From Cryomorphaceae bacterium (GTDB lineage Bacteria; Bacteroidota; Bacteroidia; Flavobacteriales; ECT2AJA-044): DNA of 64,000 bases. The stretch spans positions 2,604,001 to 2,668,000 of the forward strand of contig CP059070.1 in the NCBI GenBank assembly GCA_017798125.1, written 5' to 3'. The notes under the pieces are model-generated. The model worked only from the letters and a program-made list of their open reading frames with translations, did no database searches and was not told where the DNA came from. Numbering within the stretch: the first letter of the stretch is position 1; each line of letters starts with the position of its first letter. This document shows, one piece after another, positions 1 through 64,000 of the stretch. The position numbers were made by a program, and so were the translations under genes.

Positions 1-2
1 TT

Positions 3-398
3 AGTGTTCTTGCTGATGAAAGCAATTATCCTATTGTTTTTCATTGTTCTCATGGCGTGCATAGAACTGGAACTGCAGCCGCTTTAATTCTTAGCATACT
101 TGGTGTTCCTTGGCAAACCATCAGCGATGACTACATGCTTTCTAATGAATACAGATTAGCTGAAAGTACAAGGAGAGTTGATCAGTTATCAGCAATTGCA
201 GAGGACAATCCTAGTATTACTGATAAGGCAATCAACAGAAAGAATATTGAGGCTTTTTACTTCCTTCAACCAGAATACATTGACGGAACAAAATCATACA
301 TTCTAGAAAACTATGGTTCATTTGAATCGTATTTACAGTCCGCAGATATCAGCCAAGAACAGCTTGAACAGATCAGGAATATTCTATTAGAAGAATAG
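3..398 (+). CDS. Tyrosine-protein phosphatase (Y_phosphatase3-like), 5'-truncated
   Basis: The open frame runs in from the window edge, so the N-terminus is missing; the internal GTG at 57 is not a real start. The frame encodes HCSHGVHRTG at nt 42-71, a perfect CX5R(T/S) P-loop: the Cys (45-47) is the catalytic nucleophile and the Arg (63-65) binds phosphate. The remainder, with a YLNE-like end (FESYLQSADISQEQLEQIR), matches the C-terminal helices of bacterial tyrosine/dual-specificity phosphatases of the Y_phosphatase3 type, which dephosphorylate phosphotyrosine or phospholipids. Family assignment is firm from the motif; the substrate is unknown. The gene looks more AT-rich than those further right. 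Confidence 0.82.
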   Translation, partial: SVLADESNYPIVFHCSHGVHRTGTAAALILSILGVPWQTISDDYMLSNEYRLAESTRRVDQLSAIAEDNPSITDKAINRKNIEAFYFLQPEYIDGTKSYILENYGSFESYLQSADISQEQLEQIRNILLEE

Positions 399-644
399 CT
401 GCATGCAGGCATTGTACTAAGGGGATTAATATGCCCTTTATACCCACCGTTGGGAGCAATCCCTCCAATACAGCATCCAACTAGGTGAGCGCTTGAGCAT
501 CGCGCCGTAGGCGCATAAAGGCCGTCATTCCTTTTTTATACATTCTTGAAAGACCTCGAATCTTGGCAGCCTTCTTATCTTGTAAGTGAATCGCAAGGCG
601 CCTGTTCTTGCCAGCTAACCGCTCGTCACGATAAAGTTCAATAA
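399..644. other. Intergenic region with a long repeat copy
   Basis: No gene was found in these 246 bp. They hold a 10-bp palindrome CTGCATGCAG (399-408) right after the stop codon and hairpin repeat copy 1 (499-515). The segment from about 478 to 610 resembles the gap at 3283-3440: both have CAACT-GGTG-GCGCTTGAGC before the hairpin, and both have TTCTTATCTT followed by GCAAGGCGC further downstream. Confidence 0.6.
499..515 (+). repeat. Hairpin repeat family 1, copy 1
   Basis: Perfect copy of ATCGCGCCGTAGGCGCA. The GCGCC and GGCGC arms form a 5-bp stem around a GTA loop. It lies between two plus-strand genes. The upstream flank GCGCTTGAGC is shared with copy 2. Confidence 0.92.
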
Positions 645-1736
645 ATGAGAATAACCACCTTCATCGTTATTCTGGCCATTCTAGTTGGCTGCACCTTCAG
701 TAGTAAGTCTAATTCAGCGTCTGATAATTCGGCTCGTACAGAACTGAAGAAATGCGACTACAATAACGAAGCAATTACTCGGTATTATCTTCTAACGAAC
801 AAGGCCGAATTGGCCATTTGTGATGGTGATTTCGACACAGCATCTAAAAATTACTCCTTGGCCTTTCAGGAAATCGAAAAACCTTTTGGTCCTGATGTTT
901 ATAATGCTGCGCTTTCAAATCATCTCTCCAATAACTTAGATGAAAGGAATCTGAACCTTCAACTACTGGTCAATAATTCGGATGATTTGAGTTTGATAAA
1001 GTCCATTTTCGTCAGCACTTATGTAGATGAGAACCTCTGGGATTCCCTCGTAGAGAATAGAACGATCGACTATGACTCACGATTAAGAAGTGAATTCAAA
1101 TCAATGTGGGAAAGAGATCAGATGTTCAGGCCCATGTACGATACTCATGATGACACCATTCAAGCTAATCGAAGGGTCAATTTGAATAGGATACTCTCCA
1201 TAACGGATTCTGTTGGCTTTCCTTCTCAAATAGAACTCGGTTTTAAAAGATCCTTACGCGGGCAAAATCATGACGTGGTATTGGTTCATACATCTCAAAG
1301 AAGAAGTAAGGATAAGAGCATCATTGATCTTGAGCCCATTTTTTGCAAGGCCGTAAACGAGGGGCGATTTGATCCGGAACAAGCAATCTCTTACCTCCAT
1401 TTCCAAAATGATGAGGATAAGAGACATTTTGAAGCTTACCCAACTTGGCAATACAGACATCACTTGTTGCCGGATTCTCTGAATGACAGAATATGGCTCG
1501 TCCCGTTGAATGTGGAAGAATATGAGCGGTCTAATGAAGTAAGAAGAGAATGGAATGCTGATCAATTAGAGGACATCGCCACCAAATCTGAATTCATGTC
1601 CAGAAGCGACATACCTTTTCTGTTCACCTCGGTGATGACCTTTGTTGAAAATTTACCGGAAGACCTTACTCAGGAAGAGGCTTTGGGACGGTATGAAATG
1701 GCTACTTCGGATAAAGTGCTTTACGCAGAAGAGTAA
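645..1736 (+). CDS. Lipoprotein resembling the DUF6624 family
   Basis: A 363-residue protein with a short N-terminal hydrophobic segment ending in the lipobox LVGC (Cys 16), so it is probably a lipoprotein. Residues about 50-80 look helical and TPR-like (FDTASKNYSLAF). Residues about 180-250 (GFPSQIELGF, then VLVHTSQRR, then AISYLHFQND) resemble the conserved core of DUF6624 proteins, a Bacteroidota-rich family with no known function. No catalytic motif is evident. It is preceded by repeat copy 1 and followed by a 174-bp gap, so it is probably monocistronic. The gene call is secure; the family name is from memory of motif order only. Confidence 0.75.
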   Translation: MRITTFIVILAILVGCTFSSKSNSASDNSARTELKKCDYNNEAITRYYLLTNKAELAICDGDFDTASKNYSLAFQEIEKPFGPDVYNAALSNHLSNNLDERNLNLQLLVNNSDDLSLIKSIFVSTYVDENLWDSLVENRTIDYDSRLRSEFKSMWERDQMFRPMYDTHDDTIQANRRVNLNRILSITDSVGFPSQIELGFKRSLRGQNHDVVLVHTSQRRSKDKSIIDLEPIFCKAVNEGRFDPEQAISYLHFQNDEDKRHFEAYPTWQYRHHLLPDSLNDRIWLVPLNVEEYERSNEVRREWNADQLEDIATKSEFMSRSDIPFLFTSVMTFVENLPEDLTQEEALGRYEMATSDKVLYAEE

Positions 1737-1910
1737 AGAAAACGGTGGCTATTAAGTGGTAAGGGCGTACTTCGATAGCTCATGGCCCATGTATGGTATT
1801 GAACTGGTCAACAAATGTTCTTGTATGTATAAGTGAGGCTCAGGTTTCAATGGCTCATAGTTAAACAGATTCAAGTGGCCATCGTGTACTAGCTAAAAAA
1901 AATACTTGAC

Positions 1911-3206
1911 ATGAAGATTATAATTTTAACCCTGGTATTTGTTTTCAGCGTTCAGGTCTCTGCTCAAAATCATTTGAACGCAGAAGATTCAGATCCCAAA
2001 GCAATGGGATGGATGCAGGGTTTTCCCCCGCCTCAAGACAGCATCATATCGGCAATAGACGGAAGCTTCTTTCAGTTTCCAGCATTGCGTTATAGCGTTT
2101 GCCACATGCGAGAATTCATGCCTACAGCGGTTGTGAAGGCCTCAAGTGATAAACAATACACCTTTAGCCAAAAGCCAGATGAAAATATTGACAACATAAA
2201 TTTTACCCCTTGGAATAGCCCTGAACCTATGACATGGGAACAATCGCTCTCCGAGAATTATACAGACGGAATTCTCATTTTGCATAAAGGGAAAATTGTA
2301 TACGAAAGATATTTCGGTGAATTAGAACCCGAGGGGGTTCATGCTGCTATGTCGGTGAGTAAAACTTTCACGGGTACCCTGGGTGCTTTGCTCGTTGAGG
2401 AAGGTCTTCTTGATGAAGATAAAACTGGGGCCGATTATATTCCTGAACTAGCCCATTCTGCCTTTGGTGATGCAACCGTTCGACAGATTCTGGACATGAC
2501 CACAGGATTAAAATACAGCGAAGACTATTCTGACCCGAAAGCCGAAATCTGGGCTTTTTCTGCGGCAGGCAATCCGTTCCCTAAGCCCTCGACATATTCA
2601 GGACCAACAAATTACTATGACTATTTGGTAACGGTTCAAAAAGAAGGCGAGCACGGATCGGTATTTGGCTATAAAACGATCAATACCGATGCGTTGGGGT
2701 GGATAATATCTCGTGTTACGGGAAAGAGCATCACCGATCTTTTGTCCGAACGAATCTGGCAACCTCTAGGCACCGGTGTCGATGGCTATTATCAAGTAGA
2801 TGCCGCTGGAATTCCTTTTGCAGGAGGCGGTTTTAGCGCAAACCTGAGGGATATGGCCATGTTTGGAGAAATGATTCGGAATAATGGGAAGTTCAACAAA
2901 CAACAAGTCCTTCCAGCCAGTCTTGTCGAGGACATAATGAATGGAGGGAGCAAGGAGGCCTTTAGCCAATCGTCCTATGGGACTTCGCTAGAAAACTGGA
3001 GTTATCGAAATATGTGGTGGCATACAGGTAATGCACACGGGGCATTTGCTGCTAGAGGTGTTTACGGCCAAACCATATACATCGACCCTAAAGCAGAAAT
3101 GGTCATTGTGAGGTTTGCTTCCCATCCGGAGGCAAAAAACTCGAAAATTGACCCGACCAGCTTGCCCGCTTACCAAGCAGTTGCGGAATACTTGATGAAT
3201 AAATGA
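1911..3206 (+). CDS. Exported serine hydrolase, class C beta-lactamase/NylB-like fold
   Basis: Starts with a clear signal peptide (MKIIILTLVFVFSVQVSAQ). The penicillin-binding-protein-like fold is shown by S148-V-S-K151 (the SxxK nucleophile and general base), a Tyr motif FGYKTIN around residue 254, and a C-terminal WWHTGNAHG (HxG, equivalent to KTG). Overall motif order and length (431 aa) resemble 6-aminohexanoate-dimer hydrolases and EstB-type esterases rather than true beta-lactamases. It probably hydrolyses small esters or amides in the periplasm. It stands alone, with repeat copy 2 behind it. Family is secure; substrate is unknown. Confidence 0.88.
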   Translation: MKIIILTLVFVFSVQVSAQNHLNAEDSDPKAMGWMQGFPPPQDSIISAIDGSFFQFPALRYSVCHMREFMPTAVVKASSDKQYTFSQKPDENIDNINFTPWNSPEPMTWEQSLSENYTDGILILHKGKIVYERYFGELEPEGVHAAMSVSKTFTGTLGALLVEEGLLDEDKTGADYIPELAHSAFGDATVRQILDMTTGLKYSEDYSDPKAEIWAFSAAGNPFPKPSTYSGPTNYYDYLVTVQKEGEHGSVFGYKTINTDALGWIISRVTGKSITDLLSERIWQPLGTGVDGYYQVDAAGIPFAGGGFSANLRDMAMFGEMIRNNGKFNKQQVLPASLVEDIMNGGSKEAFSQSSYGTSLENWSYRNMWWHTGNAHGAFAARGVYGQTIYIDPKAEMVIVRFASHPEAKNSKIDPTSLPAYQAVAEYLMNK

Positions 3207-3455
3207 AAGCTAAAGGCACAACATAATCTAAGCGCTGTTTAGCTGAGATCGATGATGCCAGTCCCTTCCCAACAGCTTGCAACTGGGTGGGCGCTTGAGC
3301 ATCGCGCCGTAGGCGCAAATTCTGAATCTCGTTTATTTAGCGCGTCATACAGGCCTGAGACTTCATTTCTTTACTCCGGTCTTTCTTATCTTCCCTTCAA
3401 TATGGCAAGGCGCTTGCCCTTGCTTGCAAATAGTTGATAAACGCATCTTCGAGAA
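3207..3455. other. Intergenic region with the second long repeat copy
   Basis: These 249 bp hold hairpin repeat copy 2 (3301-3317) within a longer, diverged duplicate of the 478-610 region. Short open frames here on both strands are translations of repeat sequence and are not supported as genes. Confidence 0.6.
3301..3317 (+). repeat. Hairpin repeat family 1, copy 2
   Basis: Perfect copy of ATCGCGCCGTAGGCGCA between two plus-strand genes. The flank CAACTGGGTGGGCGCTTGAGC upstream differs from that of copy 1 at only two bases. Confidence 0.92.
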
Positions 3456-4613
3456 ATGAACTATGTATACGCCGCTTCGGGCGCAATCATTGCCATTTTT
3501 GTTTTTTTGATTCTGAAGAAGAGGAAGAAAGCAATTGCGGACTATCTGCTTATTCTTGTAAACCTTCTTATCGGCTGCTTTATACTAGCTGATGTTCTGG
3601 TCAACTGGAAGCTGACATCGGAAACGGTGATCTTTCAGAATGCCATTCCGCTCCTCTTGTTTCCGGTTTTCGTGTTTTACCTCCTTCAATTTACACATGC
3701 AAAGAAGCACCTAGCAAAGACTTGGTACCTACTCTTTTTACCATTTGTCCTTTTTTGTGCGCTTTGCTTTATCGACCATTACCTCCTACAGAATTATAAA
3801 TCGGCCGAAAGCATAAGCGAGCATTTCAACGCACCGAGTATTTGGTATCAGCTGATCTTTAAAGGCTCCCAATTGACCTTTATAGCGGTACTTATCTATA
3901 CCCTTAGATTATTAAACCAATTTGAAGAGGAATTGAAGCAGGGATTTTCGACGATCGAGACCATAGATGTGCGCTGGTTAAGGCACTTTACATGGATATA
4001 CTTGGGGTCGATTTCCATCACCTTTATCCTATTCTTGGGTCAAAACCTCGGCTTGATTCCTTTCGAAGTCAATCAAGTGTTCGGGATAGTATACGGGATA
4101 TTGACTGTTTCCATGTTCTACATGAATTATCAAGGAATCCAGCATTACACGATTTCGCAGGTATATTCAGGTAGCTCCATCAATGATTTGCCGACCGAAA
4201 AGAAAGCCAATAGTGATGACACTGATCATTCTGAAACGAAGTCAATTCAGTTAACGGATGAAGAACAGAAACTTGAAGCGGAAATATTGAAGCAAATAGA
4301 GGAACATCAGCTTTACCTTGATCCAAAATTTAGTCTTGATGAATTAGCTGGTCATTTAGGAAAAAGCAGACACCAAGTATCAAGGGTGATCAACTCAAAA
4401 GAACATAGATCCTTCTACGATTTGATAAACAGATATCGGGTTGATCATCTTAAAAATCTATTGAAGGACCCATCAAATTCCTCATTTACTATTCTATCGC
4501 TCGGATTAGATAGTGGATTTAACTCAAAAGCTTCTCTGAATCGTATATTCAAGAATATCAGTGGCTTAACCCCAAAACAGTACCTTGATCAAAAGTCTCA
4601 ATCTGTCGGATAG
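3456..4613 (+). CDS. Membrane-anchored AraC-family transcriptional regulator
   Basis: A 385-residue protein. Residues 1-235 form about seven hydrophobic segments (for example IIAIFVFLIL, LLIGCFILADVL, LLFPVFVFYLL). A charged linker follows, then an AraC HTH_18 domain over about residues 285-380 (FSLDELAGHLGKSRHQVSR as the first HTH, GLDSGFNSKASLNRIFK as the second, ending SGLTPKQY). This arrangement is common in Bacteroidota and suggests a membrane sensor coupled directly to DNA binding. The 3' neighbour, an outer-membrane protein on the same strand, is a possible target. No separate sensor kinase is present. Confidence 0.88.
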   Translation: MNYVYAASGAIIAIFVFLILKKRKKAIADYLLILVNLLIGCFILADVLVNWKLTSETVIFQNAIPLLLFPVFVFYLLQFTHAKKHLAKTWYLLFLPFVLFCALCFIDHYLLQNYKSAESISEHFNAPSIWYQLIFKGSQLTFIAVLIYTLRLLNQFEEELKQGFSTIETIDVRWLRHFTWIYLGSISITFILFLGQNLGLIPFEVNQVFGIVYGILTVSMFYMNYQGIQHYTISQVYSGSSINDLPTEKKANSDDTDHSETKSIQLTDEEQKLEAEILKQIEEHQLYLDPKFSLDELAGHLGKSRHQVSRVINSKEHRSFYDLINRYRVDHLKNLLKDPSNSSFTILSLGLDSGFNSKASLNRIFKNISGLTPKQYLDQKSQSVG

Positions 4614-4707
4614 TCCTTAAAATTGGTCTCATTCTATCGGATGAGGCGATTGCCTACTTGCTTTGGCTCAGATTTGCACTCAGTTAATCTTCAAATCAAG
4701 TAAAAGA

Positions 4708-5397
4708 ATGAAAAGGATCGGATTAAAGATGTGGGTACTGTCCCTCTTGTTGATCTCATCAGAAGTTGTAGGACAGGAAAATACGGATGATAAATTCACG
4801 GAGATCAAAGCGAATTTATTGTTCGGTTTAAATCAGCCTCTTTTGGGCGGATTCAATATCGAAGGAAATCTATTCTACCACAGGCTAGCCTTTGACTATT
4901 CCCATGGCGTATCGCTCAATCTAGACAATGAATACCTAGATGAAGAAAACCAACTTACTGGGATTGACGTCCATATTCCATGGACCACAGGTTTTGGGGT
5001 AGGTTATCGATTCAATGACTGGTTCAATCTTCGAGCTGAACCAAAATGGCACAAATTTGAATTGTACCATATGGACGAAGCTCAAATCGAAGATAACTTG
5101 ATTGATTCTTACACCACCTTCACCTTTGGGATAGGCGCCTACGCGAACATTCAGCCCTTCAAACGACAGAATAACTTCTTGAAAGGTTTCATGATTGCAC
5201 CCAGTATTCGTTGGTGGCCCAGAGTCTCTTCATCTTTAGAAAACGATGAACTCGAGTTTTACAGCAAAGCTCTGGAGCAGAATGTCACGCACGAAGCCCT
5301 TCAAGTTGGTATTTCCAACACTCCATTAATTGTAAACATCAGTATTGGGTATAGCTTTGGCTGGGAAAAAGAGTCTAAAGCCCAAAGGCTAAACTAA
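4708..5397 (+). CDS. Outer-membrane beta-barrel-like protein
   Basis: I start at ATG 4708, which gives a clean signal peptide (MKRIGLKMWVLSLLLISSEVVGQ); the frame is open further upstream only from a TTG at 4663. The mature part (about 205 aa) has alternating aromatic/polar strands ending in SIGYSFGW, typical of small Bacteroidota outer-membrane barrels. It has no recognisable enzymatic motif. It follows the membrane AraC gene by about 95 bp on the same strand and may be its target. Function is unknown. Confidence 0.7.
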   Translation: MKRIGLKMWVLSLLLISSEVVGQENTDDKFTEIKANLLFGLNQPLLGGFNIEGNLFYHRLAFDYSHGVSLNLDNEYLDEENQLTGIDVHIPWTTGFGVGYRFNDWFNLRAEPKWHKFELYHMDEAQIEDNLIDSYTTFTFGIGAYANIQPFKRQNNFLKGFMIAPSIRWWPRVSSSLENDELEFYSKALEQNVTHEALQVGISNTPLIVNISIGYSFGWEKESKAQRLN

Positions 5398-5608
5398 GAT
5401 GAGGACTACTAAGGGGATAACCAATTCAGCTTTTTAGAATATTCTCGGAAAACTCGATAGAACGCGCACGCCCCGCAGTTCTCCCCTCAGAGCCTTGAGT
5501 CCTACCCTATCCCATCCAAAAATAGATTTGGATAAGACATCCGTAGATTTAGCACAATAGCTCCAGTCCTGGTTGCTGAATTTTGTCCTAGAATTTAAAA
5601 TCAAAGAC
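5398..5608. other. Intergenic region upstream of SDR
   Basis: These 211 bp carry no gene. The only structure noted is an inverted repeat with ATCCAAA (5514-5520) and TTTGGAT (5527-5533) around a 6-nt spacer, about 75 bp upstream of the SDR start. It is a possible regulator site. Confidence 0.45.
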
Positions 5609-6364
5609 ATGAGTTCTAAGACAGCAATTATAACAGGAGGTAGTCGCGGACTAGGAAGAGATATGGCCCTTAACCTGGCCAAAGACGGTGTTGACATCAT
5701 CTTCTCCTACCATCAAAATGAAGCGAAGGCACAGGAAGTCATCTCGGAAATAACCGCTATGGGCCAGAAAGCCGTGGCCTTTCAATTTGATGCCAATGAC
5801 TACACCAGTGGACAAGCGTTCATTAAAGAGGCCTCGGATTATTTGAAGAAGGAAAACGGCAACAGCAAATTCGATTTTCTAATCAATAATGCGGGAACGG
5901 GTACGTTCAACCTAGTCTCCGATACAACAGAGGAGCAGTTCAATGAAATGATGAATATTCACCTCAAGAGTGTTTACTTCATGACACAAGCTGCTTTGCC
6001 CTATCTTAATGATGGCGGAAGGATCGTCAATATATCGAGTGGATTGTCTCGCTTCAGCTTGCCGGGGATGTCCGCATACGCCGTAATGAAGGGCGCCATT
6101 GAAGTATTTACGCGCTATCTGGCGAAAGAACTAGGTGGGCGCAAAATCACAGCGAACGTCATTGCCCCTGGCGCCATTGCAACGGATTTTGCGGGTGGAA
6201 GCAATAAAGATGAAGAGAAAGCAGCCATTATCTCCAGTATCACGGCCCTTGGACGCGTAGGAGAGGCTGAAGATGTAGGTGGAACCGTTGCCTTCCTCTG
6301 TTCGGATAAAGCCGGTTGGATCAACGGACAGCGCATTGAAGTTTCAGGAGGAATGTTAGTTTGA
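5609..6364 (+). CDS. SDR-family NAD(P)-dependent oxidoreductase
   Basis: Start taken at ATG 5609 (MSSKTAIITGG), since the upstream TTG at 5573 would add a non-SDR leader. The 251-aa length is classical-SDR size. The motifs are TGGSRGLG (residues 9-16, cofactor-binding Rossmann loop), NNAG (93-96), Ser 143/144, and Y157-AVM-K161, the catalytic Tyr/Lys. It should reduce or oxidise a carbonyl/alcohol with NAD(P)(H); substrate unknown. An AraC regulator follows 21 bp downstream on the same strand, the first of three SDR-AraC pairs in this window. Confidence 0.92.
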   Translation: MSSKTAIITGGSRGLGRDMALNLAKDGVDIIFSYHQNEAKAQEVISEITAMGQKAVAFQFDANDYTSGQAFIKEASDYLKKENGNSKFDFLINNAGTGTFNLVSDTTEEQFNEMMNIHLKSVYFMTQAALPYLNDGGRIVNISSGLSRFSLPGMSAYAVMKGAIEVFTRYLAKELGGRKITANVIAPGAIATDFAGGSNKDEEKAAIISSITALGRVGEAEDVGGTVAFLCSDKAGWINGQRIEVSGGMLV

Positions 6365-6385
6365 TGTAGATTTCAAGGAATAACC

Positions 6386-7303
6386 ATGGCAGAACTAAGA
6401 CACTTTAAGAAGGTCAGCGACTATCATAAATTGGCAAAACTGCCGGCACCCGAACATCCTTTAGTGAGCCTTGTGGACTACAGTCAAGTGCGGTATCCCG
6501 ATGACGTTGCCTCTCTCAGGTGGAAACAGGATTACTACACCATCGGGCTTAAGCGCAACGTTCCGCACAAGATGTTCTACGGCCAGCAAGACTACGATTT
6601 TGATGAAGGCCTGATGACCTTTGTGGCGCCCAACCAAATTATGGGCCTTGCCAACAACCCCAATGTCAATAGCAGTCAGCCTTCTGGTTGGCTGCTACTG
6701 GTGCATCCCGATTTCTTGTGGAACACCGCCCTTGGCGCCACCATCAACGAGTATGATTTCTTCGGCTACAACGTAAACGAAGCGCTCTTCCTATCGGAGA
6801 AGGAGGAAGAAATGATCATTGATCTGCTGACGAGCATACAGAAGGAGTATCAATCGAATATTGACCAGTTCAGTCAGAAGATCGTCATCTCTCAAATTGA
6901 GCTCTTGCTGAACTTTGCGGAGCGCTTTTACGCCCGTCAGTTCATCACTCGGAAGATCTCGAATCATCTGATCCTGTCACAGCTTGAAACGATATTGAAC
7001 GATTTGTTCCGATCCGATCAATTAGTCGAACAAGGGCTACCGACTGTGCAAGGGGTAGCGGACCAACTGAACTTGTCTCCCAACTATCTGAGCGGAATGC
7101 TCAAGTCCTTAACGGGACAAAGCACACAACAGCACATCCACGACAAGTTGATCGAAAAGGCCAAGGAACAACTTTCCACCACGCCCCTATCCATCAGTGA
7201 AATAGCCTATGGTCTGGGATTCGAACATCCAGCATCTTTCACCAAGCTTTTCAAGAACAAAACCGATATGTCGCCCTTGGAATTTAGGAAGGCTTATAAT
7301 TGA
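6386..7303 (+). CDS. AraC-family regulator, PEHP paralogue 1
   Basis: A 305-residue cytosolic regulator. The N-terminal ligand-sensing half begins RHFKKVSDYHKLAKLPAPEHP, a pattern shared with the genes at 21420, 24861 and 35185. The C-terminal AraC domain (about residues 205-303) has two HTH motifs and ends KTDMSPLEFRKAYN. A conserved middle block (EALFLSEKEEEMI, then FAERFYARQF) is also common to the four paralogues. It sits 21 bp after the SDR and probably controls it. The last 95 bp overlap an open frame leading into an oxygenase domain. Confidence 0.9.
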   Translation: MAELRHFKKVSDYHKLAKLPAPEHPLVSLVDYSQVRYPDDVASLRWKQDYYTIGLKRNVPHKMFYGQQDYDFDEGLMTFVAPNQIMGLANNPNVNSSQPSGWLLLVHPDFLWNTALGATINEYDFFGYNVNEALFLSEKEEEMIIDLLTSIQKEYQSNIDQFSQKIVISQIELLLNFAERFYARQFITRKISNHLILSQLETILNDLFRSDQLVEQGLPTVQGVADQLNLSPNYLSGMLKSLTGQSTQQHIHDKLIEKAKEQLSTTPLSISEIAYGLGFEHPASFTKLFKNKTDMSPLEFRKAYN

Positions 7304-7973
7304 CGCTGCGCAATTCTTCGACCCCAATCGCCTACATGATCTGCGCACGTACTTGGAAAACGCCGCCGAGGCTCAAATTCCTATTCGCCCGCCCTACGGC
7401 ATTCAGTTAAATCGTTTTGGCATGATGCTGGACCTACGGTCCGAAGGCTACTTGGCCGCACCTCATTTCCAAGCGTTTTACAACATGATCATGGACCGAT
7501 ACATGCGGCCAGTAGCCCGCTTGTTGCTCGGCACCTACGGCTATGACCAACAAACCTTCGGCTTTTCCATTCAGTACAACCCGGACAAGGACAAGGATCT
7601 AAATCCGCATACGGACGCCTCCGCGGCCACCTTGAACATCAACATCAATCTTCCCAATGAGTCCTTTACCGGTTCGGAGGTCGACTTTCAAAACCATTCA
7701 GCGGGCAGAACCGTGCGGACCGTTTTCAAGCCGGGCCTAGCCATTATTCACCGCGGAAATGTGCCTCATGCAACACATCCCATCACCAGTGGTCAACGCA
7801 GCAACCCGGTCACCTGGCTCTACGGTGAGCGCATGCAAATACCAAGAGGGCATTCCAGTAGTTACGGAGGTGTTGGCGTAGCCTCGCCTGGAGTAGCTAT
7901 TCCTCAAGAAGTCTCAGCCCAAGAACGCTGGCAAGTACCAACGGCACCAAAAGATGAATTTGCGCCATTTTAA
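7209..7973 (+). CDS. OGFOD2-like 2-oxoglutarate/Fe(II) dioxygenase, start uncertain
   Basis: The recognisable domain begins at about nt 7300, right at the AraC stop codon. It has H-x-D (His 7608-7610, Asp 7614-7616), a distal His at 7767-7769, and the HRGNVPHATHP...GQR motif followed by NPVTWLYG. Together these match the eukaryotic-type OGFOD2 prolyl-hydroxylase-like fold, including its NRFGMML lead-in. The Fe(II) ligands and the 2-oxoglutarate-binding Arg are therefore present. The frame is open back to ATG 7209 inside the AraC gene. No ATG lies between the AraC stop and 7422, so the true start may be a non-ATG codon near 7299-7353, by translational coupling. The C-terminal tail is proline/glycine-rich. 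Confidence 0.72.
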   Translation: MVWDSNIQHLSPSFSRTKPICRPWNLGRLIIDAAQFFDPNRLHDLRTYLENAAEAQIPIRPPYGIQLNRFGMMLDLRSEGYLAAPHFQAFYNMIMDRYMRPVARLLLGTYGYDQQTFGFSIQYNPDKDKDLNPHTDASAATLNININLPNESFTGSEVDFQNHSAGRTVRTVFKPGLAIIHRGNVPHATHPITSGQRSNPVTWLYGERMQIPRGHSSSYGGVGVASPGVAIPQEVSAQERWQVPTAPKDEFAPF

Positions 7974-8101
7974 TGGGATATTGCGGCCTCTTAGAAGAGT
8001 GGAAATGATAAAACGTACGGTGACTAGTCGTGGAGAACAAAAACTCGTTTCACTCGTAAACCATAAGTACTGGTCATAAACCGACCAACAATACGATACT
8101 T

Positions 8102-8455
8102 ATGAAGTTACTCCTTGCTCTCTCGATTACCCTCTTTCTTTGCTTTGATAGCAGTGCTCAGACCGAATTTGTCATTGAACCTTCTCAAAGCATGGTCATG
8201 ACGGGAAAGGGCCCCGGTCAAGATGCAACCATCAACCCATACTACGGTCAGGATTGCTATGCACTAGTCGAGAATATTGGAAAGCGTGCATTCTCCATCA
8301 GAATTCAGCAAGGGACAGGAATTGTTGAGGAAATCTCCATTGCGAAAGACGAACTCGTAAAGGTGAAGCTCTTGAAGGGGTACTCGCTTTTCTTGGATCC
8401 CAATCCAGAGGGTGTGGCACGGGCCCTTGTGGACTACGAGAAGATGGAGGATTAG
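8102..8455 (+). CDS. Small exported protein of unknown function
   Basis: A 117-residue protein with a signal peptide (MKLLLALSITLFLCFDSSAQ, cleavage after AQ). The mature part of about 97 aa is predicted mostly beta (FVIEPSQSMVMTGKG, then ENIGKRAFSIRIQ). It lacks cysteine pairs apart from one Cys in DCYAL, and lacks a lipobox. I do not recognise the family. It stands alone between the oxygenase and an SGNH hydrolase on the same strand, with gaps of 128 and 81 bp. Confidence 0.68.
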   Translation: MKLLLALSITLFLCFDSSAQTEFVIEPSQSMVMTGKGPGQDATINPYYGQDCYALVENIGKRAFSIRIQQGTGIVEEISIAKDELVKVKLLKGYSLFLDPNPEGVARALVDYEKMED

Positions 8456-8536
8456 TCCTTTCTGTCGCAGGTCTAGGCCTTGACATACTCCGGACTTCTC
8501 TTCGGTCGTTAGATATTTGACCATAACCCAACGATC

Positions 8537-9277
8537 ATGAATCTTCTTCTGAGAATTTTAGGCCTGTCTTTGTTCTTGGTCTTTGTCACGGCTTGTGCAA
8601 AAGATGAGGACGAAAACCCCAATACCCAAAGCACTTCCAGCAACAAAATTCTTCCTCTGGGAGCCTCGAGAGTCCAAGGCGCAAGGCCTGCTTTTGAAAG
8701 CTATCGATACGAGCTTTGGAAAGACTTGAAGGAAGGGGAATGGGCTTTTGACTTTATCGGCACCGTGTCGGATCCTTTTTCCTATCCCTTGGTCGATGGA
8801 GAGGAGTTTGACCGAGACCACGAAGGACGAGGAGGATGGACTTCTGGACAGATTTTAAACAACCTGGATGACTGGCTTGAAGAAACGGGATCTCCAGATA
8901 TCGTGCTTTTCAGCTCGCCAGGAGGAAATGATGCTCTTCAAGGGAAGTCCTACGACACCGCGGTTCAGAATGTCAATGACATCATAGACCTCTTGCAAAG
9001 TGATAATCCCAATGTGACCATTATTATTGAGCAAATGGCTCCGGGTCGTTCGGACATCATGACTGGTGTGCTCCAGGTCTTTTTTAATCAAATGCAGCAA
9101 GAAGTGGTGAATATTGCTGCGAATCAAAGCACTCCCGAATCTCAAGTTATTGTGGTCGATATGTTCACAGGATTCGACGACAGCTACTTAGCAGACGAAG
9201 TTCACTACAACGAAACGGGCGCGGACTTTATCGCTAGCCGATACTATAGCGTACTTCAGACAGTGTTGGAAGATTAA
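8537..9277 (+). CDS. SGNH/GDSL-type hydrolase lipoprotein
   Basis: The lipobox VTAC (Cys 20) follows a hydrophobic signal, so it is probably membrane-tethered on the outside. The SGNH blocks are in order: LGAS-R with nucleophile Ser 44 (block I, here GAS rather than GDS), GRGGW at about 98-101 (block II Gly), GGND at 129-132 (block III Asn), and D220-E-V-H223 (block V catalytic Asp/His). This predicts an esterase, lipase or acetyl-hydrolase; the substrate cannot be read from sequence. It appears monocistronic. Confidence 0.87.
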   Translation: MNLLLRILGLSLFLVFVTACAKDEDENPNTQSTSSNKILPLGASRVQGARPAFESYRYELWKDLKEGEWAFDFIGTVSDPFSYPLVDGEEFDRDHEGRGGWTSGQILNNLDDWLEETGSPDIVLFSSPGGNDALQGKSYDTAVQNVNDIIDLLQSDNPNVTIIIEQMAPGRSDIMTGVLQVFFNQMQQEVVNIAANQSTPESQVIVVDMFTGFDDSYLADEVHYNETGADFIASRYYSVLQTVLED

Positions 9278-9337
9278 GACTATCTTGTATACGGCGCTCT
9301 ACCGCCCGAGCATTTTTAACCTCAATACTTCTAATCG

Positions 9338-10318
9338 GTGAACAACACCCTCAACATTGGCATGGCCCAAATCGCCCCGATTTGGCTGAACAAGGAAAAG
9401 ACGCTTGAGAAAGTCCTTGCGTACATCGAGAAGGCGGCGGATCAGGGCTGCGAGCTCTTAGTTTTTGGAGAAGGGCTGCTTCCCGGGTATCCGTTTTGGG
9501 TTTCGCTGACCGATGGAGCCGCTTTTGACTCCACCATCCAAAAAGAACTCCACGCCCATTATTTGCGAAATGCCGTTCAACCCGAAGCGGGTGACCTCGA
9601 CGAGGTATGCCGGTTGGCAAGAAAAAATAAGATGGCGATCTACCTCGGCATTATTGAGCGAGCACTGGATCGAGGAGGCCATAGCCTGTATTGCTCCTTG
9701 GTGTACATTGATTCCGAAGGGGTAATTCAATCCGTTCACCGCAAACTCCAACCAACCTATGAAGAGCGCCTTACTTGGGCACCTGGAGATGGACACGGAT
9801 TACAGGTACATCCACTGAAGGCCTTTACCGTAGGTGGACTAAACTGCTGGGAGAACTGGATGCCCTTATCAAGAACAGCGCTGTATGCCATGGGTGAAAA
9901 CCTACACATAGCCGTATGGCCGGGCACGCTAGACAACACCAAGGACATTACGAGATTCATCGCGCGGGAGTCACGCTCTTTTGTGGTCTCCGTTTCCAGC
10001 TTGATGCGTGTAGAGGACTTTCCTCCCAACACGCCTCACCTAGACGAAATTTTGAAAAAAGCGCCTTCCACCTTGGCCAACGGAGGATCTGGAATCGCCG
10101 GCCCCAACGGGGAATGGATACTGGAGCCCGTTACGGAAAAGGAAGGCCTCATCACGACGACCATTGACTTCAACCGCGTGCTCGAGGAACGGCAGAACTT
10201 TGACCCCGTTGGACATTATTCTCGGCCCGATGTTACACGCCTCATCGTTAACCGGGAGCGCCAGTCTGTTTTGGGTGAAGAACGTTCACATATTCCTGAT
10301 GAAACTGATCAAAAATGA
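9338..10318 (+). CDS. Nitrilase-family carbon-nitrogen hydrolase
   Basis: GTG start at 9338. The Glu-Lys-Cys triad is complete: E45 ([10 protein letters not shown]), K136 ([14 protein letters not shown]) and C170 ([12 protein letters not shown]). The NCWEN context and HRKLQPT/ERLTW block are those of true nitrilases, which convert a nitrile to a carboxylate and ammonia, rather than amidases or omega-amidases. It is the first gene of a four-gene operon in which each gene overlaps the next by 4 bp (ATGA). The other members are a VOC protein, a GNAT acetyltransferase and a thioredoxin-like lipoprotein. Family is confident; substrate unknown. Confidence 0.9.
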
Positions 10319-10737
10319 CCAACCCTTTTCACTTAGCCATTCCAGTACGAGATCTCGAACGTTGCCGAGCTTTTTACAAGGAAGTTTTGCAATGTGCTGA
10401 AGGGCGGAGCTCTGACCATTGGGTCGATTTTGATTTCTTCGGACACCAATTGGTCATACATCAAAAACCCGCTGATGCTCAGGATGAACGGGCCATTTCA
10501 AATCCGGTGGATGGTCACGACGTCCCTGTCCCCCATTTTGGTGTTGTCCTCGACTGGGCTGACTGGGAAGCTTTAGCAGAGAGGCTCAGGGCACAGGACA
10601 TCACCTTTGTCATTGAACCGCATATACGCTTTCAAGGCCAAGTGGGTGAACAAGCCACTATGTTCTTCATGGACCCCGAAAACAATGCCCTTGAGTTTAA
10701 GGCCTTCAAGGACATGAACCAGCTATTCGCCAAATGA
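10315..10737 (+). CDS. VOC-family (glyoxalase/dioxygenase superfamily) protein
   Basis: A 140-residue protein with two beta-alpha-beta-beta-beta modules. It starts [21 protein letters not shown], with the first potential metal ligand at His 6, and ends [17 protein letters not shown], where the last ligand Glu is typical. The middle His-rich stretch ([11 protein letters not shown]) begins the second module. VOC proteins act as glyoxalases, dioxygenases or resistance proteins; nothing here fixes the reaction. It overlaps the nitrilase stop by 4 bp, implying coupled translation. Confidence 0.87.
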
Positions 10738-11255
10738 GCGCCCAAAGTGATGCCAAAATAAAAGGGCCACGAATTGTCCTTCGAGCCATTGAGTCCGAGG
10801 ATGTGGGAAACATATTTCGTGGGCTCTCACATCCCAAAGTGATCCAGCACTACGGCGTAGGCTATTCGAGCTTAGAAGAAACAGAAGAGCAAATGAAGTG
10901 GTTTGCCCAACCGGAACAGATGTGGTTTGCCGTTTGCTCAATTGAAGGTGAATTCTACGGTGCAGGTGGATTTAACGCTATTTCCAAGCCGAAGGAAACA
11001 GCGGAAATAGGATTCTGGCTGCTCCCGGAATACTGGGGCATGGGCATCATGAATGAGGCCATGCCTTTGCTCTGCGCATTCGGGTTTGAGGAGTTGGGGC
11101 TCAAACGCATTGAAGGCTATGTCGAAACGGATAATATGAACTGCCAGAGAGCCATGGCCAAGCTAGATTTTGAGAAAGAAAAGACCCTCCTAGACCATGA
11201 GGTTAAGAATGGCCGTTCCATTTCCGTAGATGTCTTCATTAACTCGCGACCATGA
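10734..11255 (+). CDS. GNAT N-acetyltransferase, RimJ/RimL-type
   Basis: A 173-residue GNAT-fold protein. The N-terminal [12 protein letters not shown] is the usual RimJ/RimL opening. The acetyl-CoA-binding region is [17 protein letters not shown] at about residues 95-112, and the family-specific ending is [25 protein letters not shown]. It probably acetylates an N-terminal amine or small molecule. It overlaps both neighbours by 4 bp within the nitrilase operon. The substrate cannot be predicted. Confidence 0.87.
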
Positions 11256-12028
11256 AAATTTCCAGCTATGTAAGCACCATGGCTACAGCCTTCCTCATCA
11301 TATCCTGTGCGCCTCAAGGGACGGAGGATATAAAAGTCACCGGAGCTCAATTAGAAGTTCTTTTCCATGACTGGTGGACGTATCACAATGAAAACCTAGT
11401 TCTGTCTGCCGAATTTGAAGCGCTTGATGAGGACGGAGGCACCATCACCAAAGAAGCTTTTCTCGAGGCATTGACTACCGAGGTCTACATCCCCTTGGAA
11501 AGGGAATCTCCCTCGGATAAGCCCTTTTATCAGCTTTATCGTCTGGGGCCAAAAGCGGATTCGGACATAGGCCCAACCATGGCGAATGAAGCGCAGACCT
11601 TCTTACAGTACTTCCGGCTGGAAGGAACCCAATTCCCTGACTTTTCTTTTACCGACTTGGACGGCATGACCTACACCAAAGAAGGCACTAAGGGCCAGGT
11701 TTTGGTGCTCAAGACCTGGTTTATCAACTGCGGCGCTTGCATTGCGGAGTTTCCGGACCTCAATGAATTTGTGGAGCAGAATGAGGACGGAAAGGATCTC
11801 CTATTCATCAGCCTGGCTACCGACAGAGCACCTGCCTTGGAAGAATTCTTGATTGGAAGAGAATTCGCCTATACCGTTGTCCCAGAGGCAGGACCCTTCA
11901 TTCGGAAAATTGGACTTCGGATTTATCCGACCCATATCATTGTAGACGGGGACGGAGTCATTCTGAAGGTCGTAAACAAGGCCTCCGAAATGATGGCCTT
12001 TTTGGAAGGACTGGAGCTGGCTGGATAG
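11252..12028 (+). CDS. Thioredoxin-like (TlpA/redoxin) lipoprotein
   Basis: Lipobox IISC (Cys 19). Residues about 125-255 form a TlpA-like thioredoxin domain: FPDFSFTDLDG opening, W-F-I-N-C160-G-A-C163 active-site CxxC, and the cis-Pro region YPTHIIVDGDG. It probably reduces or isomerises disulphides on the periplasmic side of a membrane. The region between residues 30 and 120 is Bacteroidota-specific and unassigned. It is the last gene of the overlapping nitrilase operon. Repeat copy 3 follows 13 bp after the stop. Confidence 0.87.
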   Translation: MKISSYVSTMATAFLIISCAPQGTEDIKVTGAQLEVLFHDWWTYHNENLVLSAEFEALDEDGGTITKEAFLEALTTEVYIPLERESPSDKPFYQLYRLGPKADSDIGPTMANEAQTFLQYFRLEGTQFPDFSFTDLDGMTYTKEGTKGQVLVLKTWFINCGACIAEFPDLNEFVEQNEDGKDLLFISLATDRAPALEEFLIGREFAYTVVPEAGPFIRKIGLRIYPTHIIVDGDGVILKVVNKASEMMAFLEGLELAG

Positions 12029-12041
12029 AGCAAAGAGAAGC

Positions 12042-12058
12042 ATCGCGCCGTAGGCGCA
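12042..12058 (+). repeat. Hairpin repeat family 1, copy 3
   Basis: Perfect 17-nt copy between the end of the nitrilase operon (12028) and the TrpF-like start (12090). It occupies over a quarter of a 61-bp gap. Confidence 0.92.
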
Positions 12059-12089
12059 AAATCCAAAAGTCTCGCCTATATTCGTCTTT

Positions 12090-12752
12090 GTGAAGGCGAT
12101 CCGTAACCCTCGTGTGAAAATTTGCTGCATCAGCAGTCTTGATGAAGCGCAACTGGCTATTGATGCCGGGGCTTCTGCACTAGGGCTTGTTGGGCCAATG
12201 CCGAGTGGTCCAGGGGTGATTGACAACGCCCTTATTGCGGAGATTGCGCGGATGGTTCCCCCTCCTATCGCCACCTTTCTCTTGACCAGCGAGACCCGAG
12301 CAGCGGATGTTATTGAGCGCCACAGGCTCGTTCAAACCTCGACCATTCAACTCGTTGACGCACTTCCCTTGGAGGACTACGGAGTACTTCGGAAGGCGCT
12401 TCCGCAGGTCAAGCTGGTCCAAGTTATTCATGTTTTGGATGAAGGATCGGTTGAGGAGGCCCAATCGGTTGCCCCGCACGTCGATGCTATTCTGCTGGAC
12501 AGCGGTAATCCGAACTTAGACGTCAAAGTATTGGGCGGAACCGGAAAGACCCACAATTGGGCCCTAAGCCGTCGTATCCGCGCTGAAATTCCGGTACCCG
12601 TTTTCTTGGCGGGCGGGCTACGTGCTGAAAACGCGCGTGAGGCCATCGAAAGCGTAGGGCCTTTTGGTTTGGATCTGTGCAGTGGCGTACGGACCGATGG
12701 TGCGCTTGATCCACAAAAACTCCAGGAATTCTTTAAAGCTGTGAATACTTAG
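12090..12752 (+). CDS. Phosphoribosylanthranilate isomerase-like protein (divergent TrpF)
   Basis: GTG start at 12090. A 220-aa (beta/alpha)8 protein matching TrpF motif order: VKICCI near the N-terminus (usual KICG; catalytic Cys retained), ILLDSG with the catalytic Asp, LGGTGKTHNW, and LAGGL...FGLDLCSGV at the phosphate-binding end. Departures from standard TrpF are CC for CG, GPMPSGPG where SPR is usual, and QLVD where QLHG is usual. There are no other trp genes nearby, so it may be a specialised paralogue rather than the tryptophan-pathway enzyme. It heads an operon with GNAT, GyrI-like and HAD genes. Confidence 0.78.
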   Translation: MKAIRNPRVKICCISSLDEAQLAIDAGASALGLVGPMPSGPGVIDNALIAEIARMVPPPIATFLLTSETRAADVIERHRLVQTSTIQLVDALPLEDYGVLRKALPQVKLVQVIHVLDEGSVEEAQSVAPHVDAILLDSGNPNLDVKVLGGTGKTHNWALSRRIRAEIPVPVFLAGGLRAENAREAIESVGPFGLDLCSGVRTDGALDPQKLQEFFKAVNT

Positions 12753-12756
12753 TCCT

Positions 12757-13299
12757 ATGGAATACGCCTTTACTTCCGATCGATTGGGTTTTCGAAACTG
12801 GCAGGATGAGGACTTGATTCCCATGGCGGCCATCAATGCCAATCCCGAGGTTATGGAGTACTTCCCTTCGACTCAAGATGAACGGCAAACCGCGGATTTT
12901 ATTGGTCGTATGAAGGATCAGTGGGCTCGACTTGGGTTCTGTTATTTCGCCGTCGAGGAACTGGAGAGCAAGGCGTTTATCGGCTTTATTGGGCTGTCCG
13001 AACAGCACTATGAGGCCTTTTTTAACCCGAGCGTGGACATCGGTTGGCGGCTCGATCCTCGATATTGGGGCAAGGGCTACGCCACGGAAGGTGCAAAGCG
13101 CTGCTTGGAATACGCCTTCGAAGTGGTCGAGCTGCAGCAAGTCGTTTCGGTGTGCCCGAAAATCAACAGCAAATCGGAGCGTGTGATGCAGAAGATCGGC
13201 ATGTCGGAGGTCGCCGCCTTTGACCACCCCCTACTCGCCTCTTCCCCCGAACTGACGCGCTGCCTCTTGTACGAAATGAATAACCCTCGTCGCGCATGA
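12757..13299 (+). CDS. GNAT N-acetyltransferase, RimJ/RimL-type
   Basis: A 180-residue GNAT protein. It opens with TSDRLGFRNWQDEDL. Acetyl-CoA site IGWRLDPRYWGKGYATEG lies at about residues 94-111 (the Q/R-x-x-G-x-G/A pattern is RYWGKGYA). It ends with the usual INSKSERVMQKIGM. It starts 4 bp after the TrpF-like stop and overlaps the next gene by 4 bp, so it is co-translated. A second GNAT, at 10734, lies in the previous operon and is related only at family level. Confidence 0.87.
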   Translation: MEYAFTSDRLGFRNWQDEDLIPMAAINANPEVMEYFPSTQDERQTADFIGRMKDQWARLGFCYFAVEELESKAFIGFIGLSEQHYEAFFNPSVDIGWRLDPRYWGKGYATEGAKRCLEYAFEVVELQQVVSVCPKINSKSERVMQKIGMSEVAAFDHPLLASSPELTRCLLYEMNNPRRA

Positions 13300-13772
13300 C
13301 CCCTAGAATCGAAGAACTACCACCTAAAAAACTGATCGGTCTCCACCTCTCAATGAGCTTGGTCGAGAACCGAACCGGACCTCTTTGGGCTCAGTTTGCA
13401 CCAAGGATCAAGGAAATTGGAAACCGCACTTCTGAGGACAAGATTTCCCTGCAGATCTATCCGGAGGATTATTATAGGGCCTTTCGGCCCGATAAGCTCT
13501 TTACGAAATGGGCGGCCGTCGAGGTAGTGGATTGGTCTCAAGTACCCGATGGGCTGGATACGCTAGAACTTCATAGCGGGTTATACGCGGTTTTCGACTA
13601 CGTGGGCTCTAGCGCGGATCCTTCCATTTTTCAATACATCTTCAATGAATGGATTCCCAACTCTGACTACCTAGTGGACGACCGACCACATTTCGAGGTT
13701 CTCGGGGCCAAATACAAGAATAACGACCCTAGCTCGGAAGAGGAAATCTGGATTCCCATTAGGCCGAAATGA
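13296..13772 (+). CDS. GyrI-like small-molecule-binding domain protein
   Basis: A 158-residue single-domain protein with the GyrI/AraC-effector-binding fold. Features are the opening IEELPPKKLIGLHLSMS, then LELHSGLYAVFDYVGS at about 91-106, and the closing DDRPHFEVLGAKYKNNDPSSEEEIWIPI. Such stand-alone domains bind small hydrophobic or cationic molecules; a few hydrolyse them. No DNA-binding domain is attached. It overlaps both neighbours by 4 bp. Confidence 0.85.
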   Translation: MTPRIEELPPKKLIGLHLSMSLVENRTGPLWAQFAPRIKEIGNRTSEDKISLQIYPEDYYRAFRPDKLFTKWAAVEVVDWSQVPDGLDTLELHSGLYAVFDYVGSSADPSIFQYIFNEWIPNSDYLVDDRPHFEVLGAKYKNNDPSSEEEIWIPIRPK

Positions 13773-14437
13773 AGCTCTTTGTATTTGACATTGACGATAC
13801 CCTGACCCGGAGTGAATCCCAGCATCAAACCTCCTATGCCCAAGCCATGCGGGATTTTGGAATAACGGACATTGATGAAAATTGGAAGGGCTACCTCCAC
13901 CATACGGACAGCTACATCTTGAGTGTGAACTATGAACGCAATCTTCCGGGCCCTTTTGATTTTTCATTTATCGGTCCGTTTGAAACGCGCATGAATGAGC
14001 TCATTAAGACCAAGCCACCGGTATCCGAAGTCCCCGGTGCTCGAGAAGCCGTTGATTTCATCCGAACTCAGGGCTATGCTGTTGCCTTTGCTACTGGCTC
14101 TTTATTGGAACCCGCACTCCTGAAATTGAGACAAGCAGAGATCAATCATTCCCCAGAATTGGTTGTCGGTTCCAACACCATTTTTGAACGCGAAGGCATA
14201 GTCTCCGAAGCTGTAGAGCGTGCTCGAGCTCACTACAGTGTCCAAGACTTTGAGCACATCATCTCTGTGGGAGATGGGCTTTGGAATTTGACCACTGCTC
14301 AAAACTTGGGACTGCACTTTATGGGTATTGGAACCAAGAATTTGGAGGACTTCAATAAACACGGTCTCGAACTCCACATCGAGGATTGGACTTCGTTTGA
14401 CTTAAGCGTGATGGAATCAGCCTTGGGAATTGCTTGA
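13769..14437 (+). CDS. HAD-superfamily hydrolase
   Basis: A 222-residue protein with HAD motif I as FDIDDTLTR (nucleophile Asp 7, acid/base Asp 9), motif II AFATGS at about 109-114, and motif IV SVGDGLWNLTTAQ at about 169-181 (Asp 171 binds Mg2+). A phosphatase or phosphoglycolate-phosphatase-like activity is expected, with substrate unknown. It is the last gene of the TrpF-like operon, overlapping the GyrI-like gene by 4 bp. Confidence 0.87.
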   Translation: MKLFVFDIDDTLTRSESQHQTSYAQAMRDFGITDIDENWKGYLHHTDSYILSVNYERNLPGPFDFSFIGPFETRMNELIKTKPPVSEVPGAREAVDFIRTQGYAVAFATGSLLEPALLKLRQAEINHSPELVVGSNTIFEREGIVSEAVERARAHYSVQDFEHIISVGDGLWNLTTAQNLGLHFMGIGTKNLEDFNKHGLELHIEDWTSFDLSVMESALGIA

Positions 14438-14500
14438 ATCTCGAGCTTGCGAAAGCCCGCTCATCTTCCTTAAATTGTACTTCCTATTTAACCGAAAACC

Positions 14501-14896
14501 ATGAGAGTTACACTTGTAAGTATCCCTGTTCGCGACCAGCAAAAGGCATTAGAATTCTATACCGACATCCTCGGTTTTGTGAAGAAAAAAGATGAACCCG
14601 TCGGTGGTGGAAACCGGTGGTTGACCCTGGTCGCCAAAGACTGGCAAGACGGTCCAGAACTTCTTCTAGAACCTGCTCCCAATCACTTTGAACCTTCTAA
14701 AGTTTTCCAAGAAGCTTTGAAAAATGCCGGCATCCCTTGGACCCAATTGGACGTGGATGACGTAGAAGCGGAATACGCACGATTAACGGATTTGGGGGTC
14801 GAATTCAGCGTCCAACCGACCGCTATGGAGACCGTGAAGTTTGCCATATTCGACGACACCTGCGGAAACAACATTCAACTGGTTCAATACCTTTAA
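14501..14896 (+). CDS. VOC-family protein
   Basis: A 131-residue VOC protein. It opens RVTLVSIPVRDQQKALEFYTDILGF and ends KFAIFDDTCGNNIQLVQYL. It has two modules of the glyoxalase/extradiol-dioxygenase fold. The first metal position is Ser/Val rather than His, so metal binding is doubtful and a binding or epimerase-like role is equally possible. It is separated from the HAD gene by 63 bp and followed by a short inverted repeat. Confidence 0.85.
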   Translation: MRVTLVSIPVRDQQKALEFYTDILGFVKKKDEPVGGGNRWLTLVAKDWQDGPELLLEPAPNHFEPSKVFQEALKNAGIPWTQLDVDDVEAEYARLTDLGVEFSVQPTAMETVKFAIFDDTCGNNIQLVQYL

Positions 14897-14901
14897 TTCA
14901 G

Positions 14902-14922
14902 CCTATAGACAATAACTATAGG
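14902..14922. promoter_or_regulatory. Perfect inverted repeat after the VOC gene
   Basis: CCTATAG (14902-14908) and CTATAGG (14916-14922) surround a 7-nt spacer, 5 bp after the VOC stop and 87 bp before the LOG start. There is no strong T-run, so it fits an operator at least as well as a weak terminator. Confidence 0.5.
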
Positions 14923-15008
14923 ATATGTTTAAGTTCTGTTATCCAGTAATTTAATCAGCTTTACCTAAACAAAATTCTGATTTTTCCACTCAAGATCCTG
15001 AAGACACT

Positions 15009-15596
15009 ATGACCATTAAACGTGTCTGCGTCTACTGCGCTTCAAGTGCTAAGATTGACCCTGTATATTTCGAAGAAACGAGGAGATTGGCTAGGGCTTT
15101 AGTCGCGGCGGATATCGACGTCGTTTACGGAGGAGGTGCGGTTGGACTGATGGGTACACTTGCGGATACCGTCATTCAAGAAGGCGGCCGGATCAAAGGC
15201 ATCATGCCCAAGTTCATGAACGAGGTGGAATGGGCGCATAAAGACGTCACGGACTTTGAGTTCACCAACACGATGCATGAACGGAAGGCAAAGTTTCTTG
15301 AAGGTATCGACGGACTCATAACCCTACCCGGCGGAAGCGGCACATTAGAGGAATTTTTTGAAGCCATTACCTTGAAGCGATTGGGGCAATTCACCAAACC
15401 CATTGTGGTGCTCAACACCAATGGGTTTTACGATCCTTTAAAAGAGTTACTGGAGATGTGCGTCTCTCAAAAATTCATGCACGAAAAGCACTTGGCGATG
15501 TGGGATATCGTTGACCGCGTTGAGGATGTGCTGCCAAGTTTGGAGAATGCACAAGCCTGGGATGACGACCCACTCAGCTTCGCCACCAATAAATAA
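15009..15596 (+). CDS. LOG-family protein (cytokinin-riboside phosphoribohydrolase-like)
   Basis: A 195-residue Rossmann-type protein of the LOG/TIGR00730 family. It has VYCASSAKIDP opening, VYGGGAVGLMG at about 40-50, MHERKAKF, and the signature PGGSGTLEE at about 107-115 whose Glu is catalytic. Family members cleave N6-modified or plain nucleoside 5'-monophosphates to the base and ribose 5-phosphate. Bacterial roles are often nucleotide salvage. It is followed 8 bp later by an alpha/beta hydrolase, probably in the same operon. Confidence 0.92.
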   Translation: MTIKRVCVYCASSAKIDPVYFEETRRLARALVAADIDVVYGGGAVGLMGTLADTVIQEGGRIKGIMPKFMNEVEWAHKDVTDFEFTNTMHERKAKFLEGIDGLITLPGGSGTLEEFFEAITLKRLGQFTKPIVVLNTNGFYDPLKELLEMCVSQKFMHEKHLAMWDIVDRVEDVLPSLENAQAWDDDPLSFATNK

Positions 15597-15604
15597 TCAC
15601 CCTG

Positions 15605-16303
15605 ATGAACAGCCTACCCCACCTACTGCTCCTTCACGGCGCTCTGGGCAGTGAACAGCAACTAACAGCACTTCGTCGTGAAATGGAATCCTCCTTTAAC
15701 GTTCACTCCTTGAATTTTGAAGGACACGGTGGGTCGCCATCGGGCCGTCCATTTTCCATGGAGGGTTTTGTCGAGAATGTTCTGGCCTACCTGGATGCAA
15801 ACGACTTAAAAAGCGCAAACATCTTTGGATACAGTATGGGTGGATACGTTGCCCTTCAATTGGCTCGATCTCATCCAGAACGCGTGGAGAAGATTGTGAC
15901 CTATGGAACTAAGCTTGACTGGAGTCCAGAGGCTTCTGCCAAAGAAGTGCGGATGCTGAACCCCGATGTCATTGAAGAGAAGGTGCCTAAGTTTGCCGCG
16001 CATTTGAAGGCCACTCATCATCCCGATCACTGGCGAGATGTTTTGGCGAAAACAGCTGACATGATGCTCGACCTTGGCCAACGTCCTCGTTTGACGAATT
16101 CTACTTTTGCCGAAGTGAGTTGTCCCGTACTCGTGTGCATTGGGTCGGAAGATCAAATGGTGACCCTAGCCGAGAGTCAGAACGCTGCAGAACACCTATC
16201 CCAGGGGACACTACTCGAGCTCAATGGATATGTACACCCCATCGAGCGCGTCGATTCCAAAGCACTTTCAAAGGAGGTACAAGCATTTCTCATCGGCCCT
16301 TAG
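15605..16303 (+). CDS. Alpha/beta-fold hydrolase
   Basis: A 232-residue alpha/beta hydrolase. The oxyanion strand is LLLLHGALGS, then NFEGHGGS, the nucleophile elbow GYSMGG at about residues 76-81 (Ser 78), the acid region CIGSEDQMV, and a C-terminal His in GYVHPIE. The catalytic triad looks complete. Overall it resembles MenH/BioH-type small esterases, but nothing fixes the substrate. It starts 8 bp after the LOG gene. Confidence 0.88.
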   Translation: MNSLPHLLLLHGALGSEQQLTALRREMESSFNVHSLNFEGHGGSPSGRPFSMEGFVENVLAYLDANDLKSANIFGYSMGGYVALQLARSHPERVEKIVTYGTKLDWSPEASAKEVRMLNPDVIEEKVPKFAAHLKATHHPDHWRDVLAKTADMMLDLGQRPRLTNSTFAEVSCPVLVCIGSEDQMVTLAESQNAAEHLSQGTLLELNGYVHPIERVDSKALSKEVQAFLIGP

Positions 16304-16334
16304 AAACGTGATTTACGCGAAAAGTGAGTTTTAA

Positions 16335-16352
16335 ACGGAGGCGATTCCGTTG
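16335..16352. terminator. Possible weak hairpin after the LOG-hydrolase operon
   Basis: AACGGA (16335-16340) and TCCGTT (16347-16352) surround a 6-nt loop, 31 bp after the hydrolase stop. No long T-run follows, so termination is uncertain. Confidence 0.35.
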
Positions 16353-16389
16353 TACTTTGCATGGACGAGTGTTGGCTGGGTGTAGTGGC

Positions 16390-16406
16390 ATCGCGCCGCA
16401 GGCGCA
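16390..16406 (+). repeat. Hairpin repeat family 1, copy 4 (GCA loop)
   Basis: ATCGCGCCGCAGGCGCA. The stem is intact and the loop is GCA instead of GTA. It ends 12 bp before the start at 16419. Confidence 0.9.
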
Positions 16407-16418
16407 AAAATTCTGCTT

Positions 16419-17264
16419 ATGAAGGCTCTTATTTTAACCATTCTATTGGGCTTGACTTCAATCTGGGCCATGGGGCAAACCTATTCCGGGATGGTGGTGG
16501 ATGGGCAATCCAAGGAGGCAATCGCCTACGCAAATATTGGGGTATTGAACAAAAACTTAGGGGTGATTTCGCGGCCCGATGGACGATTTTCAATTGATCT
16601 GTCCCTAGCCGATCCATCTGATAGTCTGGCGTTTTCCATGATTGGGTATGCTCCCTTCTACGTTGTGGTCGGTAACCTGAACTTTGAAAAGGGTGAAGTG
16701 GCCTTGCAACCCACCTCCTACGAGTTGAGCACCATTGAGGTTTCGGATAAGGAACGGGCCAAGTTTGAGAAGTTCGGCGTCACCAAACCGAGCAAGACGA
16801 CTACGGGACACAGCGGGACTGATGAATTTGGTTTCGGCGGTGAATGGGGGCTGAAGATCGGGAACCAAGGGCAGCGCTATTGGCTCCAAGACGTTCAGTT
16901 TCACTTGCGTTTCAACACGGTGGACAGCGTGCTTTTTCGGGTCAATATCTATTCCGCAGAGGCAAATGTTCCCGGCCCTTCTATCCTGCATGAGCCCATC
17001 TTTGTAACGGCCCGTAAAAAGGAAAAGTGGATTGCAGCGGATGTTGCCGAGCAGCACCTCATCATAGATTCGGACCTCATTGTCACCTACGAAGTCATCC
17101 GAATCTGGTACAGCGAAGATGGAGAAAACCACCTCTACTTCACGCACGCCGAGAAAGCTCCAAAGGGGATGACGTTTAGCAAGGGTTCAAGCTTCGACTC
17201 GTGGAAGCTGAATGAAAAGCCGCCCGTGGCCATTTTTGTCAATGGGCGTTTGTTGGGGGATTGA
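16419..17264 (+). CDS. Exported protein with carboxypeptidase-regulatory-like domain
   Basis: Signal peptide MKALILTILLGLTSIWAMGQ, then a CarboxypepD_reg-like beta-sandwich at about residues 20-105 (YSGMVVDGQSKEAIAYANIGV, PDGRFSIDL, FSMIGYAPF). This is the domain that often precedes TonB-dependent receptors, but here no plug or barrel follows. The remaining 170 residues (WLQDVQFHLRFNTVDSVLFRVNIYSA) form a second beta-rich domain. The whole matches a Bacteroidota family of stand-alone exported proteins of unknown function. Repeat copy 4 lies directly upstream. Confidence 0.82.
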   Translation: MKALILTILLGLTSIWAMGQTYSGMVVDGQSKEAIAYANIGVLNKNLGVISRPDGRFSIDLSLADPSDSLAFSMIGYAPFYVVVGNLNFEKGEVALQPTSYELSTIEVSDKERAKFEKFGVTKPSKTTTGHSGTDEFGFGGEWGLKIGNQGQRYWLQDVQFHLRFNTVDSVLFRVNIYSAEANVPGPSILHEPIFVTARKKEKWIAADVAEQHLIIDSDLIVTYEVIRIWYSEDGENHLYFTHAEKAPKGMTFSKGSSFDSWKLNEKPPVAIFVNGRLLGD

Positions 17265-17278
17265 TTTAGAAGGCTTCT

Positions 17279-17860
17279 TTAATCCAGTACGCTTAAGATG
17301 ACCTTCACGGAATTCATCAAGTCGCTTTTGCTCGGATTGACCTTGGAAACGACGCGGAGCCCGCTGTAGTAGGTGAACAACAAGGACGCCGTGGCTTTAA
17401 GGTCTTTTCCTTCAGGGATCTGGCCTTGTGATACCCCTTTTTGAAGATATTCTTCAAATAGCTGTTCAAAGGATATTCTATTCTCTTCTAGAATCCTGGA
17501 AATCCGTTCATCTCCTGGGATTAATTCTGTAGTGGTGTTGACAACAAAACAGCCCTTCTTTTCTGCATCACTTAAGGATTGATCAACCGCCATTTCAAAG
17601 AGCTTGTAAAAGCCTTGTTTGACCTGGGGTTCATCTTCGAAGAATTGCGCTATAAAGGCGGAGTTGGTCTTTCGATAATTCTCGAAGGACTTGAGAAAAA
17701 GCTGCTCTTTGTCTCCGAAAGTATCGTAAATGCTCGCTCGATTGATGCCTAAGTGATCGACGAGATCTTGAACGGACGTAGCAGAATAGCCCTGCTTCCA
17801 AAACAGGTTCATGGCCCGCTCCAGGGTTTGTTGTTCGTCGAATAGTTTTACTCTAGGCAT
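17279..17860 (-). CDS. TetR/AcrR-family transcriptional repressor
   Basis: A 193-residue protein. The N-terminal TetR HTH covers about residues 9-55 (TLERAMNLFWKQGYSATSVQDLVDHLGINRASIYDTFGDKEQLF), followed by an all-helical ligand domain. It lies downstream of an SDR on the same strand, separated by 86 bp that contain two inverted repeats. TGGAA...TTC-type sites also flank the SDR promoter, so it probably represses the SDR and itself until a small ligand binds. The TetR assignment is secure. Confidence 0.92.
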   Translation of the reverse strand: MPRVKLFDEQQTLERAMNLFWKQGYSATSVQDLVDHLGINRASIYDTFGDKEQLFLKSFENYRKTNSAFIAQFFEDEPQVKQGFYKLFEMAVDQSLSDAEKKGCFVVNTTTELIPGDERISRILEENRISFEQLFEEYLQKGVSQGQIPEGKDLKATASLLFTYYSGLRVVSKVNPSKSDLMNSVKVILSVLD

Positions 17861-17871
17861 GAGCTAAAAAT

Positions 17872-17897
17872 GTGGAAGTGATCTTACTCACTTCCAC
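17872..17897 (-). terminator. Perfect 10-bp hairpin between SDR and tetR
   Basis: GTGGAAGTGA (17872-17881) and TCACTTCCAC (17888-17897) enclose a 6-nt loop. Read on the minus strand it is followed by ATTTTT just before the tetR start, so it could be a terminator or attenuator for the SDR transcript. It could also serve as a tetR operator. Confidence 0.6.
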
Positions 17898-17910
17898 AAA
17901 ATTAGGTTAT

Positions 17911-17926
17911 TGGAACTTTCATTCCA
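17911..17926. promoter_or_regulatory. Candidate TetR operator 1
   Basis: TGGAACTTTCATTCCA, with 5-bp TGGAA/TTCCA arms (6 bp counting the flanking T and A). It shares the TGGAA...TTC pattern with the two sites at the SDR promoter. Confidence 0.55.
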
Positions 17927-17946
17927 AAATGGTTCAAAAAAAGAGA

Positions 17947-18702
17947 TCAGGACAGGAGCGGATTGACATTGATTCCTCCGTCAATATTGTATTCAGATCC
18001 TGTGATAAACGAGGCATTGTCTGAAGCGAGGAAAGCCACCAACTTGGCAATGTCTTCGGGCTGTCCAAAGCGCTTAAGCGGTACGCGATTCTGCATGGCT
18101 TCTGCAAAGCCGTTCAATTGCTCCTCTGGCATACCAGTCTTTCCAAAAATTGGAGTGTAGACCGGCCCAGGATTTACGGCGTTGATTCGAATTTTTCGTG
18201 GGGCCAGTTCTGTTGCCGCGGTACGTGTGTATGAATTCAACGCCGCTTTCGACGCCGCGTATACGGCCGTGTTCGGCATCCCCGTGTAGGCGTTCACAGA
18301 ACTCAGGTTAATAATGGATGCTCCATCGTTCAAGACGGGGATGAACTTCTCAGTCGTAAAAACGGCTCCTTTGAAGTTGATGCCCATTTGATGATCAAAC
18401 ATCTCTTCTGAGATTTGGCCAATGGGAGCCGGTTGAAAAATACCCGCATTCACAAAGAGCACGTCTACTTGACCAAATTGACTCTTTACTTGCTCGACCA
18501 AATCATCAATGGCAGATAAATTTCCGACGTCAGCCACAATCCCCTTTACTCCGAGTTCACTAGAAGCAGCTTCAACTTTTGCACTGTCTCTTCCTGTAAT
18601 CACTACTGTTGCACCCTGATCTTTTAACTCTTTGGCCGATGCATAGCCAATGCCACTATTACCTCCGGTAACAACAGCCACTTTTCCATTCAAATCACTC
18701 AT
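17947..18702 (-). CDS. SDR-family NAD(P)-dependent oxidoreductase, TetR-linked
   Basis: A 251-residue classical SDR: TGGNSGIG (12-19), VNAG (84-87) in place of NNAG, Ser 134/135, Y148-AAS-K152, and the cofactor loop NPGPVYTPIF. The C-terminal FITGSEYNIDGGINVNPLL is typical of quinone/aldehyde-type SDRs that cluster with TetR repressors. Its minus-strand promoter (TTTG at 18774-18777, TACGTTTG at 18745-18752) is flanked by two candidate TetR sites. The substrate is unknown. Confidence 0.92.
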   Translation of the reverse strand: MSDLNGKVAVVTGGNSGIGYASAKELKDQGATVVITGRDSAKVEAASSELGVKGIVADVGNLSAIDDLVEQVKSQFGQVDVLFVNAGIFQPAPIGQISEEMFDHQMGINFKGAVFTTEKFIPVLNDGASIINLSSVNAYTGMPNTAVYAASKAALNSYTRTAATELAPRKIRINAVNPGPVYTPIFGKTGMPEEQLNGFAEAMQNRVPLKRFGQPEDIAKLVAFLASDNASFITGSEYNIDGGINVNPLLS

Positions 18703-18724
18703 TGGTTTTATTTAAAGTTTATTT

Positions 18725-18739
18725 TGGAATGTTCGTTCT
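18725..18739. promoter_or_regulatory. Candidate TetR operator 2
   Basis: TGGAATGTTCGTTCT on the plus strand. It matches operator 3, read on the opposite strand, at 12 of 15 positions. It lies just downstream of the predicted -7 element of the SDR. Confidence 0.55.
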
Positions 18740-18744
18740 GTTTG

Positions 18745-18777
18745 CAAACGTAAGGATAATAGAACGATTGTTCCAAA
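18745..18777 (-). promoter_or_regulatory. Predicted Bacteroidota promoter of the SDR
   Basis: On the minus strand, TTTG (18777-18774) is followed after 21 nt by TACGTTTG (18752-18745). This fits the Bacteroidota -33/-7 consensus TTTG...TAnnTTTG, with an exact TAnnTTTG, about 42 bp upstream of the ATG. Confidence 0.65.
18761..18775. promoter_or_regulatory. Candidate TetR operator 3
   Basis: AGAACGATTGTTCCA, which reads TGGAACAATCGTTCT on the minus strand. It overlaps the predicted -33 element, where a bound repressor would block RNA polymerase. Confidence 0.55.
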
Positions 18778-18907
18778 TAAAAGTTCGTTTTCTGATTTTG
18801 CCCCTTTCAGTAGGGTAATTGAGCATCTATGACTTCCTCCTGCTCTTCAGTGGGATCTTTGAAGTATCGTATAGAATACCCTAACTTCCATAACCTAAGT
18901 TTAAGAC

Positions 18908-19861
18908 ATGCATACACTCCCATTTTTGAATCAAGATGAAATGCCTATTCTAGGCCTAGGCACATGGAAATCCGCGCCCGGCGTCGTTGGAGCAGCCATT
19001 ATTAAGGCTATTGAAATTGGGTATCGGCACATCGATTGTGCGGCCATTTACAACAACGAAGCTGAGATCGGGGAAGCCTTCAAAGAGTGCTTTGAGCGTG
19101 GGCTGGTGAAAAGAGAAGAGCTCTGGATTACCTCCAAACTCTGGAACGATGCCCATCTTTCCCAGGATGTACGCCCTGCCCTTCAAAAAACACTGAACGA
19201 TCTTGGGCTCGACTATCTTGATTTGTACTTGATTCACTGGCCGATTGCCTTTAAAAATGGACTGGCCTTTCCTTCAGGGCCAGAGGATTATTTATCCCTA
19301 GAAGAAGCCCCGTTGGCCGAAACATGGAAAGCTCTTCAGGAAGCACAAAATGAAGGGTTGGTTCGGCATATTGGCACCTCTAACTTCACAGAAAAGAAAC
19401 TACAGCAACTGATTGATGTCGGTGGACAAAAGCCCGAGCTCAATCAGGTAGAACTCCACCCCTATCTGCAACAGCAGGCACTGATCGATTGGTGCCATGA
19501 GCGTCAAATTCACGCCATGGCCTATTCGCCTTTGGGATCAATGGATCGACCCGATTCCTTTAAGAAAGAAGGAGAACCCATTCCGCTTGAAAGTGAAGTC
19601 GTGGTCCGAATCGCTGAGCAAAATGGAATATCCCCTGCTCAGGTTTTGATTCGTTGGCAAATGCAGCGCGGAGTCTCCGTGATTCCTAAGTCCACGAATC
19701 CGAAGCGCCTCCAAGAAAATTTCAACACTTTGAGTGTAACGCTCAGCGATGAAGACATGGAAGCTTTAGCCTTACTCGATCAACACAAGCGTATAGTTGA
19801 CGGCTCTTTCTTTGTTGCCCCCGAAAAGGGATATACCGTTAAAACTTTGTGGGATGAGTAA
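18908..19861 (+). CDS. Aldo/keto reductase
   Basis: A 317-residue (beta/alpha)8 NADPH-dependent reductase with the full catalytic tetrad: D43 (HIDCAAIY), Y48, K77 (ITSKLW) and H110 (LIHWP). GTSNF at about 158-162 and the C-terminal IPKSTNPKRLQEN NADPH-binding loop are standard. It should reduce aldehydes or ketones to alcohols, resembling AKR-type alcohol dehydrogenases of broad specificity. It is divergent from the SDR-TetR unit across a 205-bp region and monocistronic. Confidence 0.93.
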   Translation: MHTLPFLNQDEMPILGLGTWKSAPGVVGAAIIKAIEIGYRHIDCAAIYNNEAEIGEAFKECFERGLVKREELWITSKLWNDAHLSQDVRPALQKTLNDLGLDYLDLYLIHWPIAFKNGLAFPSGPEDYLSLEEAPLAETWKALQEAQNEGLVRHIGTSNFTEKKLQQLIDVGGQKPELNQVELHPYLQQQALIDWCHERQIHAMAYSPLGSMDRPDSFKKEGEPIPLESEVVVRIAEQNGISPAQVLIRWQMQRGVSVIPKSTNPKRLQENFNTLSVTLSDEDMEALALLDQHKRIVDGSFFVAPEKGYTVKTLWDE

Positions 19862-19962
19862 TCACTCCCTCTTGGGGCACTTGCCTCGGCTGAACGGACA
19901 CCATCCAAATACTTTTTTTACTAGCACATAAGCGACAATTCAAGGAAAATTTAGCCTTTCTG

Positions 19963-19998
19963 TAATATGGTTTATTCAATCAGTATTATGATTTATTC
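19963..19998 (+). promoter_or_regulatory. Direct repeat with 21-bp period, candidate AraC site
   Basis: TAATATGGTTTATTC (19963-19977) and TATTATGATTTATTC (19984-19998) match at 12 of 15 bases, 21 bp apart, about 54 bp upstream of the operon start. Direct half-sites two helical turns apart are typical of AraC-family binding, and this operon ends with an AraC gene. Confidence 0.5.
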
Positions 19999-20051
19999 TG
20001 GGAGGCCATCGCAGAATACATTTGCTTTTGAAACATGTAAAAACCAACCAT

Positions 20052-20930
20052 ATGTTAGGAAAGCAAATTTCAGATATGATGATCAAGCCGGGGAAATCTC
20101 CGGTCTTCGAAACCCCTGAGCAATACGAACTAGATTATGAAGATGTCACGTTCAGAACCGATGATGGAGTGACCTTATCAGGTTGGCTCATTAAAGGAGG
20201 AACTGATCGTGTCATTATTCAATCTCATTTTGGAGTTCAATGCTCACGGTCTGGATTTACCGTTGAAGGTAAAAATCGGATGGAAAAGTCTCTTTGGAAC
20301 AAGGACATCCATTTCCTTAACCAAGCGAAGTACTTAGTCGAAGCCGGCTACTCCGTTCTCATGTACGATATGCGCAACCACGGAGAAAGTGAACAAGACG
20401 GATGGATAACGTGGGGGCTTAAAGAGCGAAAAGACACTGTTGCTGCGATTGATTTCATTCTGAACCACCAGGATTATCGACAAGCGGACATCGGACTGCT
20501 TTCCATTTGCATGGGACAAGCAGCCAGCACTTTTGCGTTCGGATTGGAGCCAAAAATGAAGGAAAACCCACAGATCAAGGCTATGATCTCCGTTCAACCA
20601 CTGACCTATGACTACTTCGTTGCAAATATGGGATTGCCCATGTTCTTGGTAAACTCAGGGAGTAAATACAGCAAAAACAAACGGGACACGGATCTAACTG
20701 GCGATTCCTTCTTACCTTATGTCCAAGACGTTTCCGTTCCTACCTTAGTTATTCAAAATTCGAACGATCCGATGACCGACTTGGACATGGTGAAGCGCTA
20801 TTTTAATGACCTCACGGTGGAAAAGGACATACTCTGGTTGGATCTAGATAAGAAACGAGCGGCGGCGTACGACTGGATCGGCAAAAATCCAGAGCCTGTC
20901 CTTGGCTGGTTTAACAAACACTTAAAATGA
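20052..20930 (+). CDS. Alpha/beta hydrolase with atypical SICMG elbow
   Basis: ATG at 20052 is preferred over the TTG at 20022. The 292-residue sequence has the alpha/beta hydrolase layout: VTLSGWLIKGG, VIIQSHFG, VLMYDMRNHGES, elbow, LVIQNSNDPMTD acid strand. The nucleophile elbow reads LLSICMGQAA, with Cys 153 where GxSxG has Ser. The last strand (LWLDLDKKRAAAYDWIG) lacks the expected His before the terminal helix FNKHLK. It may therefore be a Cys-nucleophile enzyme or a non-hydrolytic member. It overlaps the SRPBCC gene by 4 bp and shares its operon with a PEHP-type AraC regulator. Confidence 0.8.
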   Translation: MLGKQISDMMIKPGKSPVFETPEQYELDYEDVTFRTDDGVTLSGWLIKGGTDRVIIQSHFGVQCSRSGFTVEGKNRMEKSLWNKDIHFLNQAKYLVEAGYSVLMYDMRNHGESEQDGWITWGLKERKDTVAAIDFILNHQDYRQADIGLLSICMGQAASTFAFGLEPKMKENPQIKAMISVQPLTYDYFVANMGLPMFLVNSGSKYSKNKRDTDLTGDSFLPYVQDVSVPTLVIQNSNDPMTDLDMVKRYFNDLTVEKDILWLDLDKKRAAAYDWIGKNPEPVLGWFNKHLK

Positions 20931-21412
20931 AGAGGCTCATGATTATCGGCGGGCTAGCTGTCGCTCTATTGGTGATTTTGTCTTTGACAGGGCGTAAATC
21001 TGTACATCACGAAATCGTTATTGAGGCAACACCAGAGGAGGTTTGGACCGTTCTGACAAAACCCGATGATTTCGCTATTTGGAATCCAACCATGCTGTTG
21101 CTGTCGGGATCTGTCAAAGAAGGAGCCAAAGTTCAGTATCAGTTTACACAAGTAGATGGAGAAAAGAGCGAAATAGGCGCCCGAGTCCACCGAATTATCC
21201 CCAACGAGCTACTTAATCAGAAAGGCGGAATTCCGCTCGTTCTTACCTTCAATCACTCTTATATTCTGGATTCTGAAAACTCGAATACTCGGGTTACGAT
21301 TCATGAAGAATATCGAGGTATAGGCGTACATTTTTGGAACCCAAAAAATGTTGAACTGGCGTACGCCCGTTTGAACGAAGCCCTAAAAGAACGCGTAGAA
21401 AGCACCAAGTAA
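20927..21412 (+). CDS. Membrane-anchored SRPBCC (START-like) protein
   Basis: A 161-residue protein with one N-terminal membrane helix (LMIIGGLAVALLVILSL). An SRPBCC/Bet v1-like lipid- or ligand-binding domain follows: VHHEIVIEATPEEVWTVLTKPDDFAIWNP. The domain ends with the long C-terminal helix ELAYARLNEALKERVES. Such proteins bind hydrophobic molecules or act as cyclases/hydrolases. It overlaps the preceding hydrolase by 4 bp and lies 7 bp before an AraC gene, so it is clearly co-transcribed. Confidence 0.88.
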   Translation: MKRLMIIGGLAVALLVILSLTGRKSVHHEIVIEATPEEVWTVLTKPDDFAIWNPTMLLLSGSVKEGAKVQYQFTQVDGEKSEIGARVHRIIPNELLNQKGGIPLVLTFNHSYILDSENSNTRVTIHEEYRGIGVHFWNPKNVELAYARLNEALKERVESTK

Positions 21413-21419
21413 TCCCAGC

Positions 21420-22331
21420 ATGAAAGAGATCGTTCACCTCAAATCGATACGGGAGGCACATGATTTTTTGAGCCTTCCCGTTCCTGAGCACCCACTCATT
21501 TCTGTTGTCGAACTCAATGATCGAATCATCAACTACGACTACGGAGAAACCAAGTTTTTGTTCGACTTTTATCAAGTAAGCCTGAAATCCGGTTTTGCTG
21601 GTTCCATGCTCTATGGACGGAATTCGTACGATTTTGAAGATGGTTCTTTGACCTTCATAAAGGCCGGCCAGGTCATTCAGATGGAACGGCTGCACGATCC
21701 AGTCCAAGGTGGGTCTGGATGGACGCTACTGTTCCACCCCGATCTTATCCGAAAATCCGACCTCGGTATTTCTATTGATGACTTCTCCTTCTTCCATTAC
21801 GATATTCATGAAGCTCTTCACCTTTCCGAAAAGGAAATTCAATCTCTCGATGATTTAGTGAAGAAGATTAGAGAGGAATACCAGCAGAATATCGACAAAC
21901 ACAGTCAGGAGCTCATGATCGGAAATATTGAAATGCTACTGAAGTACAGTAAGCGGTTCTACGATCGGCAGTTCTACACTCGGTCCAATTTAAATCAGGA
22001 CATTTTGGCTTCCTTTCAACGAATATTAAAAGCCTACTACTCTTCAGATAAGCCGGCCGCTTTTGGCATCCTGTCCGTCAAGGAGTGTGCCGATGAGCTG
22101 AACTTATCCGTCAACTACTTTGGCGATTTAATGAAGGCTGAAACGGGCCGATCAGCTAAGGATCATATTCAGGACTTTATCATAGAAAAGGCCAAAAACC
22201 GCTTGCTTTCAAGCAATCAAAGTGTCAGTGAAATCGCCTACGACCTCGGGTACGCCTATCCACAAAGCCTCAATAAAATTTTCAAGGCTCGAGTGGGTGT
22301 AAGTCCGAACCAGTACCGTAGTCAAAACTAA
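21420..22331 (+). CDS. AraC-family regulator, PEHP paralogue 2
   Basis: A 303-residue paralogue of the genes at 6386, 24861 and 35185: LPVPEHP near residue 20, EALHLSEKEIQSL, YSKRFYDRQFYTR, and the AraC domain LSVNYFGDLMKAETG...GVSPNQYR. Here it is the last gene of an alpha/beta hydrolase-SRPBCC operon instead of following an SDR. Its binding site could be the 21-bp-period direct repeat at 19963-19998, upstream of the whole operon. Confidence 0.9.
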   Translation: MKEIVHLKSIREAHDFLSLPVPEHPLISVVELNDRIINYDYGETKFLFDFYQVSLKSGFAGSMLYGRNSYDFEDGSLTFIKAGQVIQMERLHDPVQGGSGWTLLFHPDLIRKSDLGISIDDFSFFHYDIHEALHLSEKEIQSLDDLVKKIREEYQQNIDKHSQELMIGNIEMLLKYSKRFYDRQFYTRSNLNQDILASFQRILKAYYSSDKPAAFGILSVKECADELNLSVNYFGDLMKAETGRSAKDHIQDFIIEKAKNRLLSSNQSVSEIAYDLGYAYPQSLNKIFKARVGVSPNQYRSQN

Positions 22332-22365
22332 TTCCATTCATTAGATTTTAGATGCCCTAAGTTTT

Positions 22366-22382
22366 TGCGCCTACGGCGCGAT
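22366..22382 (-). repeat. Hairpin repeat family 1, copy 5 (reverse)
   Basis: Perfect reverse copy 34 bp after the AraC stop. It creates an artificial in-frame leader (LRLRRD) upstream of the real start of the next gene. Confidence 0.92.
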
Positions 22383-22436
22383 GTCTTCAATTCAAACTTT
22401 GTACTTTCAAGGCTAGGTCCTTCAAGATCAGCCCCT

Positions 22437-22973
22437 ATGACACTTTCTCGAAAGATTGGCTTTCGCCTCAAACGCTTATACCTAATTGGCTTAGCCCTTA
22501 TTGTCTCCTTGCCTGCAACGGCGCAATTGCCGGATTCAGATCAAAGAGCTCTAGAACAGCTCACGGTCGATTTCAAAAATGCAATCAAAGACAAAGACAG
22601 CACCGCATTCAACGCCCTGTTCTTTAGTCCTTCGGTTGATTTTACCGGTATTATGTCCGAGAAAACGGAATGGTCCATTAAAGAAGGCTACCCGGAATTT
22701 GAAGGGATCGCAGTATCCGATCACCGGAGCTTTATTCGCGACATCTGCAAGGCCGACGGCCCCCAGGAAGAACGGTTTTATCATGTGAAGATCGACGCAG
22801 ATGGAGCCGTCGGGACGGTTCGGTTTGACTATTCTTTTCATTCTGGATCAAAGATGATTCAGTGGGGACACGAGATTTGGAATGTGGCGAAAGACCAGGA
22901 GACCTGGTTAATCACCGATGTGGTTTACTCGATACACTTTCCTCATGTTGAACCCTTTTTGGATGGAGAGTAA
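22437..22973 (+). CDS. Exported NTF2-like protein
   Basis: The start at ATG 22437 follows the repeat; the frame is open upstream only because the repeat lacks stops. The 178-residue protein has basic residues and then a signal peptide (LIGLALIVSLPATAQ). The mature part has the cone-fold pattern of NTF2/SnoaL-like proteins: LTVDFKNAIKDKDSTAFNALF helix, then RFYHVKIDADGAVGTVRFDYSFHSG, and WLITDVVYSIH at the end. Such domains can be enzymes or ligand binders; no active site is apparent. Confidence 0.75.
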   Translation: MTLSRKIGFRLKRLYLIGLALIVSLPATAQLPDSDQRALEQLTVDFKNAIKDKDSTAFNALFFSPSVDFTGIMSEKTEWSIKEGYPEFEGIAVSDHRSFIRDICKADGPQEERFYHVKIDADGAVGTVRFDYSFHSGSKMIQWGHEIWNVAKDQETWLITDVVYSIHFPHVEPFLDGE

Positions 22974-22989
22974 TGGGTGGAAATGAGGC

Positions 22990-23006
22990 ATCGCGCCGTA
23001 GGCGCA
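22990..23006 (+). repeat. Hairpin repeat family 1, copy 6
   Basis: Perfect copy, followed by an A-run, between the NTF2-like stop (22973) and the DUF523 start (23024). Confidence 0.92.
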
Positions 23007-23023
23007 AAAAAAGGAAAGGAACA

Positions 23024-23644
23024 ATGACCGATAAGGAGCATCTACAGAAGCTGCGGGAACCTACGGAAACGGATCCTCTTCGCGTGCTCATGAGCGCTTG
23101 CTTGGTCGGGGTCCTTTGCGGCGTTGATGGCAGCAGTAATGGCTCGTATCCGCATATTGTTGAGCTAGCCCAGCGACCCAATGTGAAGGTCACTTCCTTT
23201 TGCCCGGAGGACTTCGCTTTTGGAACGCCTCGAACTACGCCGGACCTTGAAGGTGGGCATGGCGCGGATGTGCTGGATGGGAAGGCACGCGTGATTGATG
23301 AATCGGGCCGAGACCTTACGGAGGGCATGCTGGCCGGGGCCTACAAAATGTTGGAAACCGCTCAGGAGCATGACGTTGAGCTCGCTGTTTTGATGGACAT
23401 CAGTGCCGCTTGCGGAAGTCAAGTGGTTTACGACGGACATCGATTTTCTTCCGAACCCAAATATCAAATCGGCATGGGGGTATGTGCCGCCTTGTTGGAT
23501 CGGCATGGATTTAAGATCATCAGTCAACGAGACTATCGATCCCTAGACCTGCTCCTCGCCAAATTGGATCCTAAACATGTGGCTCAAAAAGATGCCTTAG
23601 ACCATGACGAGACCGAGTGGTTTCAATCCTACTTCAAAACTTAA
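23024..23644 (+). CDS. DUF523 protein
   Basis: The start at ATG 23024 lies just after the repeat and an AAGGAAAGGA stretch that could act as a ribosome site; the longer frame would translate the repeat. The 206-residue product has the DUF523 pattern: VLMSACLVGVLCGVDG, SFCPEDFAFGTPRTTPDLEGG, AVLMDISAACGS, GMGVCAALLDRHGFKIIS. Conserved Cys residues (in SACLVG, FCPE, AACGS) suggest metal or cluster binding. The role is unknown; some homologues are fused to DUF1722. Confidence 0.88.
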   Translation: MTDKEHLQKLREPTETDPLRVLMSACLVGVLCGVDGSSNGSYPHIVELAQRPNVKVTSFCPEDFAFGTPRTTPDLEGGHGADVLDGKARVIDESGRDLTEGMLAGAYKMLETAQEHDVELAVLMDISAACGSQVVYDGHRFSSEPKYQIGMGVCAALLDRHGFKIISQRDYRSLDLLLAKLDPKHVAQKDALDHDETEWFQSYFKT

Positions 23645-23654
23645 ACGAATCGCT

Positions 23655-23792
23655 GTGCACCAGAGAATTGCCCATATCGCCTTAGTCGTCCGCGACTACG
23701 GAACAGTAGCTGTATTTGAAGACCTCTATGGAAACAAGTGGGATTTCATACAACCTACGGAGCTTCACAGCGGGCTGTTGAATGGGTCTTAG
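23655..23792 (+). pseudogene. VOC-family gene remnant with internal deletion
   Basis: From GTG 23655 the frame encodes the normal start of a VOC/glyoxalase protein (QRIAHIALVVRDY). It jumps directly to the normal end (YGTVAVFEDLYGNKWDFIQ). In intact homologues these blocks are separated by roughly 80-90 residues, so an in-frame internal deletion has removed the core of the fold. The result cannot form both VOC modules. It could still be expressed as a 45-residue peptide but is best called a pseudogene. Confidence 0.75.
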
Positions 23793-23913
23793 GGCATGGG
23801 CGAATGGTTCGCCAAAAAGTATACACATTGCGAAAATCCGTTTAAGTGGTTCATGGCATGCTTGCCGGACCTTTGCCTTGTAACCTGGAGATACCCAGAA
23901 AAACAAAGTAATC

Positions 23914-24861
23914 ATGAAAGCAAGTGCATTCGGTCCTAAAGGATGGACCCCAGATCAAATAAAAAGCCTCAAGGGAAAAACCTACCTCATCAGTGGAGCC
24001 AATACAGGAGCGGGCTTCGAGGCTGCTCGAATTCTCCTCAACAAAGAAGCTGAAGTGGTCATGCTCAATCGCAATGAGCAGAAGTCTCAGGCCGCAATTG
24101 AAAAGCTGAAGGATGAATTTGGATCACATGCCAAGGTTTCCTTCATACAGATGGATCTTTCGGACTTGGCATCAGTCCGCGAGGCCGCGGAGAAAATCAC
24201 ACAAACCGTTCCGCACATTGATGCGCTCATGTGCAACGCGGCCATCGCCCAGGTCCCCAAGCAGGTTCTGACTGTGGATGGCTTTGAAAGCCAATTAGGA
24301 GTCAATCACTACGGTCATTTCTTGCTCATCCGCCTGTTGTTCGACCATCTCGAAGAGTCAAAGGCACGTATTGTTGTCGTCGGTAGCGAAGGCTATAAAA
24401 TGGGCATCAAGACCATGCAATTCGACGATATGAATTGGGACAAGAACTACCATCCCATGAACACGTATTGCCATAGTAAGTTGGCACAAATGATCTTTGC
24501 ATATGAACTGCAGGACCGCATCAAAGCCTCGGGAAAGAACGTCGAGGTTTATGTATGCCACCCGGGAGCTTCAAAAACATCTCTGATTCGCAACAGCGCG
24601 AGCCTTAGGGATCGAATCATCTTCTCCATCATGGCTGCCTCTCCACTGGTTCAGTCAGCTGAAAAAGGTGCGTACCCAGAAGTCATGTGTGCCACTCAAG
24701 AGGGTTTGACTGAAAAAGAGTATTATGGACCCACTGGTTTTATGAATTGGAAAGGCCCGGTTGGTGCATGTGATCTTCAACCCCATGCTCAAGACAAAGA
24801 GTTGGCCCAGCGTCTTTGGACCATATCCGAGGAACAAACCAGCGTTAAATGGGATTTGTGA
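23914..24861 (+). CDS. SDR-family oxidoreductase (retinol dehydrogenase/POR-like), AraC-linked
   Basis: A 315-residue extended-length SDR: SGANTGAGF at about 28-36, CNAAIA (NNAG equivalent) at about 104-109, VVVGSEGYKMG, and the Tyr-Lys pair in Y-CHS-K at about 187-191. FDDMNW and CHPGASKTSL are typical of the WW-oxidoreductase/protochlorophyllide-reductase-like SDR group. It probably reduces a hydrophobic carbonyl. Its stop codon overlaps the next gene's ATG by one base (TGATG), so translation is coupled to the AraC regulator. Confidence 0.92.
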   Translation: MKASAFGPKGWTPDQIKSLKGKTYLISGANTGAGFEAARILLNKEAEVVMLNRNEQKSQAAIEKLKDEFGSHAKVSFIQMDLSDLASVREAAEKITQTVPHIDALMCNAAIAQVPKQVLTVDGFESQLGVNHYGHFLLIRLLFDHLEESKARIVVVGSEGYKMGIKTMQFDDMNWDKNYHPMNTYCHSKLAQMIFAYELQDRIKASGKNVEVYVCHPGASKTSLIRNSASLRDRIIFSIMAASPLVQSAEKGAYPEVMCATQEGLTEKEYYGPTGFMNWKGPVGACDLQPHAQDKELAQRLWTISEEQTSVKWDL

Positions 24862-25769
24862 TGCGACATTTTAAGACCCTCTCGGAGTACCTGGAATATT
24901 TGGAGTTGCCGCCGCCAGAGCATCCAATGCTCGACGTATCCGTAGCATCGGGCGAAGGTTACCTCCCTTGCCCAATCGACAGCTCTCCGCCTATAACCAA
25001 TGAATGCTATTCCATTAGTCTAAAAAAGGTTGTCCATGGAGAATTGAATTACGGACGTACCAAATTTGACTTTACCAACGGAGCTTTGGTGTTCTTGGCC
25101 CCAAGGCAAGTCCTTCAATGGGACAACCAAATCATTGTTGACCAAAAAGGGTTCTCAATTCAATTTCACGAAGACTTCATCAAGGGAACAGACTTGGCTC
25201 AGGAGATTAAGAAGTATGGATTCTTCTCCTACTCTGTCCACGAGGCCCTTCATCTCTCTCCAAAGGAAGAGCGGCAAATTGAAAGCATCGTTGAGAGTAT
25301 TGAAACCGAGTACCAAAACAACCAAGATGAGTTCAGCAAGGACATTATCATTGCGCACCTGAGTACGCTCTTGATGTATGCGAATCGATTTTACGAACGT
25401 CAGTTTATCAATCGCAAAGAGCACTCGACCAACCTTCTGGAGCGCTTCAATTTGCAACTTGAATCTCACTTCTCTTCCGAGGCCATCGAAGATCACGGCA
25501 TTCCCAAAATAGAAGAGATCGCCGAAAAACTTTCCGTATCACAACGCTATCTGTCCGATACCTTGAAGAAAGAAACCGGGAAGAGCTCTACAGAGCACCT
25601 TCAACTCTTCTTAATTAACGAGGCAAAGAATCGGCTCTTAGCGCCAAACGCATCTATCTCTGAAGTAGCCTACGAGCTTGGCTTCGAGTACCCGCAATAC
25701 TTCTCTAGACTTTTCAAGAAGCGGACCGGCATGAGTCCCAAGTCATACATCGAAGCCAATCTGAATTAA
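24861..25769 (+). CDS. AraC-family regulator, PEHP paralogue 3
   Basis: I choose ATG 24861 (MRHFKTLSEYLEYLELPPPEHP): it lines up with the other paralogues and gives a TGATG overlap with the SDR, whereas ATG 24849 would overlap more. The 302-residue product has the shared EALHLSPKEERQI and YANRFYERQF blocks. The C-terminal AraC domain has LSVSQRYLSDTLKKETGKSSTEH, VAYELGFEYPQYFSRLF and MSPKSY. It most likely regulates its own SDR-AraC operon. Confidence 0.9.
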   Translation: MRHFKTLSEYLEYLELPPPEHPMLDVSVASGEGYLPCPIDSSPPITNECYSISLKKVVHGELNYGRTKFDFTNGALVFLAPRQVLQWDNQIIVDQKGFSIQFHEDFIKGTDLAQEIKKYGFFSYSVHEALHLSPKEERQIESIVESIETEYQNNQDEFSKDIIIAHLSTLLMYANRFYERQFINRKEHSTNLLERFNLQLESHFSSEAIEDHGIPKIEEIAEKLSVSQRYLSDTLKKETGKSSTEHLQLFLINEAKNRLLAPNASISEVAYELGFEYPQYFSRLFKKRTGMSPKSYIEANLN

Positions 25770-25771
25770 GA

Positions 25772-25788
25772 AGCGCCTACGGCGCGAT
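25772..25788 (-). repeat. Hairpin repeat family 1, copy 7 (reverse)
   Basis: Reverse copy only 2 bp after the AraC stop (25769). The outer A/T base differs; stem and loop are intact. Confidence 0.9.
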
Positions 25789-25891
25789 GGTTTTTAGAGG
25801 ACTAGGTTTAGGCCTTCATCGTCCCAGAGTAGATAAAGCCTATTTTCAATCATAAATATTATCTTCCTGACCCTAAACCTAGTACCTCCCC

Positions 25892-26380
25892 ATGAAAATT
25901 TCATCTGCTTTAAAACTACTATGTGTAAGCTTTGGACTATTCTCTATAGTCGCATGCGAAGATGCTTGTAAAGGCGTGGATTGCGGACCAAACGGTGCCT
26001 GCCTTGAAGGAGCTTGCGTATGTAATGACGGATATGTAAAGAACTCTGATAATGTTTGCGTCCCTGAGAATAGCGGTTTCGATGGTGACTATACGGCTAG
26101 AGATAGCTGCAGTATTACTGGATTGTATACTGGATTTACAGTTTCAGCGACAACACAAGGTTCAACGGTAACTTGGACAAACATTTACGAAGCCGGAGAA
26201 GAAACGACTTGTACGCTAAGCTCTGATGGACGCTCATGCACCGTAGACCCTGGTCAAATGGTTGACGGATTCCCGATAAGCGGAACTTGTATCCTTGAGG
26301 ACGATGGTAGTTGCACTTTTGAATATGACCTAGAGTGGACATCGACCACAGAGTCCTGTGTTATGATCCTGACGAAGTAG
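25892..26380 (+). CDS. Cysteine-rich lipoprotein with EGF-like segment
   Basis: A 162-residue lipoprotein (lipobox SIVAC, Cys 22). Residues about 26-58 hold six cysteines in an EGF-like arrangement: ACKGVDCGPNGACLEGACVCNDGYVKNSDNVC. The rest is a small beta-rich domain with Thr-rich strands and four further cysteines (DSCSI, TTCTL, GTCIL, ESCVM), probably disulphide-bonded. This lipoprotein/EGF/beta-domain layout recurs in marine Bacteroidota; function unknown. It is monocistronic, between repeat copies 7 and 8. Confidence 0.8.
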   Translation: MKISSALKLLCVSFGLFSIVACEDACKGVDCGPNGACLEGACVCNDGYVKNSDNVCVPENSGFDGDYTARDSCSITGLYTGFTVSATTQGSTVTWTNIYEAGEETTCTLSSDGRSCTVDPGQMVDGFPISGTCILEDDGSCTFEYDLEWTSTTESCVMILTK

Positions 26381-26421
26381 GCTTGGAATACGGGAACTTC
26401 AGGTGCGTTCGACAGCGCATT

Positions 26422-26439
26422 ATCGCGCCGTAAGGCGCA
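26422..26439 (+). repeat. Hairpin repeat family 1, copy 8 (GTAA loop)
   Basis: ATCGCGCCGTAAGGCGCA. One extra A enlarges the loop to four bases without touching the stem. Confidence 0.88.
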
Positions 26440-26585
26440 TATCCAATTCGTCTTTGGTTTACGATAAATCAGGATTCATCCTTAACTTGCCACGCAATGC
26501 GCGAAACGGCTAAAAAGAATCATTTCGCTCATTGAACTTTTCGACGGTCCGATGGGTACAGTCATTAAGAACTTATTTTAAGAAG

Positions 26586-27455
26586 ATGATCAAGAAGATT
26601 CTGTTGTGGGTACTCGCCCTTGTTTTGGCTCTCGCGGCTATGATTTACCAAAGAAGTACAGGTCCTACCTATGAGTTTAAGGGGTACTTGGAGCACAATG
26701 GAGAGAAGTACAAGTACGAACTGCTGCGCTCGCACGAAACCACCGATGGCGCAGTCATCTCACTCCCTCAAATTGACGGTGCGGACTACTCCGCTACCCT
26801 TCACTACAAGCGCTATCAAACCGAGGATGAAATCACCATACTTCCTTTTGAAGCCAATGGCGCTAATGCATTGACGGCTCAGTTGCCCGTACAACCGGCT
26901 GCTGGAAAAATGGAGTACTACATTACGGGAAGCATCGACGGAAAGGCCTTTAGCATTCCGGAGCAAGGCGAAAAAGACATTGTCCTGCGCTACAAAGACC
27001 CGGTATCGGATTTCATTTTGGTTCCTCACGTGACCATGATGATTATCGTGATCATCTTTGGGATTCGCGCCGGCTTAGGGGCCATTTTCAATGATGGCAC
27101 CATGCGCAAATGGACCATAGTCGCATTTGTTTCGATGACCGTGGGCGGTATGATTCTAGGGCCTTTGGTTCAAAAAAGCGCTTTTGGTGAATACTGGACT
27201 GGATTCCCTTACGGAGGAGACTTTACAGACAACAAGATGCTGATTATGTGGTTGGCTTGGGCCCTTGCCCTCGCTGTGGTAGGATTCAAAACCAAGAAAA
27301 AAGAAGGCGTCTCCCGAATGGCCATTATTGCCGCAGCGGCCGTAATGACCGTGGTGTACCTCATCCCACACAGCATGGGAGGATCTACCTTGGACTACGA
27401 ACAAGTGGATCAAGGAATCGACCCTAAGGAAGCCATTAAAACGGGTGCGGAATAA
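26586..27455 (+). CDS. Membrane protein of unknown function
   Basis: The start at ATG 26586 gives an N-terminal membrane helix (ILLWVLALVLALAAMIY); a TTG at 26532 in the same frame is less likely. Residues about 25-150 form an extracytoplasmic beta domain (YEFKGYLEHNGEKYKYELLRS). Four membrane helices follow from about 160 (LVPHVTMMIIVIIFGI, TIVAFVSMTVGGMILG, LIMWLAWALALAVVGF, MAIIAAAAVMTVVYLIPHS). I do not recognise the family. It is followed 26 bp later by another membrane protein, probably a functional pair. Confidence 0.72.
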   Translation: MIKKILLWVLALVLALAAMIYQRSTGPTYEFKGYLEHNGEKYKYELLRSHETTDGAVISLPQIDGADYSATLHYKRYQTEDEITILPFEANGANALTAQLPVQPAAGKMEYYITGSIDGKAFSIPEQGEKDIVLRYKDPVSDFILVPHVTMMIIVIIFGIRAGLGAIFNDGTMRKWTIVAFVSMTVGGMILGPLVQKSAFGEYWTGFPYGGDFTDNKMLIMWLAWALALAVVGFKTKKKEGVSRMAIIAAAAVMTVVYLIPHSMGGSTLDYEQVDQGIDPKEAIKTGAE

Positions 27456-27481
27456 GCAACTCATAAAACAGATTAGTTAGG

Positions 27482-27934
27482 ATGATCGCCAATTGGATAC
27501 ACGTCATGATCGTTCACTTGGCGGTGATCGGAACCCCTTGGTTGCTCTACCGCATCTGGATTGCGAGGAAACTGCCTATGGATGGCGCCGCTTGGAAGGT
27601 CAATTTTAGTGGATTGTTGATTCTTGGCGTGATTGCCAGTGTTGCCTATTTCACGGGGCCGCGAGCTGCGGATTGGACGAAAGAAATCCTGGACAACTAC
27701 CCTCAAGACCTCGTCGAAAACCACGCTTTATTAGGCCGAGTGGCCTTCGTGATTCAAGTTATCGGCGCCCTTCTCGGCGTTATGGGTTGGGCCAGTATTC
27801 TTCAGGAAGAAACACCGGACAAGAGGATTGCCTCTGTGCTTTTATTGCTCCTCGGGGTGAACACAGCTGTAATTCTATACACGGCACATCTCGGAGGACT
27901 GATTCGTCGAATGGACCTCGCCTCCATCTTATAA
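27482..27934 (+). CDS. DUF2231-like four-helix membrane protein
   Basis: A 150-residue protein of about four membrane helices. Its pattern is NWIHVMIVHLAVIGTPWLLY at the start, VENHALLGRVAFVIQVIG in the middle and YTAHLGGLIRR at the end. The three conserved His positions and the HLGG motif are those of DUF2231-type predicted membrane proteins, which may bind haem or transfer electrons, though that is unproven. It lies 26 bp downstream of another membrane protein, which suggests a two-component membrane complex. Confidence 0.72.
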   Translation: MIANWIHVMIVHLAVIGTPWLLYRIWIARKLPMDGAAWKVNFSGLLILGVIASVAYFTGPRAADWTKEILDNYPQDLVENHALLGRVAFVIQVIGALLGVMGWASILQEETPDKRIASVLLLLLGVNTAVILYTAHLGGLIRRMDLASIL

Positions 27935-27943
27935 AATTCTATT

Positions 27944-27958
27944 TGCAACTCTGTTGCA
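27944..27958. promoter_or_regulatory. Candidate metalloregulator operator upstream of theta-CA
   Basis: TGCAAC-TCT-GTTGCA is a perfect inverted repeat 59 bp before the carbonic anhydrase ATG. It overlaps a possible -33 TTG (27954-27956) whose -7 partner would be TACATTTA at 27975-27982. A Fur/Zur-type regulator is plausible next to zinc-related genes, but the repressor is not in the window. Confidence 0.5.
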
Positions 27959-28017
27959 TTTCGGGAACTTAGTTTACATTTACGTCTATAACCGCATAGA
28001 CCTAAACATAAGCCGAC

Positions 28018-28731
28018 ATGTTACAGAGAAAGTTTGAAAAACTCGTAAAAGAGGTGTTTCCAAATGCACGTGATGCAAAGGATACCTCCATTCACTACTT
28101 GGGTAAAATGCAAATTGAGCATGAGCTCGATGTATCCAAGGTTCTCATGGCTACCTCTGTTTGTTCGGACGATATTAATGTTCCATCGACGACTTTCTTC
28201 AACGTTTTATTTGGTCCCTTTGTGATGGGTGGACTGGGGGGGCTTCCTTTTGTTGGCCAGACTGGGATGACCGCCTTTGCCCATCATATTCCGGATGAGG
28301 GAAGTGCCTTCATTTTTTACGGACCCCATATTGGAATAACCCTCGAAGGTGAGCTGGGCAAGATGTATCGGCCTCGTATGGAAGAAACGGGAAACTCTTG
28401 TGGTGCCTTGATGCTCGCCTTAAGCCGATTTCAAGATTCGGACTATACCCCGGTCATCAGCGAACACGATTACCAGCAAATGAAGCTGGAGGAAAGCTTG
28501 ATCCCTTATCGAGACGAGATCGTTTCAAGCGACAATCAGGCTAAAGCCATTACAGAGGCGACATACAAGATCATTGATCAAAAGATTCACGAGCATCTTG
28601 CGACCTGTAAAGATCAATTTCATGTAGATAAGGTAACTCTACTCGGTGGAATCATTATCAATACGGATTACGGGCTTGACGATTATTTCGATGCTCGAAA
28701 CTTCGAGGTGATCGAACTAGCAAATCTTTGA
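28018..28731 (+). CDS. Theta-class carbonic anhydrase, LCIB-like
   Basis: A 237-residue protein matching the limiting-CO2-inducible B (LCIB) fold. The hallmark run is VMGGLGGLPFVGQTGMTAFAHH, then YGPHIGITLEGELGKMYR, then NSCGALMLAL. Expected zinc ligands are Cys 49 (VCSDD), His 89 or His 90 (AHHIP) and Cys 128 (SCG); Asp 51 and Arg 118/120 are near the active site in this family. LCIB-like proteins of algae and some bacteria are zinc carbonic anhydrases (CO2 + H2O to HCO3-). A small unknown gene follows 10 bp later and a zinc-chaperone GTPase lies further downstream, which supports a zinc-enzyme role. Confidence 0.85.
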   Translation: MLQRKFEKLVKEVFPNARDAKDTSIHYLGKMQIEHELDVSKVLMATSVCSDDINVPSTTFFNVLFGPFVMGGLGGLPFVGQTGMTAFAHHIPDEGSAFIFYGPHIGITLEGELGKMYRPRMEETGNSCGALMLALSRFQDSDYTPVISEHDYQQMKLEESLIPYRDEIVSSDNQAKAITEATYKIIDQKIHEHLATCKDQFHVDKVTLLGGIIINTDYGLDDYFDARNFEVIELANL

Positions 28732-28741
28732 TTCAGCCAAG

Positions 28742-29122
28742 GTGAGAAAGCATCTTTTCTTCATTTGTCCGACTGATTTCTTGGAGTCCGTTGTTCGAGA
28801 GTCCTTTGAAGGTCAGCACTACTTCATTTCTTCCCTTGGCAATGCAGCACCGATGGACGCGCTTGAAATTGGAGAGATTCAAAGGTTTATTGAAGAAAAG
28901 GAGATAAATGAAATCACCCTATTGCTTTCGGATGATAATCGCATTGTACAGGAAGATCTTTTAATGATTCACCTGAGAAAGAGACTCACGGAACTTAATA
29001 CACACTTGAAAGAAGAAGTTCGTACCCAATTGCGCATAAACACCAAAATCTACAGTCGCTCATTCCGAACTTTTCACAGCGCCTTTGTAAACGATCGCTA
29101 CTCTGAGATTAGTCTTAACTAA
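28742..29122 (+). CDS. Small protein partner of theta-CA, possibly a degenerate beta-CA-like fold
   Basis: GTG start 10 bp after the carbonic anhydrase stop, so probably co-translated. The 126-residue sequence is not recognised with confidence. Its order of elements loosely recalls a beta-carbonic anhydrase: FFICPTDFLESVV (cf. the CSDSR loop), YFISSLGNAA (cf. RNAGN) and EINEITLLLSDDNRIV (cf. the GHxxCG strand). The His and second Cys zinc ligands are absent, so it would be catalytically dead. An assembly or regulatory role beside the theta-CA is a hypothesis only. Confidence 0.55.
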   Translation: MRKHLFFICPTDFLESVVRESFEGQHYFISSLGNAAPMDALEIGEIQRFIEEKEINEITLLLSDDNRIVQEDLLMIHLRKRLTELNTHLKEEVRTQLRINTKIYSRSFRTFHSAFVNDRYSEISLN

Positions 29123-29275
29123 GCAAGGCCGCTGGAATGTTCGATTTAGCTGGGAATACCAACCTCTCTCCTTCGTCTAAATCGTCTTTAGCGATACTCA
29201 AATACAAAATGGACTTGGCCTCTATCAAGAGCAGCAAGTCATCACCAAAATCACCTTCATTAAGCAGTTTTAACT

Positions 29276-30499
29276 ATGTCCAATACCAAGAAACTTCCAG
29301 TAACCGTATTGAGTGGCTTCCTCGGGGCCGGTAAAACGACTTTGCTCAACCATGTCTTGCACAATAAGGAAGGCTTGAAAGTTGCCGTCATAGTCAATGA
29401 TATGAGCGAGGTCAACGTCGATGCCGAGCTTGTCAAAAGTGAAAACACCCTTTCCAGGACGGAAGAAAAGCTCGTGGAAATGAGCAACGGTTGTATCTGT
29501 TGCACCCTACGTGAAGACCTCATGATTGAAGTCGAGCGCTTGGCGAAAGAAGAACGGTTTGACTACTTGCTGATCGAGAGCACTGGGATCAGCGAGCCTG
29601 TCCCTGTGGCGCAAACCTTTTCCTTTGTGGATGAGGAGAACGGAATTGATCTATCGAGATTTAGCTATGTGGACACCATGGTTACCGTCGTAGATGCCTT
29701 CAATTTTTTCAAAGACTTTGGCAGCCCGGAAACCCTCATGGATCGTGAACTCACGGATATTGAAGGGGATCACCGGACCATTGTCAATCTTTTGACTGAT
29801 CAAGTTGAGTTTGCCAACGTCATTGTGCTCAACAAGACAGACTTGGTTGACCGGGAGCAACTTGGCCTATTGCGTTCAATCATTAATAAATTGAACCCAT
29901 CAGCCCGGATTATTGAATCGAGTTACAGTAAAGTTGACCCCAGCTCTATTTTAAATACTGGACTCTTCGACTTTGAAGAAGCGGAACAAAGCGCCGGTTG
30001 GATTGAGGAACTGAATAAAGAAGAGCATACTCCTGAGACAGAGGAATACGGAATAGCCTCTTTTGTATACCGAAGTCAAAGACCTTTTGATCCCGAGCGT
30101 TTCTCCAACTATATTCAATCCGGCTTCCCCGGCACCATCATTCGAAGCAAAGGGCTCTTTTGGTTGGCTTCAAGACCCGACCAAGCCCTGGTATGGGGAC
30201 AAGCCGGAGGATCACTGCAAGCCGACAGCGCTGGTGTTTGGTGGAGTAGCATGCCTTTTGATCAGAGAATTCAATACATGGCTTTTATCGAAAACCAAAA
30301 GAGCATTGAATCCAATTGGGATCCGAAATTCGGGGATCGCAAAAACGAAATCGTCTTTATCGGGGTCAATATGAATGAAAAGGAGATCAGAGCTGGTTTA
30401 GATGCGTGCTTATCCACACACGAAGAACTTATGGACGGCAAATGGCGTGAAGGATATTCGGATCGCTGGCCTATCCAAAGGGCTTACCCCATGAACTAA
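29276..30499 (+). CDS. COG0523 (CobW/ZNG1-type) zinc-chaperone GTPase
   Basis: A 407-residue G3E P-loop GTPase: Walker [10 protein letters not shown] at about 14-22, metal motif C73-I-C75-C76 (NGCICC), Walker B/ESTGISEP at about 101-108, NKTD at about 185-188, and the CobW C-terminal domain ([14 protein letters not shown]...IVFIGVNM). COG0523 proteins bind Zn2+ through CxCC and use GTP to hand metal to client enzymes. Here the nearest zinc enzyme is the theta-CA 550 bp upstream, suggesting it is the client. A 153-bp gap without a clear terminator separates it from the small partner gene. Confidence 0.92.
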
Positions 30500-30532
30500 A
30501 AACACTTTGTCAATCATCCTCTCCCAAAAGGA

Positions 30533-30551
30533 AAGAGTATGGAGTACTCTT
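30533..30551. promoter_or_regulatory. Inverted repeat upstream of the DUF1428 gene
   Basis: AAGAGTA (30533-30539) and TACTCTT (30545-30551) surround a 5-nt spacer, 33 bp before the DUF1428 ATG. No T-run follows, so it is more like an operator than a terminator. Confidence 0.45.
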
Positions 30552-30584
30552 GGCGAAAAGCTTAAATTCACCTAAACTTTTCCC

Positions 30585-30977
30585 ATGTCCTCTTACATCG
30601 ACGGATTCGTATTTCCCATTGCCGAGGCTCAGCTCGAGGCCTATAAGGAAGTTGCTGACCAAGTTGCGCGCATCTGGGTGGAGCACGGAGCCACGTCCTA
30701 TCGGGAATTCTATGGCGACGACCTCAGACTAGAAGGAACGCGGTCCTTCACCGACGTGGCCGAGGTTAAAGAGGGTGAAGTTGTCATTTTTGGACTGACC
30801 ATCTTCCCGTCAAAAGCCGCACGCGACGGGGCCTTCCAAAAAGTCCTGGATGATCCTCGAATGCGGGCGTTGGAAAAGCCATTGATGCAGGGAGATTCCC
30901 CCATATTTGATCCGAGCCGGATGGTCTTTGGCGGATTTCGCGAACTCATCAACAGCGAGCATTCTCAAACTGATTAA
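30585..30977 (+). CDS. DUF1428 protein
   Basis: A 130-residue ferredoxin-like (dimeric alpha/beta-barrel) protein of the DUF1428 family: YIDGFVFPIAEAQLEAYKEVADQVARIWVEHGA at the start, VIFGLTIFPSKAARDGAFQKVLDDPRM in the middle, and MVFGGFREL at the end. DUF1428 members are small cytosolic proteins without an established function, related in fold to antibiotic monooxygenases. It is the first gene of a probable operon with two membrane proteins and PhzF. Confidence 0.9.
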   Translation: MSSYIDGFVFPIAEAQLEAYKEVADQVARIWVEHGATSYREFYGDDLRLEGTRSFTDVAEVKEGEVVIFGLTIFPSKAARDGAFQKVLDDPRMRALEKPLMQGDSPIFDPSRMVFGGFRELINSEHSQTD

Positions 30978-30986
30978 CGAAACCCT

Positions 30987-31496
30987 ATGGATATTCTAAA
31001 AGTCGCCCTGGAGTGGGCCAAAGACGAAATCTTTTCCTCCACCTTTTTCATGATTTTCGGAGGGCTGTTCATTTTAGGAAGCGTCGGCTTCTGGCAGATT
31101 GGCAGAACCGACTTGGCCAAGGCCTATGTCATTCCCACGCTGGTGGCCGGACTCCTACTCATGATTATTGGCGTTGGATTGTTTTTCACCAACAAGTCAC
31201 GGGCAGCGAACTTTCCGATAGCTTATGAAGAAAGCCGAACGGCCTTTGTACAGTCAGAGTTGGATCGGGCCGAAAAGACCATCAAGGAGTTTCAAAATGT
31301 CGTCTTCAAGGCCATTCCGCTGATTATCGTCGCCTCCGCCCTACTGGTCTTCTTTATCGAGTCCTCAAGATGGCGCGCCATTGGCATTGTAACCATTGCC
31401 TTGATGGTGGTCATCCTACTCATCGACACCAATTCCAGCCAGCGCATGGTGGAGTACCATAAGGAACTAAAGGCCTGGGAAGCCCAAGACGACTAA
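30987..31496 (+). CDS. Four-helix membrane protein of unknown function
   Basis: A 169-residue protein with two pairs of membrane helices (FMIFGGLFILGSVGFW and IPTLVAGLLLMIIGVGLFF; IPLIIVASALLVFFI and AIGIVTIALMVVILLI). An amphipathic central loop lies between them (EESRTAFVQSELDRAEKTIKEFQ). It is seen in Bacteroidota beside unrelated enzymes; no domain name is recalled. It lies 9 bp after the DUF1428 gene and 18 bp before the YccF gene. Confidence 0.7.
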   Translation: MDILKVALEWAKDEIFSSTFFMIFGGLFILGSVGFWQIGRTDLAKAYVIPTLVAGLLLMIIGVGLFFTNKSRAANFPIAYEESRTAFVQSELDRAEKTIKEFQNVVFKAIPLIIVASALLVFFIESSRWRAIGIVTIALMVVILLIDTNSSQRMVEYHKELKAWEAQDD

Positions 31497-31514
31497 CGGA
31501 CAACACAGAATAAC

Positions 31515-31904
31515 ATGAGCAGCACCAACCTTCTCGGCAACATCATTTGGCTGATTTTCGGCGGCATTTTCATTGCCTTAGAATACCTGATTTCCAGTAT
31601 ACTTTTGATGATCACCGTTATCGGAATCCCCTTTGGCCTTCAAACGCTGAAACTGGCCATTGTGGCCCTGAGCCCATTCGGCGTAGATACCCGAACAACG
31701 GTCGAAGCCCAAGGCTGTTTTTCGACCCTCATGAACGTTCTCTGGATCTTCTTGGGAGGAATTTGGATCTGCTTATCTCACGTCATTTTCGGCGTTATCC
31801 TGGCCATCACCATCATCGGAATTCCCTTCGCTCGTCAGCACTTCAAATTGGCCACCTTGGCCTTGACGCCCTTCGGAAGAGAAATCATTGACATACAAGA
31901 CTGA
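31515..31904 (+). CDS. YccF-domain membrane protein
   Basis: A 129-residue protein with the duplicated YccF unit. First: LLGNIIWLIFGGIFIALEYL...ITVIGIPFGLQTLKLAIVALSPFG. Second: LMNVLWIFLGGIWICLSHV...ITIIGIPFARQHFKLATLALTPFG. Both repeats show the IGIPF and L-PFG marks. These are inner-membrane proteins of unknown function. The stop overlaps the PhzF start by one base. Confidence 0.9.
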   Translation: MSSTNLLGNIIWLIFGGIFIALEYLISSILLMITVIGIPFGLQTLKLAIVALSPFGVDTRTTVEAQGCFSTLMNVLWIFLGGIWICLSHVIFGVILAITIIGIPFARQHFKLATLALTPFGREIIDIQD

Positions 31905-32689
31905 TGGAACTCACGCTATACCAAGTGGACGCCTTCACGGACGAGCTTTTTGGAGGCAATCCTGCGGCCGTTTGTCCGCTGCAAGAATGGCTTCCAGACG
32001 AGGTTATGCAGAACATTGCCGCGGAGAACAACTTAGCCGAAACAGCCTTTTATGTCCCTACGGGACGATACTTTGAGCTCCGCTGGTTCACTCCAGCCGT
32101 CGAGGTCGATTTGTGCGGCCATGCCACGCTTGCCACAGCACACGTCCTCTTTGAGCACGAAGGCTTTGAAGGCGACACGATTGTCTTTCAATCCCCTCGC
32201 TCCGGCGAGTTGCGCGTTCAAAAAGAAGGTGAGGAATTGACCTTGAATTTTCCAGCGGATGCGATAGCTCCAACGGCCTTGACGGATGAACTGAAGGAGT
32301 GCTTTAACATCGCGCCGCAGGCGGCCATTCGTGGAAAAACGGATGTAGCCCTTGTTTTCGAAAGTGAAGACGATATTCTCCAGCTCGCGCCTAATCTACG
32401 TCACATTGCACGGATCGATGCCCGTGGAATGATCGCAACAGCCCCCGGAAAAGAAGTCGATTTCGTCTGCCGGTTCTTTGGGCCTCAAGTCGGAATTGAC
32501 GAAGATCCCGTCACCGGTTCCGCTTATACAACCCTAACCCCCTATTGGGCAGATCGACTGGGCAAAAATGAATTGAGTGCCGCTCAGCGATCGCGGCGCG
32601 GTGGCCAAATCCGGTGCACCTACCTCGGCGATCGCATAGGTATCAGTGGACGTGCGGTTCGCTACCTCAAAGGTTCCGTCTTCATCTGA
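31904..32689 (+). CDS. PhzF-family isomerase/epimerase-like protein
   Basis: A 261-residue PhzF-fold protein: YQVDAFTDELFGGNPAAVCPL, NLAETAF with the family's catalytic Glu 45 position, WFTPAVEVDLCGHATLA, VDFVCRFFGP and EDPVTGSAYTTLTPYW. The family includes PhzF (phenazine pathway) and numerous uncharacterised isomerases; there are no phz genes here. Its 5' end overlaps YccF by one base (TGATG) and its 3' end overlaps the convergent CPBP gene by 28 bp. It contains an in-frame near copy of the intergenic hairpin (32308-32323). Confidence 0.9.
   Translation: MELTLYQVDAFTDELFGGNPAAVCPLQEWLPDEVMQNIAAENNLAETAFYVPTGRYFELRWFTPAVEVDLCGHATLATAHVLFEHEGFEGDTIVFQSPRSGELRVQKEGEELTLNFPADAIAPTALTDELKECFNIAPQAAIRGKTDVALVFESEDDILQLAPNLRHIARIDARGMIATAPGKEVDFVCRFFGPQVGIDEDPVTGSAYTTLTPYWADRLGKNELSAAQRSRRGGQIRCTYLGDRIGISGRAVRYLKGSVFI
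32308..32323 (+). repeat. Hairpin-repeat sequence inside phzF-like gene
   Basis: CATCGCGCCGCAGGCG, 16 bases identical to the GCA-loop form of the repeat but lacking the last stem base, read in frame as I-A-P-Q-A. It may be an insertion or a coincidence; there is no length change versus typical PhzF proteins. Confidence 0.55.
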
Positions 32690-33366
32690 GGAACTCTTTT
32701 AACGTAGTACCAAAGGACCAGGCCGGGAACGGCTACGGTTTGCCAGAGGAAGAAAGCGAGTTCTCCCCACCCGCTCATGGGCGATCCTTCTCCATCCGGA
32801 ACGAACATCGATTCCCCTAATGGACCCGAGGACAGGAACACAATGCTCACCACGATCCATCCAAAGTGAAGTCCAAAAGGTGCCCAAATAGAACCCGAGC
32901 GCGCATAGGCATAGGCAAACATGTAGCCCGCAGCTCCCGTCAGGAGAAAAACATAGATCATTGGAATGACACCTCGGTCAAACATTTCGTAGCTAAACCA
33001 ATGGTAGATTCCGAAGGCAATCGCACTGATCAGGCAAGCTTTCCAGGTTCCGATTTTACGTAGGGCAATGTGGAGTATGGCCCCGCGAAAGACGAGCTCC
33101 TCAAAAAGTGCTGCTTTGAAGGTCCACCAAGTAGCGAAAAGCGCTGAAGACCAACCGAAGGAGGGGTTTCGGACATACCGCACATCCGTCAAATAGGCCT
33201 GTCCCAACAAGTTGACACAGCAAAAAAGGGCCATAGCGATCATCCCGCCGAAAAGAAGCTTGACCCTCGATCCATTGGGCACGATTCCCAAAGCGGTGAT
33301 GTGTTGACGCTGAACAAGCCAAAGAAGGCCGTAATTCAGTACGATGAGGACAAGAACTCCGAGCAT
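32662..33366 (-). CDS. CPBP-family intramembrane metalloprotease
   Basis: A 234-residue protein with about seven membrane helices and the Abi/CAAX-protease motifs. FEELVFRG at about 88-95 is the EExxxR motif with the catalytic Glu pair. AFGIYHWFSY at about 116-125 is the FxxxH motif, and FGLHFGW at about 163-169 is the HxxxN/D-like third motif. Homologues process prenylated proteins or bacteriocin-related peptides; bacterial substrates are mostly unknown. It is convergent with the PhzF-like gene (28-bp overlap). Confidence 0.87.
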   Translation of the reverse strand: MLGVLVLIVLNYGLLWLVQRQHITALGIVPNGSRVKLLFGGMIAMALFCCVNLLGQAYLTDVRYVRNPSFGWSSALFATWWTFKAALFEELVFRGAILHIALRKIGTWKACLISAIAFGIYHWFSYEMFDRGVIPMIYVFLLTGAAGYMFAYAYARSGSIWAPFGLHFGWIVVSIVFLSSGPLGESMFVPDGEGSPMSGWGELAFFLWQTVAVPGLVLWYYVKRVPQMKTEPLR

Positions 33367-33481
33367 AGGGTTGGTTTAGATTCCGAAGACTCTAGCAAAC
33401 TACGCAAAGCTCGGAACTCGGGCAATGTGCAGATCGGTGAACGGTCGAAAGGAGCGGGTGAATGAAAGTTAATCCATCCTA

Positions 33482-33498
33482 TGCGCCTACGGCGCGAT
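33482..33498 (-). repeat. Hairpin repeat family 1, copy 10 (reverse)
   Basis: Perfect reverse copy in the divergent region between the CPBP gene and the lipoprotein gene. It supplies a spurious upstream ATG at 33497. Confidence 0.92.
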
Positions 33499-33526
33499 GC
33501 CCACATCTTCCTTATCTTCGATTCAA

Positions 33527-34114
33527 ATGCGTTGGCTCATTCCCTGTATGTTGGTCCTGTTCTCCTGTTCCCCAAGAGGTTCGGAAATCCCTTTGCTGAA
33601 TTCAGGAGTTCAATTTTCCAACGACATCAATCGGGGCGTCAGTTTTGAAAATCCAGAAGGAGAATCCTTTAATCTTCGGTACATCCCTGTCCGGGTTCAG
33701 AACGATACAACGATATCCATCACTATAGACCTGTACTTTCCGAAGGGCTATTTGAGCGGCTTTGAAGATGAGGGTTTTCGGGTGATTCCATTGGAACGCC
33801 AGTGGGCTGTGAATGGAGTGGACATCACCAAAGCCATGATTGCGGAACTCTGGCCAACGGTACTGCAACCTACAATGAGTTTAACTCTCGACCCAGGCGA
33901 GGAAGCGCTTTTTGGGCTTGGGGCAGTCTATCCCAAACCCGCCGTTTCAAGAGGTCTCTTGCCCAAGACATTGGGATTTGAAACGCAAACGGACACGTCC
34001 GGATGTTTACTTCTCCGCGGCGCCGACGGGGTGGCGTCGAATTTAAGCCTACGCCTGAAAACGGGAGACCAGTGCCTAGTGATCCCTTGCGGGAGCCTTA
34101 GAGCAGGGAATTAG
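33527..34114 (+). CDS. Lipoprotein of unknown function
   Basis: The start at ATG 33527 (MRWLIPCMLVLFSC, lipobox LFSC) is preferred; ATG 33497 lies inside the hairpin repeat. The 195-residue protein is beta-rich (FNLRYIPVRVQNDTTISITIDLYFP) with no recognised domain. Its last third (CLLLRGADGVASNLSLRLKTGDQ) may be a second strand cluster. It is followed 20 bp later by the SDR of the third SDR-AraC pair. Confidence 0.7.
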   Translation: MRWLIPCMLVLFSCSPRGSEIPLLNSGVQFSNDINRGVSFENPEGESFNLRYIPVRVQNDTTISITIDLYFPKGYLSGFEDEGFRVIPLERQWAVNGVDITKAMIAELWPTVLQPTMSLTLDPGEEALFGLGAVYPKPAVSRGLLPKTLGFETQTDTSGCLLLRGADGVASNLSLRLKTGDQCLVIPCGSLRAGN

Positions 34115-34134
34115 ATCGATTCTGGGTTTTCGTT

Positions 34135-35178
34135 ATGGGCTTCTGGAAAACGGTTAAGTCCCAGGAAATGAAGCACCTCATCTTTGCTTCAAACAAATTC
34201 GAAGAAATCATGCCCAATAAAAATGTCATTTTCGCAGACGACACGACCTTGAACAAAGACCTCAGTGGCAAAACCTACATCGTCACTGGAGCCAACTCCG
34301 GAGTCGGGTTTGAAACCACTCAGCAACTCGTCAAACAAGGCGCCCATGTAGTCATGGCTTGTCGCCGTGTAGAGGCCGGAGAAGAAGTCGCCAGCGGCTT
34401 CACTTCCTTCAGCGGCTCCTATGAAGTCATTAAATGCGACCTCGCCGACCTACAATCCGTACGTGACTTTGTCAGCACTTTCCTCACCAAGCACAATCGG
34501 CTTGATGGACTGGCGTGCAATGCCGGCATGGTCAATATGGACAACAAACCAAAGTACACTAAGGACGGATTTGAGATCACCATGGCCGCGAGCTTCTATG
34601 GTCACTTCTTGATGACGGAACTACTCTTAGATACCTTGAAGAATACCGAAGGTGCACGTATGTTGATTCTCTCTTCTGTGGTTCACGCTGGAAGCCCTAA
34701 GAACCGTTATCGCTTACACTTCGACGACCTTGACTGGAAAAACCGAGACTACAATAATTTCGCCGCCTACGGAGAAGCAAAGGTGGCCTCAGTCCTATAT
34801 GCTATGGAGCTTGCTGATCGTCTTCAAGGAACTGGAGTAAGTACATATTCCGTACACCCAGGATGGGCTCGATCCAATTTCGGTGGGGGCGGAAACGCTG
34901 TCATGCGAACCTTAATGAGTTTGACCAAGCCCATCTTTACCCTATTGAACTTCAGTGACAGCAGCTGGGAATCTGCTCAAACCTCCCTACATTGCCTTAT
35001 CTCGGATGAAGCGCCCAAACATTCTGGAGCCTACTTTAGTCAGCACAGTGTACTGTACCGCGACAAAGAGTGCCGAAAAGGAGGATGGCCAATGAAATCA
35101 CCTAATCCACATGCCCGGGATATGAACGACGCGAAAAAACTGGTCGAAGTGGGTCGCCAGCGCGTAGGACTTAACTAA
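34135..35178 (+). CDS. SDR-family oxidoreductase (retinol dehydrogenase/POR-like), AraC-linked
   Basis: A 347-residue SDR from the first ATG; ATG 34210 (MPNKNVIFADDTTLNKDLSG) is a plausible alternative start, as homologues begin close to the Rossmann fold. The motifs are VTGANSGVGF, CNAG, LILSSVV and the Tyr-Lys motif Y-GEA-K, with FDDLDW and VHPGWARSNF. This places it in the same subgroup as the 23914 SDR. The AraC regulator starts 6 bp after its stop. Confidence 0.9.
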   Translation: MGFWKTVKSQEMKHLIFASNKFEEIMPNKNVIFADDTTLNKDLSGKTYIVTGANSGVGFETTQQLVKQGAHVVMACRRVEAGEEVASGFTSFSGSYEVIKCDLADLQSVRDFVSTFLTKHNRLDGLACNAGMVNMDNKPKYTKDGFEITMAASFYGHFLMTELLLDTLKNTEGARMLILSSVVHAGSPKNRYRLHFDDLDWKNRDYNNFAAYGEAKVASVLYAMELADRLQGTGVSTYSVHPGWARSNFGGGGNAVMRTLMSLTKPIFTLLNFSDSSWESAQTSLHCLISDEAPKHSGAYFSQHSVLYRDKECRKGGWPMKSPNPHARDMNDAKKLVEVGRQRVGLN

Positions 35179-35184
35179 GTACTC

Positions 35185-36105
35185 ATGACAGATATTTTCA
35201 ACATATCAAGCGTTTCGCAGTTCCATGAACTTCTTGGATTGCCTGCCCCAGAACACCCCTTGATTACGTTCATAAACGATCGTGATGTTGACTTTCATAC
35301 GGAGATTGACGAGTCCCTTTATGGGATTCGTTTCTCTTCCGATATGTACTCCATCATGTACAAGGACAAGATTAGCGGTTCTTTGGGCTACGGGCGAAAC
35401 TCCTATGACTATCAAGAGGGCACCTTGATTTTTGGTAGTCCAGGTCAAGTCTTTACTTCTCCGACCAAAGATGAGATTCAAGGTAAAGAAGGTTGGACCT
35501 TACTTTTTCATCCAGACCTATTGGCGAAATCGAACCTCGGTGAGCAGATGGATCAGTATTCCTACTTCTCCTATGAAGTGACTGAAGCGCTGCACCTTTC
35601 CAGCAAGGAAGAAGGGTTCATCGTTCAAGTCATGGAGCAGATTAAAACGGAGTACTCTCAAAATTTAGATAAACATAGTCAGGGCTTGATTCTCTCCAAC
35701 TTGGAGCTCTTGCTCAACTACTGCATGCGCTTCTACGACCGTCAGTTTTACACGCGAACCAACCTGCACAGTGACTTTGTAAGTGAATTTGAATCAACTT
35801 TGAAGAAGTACTTCGGTTCCGAGTTGATCGTTGAAAACGGTCTACCCTCTACCTCCTACTTTGGACGAGAGCTCAATATGTCTGCCAGCTATTTGAGCGA
35901 TATGCTCAAGAAAGAGACTGGCAAGAGCACCAAGGAGCACATCGATAATTACATCGTCCGGAAGGCAAAGAATATATTACTCAGTTCCAATCAATCGGTC
36001 AGTGAAATTGCCTTTGGATTAGGCTTCGAGTACCCGCAGAGCTTCACGCGTATGTTTAAGAAGAAAACCGGAATGAGTCCAAACGAATACCGCCAGGTCA
36101 ACTAA
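35185..36105 (+). CDS. AraC-family regulator, PEHP paralogue 4
   Basis: A 306-residue paralogue of the genes at 6386, 21420 and 24861: LPAPEHP near residue 22, FSYEVTEALHLSSKEE, YCMRFYDRQFYTR, and AraC HTH blocks LNMSASYLSDMLKKETGKSTKEH and IAFGLGFEYPQSFTRMFKKKTGMSPNEYR. The last block is nearly identical to that of paralogue 3. It follows its SDR by 6 bp, so the pair is surely one transcript. Its sensed ligand is probably related to the SDR substrate. Confidence 0.92.
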   Translation: MTDIFNISSVSQFHELLGLPAPEHPLITFINDRDVDFHTEIDESLYGIRFSSDMYSIMYKDKISGSLGYGRNSYDYQEGTLIFGSPGQVFTSPTKDEIQGKEGWTLLFHPDLLAKSNLGEQMDQYSYFSYEVTEALHLSSKEEGFIVQVMEQIKTEYSQNLDKHSQGLILSNLELLLNYCMRFYDRQFYTRTNLHSDFVSEFESTLKKYFGSELIVENGLPSTSYFGRELNMSASYLSDMLKKETGKSTKEHIDNYIVRKAKNILLSSNQSVSEIAFGLGFEYPQSFTRMFKKKTGMSPNEYRQVN

Positions 36106-36115
36106 ATTTCCCACA

Positions 36116-36577
36116 ATGCGTCAGGTCCTTATTGCATGCACCCTCCTCTTGTTCTCCTGCACCCCAAGAAAGGGTGAGCCAACGCAAAGCAGACCAGTAG
36201 TACCCAGCAGTAATGAGGTCGTTGAAGAGCTCACGGAAGCGCAGGAGTTAGGACTAGACGCTTTTAATATCCTGCAAATGAATACGGATGAGCGGAACCA
36301 CGTGTATTCGACCTTTCCAGGCATCCTTCATGACTGCAGCCCAGACACCAGCATTGAGCTCTCACAGGCCGAGTTTGAAGAGGTCATGATTCGCTTTGTG
36401 GATCAGTACTGCCGTGAAATGGAAGAAGAGAAACGACATACACTGGCCAAGCAAGCATCGCGCGTATTGGACCAGTATACCGTGAATATCTGTTTGGAAG
36501 ATGGCGAAAGTCTGGAGCGCGGTACTTGGCTATTTTCAAGAGTCCTCGGGAAGCGGGACATCATCATGGTTTGGTAA
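36116..36577 (+). CDS. Lipoprotein of unknown function
   Basis: A 153-residue lipoprotein (MRQVLIACTLLLFSC, Cys 15). The mature part is acidic and helical (NEVVEELTEAQELGLDAFNIL, EFEEVMIRFVDQYCREMEEEKRH) with three further cysteines. No domain is recognised. It begins 10 bp after the AraC stop and may be the last gene of the SDR-AraC transcript. The GCA-loop hairpin repeat follows 3 bp after its stop. Confidence 0.7.
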   Translation: MRQVLIACTLLLFSCTPRKGEPTQSRPVVPSSNEVVEELTEAQELGLDAFNILQMNTDERNHVYSTFPGILHDCSPDTSIELSQAEFEEVMIRFVDQYCREMEEEKRHTLAKQASRVLDQYTVNICLEDGESLERGTWLFSRVLGKRDIIMVW

Positions 36578-36580
36578 AAA

Positions 36581-36597
36581 ATCGCGCCGCAGGCGCC
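36581..36597 (+). repeat. Hairpin repeat family 1, copy 11 (GCA loop)
   Basis: ATCGCGCCGCAGGCGCC, 3 bp after the lipoprotein stop and directly abutting a short tandem repeat. Confidence 0.9.
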
Positions 36598-36600
36598 GAC

Positions 36601-36640
36601 ATACGCTTTCAGGCGCGGACATACGCTTTCATACGCTTTC
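36601..36640 (+). repeat. Short tandem repeat ATACGCTTTC x3
   Basis: Copies of ATACGCTTTC at 36601-36610, 36621-36630 and 36631-36640. The first two sit in a 20-bp unit also containing AGGCGCGGAC, which looks like part of the adjacent hairpin repeat duplicated. Confidence 0.8.
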
Positions 36641-36721
36641 ATCCTTTTCGAGAATATGAGATATTTGTAGAGGAGTCCATCCTTATTGAACTATTTGGAT
36701 GTATCACTCCTTAGCAAAACA

Positions 36722-38002
36722 ATGGAAGCTTACGCGAACGTTCTGCTTTACGCGATCCCGGGATTTGTGGGACTGATTATTCTGGAAGCTCTGTACGGGC
36801 ATTTCAAAGGTCGACAGACCTTTACGGCTATGGACACTATTTCCAGTTTGAGTTCGGGCACCACGAACACTCTAAAGGATATTCTTGGACTTACTTTGGT
36901 GATCATCAGCTATGACTGGGTCTATCAACGCGTGGCCCTGACAAGCATGGAATCGACCTGGTGGCTCTACCTCATCGGATTTGTGGCCATTGATTTTGCG
37001 GCGTATTGGTCCCATCGACTGAATCACAGCATCAATTACTTCTGGAATCGACACGTGATTCACCACAGTGGTGAGCATTTCAACATGGCCACCGCCTTGC
37101 GTCAGAGCATTTCAGAGATTGTGAGCTTGGGCTTTATTTTTCTCTTTCCGGCTGCGCTGATTGGTATTCCACCCGAAGTCATCGCTGTGAGCGCCCCGCT
37201 TCACCTCTTCCTTCAGTTCTGGTACCACACCGAACACATCGGAAAGCTGGGCATTTTGGAGTACATCATTGTTACCCCATCCCAGCATCGCGTCCACCAC
37301 GCCATCAACCCCATCTACATTGACAAAAACTTGGCGGCCATTTTTTGCATCTGGGATCGCGCCTTTGGCACCTTCCAGGAGGAGTTGGACGAAGTACCTT
37401 GTGTCTATGGTGTAACCCGACAGGCCAATACCTGGAACCCTATTAAGATCAACTTCCAGCACCTCTGGCTCTTGGTTCAGGACGCCTGGCGTGCGAAAAG
37501 CTGGAAAGACAAATTGCGCATTTGGTTCATGCCCACCGGTTGGCGGCCCGATGACGTCGCAGAACGTTTTCCCGTTCCCAGCGCCGATTATCGGAATCAC
37601 GTCAAGTACGACACCAAGCCATCCAAGCTTTTGACCGCTTGGAGTTGGGTACAATTCGTCGTCATGATTCTATTTCTAACTAACCTATTGATCCATATTG
37701 CGGACTACCCAACCGATCAGCTCTTGATGTACGGAGCCTTCATCTTTGTGATGGTCTACAGCTTCACCTCACTTATGGACTATGAAGCCAGCGCCTTCTG
37801 GGTGGAACTCATTAAATCTTGCCTGGGCCTTTACCTCATCTACATCGTTGGCGACTTCTTCTTGATCGACGATCTGATCCCGCGCGGAACACTCTTAACC
37901 ATGGCCTATTTTGCCCTTTCCGTAGTGGTAGTGGGGTACTTGGTTCAGTCCGAAGTGAAGCCCAGAGCGATGAGCCTACGGCTCGATAAGCCCCTTCCCT
38001 AG
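36722..38002 (+). CDS. Sterol desaturase/fatty acid hydroxylase-family membrane protein
   Basis: Start taken at ATG 36722; a TTG at 36686 would add 12 residues. The 426-aa protein has about nine membrane helices and the di-iron histidine boxes of the family: H98-RLN-H102, H111-VI-H114-H115 and H189-RV-H192-H193, with the extra WYHTEH. It should use O2 to hydroxylate or desaturate a lipid, sterol or carotenoid. The C-terminal 140 residues add four more helices, as in longer Bacteroidota homologues. It is monocistronic. Confidence 0.9.
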   Translation: MEAYANVLLYAIPGFVGLIILEALYGHFKGRQTFTAMDTISSLSSGTTNTLKDILGLTLVIISYDWVYQRVALTSMESTWWLYLIGFVAIDFAAYWSHRLNHSINYFWNRHVIHHSGEHFNMATALRQSISEIVSLGFIFLFPAALIGIPPEVIAVSAPLHLFLQFWYHTEHIGKLGILEYIIVTPSQHRVHHAINPIYIDKNLAAIFCIWDRAFGTFQEELDEVPCVYGVTRQANTWNPIKINFQHLWLLVQDAWRAKSWKDKLRIWFMPTGWRPDDVAERFPVPSADYRNHVKYDTKPSKLLTAWSWVQFVVMILFLTNLLIHIADYPTDQLLMYGAFIFVMVYSFTSLMDYEASAFWVELIKSCLGLYLIYIVGDFFLIDDLIPRGTLLTMAYFALSVVVVGYLVQSEVKPRAMSLRLDKPLP

Positions 38003-38059
38003 CCGCTTGCCAAATCCAGAGGTAAGCCCTCTGACTTCCAGTATATTGTACCAAAACCA

Positions 38060-38075
38060 TGTGATATATATCACT
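38060..38075. promoter_or_regulatory. Crp/Fnr-type binding site
   Basis: TGTGATATATATCACT holds a perfect 14-bp palindrome and matches the Crp consensus TGTGA-N6-TCACA except at the last base. It lies 44 bp upstream of the histidine kinase ATG. A TTTTG at 38092-38096 could be the -7 element, placing the site where a class II activator would bind. The T-run after it also permits weak termination. Confidence 0.6.
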
Positions 38076-38118
38076 TTTTTTATGCCTTGGGTTTTGCACC
38101 TTTAAACAAACCTAAGTC

Positions 38119-39321
38119 ATGAACAATCACGAGCAACCCAACCTAGAGGCTCGTGTCCAGGAGCTTGAACGTCAAAATCAAATCCTAAAAGAACAACTCA
38201 AGCTAAACGAAGAAGAACGAAACGACTTTTTGACCAACACACTGAATACCATGGGAGACCCGGTATTCGTCAAAGACAGCGAAAGTCGTTTGCTTCTGGT
38301 CAACGATGCCTTCTGCGAGATGTTTCACATGTCTCGATCAGAGTGTATAGGCAAAACCCTTGCAGAGAACGTGCCTCCCGAAGAGCGCGACAGTTTCTTA
38401 GCCATTGACCGTCAAGTCATCGCCGATGGAATTGAGAACGTCAATGAAGAGACGCTAACAGTCAATGAAAACGAAACGAGAATCATTGCTACCAAAAAGT
38501 CCCGATTCATTGGCCCCAGCGGTAACAAATACCTTGTCGGCATCATTCGGGACCTGACCGAGCGCATCCGATCAGAGGAGGCCCTAAAAGAAAGTGAGCA
38601 ACAGCTCAAAGAGTTGAATGCCACCAAGGACAAAATGTTCTCCATCATCTCCCATGACTTGCGAAGTCCCATCAACAGTATGATGGGCTTATCAGAGCTC
38701 TTGACCAACAAACAAATCGTGGTTACTCCAGAAGACGAACAAGAGTATATGGCGATGATTCACACGTCCATCATCAACACGTCTCGACTCTTAGACAACC
38801 TTCTGGGCTGGGCGAAAAGCCAATCAGGTCAAATCGAAGTACATCGTACCAGTTTTAATTTCCTCAACGCGGTAGAGGAAGTTCTGTCCATTTCTAGAAC
38901 TTCTGCTAAAGTAAAAGGGATTGAGCTGAGGGCCGCCCATCTGGTCGACGTTCAACTATGTACAGACAGGAACATGCTGGAAACCATTATGCTCAACCTG
39001 GTATCAAACAGCATAAAGTTTACACAATCCGGAGGGTCCATTACCCTATCCTCGGAAAAGTCGGCAACTGAACTGCGGGTAACCATTACCGATACCGGTC
39101 TTGGCATGAGTGAAGAACAGTCCGACAGCTTATTCGCACATGGGATTAACAAATCTGTCCGAGGCACAGCGAATGAAAAGGGATCCGGTCTTGGCCTAAT
39201 GCTCTGTCAGGATTTCATTGATCGGCTCGGAGGTACCATTGGCGTTCAGAGTGTTCTGGGAGAAGGCAGTTCATTTACGTTTCACCTCCCAATCTCTGGG
39301 GAAGCTGAATGCGAAAGGTAA
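38119..39321 (+). CDS. PAS-domain sensor histidine kinase
   Basis: A 400-residue soluble kinase. It has a coiled coil at about residues 8-37, a PAS domain at about 38-150 (MGDPVFVKDSESRLLLVNDAF), a HisKA helix with phospho-accepting H179 (MFSIISHDLRSPI), and an HATPase_c domain with an N box (LNLVSNSIKFT), G1 (DTGLGM) and G2 (GSGLGL). There is no membrane segment, so it senses an internal cue. No response regulator is adjacent. A Crp/Fnr-type palindrome lies just upstream and could control expression. Confidence 0.93.
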   Translation: MNNHEQPNLEARVQELERQNQILKEQLKLNEEERNDFLTNTLNTMGDPVFVKDSESRLLLVNDAFCEMFHMSRSECIGKTLAENVPPEERDSFLAIDRQVIADGIENVNEETLTVNENETRIIATKKSRFIGPSGNKYLVGIIRDLTERIRSEEALKESEQQLKELNATKDKMFSIISHDLRSPINSMMGLSELLTNKQIVVTPEDEQEYMAMIHTSIINTSRLLDNLLGWAKSQSGQIEVHRTSFNFLNAVEEVLSISRTSAKVKGIELRAAHLVDVQLCTDRNMLETIMLNLVSNSIKFTQSGGSITLSSEKSATELRVTITDTGLGMSEEQSDSLFAHGINKSVRGTANEKGSGLGLMLCQDFIDRLGGTIGVQSVLGEGSSFTFHLPISGEAECER

Positions 39322-39371
39322 AAATCTGCGATTAAAGCTTTTTCGCTAATTTTCAGTCAAAGACCTGAACC

Positions 39372-39764
39372 ATGGCGAAAAAAGGCGCAATGCCCACTTA
39401 TGCGACAATCGATGACTACATTGTCGCTCAGCCCGAACATGTCCGATCGCATCTTCATGATCTTCGTCGCATCATCCTAGAAGCGGCGCCTGATGCCGAA
39501 GAAAAGCTGAACTACAAAGTCCCTACGTTTGCTCTAGTACCGGAAGGTAAACGAGACTATCAACTGATGATGGCTGGGTACGATAAGTTTATCGGCTTCT
39601 ACCCTTTTCCCACGACTATGGACCACTTTGCCTCGGAACTGTCCGGCTTCAAGCAAGGAAAGGGTTCTGTTCAGTTTCCTTTGAACGAGCCTCTGCCGGA
39701 AGATCTAATTCGACGGATGGTGGCTTTTCGAAGGGCTGAAATTTTGGATTCGTCAGGTGTGTAA
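39372..39764 (+). CDS. DUF1801/YdhG-like protein
   Basis: A 130-residue protein of the DUF1801 fold: PTYATIDDYIVAQPEHVRSHLHDLRRIILEAAPDAEEKLNYKVPTFAL, then YDKFIGFYPFPTTMDHFASELSGFKQGKGSVQFPLNEPLPEDLI. These match YdhG-type small proteins (sometimes called iron chaperone-like, without firm proof in bacteria). It is isolated by 50 bp from the kinase and followed by repeat copy 12. A second DUF1801 protein at 58494 is from a different subgroup. Confidence 0.88.
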   Translation: MAKKGAMPTYATIDDYIVAQPEHVRSHLHDLRRIILEAAPDAEEKLNYKVPTFALVPEGKRDYQLMMAGYDKFIGFYPFPTTMDHFASELSGFKQGKGSVQFPLNEPLPEDLIRRMVAFRRAEILDSSGV

Positions 39765-39779
39765 GACGGAAGTAAAAAC

Positions 39780-39796
39780 ATCGCGCCGTAGGCGCA
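39780..39796 (+). repeat. Hairpin repeat family 1, copy 12
   Basis: Perfect copy 15 bp after the DUF1801 stop and 13 bp before the dehalogenase ATG, filling most of the 45-bp gap. Confidence 0.92.
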
Positions 39797-39809
39797 AATT
39801 CACAGTGAA

Positions 39810-40694
39810 ATGGAAATTCTCAAGACTGACCTCAGCCGCTTTAAGCATCTGACCGACTTTCCCTACCGCGAGCACTTTGTTGATTTCGAGGGCATGCAGA
39901 TGCACTACATCGACGAGGGTTCTGGGGAGACCATTCTGGCCCTGCATGGGGAGCCTACCTGGTCCTACCTGTATCGGAAGTTCATTCCAGGCTTGAAGAA
40001 TTATCGATTCGTGGCCCCTGATCTAATTGGCTTTGGGAAGTCCGACAAGATTGTGGGGCACGAGCACTACGACTTCGAATTGCACTTTAGGTCGCTGGAG
40101 AACTTCATTGACCGCTTGGATTTACAAAACATTACCCTCGTCGTCCAAGATTGGGGCGGCCTTCTGGGCTTGAGCCTACTCGGTGCGCATCCCGATCGCT
40201 TCGCGCGGGTCGTCATCATGAATACATTTCTGCCCAAAGGCAACAAGCTACCACTACCCTTTCGGATTTGGCAGTTGTTCTCCCTTTATCACCCAAACTT
40301 GCCCGTAGGAGGAATCGTCCAATTCGCCTCGGCCACCAAGATTCCCAAAGAGGTCATTGCCGCATACAATCTTCCCTTCCCAACAGCCAAACATAAAGCT
40401 GGGGCTCGAGCCTTTCCCCAACTCGTTCCATCGCGTCCAACGCAAGGTGGCGTCGATCGAATGAATACCGCCCGCGAAGTCCTGCGAAATTGGGACAAAC
40501 CGGCCCTTGTGCTCTTTTCAGATAAGGACCGCGTGTTCAGCGGCCTAGAGAAGTACTTCTATAAACTGATCCCCACCACAGCGGATCAACCCCGGATTAC
40601 CATCGAGGGCGCTGGTCACTTTTTGCAGGAGGAAAAGGGAGAAGAGATCGCCGCTCACATTGAGCGTTTTATGATAAATTCACCCATCACCTAA
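39810..40694 (+). CDS. Haloalkane dehalogenase, DhlA-like subfamily
   Basis: A 294-residue alpha/beta hydrolase. H46-GEPTWSYLYRK carries the Glu/Trp oxyanion and halide region seen in Xanthobacter DhlA. Q113-D114-W115-GG gives the Asp nucleophile and the halide-binding Trp. The catalytic His is in EGAGHFLQEE near the C-terminus, with an acid in FSDKDRVF. These features distinguish it from esterases (Ser nucleophile) and epoxide hydrolases. It would release halide from a haloalkane to give an alcohol. The physiological substrate is not evident; marine halocarbons are plausible. Confidence 0.88.
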   Translation: MEILKTDLSRFKHLTDFPYREHFVDFEGMQMHYIDEGSGETILALHGEPTWSYLYRKFIPGLKNYRFVAPDLIGFGKSDKIVGHEHYDFELHFRSLENFIDRLDLQNITLVVQDWGGLLGLSLLGAHPDRFARVVIMNTFLPKGNKLPLPFRIWQLFSLYHPNLPVGGIVQFASATKIPKEVIAAYNLPFPTAKHKAGARAFPQLVPSRPTQGGVDRMNTAREVLRNWDKPALVLFSDKDRVFSGLEKYFYKLIPTTADQPRITIEGAGHFLQEEKGEEIAAHIERFMINSPIT

Positions 40695-40704
40695 AAAACA
40701 CGCT

Positions 40705-40992
40705 ATGATCATTCAAGTCATTAAACTGAGGTCCGACCTGTCCGAAGAGGAACTATTGCGTAGAGCCAATGAGCGAGCACCCCGCTTTGAAGCCTTAGAA
40801 GGGCTGCTCCAGAAATACTACGTTCGACTCGAAGAACACGGCATGTACGGCGGTATTTATATTTGGGACAACGTTGAGTCCATGGTCAAGTTCCGCGGTT
40901 CAGAACTCGCCCAGAGCATTCCGGGGGCTTATGAGATTAAAGGACCACCCCAGATAGAGTTGATGAACGTGTTGTTTCAATTGAGAGACTAA
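40705..40992 (+). CDS. YdhR-like/antibiotic monooxygenase-fold small protein
   Basis: A 95-residue ferredoxin-like protein: IIQVIKLRSDLSEEELLRRANERAPRFEALEGLLQKYYVR, then YGGIYIWDNVESMVKFRGSELAQSIPGAYEIKG. This resembles the dimeric alpha/beta-barrel (YdhR/ABM-like) group, which includes small monooxygenases and binding proteins. It lies 10 bp after the dehalogenase and 5 bp before the serine hydrolase, so it belongs to the dehalogenase operon. Activity is unknown. Confidence 0.8.
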   Translation: MIIQVIKLRSDLSEEELLRRANERAPRFEALEGLLQKYYVRLEEHGMYGGIYIWDNVESMVKFRGSELAQSIPGAYEIKGPPQIELMNVLFQLRD

Positions 40993-40997
40993 GACCT

Positions 40998-42056
40998 ATG
41001 CGCTCCATTTTCCTTTGTCTACTTACCCTCTGCGCATTAACTTCTCTAGGGCAATCCAATCTTCCTTCAGCTGAGCCAGAATCCAAGGGATTTTCCAGTG
41101 AAAAACTCGCCGAATTGGCGAATCACCTCGAAACCTCTGGATCCCACGCTATGATGATCTTGGTGGACGGTGAAGTCATCTTTGATTGGGGTGCTACGGA
41201 TCAAAAACTCCTGATCCACTCCATTCGAAAATCGATGCTGAACTCGCTCTATGGAATGGCCGTAGCTGAAGGAAAAATCGACACCTCCGCGACTCTGGCG
41301 GATCTCGACCTGCACGATATTGCTCCTGATTTGACCGATGCCGAGCGCACTGCACGCGTGGCTGATTTATTGCGCTCGCGTTCCGGTGTCTATCACGATG
41401 CGGCAGCCGTCCATGGCGGCATGTTGCGCGACCGGCCCGAACGCGGCACCTACGGCCCTGGAGAGCACTATTACTACAACAATTGGGACTTCAATGCCCT
41501 GGGCTATATCATTGAAGAGGCCTACGGGACTTCACTCTTCGACTTGTATACAGAGCGGGTGGCTCGACCCTTAGGCATGCAGGATTATGAAGGACAGTGG
41601 ACGCGGATTGACGGAGAGGCGGATTCCTTGATAATTCCCGATACCGATGCCTTCTACCAGCTCGAGCAGAGCCGCTCAAATTTTCCGGCCTACCACTTTC
41701 GCATGTCGGCCCGAGACATGGCGCTCTACGGCCTACTCTACCTGAACTACGGGGAGTGGAATGGAGAACAAATTGTTCCGCGATCTTGGATTGATGCGAG
41801 CACACAACCCTACTCCATTTACAGCCCCAAGTACGGAAGTGCCTACGGCATGCTCTGGCGCGTTCGGGTGCCCGGAGCCGAGACGATTAGAAACTCATTC
41901 TTCCACACAGGACTTGGCGTTCACATGCTCGGGGTCTATCCCGACTTGAACATGGTCATTGTGCACCGCGTCAATACGGAAGTCGAAACGGACTACAGCG
42001 AAGGCAGTTTCTACCGAATGATCGCCTACGTCTTCAATTCGCGAATAACGGACTAA
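40998..42056 (+). CDS. Exported serine hydrolase (beta-lactamase family)
   Basis: A 352-residue protein with signal peptide MRSIFLCLLTLCALTSLGQ. Catalytic motifs are S75-IR-K78 (SxxK), Tyr 160 in HYYYNNWDFNALG (YxN), and a C-terminal FFHTGLGVH (HTG). It belongs to the class C beta-lactamase/esterase group; YxN and HTG favour small-ester or peptide substrates. It is distinct from the NylB-like protein at 1911. It is followed 3 bp later by the MFS transporter, in the same operon. Confidence 0.88.
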   Translation: MRSIFLCLLTLCALTSLGQSNLPSAEPESKGFSSEKLAELANHLETSGSHAMMILVDGEVIFDWGATDQKLLIHSIRKSMLNSLYGMAVAEGKIDTSATLADLDLHDIAPDLTDAERTARVADLLRSRSGVYHDAAAVHGGMLRDRPERGTYGPGEHYYYNNWDFNALGYIIEEAYGTSLFDLYTERVARPLGMQDYEGQWTRIDGEADSLIIPDTDAFYQLEQSRSNFPAYHFRMSARDMALYGLLYLNYGEWNGEQIVPRSWIDASTQPYSIYSPKYGSAYGMLWRVRVPGAETIRNSFFHTGLGVHMLGVYPDLNMVIVHRVNTEVETDYSEGSFYRMIAYVFNSRITD

Positions 42057-42059
42057 ACC

Positions 42060-43250
42060 ATGCGCGTTCTTCCGGTCATTGTCTTGGCTCAATTCTGCTG
42101 TACTTCCCTTTGGTTCGCCGGAAACGCCGTTATGGGAGACCTCGTCCGGACCTTTGGCATCAGCCCCCAGGAGCTTGGGACCTTGACCTCGTCCGTTCAA
42201 TTCGGATTCATCCTGGGCACCCTCTGCTTTGCCATTCTATCCATTGCGGATCGATTCTCCCCCTCACGTGTCTTTTTCCTTTGTGCCTTGGCCGGAGCAC
42301 TGACCAACCTCGGCATGCTCTGGCCGGAAAACACCCTTCAGTCCCTTATCGGCTTTCGATTTCTGACCGGCTTTTGTCTGGCCGGCATCTATCCCGTCGG
42401 CATGAAAATCGCCGCAGATTATTTCCGTGAAGGACTGGGCAAGTCCCTCGGTTTCTTGGTCGGCGCATTAGTGCTCGGCACCGCCTTTCCTCATCTTTTA
42501 AAGAGCCTATCCGCCACCTTTCCCTGGAGCTACGTTGTATATGGCACATCCTTTCTCGCCATCTCAGGTGGAACCATGATCCTTTTCAGCGTGCCCGATG
42601 GGCCTTACCGGAAAGCAGCCTCCGCCGTTCAGCTATCGGCCTTTCTTCAAGTCTTTCGCAAACCGACTTTTCGCTCCGCAGCTTTCGGCTATTTCGGTCA
42701 CATGTGGGAATTGTACGCCTTTTGGGCCTTTGTACCGGTCCTGCTCAAGACGTATCAAATTCGGCACAATGTATCGTTTAGTATTTCAGCCTGGTCTTTC
42801 GGCATCATCGCCATCGGCGGAGTCGCCTGTGCTCTGGGCGGGTACTTAAGTCAAAGACATGGTCCACAACGCGTGGTGGCCTTAAGTCTTGGACTATCGG
42901 GAATCTGCTGTTTCCTTATCCCCTTTGTACTCCTTCAACCCTCAACCCCTCTATTTCTGGGCTTCCTTTTGCTCTGGGGTATGGCCGTTATTGCAGACTC
43001 CCCCCTATTTTCAACGCTCGTGGCTCAAAGGGCTCCTGGGGAAATCAAGGGCACCGCTTTGACCATTGTCAACAGCATAGGATTTGCCGTGACTATTGTG
43101 AGCATTCAAACCTTGAGCATGCTGCTCACCCGCTGGGACATGCCCTATGTTTACTGGATTTTGGCCTGCGGCCCGATATTCGGTTTGTGGTCCCTCCAAT
43201 ATCCCAGACAAAAGTCGAACTTGGAGCAAGGCGAAATGAAAAAGCTATGA
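42060..43250 (+). CDS. MFS transporter
   Basis: A 396-residue inner-membrane transporter with about 12 hydrophobic segments. The opening VLPVIVLAQFCCTSLWFAGNAVMGDL resembles the cyanate/nitrate-type MFS group, with the loop 2-3 region LSIADRFSPSRVF and FYLVGFRFLTGFCLAGIYPVGMK-like helix 4 (positions about 97-115). A second copy of the MFS motif occurs at YLSQRHGPQRVV. It lies 3 bp after the serine hydrolase and its stop overlaps the next lipoprotein start by 4 bp. Direction of transport and substrate are unknown. Confidence 0.9.
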   Translation: MRVLPVIVLAQFCCTSLWFAGNAVMGDLVRTFGISPQELGTLTSSVQFGFILGTLCFAILSIADRFSPSRVFFLCALAGALTNLGMLWPENTLQSLIGFRFLTGFCLAGIYPVGMKIAADYFREGLGKSLGFLVGALVLGTAFPHLLKSLSATFPWSYVVYGTSFLAISGGTMILFSVPDGPYRKAASAVQLSAFLQVFRKPTFRSAAFGYFGHMWELYAFWAFVPVLLKTYQIRHNVSFSISAWSFGIIAIGGVACALGGYLSQRHGPQRVVALSLGLSGICCFLIPFVLLQPSTPLFLGFLLLWGMAVIADSPLFSTLVAQRAPGEIKGTALTIVNSIGFAVTIVSIQTLSMLLTRWDMPYVYWILACGPIFGLWSLQYPRQKSNLEQGEMKKL

Positions 43251-44272
43251 GAAAACGCAACCTACTTTGGATTTTAATCTTGGCTTTGACGTGGTTGGGA
43301 TGCAAAAAGAACGGAAATGAGGACCCCAGTGACGTTCAAGGATATGCACTACTCACAGCCCTCAAAGGGCATTGGATTGGGAGCAACGAAACCGTTTATG
43401 GACCTTATGCTTGGTTCGCCTTTGACTTTCGACCAATCTCACCTTCCCACCTGCATTCTATCTATGAAGGCGGTACCAATCAGAACATCATCACTTCTCT
43501 GTTCATCGCTGACTTTGACGGGCAACACCGAATCATGGCCCGAAATGGCGGCTGGCTAGGTCCGCAATACCGAGCGACCTACTTTGTTCTGGACAGTGCT
43601 TTTGAAAGTGGAAACATGCAGTACTACCGGCTCGTAGATGCCATTGGCCGAGAACGACGAGCCTATATGGAGTTTCGCTTTGAAAGGGACTCCCTCTTCT
43701 TCGATGCCTACAAAGACGATAGCGGCAGTCTAGATCTTCCGGTCCACCATATGGGCTTCAAAGGCATCAATGTAAACCCTTCATTGGCTCAAGAAGCCAC
43801 TGAGTTATTCGCCTATCCTCAAGACGTTTCGGAAGTGAATCTTGAAGGGGCCTTCACCTCACTCATCGATACGAACTCCGCTCTTTTCTTGGAAGAATCA
43901 GACGATCCTTTTCCCAAAAGCGATCACGGCCATCTAAGCGATTTGAAGATCGACTTTGAACGGTCGAATGACGCCGAAGACCTCATCCTCATGCTGTACC
44001 TCAGCACCGAACCACTCGTTGATGCTCAAGGCAGTGTGGATTACTCAGCACTGGATACCAAGGTCATCCGGACGATCAGCATCCAATCCAATGAGGACGA
44101 GTACACCGCTACCTATGTGCACCCGGACACCTACTACGTCACCATATTTGCCGACTTTGACGGCAATGAATACCCATCTTCCGGGGATCTGTGCAACATT
44201 AGTAGGATGGTTCAGGTTACCCCTGAAACTCTTGTGACCACGGCAACGCAAATCAACTTATACATTCCCTAA
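43247..44272 (+). CDS. Lipoprotein of unknown function
   Basis: ATG 43247 overlaps the MFS stop by 4 bp and gives a lipobox (ALTWLGC, Cys 19). The 341-residue mature protein has an N-terminal beta domain with KGHWIGSNETVYGPYAWFAFDF, followed by a C-terminal half that looks like a separate Ig-like or beta-sandwich unit (YTATYVHPDTYYVTIFADFDGNEYPSSGDL). No family is recalled. Its place at the end of the dehalogenase-MFS operon suggests an extracytoplasmic accessory role. Confidence 0.72.
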   Translation: MRKRNLLWILILALTWLGCKKNGNEDPSDVQGYALLTALKGHWIGSNETVYGPYAWFAFDFRPISPSHLHSIYEGGTNQNIITSLFIADFDGQHRIMARNGGWLGPQYRATYFVLDSAFESGNMQYYRLVDAIGRERRAYMEFRFERDSLFFDAYKDDSGSLDLPVHHMGFKGINVNPSLAQEATELFAYPQDVSEVNLEGAFTSLIDTNSALFLEESDDPFPKSDHGHLSDLKIDFERSNDAEDLILMLYLSTEPLVDAQGSVDYSALDTKVIRTISIQSNEDEYTATYVHPDTYYVTIFADFDGNEYPSSGDLCNISRMVQVTPETLVTTATQINLYIP

Positions 44273-44281
44273 GCTCATATC

Positions 44282-44716
44282 ATGGACAACTTTCAATACA
44301 TTCCTCAGGGACACGGCGAGAACTACAACTACAGCCAAGACCATTGCTTTGTGAAGCTCAGCTCCCGAGAGACCAATGGGGAGCTCTGTTTTGTTGAAGA
44401 CACGCTAAAACCTGGATTCTACTTGGGTCGTCATCACCACAAAATCATGACCGAAGTGTTTTACATCATTGAAGGAGAAGTCCACTTAATCTTCGACGAT
44501 GAAACAGTCATCATGAAACCTGGGGATACCATTACCGTTCCACCGAACGTATGGCACGCTGCACGTTGTGAAGCCGGTGGAAAGATGTTGACCATTTTCA
44601 AGAATGGGCAGTTCGATGTCTACCTGGAGCGCTTGTCGCAGCTGTCCGATGCCGACTTTGCAGACGAGGCAAAAATGGCAGCTGTCTCGGCAGAGTTCGA
44701 TATTTACGAATCATAA
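44282..44716 (+). CDS. Cupin-domain protein
   Basis: A 144-residue single-cupin protein. Cupin motif 1 is GRHHHKIMTEVFYIIEGEVHL at about residues 49-69, with the three-His/Glu metal set. Motif 2 is PGDTITVPPNVWHAARCE at about 82-99. Metal-binding enzymes (isomerases, dioxygenases) and binding proteins share this fold. It starts 9 bp after the lipoprotein and ends 16 bp before the surface protein gene. The function is not identifiable. Confidence 0.87.
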   Translation: MDNFQYIPQGHGENYNYSQDHCFVKLSSRETNGELCFVEDTLKPGFYLGRHHHKIMTEVFYIIEGEVHLIFDDETVIMKPGDTITVPPNVWHAARCEAGGKMLTIFKNGQFDVYLERLSQLSDADFADEAKMAAVSAEFDIYES

Positions 44717-44732
44717 AACGACCTCAATAAAA

Positions 44733-45740
44733 ATGAAACGACTCTTACCCCTTGTTCTGGTTTTTTCGGCCTTTGGAGCGCTCGCACAAGAATCCGATGT
44801 AAAGCAAGAAAGTGATGCTCAAGTCACCTTCATTTATCCCTTAGGGACCCATGGTCAGGAATCCATGGACTATGAAAACAAGTTCTCCTTCAATCTACTC
44901 TTTGGGTTGAACGGCGGTGTCGACGGCGCCGAAATCGGAGCCCTGGTGAATTACAACGATGGCCGAATGAAGGGCTTCCAGCTCAGCGGAGTCGGAAACA
45001 TGAACTGGGGTCCCGTTGACGGAGTAGCCCTTTCCGGGGTGGCCAATCTTGTTAATGGAACTTCAAAAGGAGCCTTAATTAGTGGTGTTGGAAACTATGT
45101 GAATGATGAGGCTAGCGGCTTCCACCTGTCCACGATCAACATCGCCAGAAGTTCGTTCACCGGTTTCCAAGGAGGTGTGGTCAACTACGCTTCAACCGCG
45201 AATGGAGTTCAACTGGGCGTTATCAATTATCAGGGAGACAATACAGCCATTCCCATTGGACTCGTGAGCATTGCTAAGGGCGGTTTGTTCAAATTCGAAG
45301 CTTACGGAAGCGAAGTCTTCTTTGCGAATTTGAACTACAAAATGGGGGTGGAAAGACTCTACACGGTTTACCATGTAGGACTCTCCTCCTACTTGGACAA
45401 CTCCGTATACAGTTTTGGTATTGGTTTTGGAAGCTATTTGATTCAGTCCGAGCGTCATCAACTCATGCTCGATTTAACAGGGAATCAAGTGGTGTACGAC
45501 AACGAATGGGACTCTGAAATCAACATCCTAGGAAAACTAGACCTCAACTATGAATTTGCCATCACCCCCAAGTTCTCCATAATGGTTGGGCCTTCAGTGA
45601 ATTACTATGTAACGGAAGTATTGGTCGAAGGTGAATACGGAACCTTGGATATTCCTTACGAGCTCACCGTATCAGAATTCGATGATGGTGTTGGTATATT
45701 CTGGATTGGTGGAAACCTAGGGCTGGGACTGAAGTTATAG
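44733..45740 (+). CDS. LA_2272-type surface repeat protein
   Basis: ATG 44733 gives the signal peptide MKRLLPLVLVFSAFGALAQ. Residues about 70-185 carry degenerate repeats of about 22 residues of the form G-x-Q/A-L-x-G-V/I-N/G (GFQLSGVGNMNWGPVDG, VALSGVANLVNGTSKG, GVQLGVINYQGDN). These are the LA_2272 surface-repeat pattern, first named in Leptospira and common in Bacteroidota. The C-terminal half looks like an outer-membrane barrel ending GLGLKL. It follows the cupin gene by 16 bp. Function unknown. Confidence 0.82.
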   Translation: MKRLLPLVLVFSAFGALAQESDVKQESDAQVTFIYPLGTHGQESMDYENKFSFNLLFGLNGGVDGAEIGALVNYNDGRMKGFQLSGVGNMNWGPVDGVALSGVANLVNGTSKGALISGVGNYVNDEASGFHLSTINIARSSFTGFQGGVVNYASTANGVQLGVINYQGDNTAIPIGLVSIAKGGLFKFEAYGSEVFFANLNYKMGVERLYTVYHVGLSSYLDNSVYSFGIGFGSYLIQSERHQLMLDLTGNQVVYDNEWDSEINILGKLDLNYEFAITPKFSIMVGPSVNYYVTEVLVEGEYGTLDIPYELTVSEFDDGVGIFWIGGNLGLGLKL

Positions 45741-45751
45741 CAGGTAAAGGC

Positions 45752-45768
45752 ATCGCGCCGTAGGCGCA
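45752..45768 (+). repeat. Hairpin repeat family 1, copy 13
   Basis: Perfect copy 11 bp after the surface-protein stop and 22 bp before the Crp/Fnr start. Confidence 0.92.
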
Positions 45769-45790
45769 ATACTCATAATTAAAGGATTCT

Positions 45791-46381
45791 ATGACTGGAG
45801 CAGAGCGACTCAGGCAGTACATCGAAAAGTTCAGTGAGTTGACGACTGAAGAAGTGGACGAGTTTGTCGGAGCCTTTGAAGAGGTGCGCGTGAAAAAGCG
45901 TCAATTTTTGGTTCAGCCAAATTTTACAGCTACCCACCGACACTACGTTGTAGACGGAGCTTTTCGCGCTTACGTGGTTGGCGAAAAAGGGACCGATCAC
46001 ACCATATCTTTTGCCATTGACGATTGGTGGATTACGGACTACAACAGCTATATTTTTCAAAGGCCGGCCACTATGTTTGTGGTGGCCCTGGAAGATTCGG
46101 TGATCATGCGCTTGAGCTTTGCCCAAGAGCAACAGCTTAAGAAAGGAAGGCACAACTTTGAAACGGCCTTTCGTAAAATGGCGGAAAGAGGATTGGCGTT
46201 TTATCAAAGACGGATCATTTCGAACCTTACCATGAATGCAGAAGAACGCTACGACCACTTTCTTCAGACCTATCCGGAAATTGTCCAACGTGTACCTCAG
46301 TATGCAATGGCCTCCTATTTGGGTATGACCACTGAATTCCTTTCAAAGATTCGCAACCATAAGGTCAAGCGCAAAAGTTGA
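45791..46381 (+). CDS. Crp/Fnr-family transcriptional regulator
   Basis: A 196-residue regulator: cyclic-nucleotide-binding-like beta-roll at about residues 15-115 (KRQFLVQPNFTATHRHYVVDGAFRAYVV, TISFAIDDWWITDYNSY), a dimerisation helix, and a short C-terminal HTH (VPQYAMASYLGMTTEFLSKIRNHKV) in the Crp/Fnr position. It lacks Fnr-type cysteines and the cAMP-contact PXGE signature, so the ligand is unknown. The AhpD-like gene follows 75 bp downstream and is its likely target, an arrangement frequent in Bacteroidota. Confidence 0.88.
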   Translation: MTGAERLRQYIEKFSELTTEEVDEFVGAFEEVRVKKRQFLVQPNFTATHRHYVVDGAFRAYVVGEKGTDHTISFAIDDWWITDYNSYIFQRPATMFVVALEDSVIMRLSFAQEQQLKKGRHNFETAFRKMAERGLAFYQRRIISNLTMNAEERYDHFLQTYPEIVQRVPQYAMASYLGMTTEFLSKIRNHKVKRKS

Positions 46382-46456
46382 ACTACTTCAAGCATTTTTC
46401 CTAAGCTACTTCATTGAAGGATAGAAGGTATTCGGCGCAACTTTGTCTTGTCAATA

Positions 46457-47032
46457 ATGACACAGAATAAAACGCAGAATATCATGAATGCAACTACAGA
46501 ACACACTTTTACCGTGCCCACTCGTGAAGAAGTGTCCGAGAATAACCAATTGATTTTCGACAATCTTCAAAAAGGACTGGGTTTTGTTCCGAACCTCTAT
46601 GCCTATTACGCCAAGAACAATACGGCGCTCGGGGATTATTTAGCCCTTCAAAACCGCAAAAGTACCTTGCGTGCTAAAGAGCGTGAAATCGTAAACCTCG
46701 TTACCAGTCAGGTTAATGGATGCCGATATTGCCAATCAGCACATACAGCACTGGGAAAAATGAATGGGTTCACTGAAGAGCAAATCCTAGAACTTCGGTC
46801 CGGGACTGCGAGCTTCGACGCCAAGTTTGATGCCTTGGCCAAATTCACAGCCTCCGTGGTTAAAAATCGCGGTCGCGCTTCGGAAATAGCGGTTGATCAA
46901 TTCTTTGCAGCCGGATATACGGAAGCAAATCTCATCGACGTAATCATCGTTGTTGGAGATAAAACCATCAGCAACTACATTCATAATCTCACTCAATTCG
47001 ACATCGACTTTCCTTTGGCCGCCGAATTGTGA
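46457..47032 (+). CDS. AhpD-like/carboxymuconolactone decarboxylase-family protein
   Basis: Start taken at ATG 46457; ATG 46484 is possible. The 191-residue all-helical protein has the AhpD catalytic centre C89-RY-C92-QS-A-H96. In peroxidase-linked members this redox-active pair reduces peroxides through a disulphide. The opening helix QLIFDNLQKGLGFVPNLYAYYAKN is typical of the uncharacterised peroxidase-related subgroup. It is downstream of the Crp/Fnr gene and ends at a strong bidirectional terminator. Confidence 0.9.
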   Translation: MTQNKTQNIMNATTEHTFTVPTREEVSENNQLIFDNLQKGLGFVPNLYAYYAKNNTALGDYLALQNRKSTLRAKEREIVNLVTSQVNGCRYCQSAHTALGKMNGFTEEQILELRSGTASFDAKFDALAKFTASVVKNRGRASEIAVDQFFAAGYTEANLIDVIIVVGDKTISNYIHNLTQFDIDFPLAAEL

Positions 47033-47051
47033 TCGAATGACACAAAAAATG

Positions 47052-47082
47052 AAGGAGCGGGGCCTTTTGGTCACCGCTCCTT
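47052..47082. terminator. Bidirectional Rho-independent terminator
   Basis: AAGGAGCGG (47052-47060) pairs with CCGCTCCTT (47074-47082) around a 13-nt loop, with T-runs on both strands (TTTT at 47081-47084). It sits between the convergent AhpD-like and SDR genes. Confidence 0.85.
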
Positions 47083-47087
47083 TTAAT

Positions 47088-47825
47088 TTACCAGGGATGG
47101 ATTTCGCCATCAAAGTTGAAGAACTCGCCCGCGTCCTGGTCCCCTACTCGTTCCAGGACATGCTCAATAACGGAAGTCACGGATTCTTTAGGAGTAAAGG
47201 TTGCTTTTTGACCACCCATATCCGTCTGAACCCATCCGGGATTAACCACGACGGAGACAATACCGTCTTCAATCACATCAAAAGCGAAAGCCCGGTTCAT
47301 CATATTCAAAGCGGATTTGCTGACGGCGTAGCTATAGTTCCCACCATTTCTCTTGATGGAAATGGACCCCAACCAAGATCCAATTTGAATCACTTTTGCT
47401 TCTTTAGATCGGGCTAGCAAAGGCCTTAGGGCGCGTCCAACCAATATTGGAGAGAGGGCGTTTACATCCAGCATATTCAATAATTCTTCCTTTGCTAGTT
47501 GATCCAAGGCGACGTTCTTGAGCAACAACTCTCGATCTTCACCGGCTCGAGATTTCGAATTAATACCCGCGTTATTGATCAATACATCCAGATGTCCAAA
47601 GTCCTCTTGGACTTGACGGGCCAATTCTTGGAGCTCTTTTTCACTTGTCACATCAACACCATAGGGCAAGACGTCAATACCTTCATTCGCTAGGATCTCA
47701 GCAGCTTCTTTAGCCTGTTCCTTTCTACGTGCAGTTAAGGCAATCCGATAGCCTTTTTGGCCGAGTTGACGACACCATTCAAACCCCAATCCCTTCCTTG
47801 CTCCAGTCACCAATGCTGTCTTCAT
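47088..47825 (-). CDS. SDR-family oxidoreductase
   Basis: A 245-residue SDR: VTGARKGLG (TGxxxGxG, residues 6-14), INNAG at about 84-88, IGSWLGS containing the catalytic Ser, and Y-AVS-K at about 167-171. NPGWVQTDMGG is the usual cofactor-loop continuation. The 5' end overlaps the upstream reductase by 4 bp, so the pair is co-translated. It probably reduces an aldehyde or ketone. It ends 6 bp before the terminator. Confidence 0.92.
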   Translation of the reverse strand: MKTALVTGARKGLGFEWCRQLGQKGYRIALTARRKEQAKEAAEILANEGIDVLPYGVDVTSEKELQELARQVQEDFGHLDVLINNAGINSKSRAGEDRELLLKNVALDQLAKEELLNMLDVNALSPILVGRALRPLLARSKEAKVIQIGSWLGSISIKRNGGNYSYAVSKSALNMMNRAFAFDVIEDGIVSVVVNPGWVQTDMGGQKATFTPKESVTSVIEHVLERVGDQDAGEFFNFDGEIHPW

Positions 47826-48445
47826 TCTTCTCGCTTCAATAGTTTAAATCCAATTTCCCGTCCATGACCTTGGACCATCGCCAAGTTGATCCAGAATCGT
47901 GCGAACTGTTCCATCATACTGAAATTCGCATCTCCGCCAATATCATAGCAAGCAGCGAAACCTGCATCTAAAGCCAATTGCGAAGCCAGGTCTTTCCCCC
48001 TTTGGCTATCACCAGCCACAAAGGCGTCAAGCTTTTGATCGCCGTACAAGGGGTTGAGCATATTGTTGAAACCCGTTGTGTTGAAGCACTTAACTACCTC
48101 CGCTCCTTCCGTATAGTGTTTGAGTGCATCGGCCGTATTTTGAAATCCCTCAGGCCCATTTCCCCGGACAATATTCATCGCATCGATTAAAACCTTTCCG
48201 TTGGTGTCTCCCAACCCCTTGGCTACAGATTCTACAGTTGTAGCCGGAGTTGCAATAAGCACAACTTCTGAAACAGCAACGGCCTCCTTAATCGAATGCG
48301 CCTGAACCTCGCTCAATTGGAGCAAGTGCTTTCTTTTAAATGACTCCCTTGAGCGCAATCCTAGGTGAATATGGTGCCCGGCCTTAGCCCATTTATAGGC
48401 AAGCGCCCCTCCAACATTTCCCGTCCCAATTATGGCAATATTCAT
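47822..48445 (-). CDS. NADPH-dependent F420 reductase-like NAD(P)-binding protein
   Basis: A 207-residue Rossmann protein: IAIIGTGNVGGALAYKWAKAGH (GxGxxG), VLIATPATTVES, VLIDAMNIVRGNG and AEVVKCFNTTGFNNMLNP. This matches the F420-oxidoreductase-like domain, related in layout to 6-phosphogluconate or pyrroline-carboxylate reductases. Bacteroidota do not make F420, so NADPH reduction of another acceptor is likelier. It overlaps the SDR by 4 bp and follows the outer-membrane protein gene by 9 bp. Confidence 0.85.
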   Translation of the reverse strand: MNIAIIGTGNVGGALAYKWAKAGHHIHLGLRSRESFKRKHLLQLSEVQAHSIKEAVAVSEVVLIATPATTVESVAKGLGDTNGKVLIDAMNIVRGNGPEGFQNTADALKHYTEGAEVVKCFNTTGFNNMLNPLYGDQKLDAFVAGDSQRGKDLASQLALDAGFAACYDIGGDANFSMMEQFARFWINLAMVQGHGREIGFKLLKREE

Positions 48446-48454
48446 GGTTGTAAA

Positions 48455-49063
48455 TTAAAATTGCTTCCGAACAAATACCCCAGGATTCTGATCGCGAGTC
48501 TCGTAGTTTGGTCCAAGCCCTGCCATATTCAAGGCCAAACCAAATTGGTATCCATTTCGATCCAGTCCTGCGCGCAAGCGTTGTACACTGGCCACGTGCC
48601 CTTCGATACTAAAGTTAGAGAAGAGTTCGAGACTCGAGTATACTCGCCACCGATCATTAATTTGGGCGGTATACCTCAGAATTGAAAACCAAGATAGCCC
48701 AATCTCTGACTGCAACTCCACAGATGCCAGTGCATAAACCAAGAAGGTTCTGTTGGCCTTAAAGAAGTGAATCCCGAGGTCTCCACCGGCTCCTGTTGAG
48801 GATATTCGACCAACCACGGTACCTCCAAATCCAGAGCTCGTCGTGTAGTTGGCATACGCCCCCATAAAAAGATTCGTTTGCTCATCGTAATTAACGGTGG
48901 CTCGGGAGCGGCTGAAGAGCGACCAATGCCGGTCCTCATCAAAGGTTTTGAGCCATTGTGCGTCGACGAAAACGCGCTCGGTTCCTGGCATTAGCTCAAA
49001 GCTTTGCCCCGAAAGGAAAAAGGTCCCAAGGAAAAAGCCCAAAAAGGTGAAAAATGATTTCAT
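48455..49063 (-). CDS. Outer-membrane beta-barrel-like protein
   Basis: ATG at 49063 (MKSFFTFLGFFLGTFFLSGQ) gives a signal peptide; the longer frame to 49099 starts within the neighbouring terminator. The 203-aa product is rich in alternating strands (VFVDAQWLKTFDEDRHWSLFSRSRATVNYDE) and ends with GVFVRKQF, consistent with a small barrel. Function is unknown. It heads the operon with the reductase and the SDR. Confidence 0.72.
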   Translation of the reverse strand: MKSFFTFLGFFLGTFFLSGQSFELMPGTERVFVDAQWLKTFDEDRHWSLFSRSRATVNYDEQTNLFMGAYANYTTSSGFGGTVVGRISSTGAGGDLGIHFFKANRTFLVYALASVELQSEIGLSWFSILRYTAQINDRWRVYSSLELFSNFSIEGHVASVQRLRAGLDRNGYQFGLALNMAGLGPNYETRDQNPGVFVRKQF

Positions 49064-49076
49064 AGTTCTTATAAAT

Positions 49077-49108
49077 AAAAGGCGGGTGGCAAATGCCACC
49101 CGCCTTTT
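49077..49108 (-). terminator. Strong Rho-independent terminator of the DJ-1-like gene
   Basis: A perfect 14-bp stem (49077-49090 with 49095-49108; arms AAAAGGCGGGTGGC and GCCACCCGCCTTTT) with an AAAT loop. T-runs lie on both sides. It ends the DJ-1-like transcript and separates it from the next operon. Confidence 0.93.
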
Positions 49109-49116
49109 GGAGAAAC

Positions 49117-49980
49117 TTACTCTCCCAAGAGATTGACCACCATACGCGCGGCGGCAGCTCCCGAGTTTTGTTGTTGACCCGTAACTAGATTTCCATCGGT
49201 TATGGCATAGGATGAAAATGCTTGGGCTACTTTGAAGTTCGTACCCTCAATTTTATGCGCTTCATCCTCTATGCGATAAGGCTGAATCTTCATGCCTACT
49301 GCTTGATCCGCAAAATCTTCCTCGGCATTGGCAAACCCGGTCCAGGTTTTTCCTTTGACCAATAATTCTCCATTGCTGCCCTTTGCTTCGAGCAATAAGG
49401 TCGTGGAATGACAGACGGCAGCACTCGGCTTGTCAGATTCGTAGAACGTGGCAAACAGGTTTTCTAGGTCCTCATTACCTCGGTAAGTGTACATAGGCCC
49501 TTGACCTCCAACCAAAAATATCGCGTCGTACTCATCAGGGTTAATATCCGTCAACCTGGGTGTGTTTTGCAGCATTTCATTGAACCAGTCCTGCTGCATG
49601 TAGCCCAAGGATACGACGTCATGCGCCGAATACCCGCTTGGGTCTGTTGGATTGGAATACCCATCCATAACAATGGCTCCTCCTTCCGTAGAAGCGAGAA
49701 CGACCTCATACCCGGACTCTTGAAAAACATGCAATGGATGAGTCAGCTCTGCTGCCCAGAATCCTATAGGCCAACCAGTCTGTTCAGAAACTGCTGGACT
49801 GCTGGCCACCATCAAAATCTTTCCCTTTGTCGGCATGCCATGTGCATGGACATAGTGTTGCTTCTCGACGATGTTTAAAGTCTCCTCTTGCTCTATTTGT
49901 ACTTCGGGTGTTTGAGATTTAGATTCGCACGCAGCCAACACCAAAACCACGGCTAAAAAGGATAATTTAATTGCTTTCAT
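49117..49980 (-). CDS. DJ-1/PfpI-family lipoprotein
   Basis: ATG 49980 gives a lipoprotein signal (MKAIKLSFLAVVLVLAAC); ATGs at 49986 and 50004 are also in frame. The 287-aa product has a class I glutamine-amidotransferase-like domain: VASSPAVSEQTGWPIGFWAAELTHPLHVF, DAIFLVGGQGPMY, AVCHSTTLLLEAK (nucleophile Cys in the AVCHS elbow), and YAITDGNLVTGQQQNSGAAAA. This resembles Hsp31/DJ-1-type glyoxalase III or deglycase-like proteins, but exported. It is divergent from the HxlR gene at 50093, probably its regulator. Confidence 0.87.
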   Translation of the reverse strand: MKAIKLSFLAVVLVLAACESKSQTPEVQIEQEETLNIVEKQHYVHAHGMPTKGKILMVASSPAVSEQTGWPIGFWAAELTHPLHVFQESGYEVVLASTEGGAIVMDGYSNPTDPSGYSAHDVVSLGYMQQDWFNEMLQNTPRLTDINPDEYDAIFLVGGQGPMYTYRGNEDLENLFATFYESDKPSAAVCHSTTLLLEAKGSNGELLVKGKTWTGFANAEEDFADQAVGMKIQPYRIEDEAHKIEGTNFKVAQAFSSYAITDGNLVTGQQQNSGAAAARMVVNLLGE

Positions 49981-50019
49981 GATCATTCTAATTTGATGAC
50001 CCAAAATTCCGACTATACC

Positions 50020-50037
50020 GTATATTTGACAATATAC
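50020..50037. promoter_or_regulatory. Candidate HxlR operator (GTATAT-N6-ATATAC)
   Basis: A perfect 6-bp inverted repeat in the 112-bp divergent region between the DJ-1-like and HxlR genes. An overlapping TATACcGTATA palindrome sits at 50014-50024, and AGTATACT lies at 50070-50077. Clustered GTATA/TATAC half-sites suggest cooperative binding of the adjacent HxlR protein. Confidence 0.55.
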
Positions 50038-50092
50038 TTACCCCGAATAGAGGTACTCACTTTTTAGAAAGTATACTGTTTATCAATACGTT

Positions 50093-50437
50093 ATGCCTGA
50101 ATTTCTCTACAAGAACAAGCTCTACTACAATCCAGTAGAATTCGCCATGGACCGAATCGGCGGTACTTGGAAGATGCCTATTCTGTGGCGTTTAAAAGAT
50201 CAAGTAATGCGCTACAGTGAGTTAAAAAGAGATATTCCACACATCACGGACAAAATGCTCACTTCCCAATTGAGGGAACTTGAGGATGAAGGATTTGTCC
50301 ACAGAGAAGTCTATCCCGTGGTACCTCCAAAGGTGGAATACTCTATGACCGAAAAGGGAAAAACCTGTATTCCCATTATTGAAACCATACGCAATTATGG
50401 CCTCTTCCTTATTGATGAAGAGGGTATCCATCACTAA
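50093..50437 (+). CDS. HxlR-family transcriptional regulator
   Basis: A 114-residue winged-helix protein of the HxlR (MarR-like) family: PVEFAMDRIGGTWKMPILWRLKDQVMRYSELKRDIPHITDKMLTSQLRELEDEGFVHREVY (about residues 14-75), ending GKTCIPIIETIRNYG. HxlR members respond to aldehydes or quinones through Cys or ligand binding; the only Cys is near residue 95. It is divergent from the DJ-1-like gene. Confidence 0.9.
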   Translation: MPEFLYKNKLYYNPVEFAMDRIGGTWKMPILWRLKDQVMRYSELKRDIPHITDKMLTSQLRELEDEGFVHREVYPVVPPKVEYSMTEKGKTCIPIIETIRNYGLFLIDEEGIHH

Positions 50438-50451
50438 ATCAAACCTAACCT

Positions 50452-51513
50452 ATGTATACTCAGAAAGTATTTCGCGGCCGCGACATGATGCGATGGACCC
50501 GCTTCGAAATCTACGGCTTCGCTATCTACGTCGTCGTCATCACCTCCGTCTACTTCTTCTTCGATATTCAATGGCTCAAAATTCCATGGACGCCCTTAGC
50601 ATTAATCGGTACTGCTGTTGCCTTTGTTATTGGATTTCAGAATAACGCGGCCTACGGCCGGATATGGGAGGCCCGTAAAATTTGGGGTGGTGTGGTCAAT
50701 ACTTCTCGCACCTTCGGGATGTTCGTCCAAGATATGGTCACTGCCGAACGAGCAAAGGAAGGTGTTGATCCAGATGAGCTTAAAGAAGAGGTGCGCGTCT
50801 TGACGTATCGACACATTGCTTGGATGACGGCTCTTCGGCACTCCATGCGGGCCTCTAAACCATGGGAAACCGTACTGAACGAAAAGTCGAATAGAGAGTG
50901 GACTCAAATAGTCCACCCTCCCGAATGGGACGTCTACATTGAAGATGATTTAATGCCCTATTTGGGAAAAGAAGATCTTAAGTACGTCATGGGCAAGGGG
51001 AACAAGCAAACAGCTGTTCTTTATTGCCAATCTCATCACCTACGGGCTTTAAAGGAGCGCGGCCTGATTTGGGAATTCGCCTTTCTACAGTTGGAGCGAG
51101 TCCTGGAGGAACTTTTTACCCTCCAAGGAAAGAGTGAGCGGATCAAGAACTTCCCATATCCTCGTCACTTTGCCACATTGAATCACTACTTCATGTGGAT
51201 CTTTGTTTGGCTCCTCCCCTTCGCGATCGTTCCTCAATTTGCCGAAATAGGCGCTGAAATTGCCGAACATCACCCCATCGTTGGAAACCAGTTTATTTGG
51301 CTGGCCATGCCGTTCTACGTCATAGTCGCTTGGGTATTCCACACGATGGAGCGGATTGGAAGAACGGGCGAAAATCCCTTTGAAGGATCAGCCAACGACG
51401 TTCCCATTTCGACCATTGCACGGGGCATCGAGATTGATCTTCGTCAGAACCTGGGCGAGACAGGCGAAGAAATTCCGGATCAATTTGAAGTCATCAACGA
51501 CACACAGATGTAG
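50452..51513 (+). CDS. Bestrophin-family channel protein
   Basis: A 353-residue protein of the bacterial bestrophin (KpBest-type) family: WTRFEIYGFAIYVVVITSVYFFFDIQ, PWTPLALIGTAVAFVIGFQNNAAYGRIWEARKIWGGVVN (the conserved R-x-W-E-A-R-K-W-G region, residues about 65-85), then a later PYPRHFATLNHYFMWIFVWLLPF helix. It probably forms a pentameric ion channel. It starts 14 bp after the HxlR stop and could be on the same transcript. Selectivity is unknown. Confidence 0.9.
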   Translation: MYTQKVFRGRDMMRWTRFEIYGFAIYVVVITSVYFFFDIQWLKIPWTPLALIGTAVAFVIGFQNNAAYGRIWEARKIWGGVVNTSRTFGMFVQDMVTAERAKEGVDPDELKEEVRVLTYRHIAWMTALRHSMRASKPWETVLNEKSNREWTQIVHPPEWDVYIEDDLMPYLGKEDLKYVMGKGNKQTAVLYCQSHHLRALKERGLIWEFAFLQLERVLEELFTLQGKSERIKNFPYPRHFATLNHYFMWIFVWLLPFAIVPQFAEIGAEIAEHHPIVGNQFIWLAMPFYVIVAWVFHTMERIGRTGENPFEGSANDVPISTIARGIEIDLRQNLGETGEEIPDQFEVINDTQM

Positions 51514-51581
51514 ATGCATTGCGCTTCATCCCTTATCTTAGGGACCCACTTTACAAAGCAACATAACCCAATATTCAATTC

Positions 51582-53960
51582 ATGACTAGAGTTTTATCGA
51601 TCCTGACCCTGACTACATTGCTGTGGTCTTGCGCAGGCCCAACACAGGAAACAGACGCCAATACAGCCAATAATAGTGGGGAAATAGACCGTACGGTACT
51701 GCCCATCCAACCTCCGGCAAGTCCAAAGATTACGGAAATGGATGCGCGAAATGCCGAAAAGCCAGAGCCGTTCACGGTCAGTGCCCCTGAAGGAGCCCCA
51801 AATGTCCTCGTCATTATGATTGACGACATTGGGTTCGGTGCAACCACCACCTTTGGTGGAGCCATCAACACGCCGACTTTCGATCGCTTGGCGAACAATG
51901 GTTTGAAATTCAATCGTTTCCATACCACAGCGCTTTGCTCCCCTACTCGTGCATCACTCTTGTCCGGTCGAAACCATCACAATGTCAATGTGGGTTCGGT
52001 TATGGAGGTTGCCACAGGATTCTACGGGAATCAAGGAACTCGTCCAGACAACGCCAAATACTTCGCGGAGACCTTGCGCCAGAATGGCTACTCCACGGCG
52101 GCTTTTGGAAAATGGCATGAAACGGCTACCTGGGAAGTCTCCGTATCTGGCCCGTACACGCGTTGGCCGACCAATTCGGGATTCGATAAGTTCTTCGGTT
52201 TTATCGGAGGAGAAACCAACCAGTGGGATCCGGTCATCTTTGACGGGGTGACCAAAGTGCCTAAGAAAGACGATCCGGATTATCACTTCACCACGGACAT
52301 GACCAATGAGGCCATCAAATGGGTGAAGTTCCAACAAGCCATGACGCCGGATAAGCCCTTCATGATCTATTACGCAACAGGTGCGACACACGCACCTCAC
52401 CACGCGCCAAGAGAGTGGATTGACAAGTACAAAGGGCAATTTGATGATGGGTGGTTGGCCCTTCGTGAAGCGACGTTTGCTCGACAAAAAGAAATGGGTG
52501 TGATCCCAGAAAATGCTCAACTAGCCCCTATGCCTTCAGATATTAAAGAATGGGAAAGCTTGAGCGATGATGAAAGAAGACTTTTTGCTATTCAAATGGA
52601 AACCTTTGCCGGTTTTGCGGAGCACACGGACAACGAAGTGGGCCGCTTGGTCGACGCGATTGACGAAATTGGGGAGTTGGAAAACACACTCATCGTATAC
52701 GTGATGGGAGACAACGGCTCTAGTGCCGAAGGAGGACTTGAAGGCACCTTTAATGAACTAGTTCACTTGAACGGTTTGTTTGCCGAAGAGACTGTTGAGG
52801 GCATGCTTGAGCACGCTGATGATTGGGGAGGCCCTAACTCCTTCCCGCACATGACTGCTGCTTGGGCGGTAGCTACCGATGCTCCATTCAAATGGACCAA
52901 GCAGATGGCCGCAGATTTTGGAGGAACACGAAACGGGATGGTCATGCACTGGCCTAACGGAATTGACTCCAAAGGAGAAGTACGTACACAATGGCATCAT
53001 GTCAATGATGTAGCACCAACCATCCTCGAAGCAGCCAATCTCCCGGCACCAACATCTATCAATGGTGTTCAGCAAATTCCCATGGATGGGGTGAGTATGC
53101 TCTACGCAGTGGACAATGCTGATGCTGCGGATCAACACACGGTACAATACTTCGAAATGTTTGGGAACCGCGCTATTTACAGCGAGGGATGGTTGGCCCG
53201 GGTGGTGCACATGATTCCTTGGGTGGGCAAGCCCGAAGCTCCTTTTGCCGATGAGAAGTGGGAACTCTACAACATTGAAGAGGACTTCAGCCTCGTGAAC
53301 AACATTGCCGATGAGCACCCAGAAAAACTTGCAGAGCTCAAAGAACTCTTCGAAAAAGAGGCCATCGAGAATCACGTATATCCTCTGGACGATCGTCTGT
53401 ATGAGCGCTTTAACGCCCGCATCGCTGGTCGCCCTGACTTAATGGGTGATCGCAAGACACTGACCCTAGCACAGGGCATGGATGGAATCTTGGAGAACAC
53501 GTTCCTGAACGTTAAGAACACGTCGAAAACCATCGTAGCTAACGTCGATCTTTCCGGAAACGACAAAGGAGTCATCCTATGCCAAGGAGGTAAGTTCGGT
53601 GGATGGGCGCTGTACATGGATAATGGAGTTCCTGCCTACACCTACAATTACTTTGGTTTAGAGCGCTACACTATTTCTGCGCCCTCTGCGATTCAAGGGG
53701 ATCAAGCCGAAATCAAGCTACAATTCGACTACGACGGAGATGGAACTGGAAAGGGAGGTACAGCGAAATTGTACGTGGATGGTGCCTTGGTAGCTGAGGG
53801 TCGCGTTGAAAAAACGCAGCCTGCTGTTTTCTCAGCGGATGAAACGGCTGATGTGGGTAAAGACGATGCCACGCAAGTCGCCGATCTCGTCTTTACGGAT
53901 ATTGAGGACTCCGAGTTTACGGGATATGTTAATTCCGTGACGATTAGTATTCCGGAATAA
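51582..53960 (+). CDS. Arylsulfatase lipoprotein
   Basis: A 792-residue sulfatase. Lipobox LWSC (Cys 17). The alkaline-phosphatase-like catalytic domain (about residues 73-560) opens VLVIMIDDIGF with metal-binding Asp 81/82. It has C119-S-P-T-R123, the CxPxR motif whose Cys is converted to formylglycine, and GKWH later, with MGDNGSS (Ca2+ ligands). The C-terminal region after about 600 looks like a beta-sandwich. It should remove sulfate from aryl or polysaccharide sulfate esters outside the cell. A formylglycine-generating enzyme is not in the window. A strong terminator follows. Confidence 0.93.
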   Translation: MTRVLSILTLTTLLWSCAGPTQETDANTANNSGEIDRTVLPIQPPASPKITEMDARNAEKPEPFTVSAPEGAPNVLVIMIDDIGFGATTTFGGAINTPTFDRLANNGLKFNRFHTTALCSPTRASLLSGRNHHNVNVGSVMEVATGFYGNQGTRPDNAKYFAETLRQNGYSTAAFGKWHETATWEVSVSGPYTRWPTNSGFDKFFGFIGGETNQWDPVIFDGVTKVPKKDDPDYHFTTDMTNEAIKWVKFQQAMTPDKPFMIYYATGATHAPHHAPREWIDKYKGQFDDGWLALREATFARQKEMGVIPENAQLAPMPSDIKEWESLSDDERRLFAIQMETFAGFAEHTDNEVGRLVDAIDEIGELENTLIVYVMGDNGSSAEGGLEGTFNELVHLNGLFAEETVEGMLEHADDWGGPNSFPHMTAAWAVATDAPFKWTKQMAADFGGTRNGMVMHWPNGIDSKGEVRTQWHHVNDVAPTILEAANLPAPTSINGVQQIPMDGVSMLYAVDNADAADQHTVQYFEMFGNRAIYSEGWLARVVHMIPWVGKPEAPFADEKWELYNIEEDFSLVNNIADEHPEKLAELKELFEKEAIENHVYPLDDRLYERFNARIAGRPDLMGDRKTLTLAQGMDGILENTFLNVKNTSKTIVANVDLSGNDKGVILCQGGKFGGWALYMDNGVPAYTYNYFGLERYTISAPSAIQGDQAEIKLQFDYDGDGTGKGGTAKLYVDGALVAEGRVEKTQPAVFSADETADVGKDDATQVADLVFTDIEDSEFTGYVNSVTISIPE

Positions 53961-53998
53961 TAGGGCACCTCTAAACCCATAACTACACCGTATACTAT

Positions 53999-54028
53999 AA
54001 AGCCCCACACCATATGGCGTGGGGCTTT
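53999..54028. terminator. Bidirectional Rho-independent terminator
   Basis: AAAGCCCCAC (53999-54008) pairs with GTGGGGCTTT (54019-54028) around a 10-nt loop. It lies between the convergent arylsulfatase and epimerase genes, serving both. Confidence 0.9.
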
Positions 54029-54048
54029 AACTATTCCTTTTCTCTGAG

Positions 54049-55065
54049 TTATGCGCTTAACACCCGCTGTACCGATTGACCGGTATCCACAATCATCTTA
54101 TCAAAAGGCATTGGCGTCCAATCGAAAGTTTCCATCGTTGGTTGCACATTCCCTTGGTAGGCCTTTCCGACATACGGCATATACCCGCGGTATTCGGAAC
54201 TCACCTTAGCTAATAACTTGATTAAAAAGGTTGGAGCCAATTTAGTTCCCACACGATCAAAGTCATTATCGCTCAATACCTGAGCCAGATCTTTGTACGA
54301 ATAAGACTTCTCACTGGCTACGATAAACCGTCGATTGGCAGCTTTCTCGTTTTCCAGAGCTAACACGTGAATTTTAGCAACGTCACGAACATCCGACATG
54401 TTAATGGACGCATCCATAAGACGAGGGATCTTACCGGTAATAAGTCCTTTAAAGAGAGACATGGATTCGCCATTCAAATTATCGGATAGCGTTGGACCAT
54501 AGACCGGACCAGGATGAACCGTTACCAACTCCATGCGATCCTCACCTTCTTGCTCCTCGATAAACTTCCACGCCGCTTGTTCGGCCATGGTTTTACTTTT
54601 CAAATAGGCCGTGATATGCTTGGCATTGAGTTCTGTCCAACTCTTGTCGTTGATGTGCATGTCTCCATTGAGGTCGCCCAACATAGCTACCATAGAGGAG
54701 GTGAGCACCACGCGTTTGATGCCTGCTTTTTTAGCCGCTTGAAGGGCACGCATGGTGCCTTCTACTGCCGGCTTGATCAATTCATTTTCATTCTTGGGTT
54801 CACGAGATACAAATGGCGAAGCAACGTGCATCACAAAGTCAACGCCCTCAAGAGCGGCGTCCCATCCCTTATCGGACAGCAGGTCAAGTTCCACATAGCT
54901 CAAATTTCCCTTTGGATCTACATGGCGTTCAATATGTGCCGAAATGCTCTCGGCCTTATTTAAGTTTCGAACGGACCCTTTGACTGCGTAACCATGACGC
55001 AAAAGTTCGACAGCACAGTGCTGTCCAATGTATCCTGAAATACCTGTGAGTAATACCTTTTTCAT
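54049..55065 (-). CDS. NAD(P)-dependent epimerase/dihydroflavonol-reductase-like protein
   Basis: A 338-residue extended SDR: LTGISGYIGQH (GxxGxxG, residues 6-16), VMHVASPFV, VVLTSSMVA, Y-LKS-K at about 165-169, and HPGPVYGP. The layout matches dihydroflavonol-4-reductase/anthocyanidin-reductase-like enzymes, which reduce ketones or aldehydes with NADPH. It is divergent from an HxlR regulator (55152) and has a predicted promoter overlapping an inverted repeat. Confidence 0.9.
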   Translation of the reverse strand: MKKVLLTGISGYIGQHCAVELLRHGYAVKGSVRNLNKAESISAHIERHVDPKGNLSYVELDLLSDKGWDAALEGVDFVMHVASPFVSREPKNENELIKPAVEGTMRALQAAKKAGIKRVVLTSSMVAMLGDLNGDMHINDKSWTELNAKHITAYLKSKTMAEQAAWKFIEEQEGEDRMELVTVHPGPVYGPTLSDNLNGESMSLFKGLITGKIPRLMDASINMSDVRDVAKIHVLALENEKAANRRFIVASEKSYSYKDLAQVLSDNDFDRVGTKLAPTFLIKLLAKVSSEYRGYMPYVGKAYQGNVQPTMETFDWTPMPFDKMIVDTGQSVQRVLSA

Positions 55066-55099
55066 ATAGGGAGATATTTTTTTACTTTTAATTTGAAAG

Positions 55100-55130
55100 C
55101 AAAAATAAATAATTACTTTTGTATTGCAAG
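55100..55130 (-). promoter_or_regulatory. Predicted Bacteroidota promoter of the epimerase gene
   Basis: On the minus strand, TTG (55129-55127) is followed after 19 nt by TATTTTTG (55107-55100). This is an exact TAnnTTTG with ideal spacing, 35 bp from the start codon. Confidence 0.72.
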
Positions 55131-55133
55131 TAA
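55113..55133. promoter_or_regulatory. Candidate HxlR operator (TTACTT-N9-AAGTAA)
   Basis: A perfect 6-bp inverted repeat overlapping the -33 element of the epimerase promoter and 19 bp from the HxlR ATG. A related TTTACTTTTA lies at 55081-55090. Binding would block both directions. Confidence 0.55.
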
Positions 55134-55151
55134 AACGTAAAGAGTTTTTTC

Positions 55152-55607
55152 ATGAAGTCTTTCTTTCGCACTCGATGTCCCATCACCTCTGCCCTCGATT
55201 TAGTCGGGGACAAGTGGTCATTGGTCATTGTAAAGCAAATGCTCTTGGAAGGGCGTTTCACCTTCAAGGACTTTACCGAAGGAGATGAAGGAATTGCCAC
55301 CAACATATTGTCTTCTAGATTAAAAATGCTTGAGGAATTCGGTGTTGTTCAAAAGCTCTCCATGCCCAACAACAAAAAGAGCAAGCTTTATGTGCTCACA
55401 GAAAAAGGGCTTTCCTTAACTCCCATTATTATGGAATTGACGTTTTGGAGTCGGGATCATCTGCAAGATGTACATCCCAATTTAAACGACGAATACGACT
55501 TAACGGACATCCGTAAGAATAAGGAAGAGACTTTTGCCCGCGTCATTGAACGCTATAGAAGTCAAGCAAAGGAACTGACCGATGAAGAATTATTCATGAA
55601 GCAATGA
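55152..55607 (+). CDS. HxlR-family transcriptional regulator
   Basis: A 151-residue HxlR protein: CPITSALDLVGDKWSLVIVKQMLLEGRFTFKDFTEGDEGIATNILSSRLKMLEEFGVVQK (about residues 9-70), then the wing LYVLTEKGLSLTPIIMEL. One Cys (residue 9, in the RCPITS position often redox- or electrophile-sensing in this family) is present. It is divergent from the epimerase and 84 bp upstream of another SDR, so it may control both. Confidence 0.92.
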   Translation: MKSFFRTRCPITSALDLVGDKWSLVIVKQMLLEGRFTFKDFTEGDEGIATNILSSRLKMLEEFGVVQKLSMPNNKKSKLYVLTEKGLSLTPIIMELTFWSRDHLQDVHPNLNDEYDLTDIRKNKEETFARVIERYRSQAKELTDEELFMKQ

Positions 55608-55651
55608 TGACATTGGCTTTACCTGCAAAAACGATTCATTCCTAATTTCAA

Positions 55652-55671
55652 GAACTCGTATACACGTGTTC
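55652..55671. promoter_or_regulatory. Imperfect 20-bp palindrome upstream of SDR
   Basis: The pattern is GAACnCGTnTAnACGnGTTC, self-complementary at 16 of 20 positions, with ACACGTGT inside. It lies 20 bp before the SDR ATG and could be a second operator of the adjacent HxlR protein. Confidence 0.45.
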
Positions 55672-55691
55672 ACTAAAAAACTAGACTTAAA

Positions 55692-56675
55692 ATGCCTGTA
55701 TACAATCCAGAAACCCTTCACCTCCCTCAAGTCATTCAGAACCACAAAAGAGATTTGAGTGGCCAAATAGCGGCCGTAACCGGAACAACAAGCGGAACGG
55801 GCTTTGTTTGCGCTCGAGAGTTGGCCAAACTAGGAGCTCACGTCATTCTCCTTAATCGTGAAAGTGATCGATCGGCTGCGGCTTTGGCAAAACTTCAAGA
55901 AGCCGTTCCTAACGGATCCTTCGAAGCTGTAGCTTGTGATCTTCAAGATTTCGCTTCCGTTCGGGATGCGGCCGCAGCCATTCGCACAAAACACGACCGC
56001 CTCGACATCTTGGTCAACAATGCCGGTGTTATGGCACTACAAGACTTGGCCACCAAAGACGGCTACGACGTTCAGATTCAAACCAACGTGATTTCGCACT
56101 TCCTGTTGACTCGAGATCTCCTAAGCTTGCTCGAGAAAAGCGAACAAGCGCGCATTGTCAATCACACATCTATGGCCCGTTTAGGCCCGCCATTGGAAAG
56201 CATGTATTTCGAAGCTCGCGGAGGAGATCTGGGTGGAGATGGAACAAAAGAGGAAAACGACCAATTCCAAGGACCGCGTTGGTCGCGCTACCACCAAACT
56301 AAACTAGCCAACTGCGTTTTCAACTATGGCCTTAAAACTAAGCTAGAAGCCGCTGGAAAGAACAACATCCTATGTATGATTGCTCATCCGGGACTTTCGG
56401 CTACCAACCTACAGGTGACTACAGCTGCGGTTGGCGGTATGGATGGCGACAGTGATTTCATGAGTCGTGCACAATCTGCAGAGGACGGCGCCGGAGGCAT
56501 CGTTCGGGCTAGTATTGACCCCGAAGCTCAAAGCGGTGATTTTTATGGCCCTACGGCCGGGTGGCAAGGCTATCCCGACAAACTTGAGCCTGAAGAGAAC
56601 CTATCGGACCCCGGTCAAATAGAGCTTCTGTGGTCCGCATGTGAAGCGGCCGTTGGACCCTTTGAGATCGCCTAA
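55692..56675 (+). CDS. SDR-family oxidoreductase
   Basis: A 327-residue SDR of the retinol-dehydrogenase/POR-like subgroup: VTGTTSGTGF, LVNNAGVM, IVNHTSMARLG (Ser of the triad), and Y-HQT-K at about 200-204. The C-terminal HPGLSATNLQV and GPTAGWQGYPDKLEP are typical. It lies downstream of the HxlR gene on the same strand with an 84-bp spacer containing a palindrome. Substrate unknown. Confidence 0.9.
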   Translation: MPVYNPETLHLPQVIQNHKRDLSGQIAAVTGTTSGTGFVCARELAKLGAHVILLNRESDRSAAALAKLQEAVPNGSFEAVACDLQDFASVRDAAAAIRTKHDRLDILVNNAGVMALQDLATKDGYDVQIQTNVISHFLLTRDLLSLLEKSEQARIVNHTSMARLGPPLESMYFEARGGDLGGDGTKEENDQFQGPRWSRYHQTKLANCVFNYGLKTKLEAAGKNNILCMIAHPGLSATNLQVTTAAVGGMDGDSDFMSRAQSAEDGAGGIVRASIDPEAQSGDFYGPTAGWQGYPDKLEPEENLSDPGQIELLWSACEAAVGPFEIA

Positions 56676-56724
56676 AGTCGCCGGAACTTTCGTACATTTC
56701 TTCTGAAAACCTAACCTATTTAGC

Positions 56725-56904
56725 ATGGCAGAAGAACCAAAAAGCGGATCCGCAATAGGCGGTGTAGTATTCGTCGGATGTATGTTTATCGGTGCCGGTG
56801 TGGGCTTCATCTACCACGCCATTCACATCGGAGGCGCCATTGGTATGGGCGTTGGCTTTATCGCAATGGGCGGCATCTGGGCGTACTACCGAAACCAAGG
56901 CTAA
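56725..56904 (+). CDS. Small two-helix membrane protein, 59 aa
   Basis: ATG 56725 to TAA 56902-56904 encodes MAEEPKSGSAIGGVVFVGC, then a glycine-rich hydrophobic hairpin (MFIGAGVGFIY, then IGMGVGFIAMGGIW) and a basic tail YYRNQG. The two glycine-zipper-like segments suggest an inner-membrane hairpin. It is 3 bp upstream of the DUF4442 gene, so it is a real co-transcribed gene. No family is recalled. Confidence 0.75.
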   Translation: MAEEPKSGSAIGGVVFVGCMFIGAGVGFIYHAIHIGGAIGMGVGFIAMGGIWAYYRNQG

Positions 56905-56907
56905 TAC

Positions 56908-57444
56908 ATGTCCATTTATCAGAAGGTGGCCAAGATCGGCACCAAATTCATCGGTCGAGACAAGCTGTTTAAACACGGCTTCAACCTCTCCCCGATGTAT
57001 CGGCGAAGTACCGGTCGCATTGTCCACGTTTCTGATGATCTCCACATGGTTCGGGTCCGGATTCCTATCAGTTTCCGGAACCGGAACTATGTCAATTCCA
57101 TCTTTGGAGGGAGTCTGTTCTCCGCAACAGACCCCATTCACATGGTTCAGCTCATCAATATTCTCGGCGACGACTACGTAGTTTGGGACAAATCCGCCGA
57201 GATTACTTTTCGCATTCCGGCCAAGTCCGATGTATATGCGGATTTCACGTACACGGCGGCGGAAATACTAGAAATCCAACAGCGCATCGCGGAGGAAAAC
57301 GAGATTGAAATCAAGAAATCTATTGACCTCCAAGACAAGGATGGAAATCGCACTTTTGCCCGGGTTCAAAAAGTGCTCTACGTGGCTAACAAAGCCTATT
57401 ACCTAGAAAAGAGAAAACGGCGAAACGGAAAGACGTCTGAATAA
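56908..57444 (+). CDS. DUF4442 hotdog-fold protein
   Basis: A 178-residue hotdog-fold protein of the DUF4442 family: FNLSPMYRRSTGRIVHVSDDLHMVRVRIPISFRNRNYVNSIFGGSLFSATDPIHMVQL (with the NxxGGSLF and P-IHMV marks) followed by VVWDKSAEITFRIPAKSDVYADF. It probably acts on an acyl-CoA or acyl-thioester, though no thioesterase catalytic residue is certain. The 59-aa membrane protein is 3 bp upstream. Confidence 0.88.
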   Translation: MSIYQKVAKIGTKFIGRDKLFKHGFNLSPMYRRSTGRIVHVSDDLHMVRVRIPISFRNRNYVNSIFGGSLFSATDPIHMVQLINILGDDYVVWDKSAEITFRIPAKSDVYADFTYTAAEILEIQQRIAEENEIEIKKSIDLQDKDGNRTFARVQKVLYVANKAYYLEKRKRRNGKTSE

Positions 57445-57451
57445 AAGGTTC

Positions 57452-57468
57452 AGCGCCTACGGCGCGAT
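57452..57468 (-). repeat. Hairpin repeat family 1, copy 14 (reverse)
   Basis: Reverse copy in the 40-bp gap between the convergent DUF4442 and histidine kinase genes. The outermost A/T base differs. Confidence 0.9.
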
Positions 57469-57484
57469 GCTTTGCTTCGCCAAC

Positions 57485-58405
57485 CTAGGCCGCCGCTATC
57501 GGGAGTACCACCGTAAAGGTTGTCCCCTTACCCTGCTCACTCTTTACGCGAAGCTCTCCTCGATGATCCCGTAAATAGTTGATCGAACTACTGATACCCA
57601 ATCCCGTACCTCTCTCTCCGTTGGAGCCAAGGGTACTGTAGTGCTCTGCAGGATTAAGCACTTTGTGCATGGATTCTTCGCTCATTCCCGGCCCCGAATC
57701 GGCAATATGCACGAGGCAATGACCATTCTCGATCGCAGCATGGACAGTCACCTGGCCACCCGACTGCGTAAACTTGAGGGCGTTCTGGTATAGATTGCGA
57801 AAGACAAATGAAAAGGTCTCCGCCTGTCCGTATGCCTGAAGGTCAATGGTTCCGAGCTCAAGCTTGATTTTCTTGTCCTTGCGGTGCTCGTCAAAAAGCC
57901 GAATGGTCCGCTGAATGGCCGGAGCAATGCGAAAGAGCCCCTCCTTTTGGTCCTCAGGGTCGAGCTGGTCCTTGGACCAAACCAAGAGCTCGTTTAAAAA
58001 AGTCAAGAGCTCATCCGTCTGAGCGTCCAGATGATCCAGTAATGGTTGTACCTCGTCCAAGGAGATTTGCCCCGTTCGCAAGGGTTCTATTAAACTCTTT
58101 AAAGACGCAATTGGGCTGCGAACATCGTGTGAAATCAATGAAAAGAGCTTTTTATTCAGCGCATTCAACTCCTCGAGCTCTTGATTCTGCTTCTTAATCA
58201 TCACCACGTAACGACGAATAATAAACGTAATAGAGGGCGCTACAAAGGCGGGAATACTCAAGGATAGGACCCACCCAATCCGAGGGTCAGGCACATCGAC
58301 AAACAGCAAAATGATCCCGTAGGAGATCGCCGATGCCCCTATGGATATAAGGGCCACCCAAAGGGGTTTGGTCAATAAATCGTCTCGCTTATTTAACTCT
58401 TTCAT
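57485..58405 (-). CDS. Membrane sensor histidine kinase
   Basis: Start set at ATG 58405 (MKELNKRDDLLTKP); ATG 58438 is possible and the frame to 58543 would run into the divergent gene. The 306-residue product has two membrane helices (about 17-35 and 43-62), a short coiled linker, HisKA with phospho-accepting H93 (FSLISHDVRSPI), and HATPase_c with an N box (FRNLYQNALKFT), G1 (DSGPGM) and G2 (GTGLGI). It has almost no sensory domain outside the membrane. No response regulator is adjacent. Confidence 0.9.
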   Translation of the reverse strand: MKELNKRDDLLTKPLWVALISIGASAISYGIILLFVDVPDPRIGWVLSLSIPAFVAPSITFIIRRYVVMIKKQNQELEELNALNKKLFSLISHDVRSPIASLKSLIEPLRTGQISLDEVQPLLDHLDAQTDELLTFLNELLVWSKDQLDPEDQKEGLFRIAPAIQRTIRLFDEHRKDKKIKLELGTIDLQAYGQAETFSFVFRNLYQNALKFTQSGGQVTVHAAIENGHCLVHIADSGPGMSEESMHKVLNPAEHYSTLGSNGERGTGLGISSSINYLRDHRGELRVKSEQGKGTTFTVVLPIAAA

Positions 58406-58493
58406 GAACCGCAGTGCGTACCTGACGAATATACGCATATCTCTTTGTACCTTAGAGTAATCCGCCCCGCAAACGGGGCTCAATACAACTACC

Positions 58494-58910
58494 ATGGCCG
58501 GTCTTGTAACGCAACCAACCAATCGCCCCATTGAGGGATTCATTCAATCCATAAATAATGCATCGAAGCAATCGGACAGCCGGGTATTGGTTAAGCTCAT
58601 GGAGGAGATCACCGGTCAGAAAGCCGTGGTATGGGGTAATGAAAAAGTACCCGATTTCCTCATTGGATTTGGTGAATACACCTATACACGTAAAGGGGGA
58701 AAAGAAGAATTCACCTGGTTCCCCGTTGGATTTGCGGCCCGAAAAACCAAAATGACCATCTACCTGAACTTTGATGTAAGTCAAGAGACGGATCTACTTA
58801 AAGAATTAGGCAAGTGCACCTTTGGCAAAGGCTGTCTTTACCTCAACAAACTCGCTGATGTAAACATTGAAGTCCTGAAAAAGCTTATTGCCAAAAGCAC
58901 GACACCATAA
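58494..58910 (+). CDS. DUF1801 protein
   Basis: A 138-residue protein of the DUF1801 family: VTQPTNRPIEGFIQSINNASKQSDSRVLVKLMEEITGQKAVVWGNEKVPDFLIGFGEYTYTRKGGKEEFTWFPVGFAARKTKMTIYL. It matches a subgroup different from the YdhG-like protein at 39372. Function is unknown. It is followed 9 bp later by the DUF5996 gene, probably in the same operon. Confidence 0.87.
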   Translation: MAGLVTQPTNRPIEGFIQSINNASKQSDSRVLVKLMEEITGQKAVVWGNEKVPDFLIGFGEYTYTRKGGKEEFTWFPVGFAARKTKMTIYLNFDVSQETDLLKELGKCTFGKGCLYLNKLADVNIEVLKKLIAKSTTP

Positions 58911-58919
58911 TGCACTCCT

Positions 58920-59828
58920 ATGCGCAACACTCACCACTGGCCTAAAATTGTATTTGAAGACATTGCTCCTACCCTCGCCACGCTCCATCAGTGGATTCAA
59001 ATCATCGGGAAGATTCGGCTCAAAACCATGCCTTGGCAAAACCACTCCTGGCACACAGCCTTGTACATTACGCACAACGGATTTTCTACCCATTCCATAC
59101 CGTACAAGGGAACCACTTTTCAAATCGATCTCGACTTCAAGCACCACGAACTGCTCCTTCAATGTGCGCACACCGATGTACTAAGAATTAAATTGGAACC
59201 CATGAGCGTGGCTCATTTCTATGCTCAGATCATGGAGAAACTGGAAGCGATTGATCTCCCAGTCTCTATCTATGCCCGTCCGAATGAGATGGATCCCGCC
59301 ATTCCCTTCGCTGAAAACACGGATCAATCGGCTTATGATCCAGAAGCGGCTCGGACTATTTGGGAGGCAATGTTGGCCGCGAATGATGTATTCAACCGTT
59401 TTCGAACAGATTTCGTCGGCAAGGCAAGCCCTGTTCATTTGTTCTGGGGCGCCTTTGACCTAGCGGTGACCCGATTCTCTGGAAAATCGGCTCCACTCCA
59501 CCCAGGAGGAATGCCCAACATGCCTCTAGAAGTGATGCAGGAAGCGTATTCGCAAGAGGTAAGCAGTGCCGGTCTTTGGTTGGGGTCCCCGGAGTCTCCG
59601 CATCCGGCCTTCTACGCCTACAGTTATCCGACGGCGGATGATTTCAAGGATCAGCCCATTGAACCGGAGCAGGCCTTTTGGAGCGATGATATGGGAGAAT
59701 TCTTCCTGACGTACGAAGACGTTCAGAGTTCTGAAAACCCAGATCAAACCCTGTACGATTTCTTGCAATCGACCTATCTGGCCGCTGCAAATACCCTCGG
59801 CTGGGACCGATCCCAACTCGAGCGATAA
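58920..59828 (+). CDS. DUF5996 protein
   Basis: A 302-residue protein with the DUF5996 pattern: WPKIVFEDIAPTLATLHQWIQIIGKIRLK, NHSWHTALYITHNGFSTHSIPYKGTTFQIDLDFKHHELLLQ, and VHLFWGAFDLAVTRFSG later, ending FYAYSYPTADDFK. This is a widespread but uncharacterised family; the several His/Trp and Asp positions suggest a binding or hydrolytic site. It starts 9 bp after DUF1801. A pair of overlapping inverted repeats, including a family 2 hairpin, follows its stop. Confidence 0.85.
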   Translation: MRNTHHWPKIVFEDIAPTLATLHQWIQIIGKIRLKTMPWQNHSWHTALYITHNGFSTHSIPYKGTTFQIDLDFKHHELLLQCAHTDVLRIKLEPMSVAHFYAQIMEKLEAIDLPVSIYARPNEMDPAIPFAENTDQSAYDPEAARTIWEAMLAANDVFNRFRTDFVGKASPVHLFWGAFDLAVTRFSGKSAPLHPGGMPNMPLEVMQEAYSQEVSSAGLWLGSPESPHPAFYAYSYPTADDFKDQPIEPEQAFWSDDMGEFFLTYEDVQSSENPDQTLYDFLQSTYLAAANTLGWDRSQLER

Positions 59829-59830
59829 AG

Positions 59831-59869
59831 CCTGGCCCTTGAGGCCACTTATCGGCCCGTAGGGCCAGG
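59831..59869 (+). terminator. Possible terminator/alternative hairpin after the DUF5996 gene
   Basis: CCTGGCCCT (59831-59839) pairs perfectly with AGGGCCAGG (59861-59869), enclosing 21 nt. The right arm overlaps the family 2 hairpin (59854-59866), so the two structures exclude each other. The downstream TCATTTTCC is only weakly T-rich. Confidence 0.55.
59851..59867 (+). repeat. Hairpin repeat family 2, copy 1
   Basis: ATCGGCCCGTAGGGCCA: same length, GTA loop and flanks as family 1. The first two stem bases are changed (GCGCC to GGCCC) and the other arm is compensated (GGCGC to GGGCC). Confidence 0.82.
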
Positions 59870-59976
59870 TCATTTTCCAAATATTCCCTTTGCATTATAC
59901 GAAGGTTCGAAACTAATGCGTTCAAAAAGAGTCCATTAACCCGAACCCTTACCCGTCTATTTCGCATTGGTCCCGG

Positions 59977-61743
59977 ATGTCATCCACAGGGATGACGGTC
60001 ATGAATGAAACCGCTCTAAACCTCATGAATCGGACGATCACTGCTCTTGCTGTATGCCTCAGTTTGGGACTGAGTAGTCAAACCCATTTAGACTTTTTAG
60101 GCGCTGGCCACGACCAGGGTATTCGCGTATTGTCGAGTGATGATGCCGCTGGAGTATCGAGCCGATACGGTACCATTGACGGATTCGAGATTTCAGATCC
60201 CGTGGCCTTGGCAGATGCTTCACGCTTCTTGGCGCAAGCCACCTTGGGATATGACTACGAAACCATGCAAATGGTCGCGGCGATGGGGTTTGAGGCCTGG
60301 ATAGAGGAGCAGTTCTCCCTCCCGCATCAAACCTTTCTGTCCCTTGGCGAATACATCGCCGAAACGGCAGCTGATGATTACTTAGGGATCGCGGAGTTCC
60401 GTTCCACTTGGCTGACCTACAGTCTGACCACTCCTGACCAGCTCCGTCAACGTCTAGCGTACAACTTGAGCGAGTTCTTTGTAGTATCTGGCTTTGGTTC
60501 TGATCTATTTGAAGACTACGGAACCTTGTCTGGCGCTTACTACGACGTCTTGCAGCGAAACGCCTTTGGCAACTACCGAGAACTCTTGGAAGACGTCAGC
60601 CTCAATTCTTCCATGGGGGTCTACCTCAGCCACATGCATAACCCAAAGACGGATTCAATCAACAACATTCACCCAGACGAAAACTATGCCCGCGAAATCA
60701 TGCAGCTCTTTTCTATTGGCCTATATGAGCTGAATCCGGATGGGACAAGAAAGCTGGATGTGAACGGCAATGAGATTCCCACCTACGACAATGAAGACAT
60801 TCGACAATTCGCCAAAATCTTTACGGGTTGGGGCGATGGGGCACCCGATGGCTATTGGGGAAGACCACAAGACGAAGACCCAGACATCTTTGCCATCTAC
60901 CCCATGAGGATGTACGAGGATTACCACGAACCGGGACCTAAAAACCTGTTGAACGGACTTGTTGTTCCCGCGGGTCAGTCCGGAGTTCAAGATTTTAATG
61001 ACGCTCTGGACAACTTGTTCGATCACCCTAATGTGGGGCCATTTTTTGGTCGGGCCTTGATTCAGTTTCTCGTATCCTCGAACCCCAGCCCAGCTTATGT
61101 ACAACGGGTCAATGACGCCTTCGTTGCGAATGCGAATGGGGCACGGGGAGATATGCAGGCGCTCGTGTCGGCAGTCTTGCTTGATCCCGAGGCCCGTACC
61201 TGCAATCCAGAATCACAAACCCAATCTGGAAAGCTTCGGGAACCCTTGTTGCGCTACACGGGATTCTTGCGAGCCTTTAATCCGCAGTGGGATCAAACGG
61301 ACGTCATTTTGGATCAAATGGAACTGTTCAGCGAGCAAATCGGACAGGTCCCCATGTATTCCCCAACGGTATTCAACTTCTTCTTGCCTGACTTTCAACC
61401 TCAAGGTGATATGACGGCGGCTGGCCTGGTGGGCCCAGTTTTCCAAATTCACAATTCCACTACTTCCGTCTCCTTCGTAAACGCAGTGGGTGCTTGGCAC
61501 TTTGATCAGGAATATATCCCTGGGGCTAACCCCTATATGGACTATTCGGATGAAATGACACTCGCCAATGACCCCATTGCCTTGGTAGAGCGACTCAATC
61601 TCATCCTCGCTTGTGGTCAGCTAAGTGCGCGAACAGAGAACATCATCCTCAACGCCATATCTCAACTCGATGACCCAGAAGATCGCCTGAACATGGCCTT
61701 ATACTTGACCATGATCGCCCCCGATTACGCTGTCTTGAAATAA
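59977..61743 (+). CDS. DUF1800 exported protein
   Basis: A 588-residue protein; the first ATG is 59977 but ATG 60025 (MNRTITALAVCLSLGLSSQ) gives a standard signal peptide. DUF1800 pattern: DASRFLAQATLGYDYETMQMVAAMGFEAWIEEQF, RQRLAYNLSEFFVVS, and NYARE-I-MQLFSIGLYELNPDG (about residues 231-252), followed by FAKIFTGWGDG. The family is found with DUF1501 in many Bacteroidota and Planctomycetes. Its function is not established; extracellular polymer handling is often suspected. It is followed 16 bp later by DUF1501. Confidence 0.9.
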   Translation: MSSTGMTVMNETALNLMNRTITALAVCLSLGLSSQTHLDFLGAGHDQGIRVLSSDDAAGVSSRYGTIDGFEISDPVALADASRFLAQATLGYDYETMQMVAAMGFEAWIEEQFSLPHQTFLSLGEYIAETAADDYLGIAEFRSTWLTYSLTTPDQLRQRLAYNLSEFFVVSGFGSDLFEDYGTLSGAYYDVLQRNAFGNYRELLEDVSLNSSMGVYLSHMHNPKTDSINNIHPDENYAREIMQLFSIGLYELNPDGTRKLDVNGNEIPTYDNEDIRQFAKIFTGWGDGAPDGYWGRPQDEDPDIFAIYPMRMYEDYHEPGPKNLLNGLVVPAGQSGVQDFNDALDNLFDHPNVGPFFGRALIQFLVSSNPSPAYVQRVNDAFVANANGARGDMQALVSAVLLDPEARTCNPESQTQSGKLREPLLRYTGFLRAFNPQWDQTDVILDQMELFSEQIGQVPMYSPTVFNFFLPDFQPQGDMTAAGLVGPVFQIHNSTTSVSFVNAVGAWHFDQEYIPGANPYMDYSDEMTLANDPIALVERLNLILACGQLSARTENIILNAISQLDDPEDRLNMALYLTMIAPDYAVLK

Positions 61744-61759
61744 TCTTGAAACCGAAACC

Positions 61760-63172
61760 ATGTCCGAAAAAAGAAAAATGAGTCGTCGCAAATTCCTGGG
61801 CACCATGAGTTGTGCGGCCATCGGCTCCACCACGTTCTACTCGACCTTGTTCAATTTAGGCATGACCAATATTGCCGCCGCACAGTCTCCTCGACCGCGT
61901 GCGGGAATGAATGACTACAAAGCCTTGGTCTGCATCTTACTTGAAGGGGGAAATGATTCCTTCAATATGCTGGTACCGACGGACAATCCGGCCTATCAAG
62001 CGTATGCCCACACGCGCTCGAATCAGGCATTGGCCCTGAACAGCCTGCTCAGCTTGAATCCTCTGGGCGGGAACTCCCCTGCATTGGGCATTCATCCCGC
62101 AATGATCGAGGTGCAACAACTCTTTAACTCCGGCAAGCTAGCGTTCATTAGTAATGTCGGCACCTTGGTAGAACCAACGACTTTATCACAGTTTCTGAAT
62201 GGCTCGGCTCAAATGCCCTTAGGCTTGTTTTCACACGCCGACCAGATTCAGCAGTGGCAAACCTCCGTTCCACAATCACGAGGCGCACTCGGTTGGGGAG
62301 GAAGACTGGCCGATATGCTTCAAAGCATGAATCAGAACCAGAACATCTCTATGAATATTTCGCTTTCAGGTCGGAATGTATTTCAAGCAGGTAATGCCAC
62401 AACGGAATACACCATCACCAACAGCGGGACTGGAAGCGTGGGAATCGAGGGATATAACGGGCCAGATTTCATCCACGAAGTGGGGACCGCTGCCGTGGAC
62501 AGCCTGATGGACCATCACTACAATGACATCTTCAAAAACACCTACGCCAATGTAGTGAGCAACGCGCAGGATACGCATGAAGTCTTTAGTTCGGCTACAG
62601 GTAATATACAACTCAGCACGGCCTTCTCTGAAAATGAACTCTCCCAAAACTTAGCCATGGTGGCCAAAACCATCGGGGCTCGGAACACGCTGGGACTTTC
62701 GCGCCAGACCTTCTTCATCAATTACGGAGGATGGGACCATCACGATGAACTCCTCAACAATCAAAACGCCATGCTCACCGTCGTTAGCAAGGCACTGGGC
62801 GAATTTGAATCTGCTCTTCAAGAATTGGGGGTCGGGGACCAAGTGACCACCTTTTCCATTTCTGACTTTGCCCGAACCCTTACTTCCAATGGAAATGGGA
62901 CCGATCACGGCTGGGGAGGCAATGTCATGGTCATGGGCGGCAATCAAGTAAACGGCGGTCAAATCTATGGCCAGTACCCAGATTTAGCCATCGGTAGTTC
63001 TCTTGATGTTGGGAACGGGGTGCTCATCCCCACCCTTTCGACCGACGAATACTTCGCTGAATTGGCCAAGTGGTTTGGCGTATCGAACAGCGACTTGCTT
63101 TCCATTTTTCCGAACCTATCTAACTTCTATTTACCGAGTTCCACTCCGCCCATTGGATTCATGAATATTTAA
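61760..63172 (+). CDS. DUF1501 Tat-exported protein
   Basis: A 470-residue protein with a twin-arginine signal (SRRKFLGTMSCAAIGST, residues 8-24), then the DUF1501 alkaline-phosphatase-like core: YKALVCILLEGGNDSFNMLVP at about 52-72, GWGGRLADML, and the C-terminal DHGWGGNVMVMGG (about 375-387) metal-site-like region. Tat export implies folding with a cofactor or metal in the cytoplasm. It is paired with DUF1800 upstream and a T9SS protein 10 bp downstream. Confidence 0.92.
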   Translation: MSEKRKMSRRKFLGTMSCAAIGSTTFYSTLFNLGMTNIAAAQSPRPRAGMNDYKALVCILLEGGNDSFNMLVPTDNPAYQAYAHTRSNQALALNSLLSLNPLGGNSPALGIHPAMIEVQQLFNSGKLAFISNVGTLVEPTTLSQFLNGSAQMPLGLFSHADQIQQWQTSVPQSRGALGWGGRLADMLQSMNQNQNISMNISLSGRNVFQAGNATTEYTITNSGTGSVGIEGYNGPDFIHEVGTAAVDSLMDHHYNDIFKNTYANVVSNAQDTHEVFSSATGNIQLSTAFSENELSQNLAMVAKTIGARNTLGLSRQTFFINYGGWDHHDELLNNQNAMLTVVSKALGEFESALQELGVGDQVTTFSISDFARTLTSNGNGTDHGWGGNVMVMGGNQVNGGQIYGQYPDLAIGSSLDVGNGVLIPTLSTDEYFAELAKWFGVSNSDLLSIFPNLSNFYLPSSTPPIGFMNI

Positions 63173-63182
63173 GCCCCCTCCC

Positions 63183-63950
63183 ATGAAAATGAACAAGTTT
63201 ATCGTCACTTTCCTCTGTGTTATGCTCGTCACCGGCTGGGCTCAAGGCCAATGTGTGGAACCGGATGCCTCCATTTGGGATAACCCGTGGCAATCCTGTG
63301 AAGTGAAGCAATGTCCTAATCGCAATCGGGCCGATGGTCATTGGATCATGTACGACTTTGGAGAAATGCGACGGATTTCAAAAATGCACGTTTGGAACAT
63401 CAATGAAACCTCCATCGTGAACCACGGATTCAAAAGCGTCTCTGTAGACTTCTCTTCCAATGGGCGTCATTGGACCGAGCTCGGGACCTACTCTTGGCCT
63501 ATGGCTTCGGGCTCCAACATCTACGGAGGGTTTGAAGGAGCGGATTTCGCCGGCGAATCTGCACGGTACGTCCTTCTATATGCTCACGAAAACTGGGGTG
63601 GTGCATGTTCGGGACTGACTGAGGTCAAGTTCAATTTGATGCGGAACAACGACGATGCTCTGACAGAGTTCTTCAGCGCCATGGAGGATGAGGATGCCCT
63701 ACTCATCTACCCCAATCCTGCTCGAGATCAAGCTTCGCTGGTTTTCCAATCCGCCACCCAAGGCGAAGGGTATATTCAGGTGTTCAACTTCTTGGGACAA
63801 AGAGTCTTCGGTGCTGACCTTGAGGTCTTTGAAGGGCCTAATAGATACACCCTACCCGTAGAAGGTTGGGCCAGTCAGATCTATGTAGTTTCCGTACATG
63901 TTCATGTCGATCAGGAGCCGCTTGTGGGAAAACTAGTGGTCAATCGCTAG
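63183..63950 (+). CDS. Discoidin-like exported protein with T9SS type A sorting domain
   Basis: A 255-residue protein. Signal peptide (MKMNKFIVTFLCVMLVTGWAQG). Residues about 25-160 form a discoidin/F5-8C-like beta domain (WIMYDFGEMRRISKMHVWNINETSIVNHGFKSVSVDFSSNGRHW). Residues about 175-255 form a T9SS type A sorting domain (LLIYPNPARDQASLVFQ...GYIQVFNFLGQRVF, ending GKLVVNR). It should be exported to the surface by the type IX system. It completes the DUF1800-DUF1501 operon and may help bind the substrate of that pair. Confidence 0.9.
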   Translation: MKMNKFIVTFLCVMLVTGWAQGQCVEPDASIWDNPWQSCEVKQCPNRNRADGHWIMYDFGEMRRISKMHVWNINETSIVNHGFKSVSVDFSSNGRHWTELGTYSWPMASGSNIYGGFEGADFAGESARYVLLYAHENWGGACSGLTEVKFNLMRNNDDALTEFFSAMEDEDALLIYPNPARDQASLVFQSATQGEGYIQVFNFLGQRVFGADLEVFEGPNRYTLPVEGWASQIYVVSVHVHVDQEPLVGKLVVNR

Positions 63951-63988
63951 GCATTTCGGTACGAACGGCAAATCCACGAGGGCTACAT

Positions 63989-64000
63989 ATCGGCCCGTAG
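63989..64000 (+). repeat. Hairpin repeat family 2, copy 2, cut by window end
   Basis: ATCGGCCCGTAG, the first 12 bases of the family 2 element, after the T9SS gene. The second arm lies outside the window. Confidence 0.7.

Follow-up and report, generated by a model that had tools for sequence, protein, structure and literature searches.

The window, by which we mean the whole 64,000-nucleotide stretch analyzed here (positions 2,604,001 to 2,668,000 of contig CP059070.1 from a Cryomorphaceae bacterium), carries on its forward strand a gene for an SDR-family oxidoreductase (5609 to 6364; Pfam adh_short_C2, 1.8e-55) and its partner, an intact gene for an AraC-family regulator of 305 amino acids (6386 to 7303; Pfam HTH_18, 2.8e-19), followed by a frame encoding a 2OG-Fe(II) oxygenase of an OGFOD2-like/lysyl-hydroxylase-like family (7305 to 7973). 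The complete open reading frame of the latter extends from an ATG at 7209 to 7973 (254 amino acids) and shares 95 bases with the 3' end of the AraC gene in the +1 frame. Alignment of this frame to its relatives begins at query residues 4 to 6 (7305 to 7311), and the junction (7301 to 7307) places the AraC stop codon, TGA at 7301 to 7303, against codon 98 of the oxygenase in the numbering of the full-length Reichenbachiella versicolor protein (L002, 319 amino acids). The original prediction that the domain begins at the AraC stop without a nearby ATG is thus correct, and there is no good start codon at this edge. By sequence comparison the AraC protein is complete, with its C-terminal HTH, and stops at its ancestral end, which matches three paralogues in the window and all six relatives compared. 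These three paralogues (21420 to 22331, 24849 to 25769 and 35185 to 36105) are 40-42% identical to the regulator studied here, and all four lie on the same strand within 30 kb in a region where most genes are co-directional.

The HxD...H iron triad and the 2OG-binding arginine are complete in the window copy of the oxygenase, as originally proposed. The histidine at 7608, aspartate at 7614, histidine at 7767 and arginine at 7797 (H134, D136, H187 and R197 in A3 numbering) are invariant in a 42-row alignment, and we assume for them the roles familiar from the 2OG-Fe(II) oxygenase superfamily. The surrounding motif reads HRG-x3-H-x3-P-x3-G-x-R (HRGNVPHATHPITSGQR), which differs from the earlier description in the spacer before the glycine, three residues instead of four. 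The label "eukaryotic-type OGFOD2-like" is apt in its second half, given that 41 of the 42 aligned members match the OGFOD2-like domain PF25238 at E<=0.01, but misleading in its first, as members of the family are found in Bacteroidota and gammaproteobacteria. No Pfam match to PF25238 at E<=1 is obtained for the window copy because part of that domain region is lost from it; the full-length Reichenbachiella protein stays below the cut-off as well (21.2 vs 31). For PF03171, both the window copy (18.2 bits) and the Reichenbachiella protein (20.1 bits) fall short of the curated cut-off of 23, and neither NCBIfam nor PHROGs supplied a convincing name (phrog_61, 2OG-Fe(II) oxygenase, 1.1e-05). A viral origin found no confirmation among 51 pattern matches in viral contigs (0 confirmed). 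To our knowledge OGFOD2 has no assigned function, and none of the matches listed in a search of literature titles on OGFOD2 concerned a bacterial homologue. The family is best read from these sequences as a patchily distributed group of bacterial 2OG oxygenases: the oxygenase gene was present in 10 of 395 genomes searched from the same order and in 2 of 395 drawn from the class, each count including this genome.

The similarity of the window copy to this family is far beyond chance, with a tblastn hit to the Reichenbachiella locus at 2e-113 and 58-74% identity to full-length relatives over its whole remaining length (74% to the Reichenbachiella protein over 222 residues). Full-length relatives share its active-site residues, including two Vibrio plasmid genes annotated as "2OG-Fe(II) oxygenase" that are 54-55% identical to the full-length query across 98% of its length. 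They differ in having about 97 more N-terminal residues and an ATG of their own, and many lie in a different gene cluster. We compared 89 related loci encoding 82 distinct proteins, 80 from a scan of named genomes and nine from the same-order search; some are the same genomes, and L092 and L006 have matching coordinates in the two sets. The further N-terminal residues are conserved in all 89 loci, and in 88 they are part of a single ATG-led frame of 313-333 amino acids with the conserved head RKLLEDAWAEWEIENKD...LWEEIIPGVY. In the remaining locus, from Lacinutrix venerupis, the head is also present but contains a single in-frame TGA (L047:2690-3010). None of the 89 is headless, and conservation in the head is only slightly lower than in the rest of the protein (mean column conservation 0.82 vs 0.88), whereas the window frame aligns to the Reichenbachiella protein only from residue 98 onward. 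The original prediction had listed a truncated N-terminus among its options and had pointed out that this copy would be simply truncated if orthologues turned out to start at an obvious ATG and to extend further at the N-terminus. This is what the orthologous loci show, and the missing start is therefore best read as an ordinary consequence of gene truncation that needs no fusion, frameshift or special start. A move of the head to another place in the genome was also considered and rejected: a head query found no match in this genome or in a genome of the same genus, while it detected the head in both control genomes.

The lost piece includes part of the predicted catalytic fold. In a structure model of the full-length Reichenbachiella protein (mean pLDDT 75, pTM 0.79), residues 31-110 reach block pLDDT values of 85-98, and the cut falls at a neighboring pair of predicted strands (90-93 and 96-100). 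Alignments to the best solved relatives start at about residue 47-55 of this model and the window copy begins at 98, so some 45 of the 97 missing residues would lie in the common catalytic fold, and the modeled catalytic domain of the window copy appears incomplete at its N-terminal elements. Among solved structures, the family is closest in fold and sequence to the lysyl hydroxylases L230 of mimivirus (6ax7; Z 14.6, rmsd 3.0 Å, 178 aligned residues) and LH3 of humans (Z about 12.4-12.8, rmsd 3.3-3.6, 182-191 aligned), at about 19-24% identity, with a profile match to 6ax6 at 1.6e-10, and these solved lysyl hydroxylase domains include part of what the window copy has lost. The model of the window copy scores much lower (mean pLDDT 59, pTM 0.58), although 29 leading residues without relatives in the alignment may depress these values.

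The surroundings of the window copy differ from those of its full-length relatives. The two closest AraC relatives (L101 and L102; 75% identity) each have directly upstream an SDR gene that is 81-84% identical to the one in the window, and no oxygenase accompanies the SDR-AraC pairs of L101, L102, L103 and L105 within the fetched flank; likewise, none lies near the 29 AraC loci of other genomes (L101-L129) within about 1.5 kb on each side. It follows that the SDR-AraC pair existed first and then acquired, or came to lie beside, the 3' portion of an oxygenase gene. The usual order around full-length relatives is an AraC gene of another type, enoyl-CoA hydratase, Zn alcohol dehydrogenase, oxygenase and SDR, and in flavobacteria the gene often sits in a co-directional cluster that also contains a quinone-oxidoreductase-like gene. 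This set of AraC, enoyl-CoA hydratase-like, Zn alcohol dehydrogenase-like, OGFOD2-like oxygenase, SDR and quinone-oxidoreductase-like genes, named here by reading the sequences rather than by family search, recurs in marine Flavobacteriaceae (L002-L081). We rejected the idea that the window holds remains of that cluster, as hydratase and alcohol dehydrogenase queries found only matches of 24-31% in this genome, none of them in the window and none a close counterpart. The presence of AraC and SDR genes near the oxygenase in both settings may be a loose thematic likeness and a coincidence.

The surviving part of the oxygenase is well preserved. Its 222 residues contain no stop, keep all four active-site residues and match the other members at 92 of the 93 positions where these do not vary, with a single lapse from leucine to proline shortly after the conserved arginine; intact relatives, each left out in turn, miss at most two. 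In a tree of the remaining part, the window copy lies outside all bacteroidotal proteins (support 0.94 against two gammaproteobacterial outgroups) on a terminal branch of 0.240, compared to 0.255 for the longest intact bacteroidotal one (L045) and longer ones for the two outgroups. Simulated neutral decay left so few changes with P=0.087 at 2% and P=0.013 at 3% substitutions per site, from which it follows that the truncation is recent or that selection persists. The best reading is a recent truncation (no more than about 2% substitutions per site since then, if decay is neutral) or else residual or weak selection. Synonymous divergence (dS) had reached saturation in each of four pairings of the window copy with a bacteroidotal relative, which precluded a dN/dS ratio. 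Third-position GC content of the window copy (0.58) is close to that of five neighboring genes (0.49-0.62), unlike that of eight relatives checked (0.20-0.46), and this composition suggests that the oxygenase gene has probably long resided in genomes of this kind.

Taken together, we consider it likely that the frame is a 5'-truncated remnant of a full-length bacterial 2OG-Fe(II) oxygenase gene and that it directly adjoins the end of an AraC gene that is itself intact. The ancestral oxygenase gene would have encoded about 317-320 amino acids and lost its first ~97 codons together with its own promoter and start. A deletion, or an insertion of the 3' part alone, would then have joined the remnant to the AraC end; the join is evident from the comparison with relatives, and the recombination event is what we infer from it. 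AraC would be translated and terminated normally, while the remnant, lacking a proper start and part of the catalytic fold, most likely yields no active enzyme. What speaks against this reading is the preservation of the 222 residues, which from sequence looks like that of a still-working protein.

That preservation, catalytic residues included, would be accounted for if the headless oxygenase were functional, with ribosomes that terminate at the AraC stop reinitiating on an ATT at 7299 (termination-reinitiation coupling), or with translation starting at the ATG at 7209. The AraC stop overlaps the in-frame ATT (ATTGA), and a Shine-Dalgarno-like AGGAAGG (7286 to 7292) stands at a fitting distance 6 nt upstream of it. 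However, most AraC relatives encode F-R-K-like residues at this position, and the AGGAAGG is thus built from conserved AraC codons and probably fortuitous as a ribosome site. An in-frame stop at 7203 precedes the frame, and near the domain edge the frame offers as possible starts only ATA at 7296 and ATT at 7299 (followed by GAC GCT GCG CAA), with CTG at 7341, TTG at 7353 and ATG at 7422 further downstream. ATT starts are very rare, and the matches listed in a literature search for AUU starts with translational coupling included, by title, one virus paper. The ATG at 7209, about 90 bp inside AraC, is the only one in frame upstream of the domain edge, and we could reject it as a conserved start given that six of nine other AraC genes compared have a +1-frame stop within this stretch. 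While the oxygenase frame is indeed open for 95 bp into the AraC gene (7209 to 7304), as had been pointed out, this openness looks like chance: 755 of 4868 stretches of 31 codons (16%) in 17 genes of the window are open in this frame. A promoter scan of 6900 to 8120 found no promoter-like site. Since no relative is headless and elements of the catalytic fold are among the lost piece, we regard a functional, coupled headless form as unlikely. The specific scenario in which the gene, by losing its head, became a working minimal oxygenase with an ATT start and coupled to AraC is quite improbable, although it would explain why 92 of the 93 invariant positions survived.

Another option of the original prediction, a programmed frameshift (+1, at the AraC stop) that yields an AraC-oxygenase fusion (...KAYN-DAAQFFD...), is compatible with the oxygenase frame being +1 relative to AraC and with the stop context TGAC, which is the one used in prfB. 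Yet the oxygenases of relatives have separate ATG-led frames, the four nearest SDR-AraC pairs show no fused or adjacent form, and the fusion product would still be devoid of the oxygenase head. Moreover, there is no good slippery P-site codon, as AAT slipping to ATT would mispair at the middle base. With no fused relative and no such codon, we rejected the frameshift as extremely unlikely; comparison with relatives revealed no conserved support for either a fusion or a coupled start. It is also very unlikely that an assembly or sequencing error collapsed or misjoined a full-length oxygenase gene and its upstream DNA onto the AraC end: the junction is known from one genome only, but this genome is a single 2.84 Mb contig and the missing head occurs nowhere else in it. 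Read as a truncated remnant, the frame no longer counts as a candidate regulator-enzyme made by fusion or frameshifting. The more interesting object is the bacterial OGFOD2-like/lysyl-hydroxylase-like family with its conserved N-terminal part, which is widespread in bacteria and, in many marine Flavobacteriaceae, embedded in the recurrent gene cluster described above.

Separately from the oxygenase locus, the genome contains a dispersed, REP-like short hairpin repeat, CATCGCGCCGTAGGCGCAA, with 61 copies at up to one mismatch (37 forward, 24 reverse) as opposed to none for the same sequence read backwards; sites in the window include 3300-3318, 12041-12059, 22989-23007, 39779-39797 and 45751-45769, among others.
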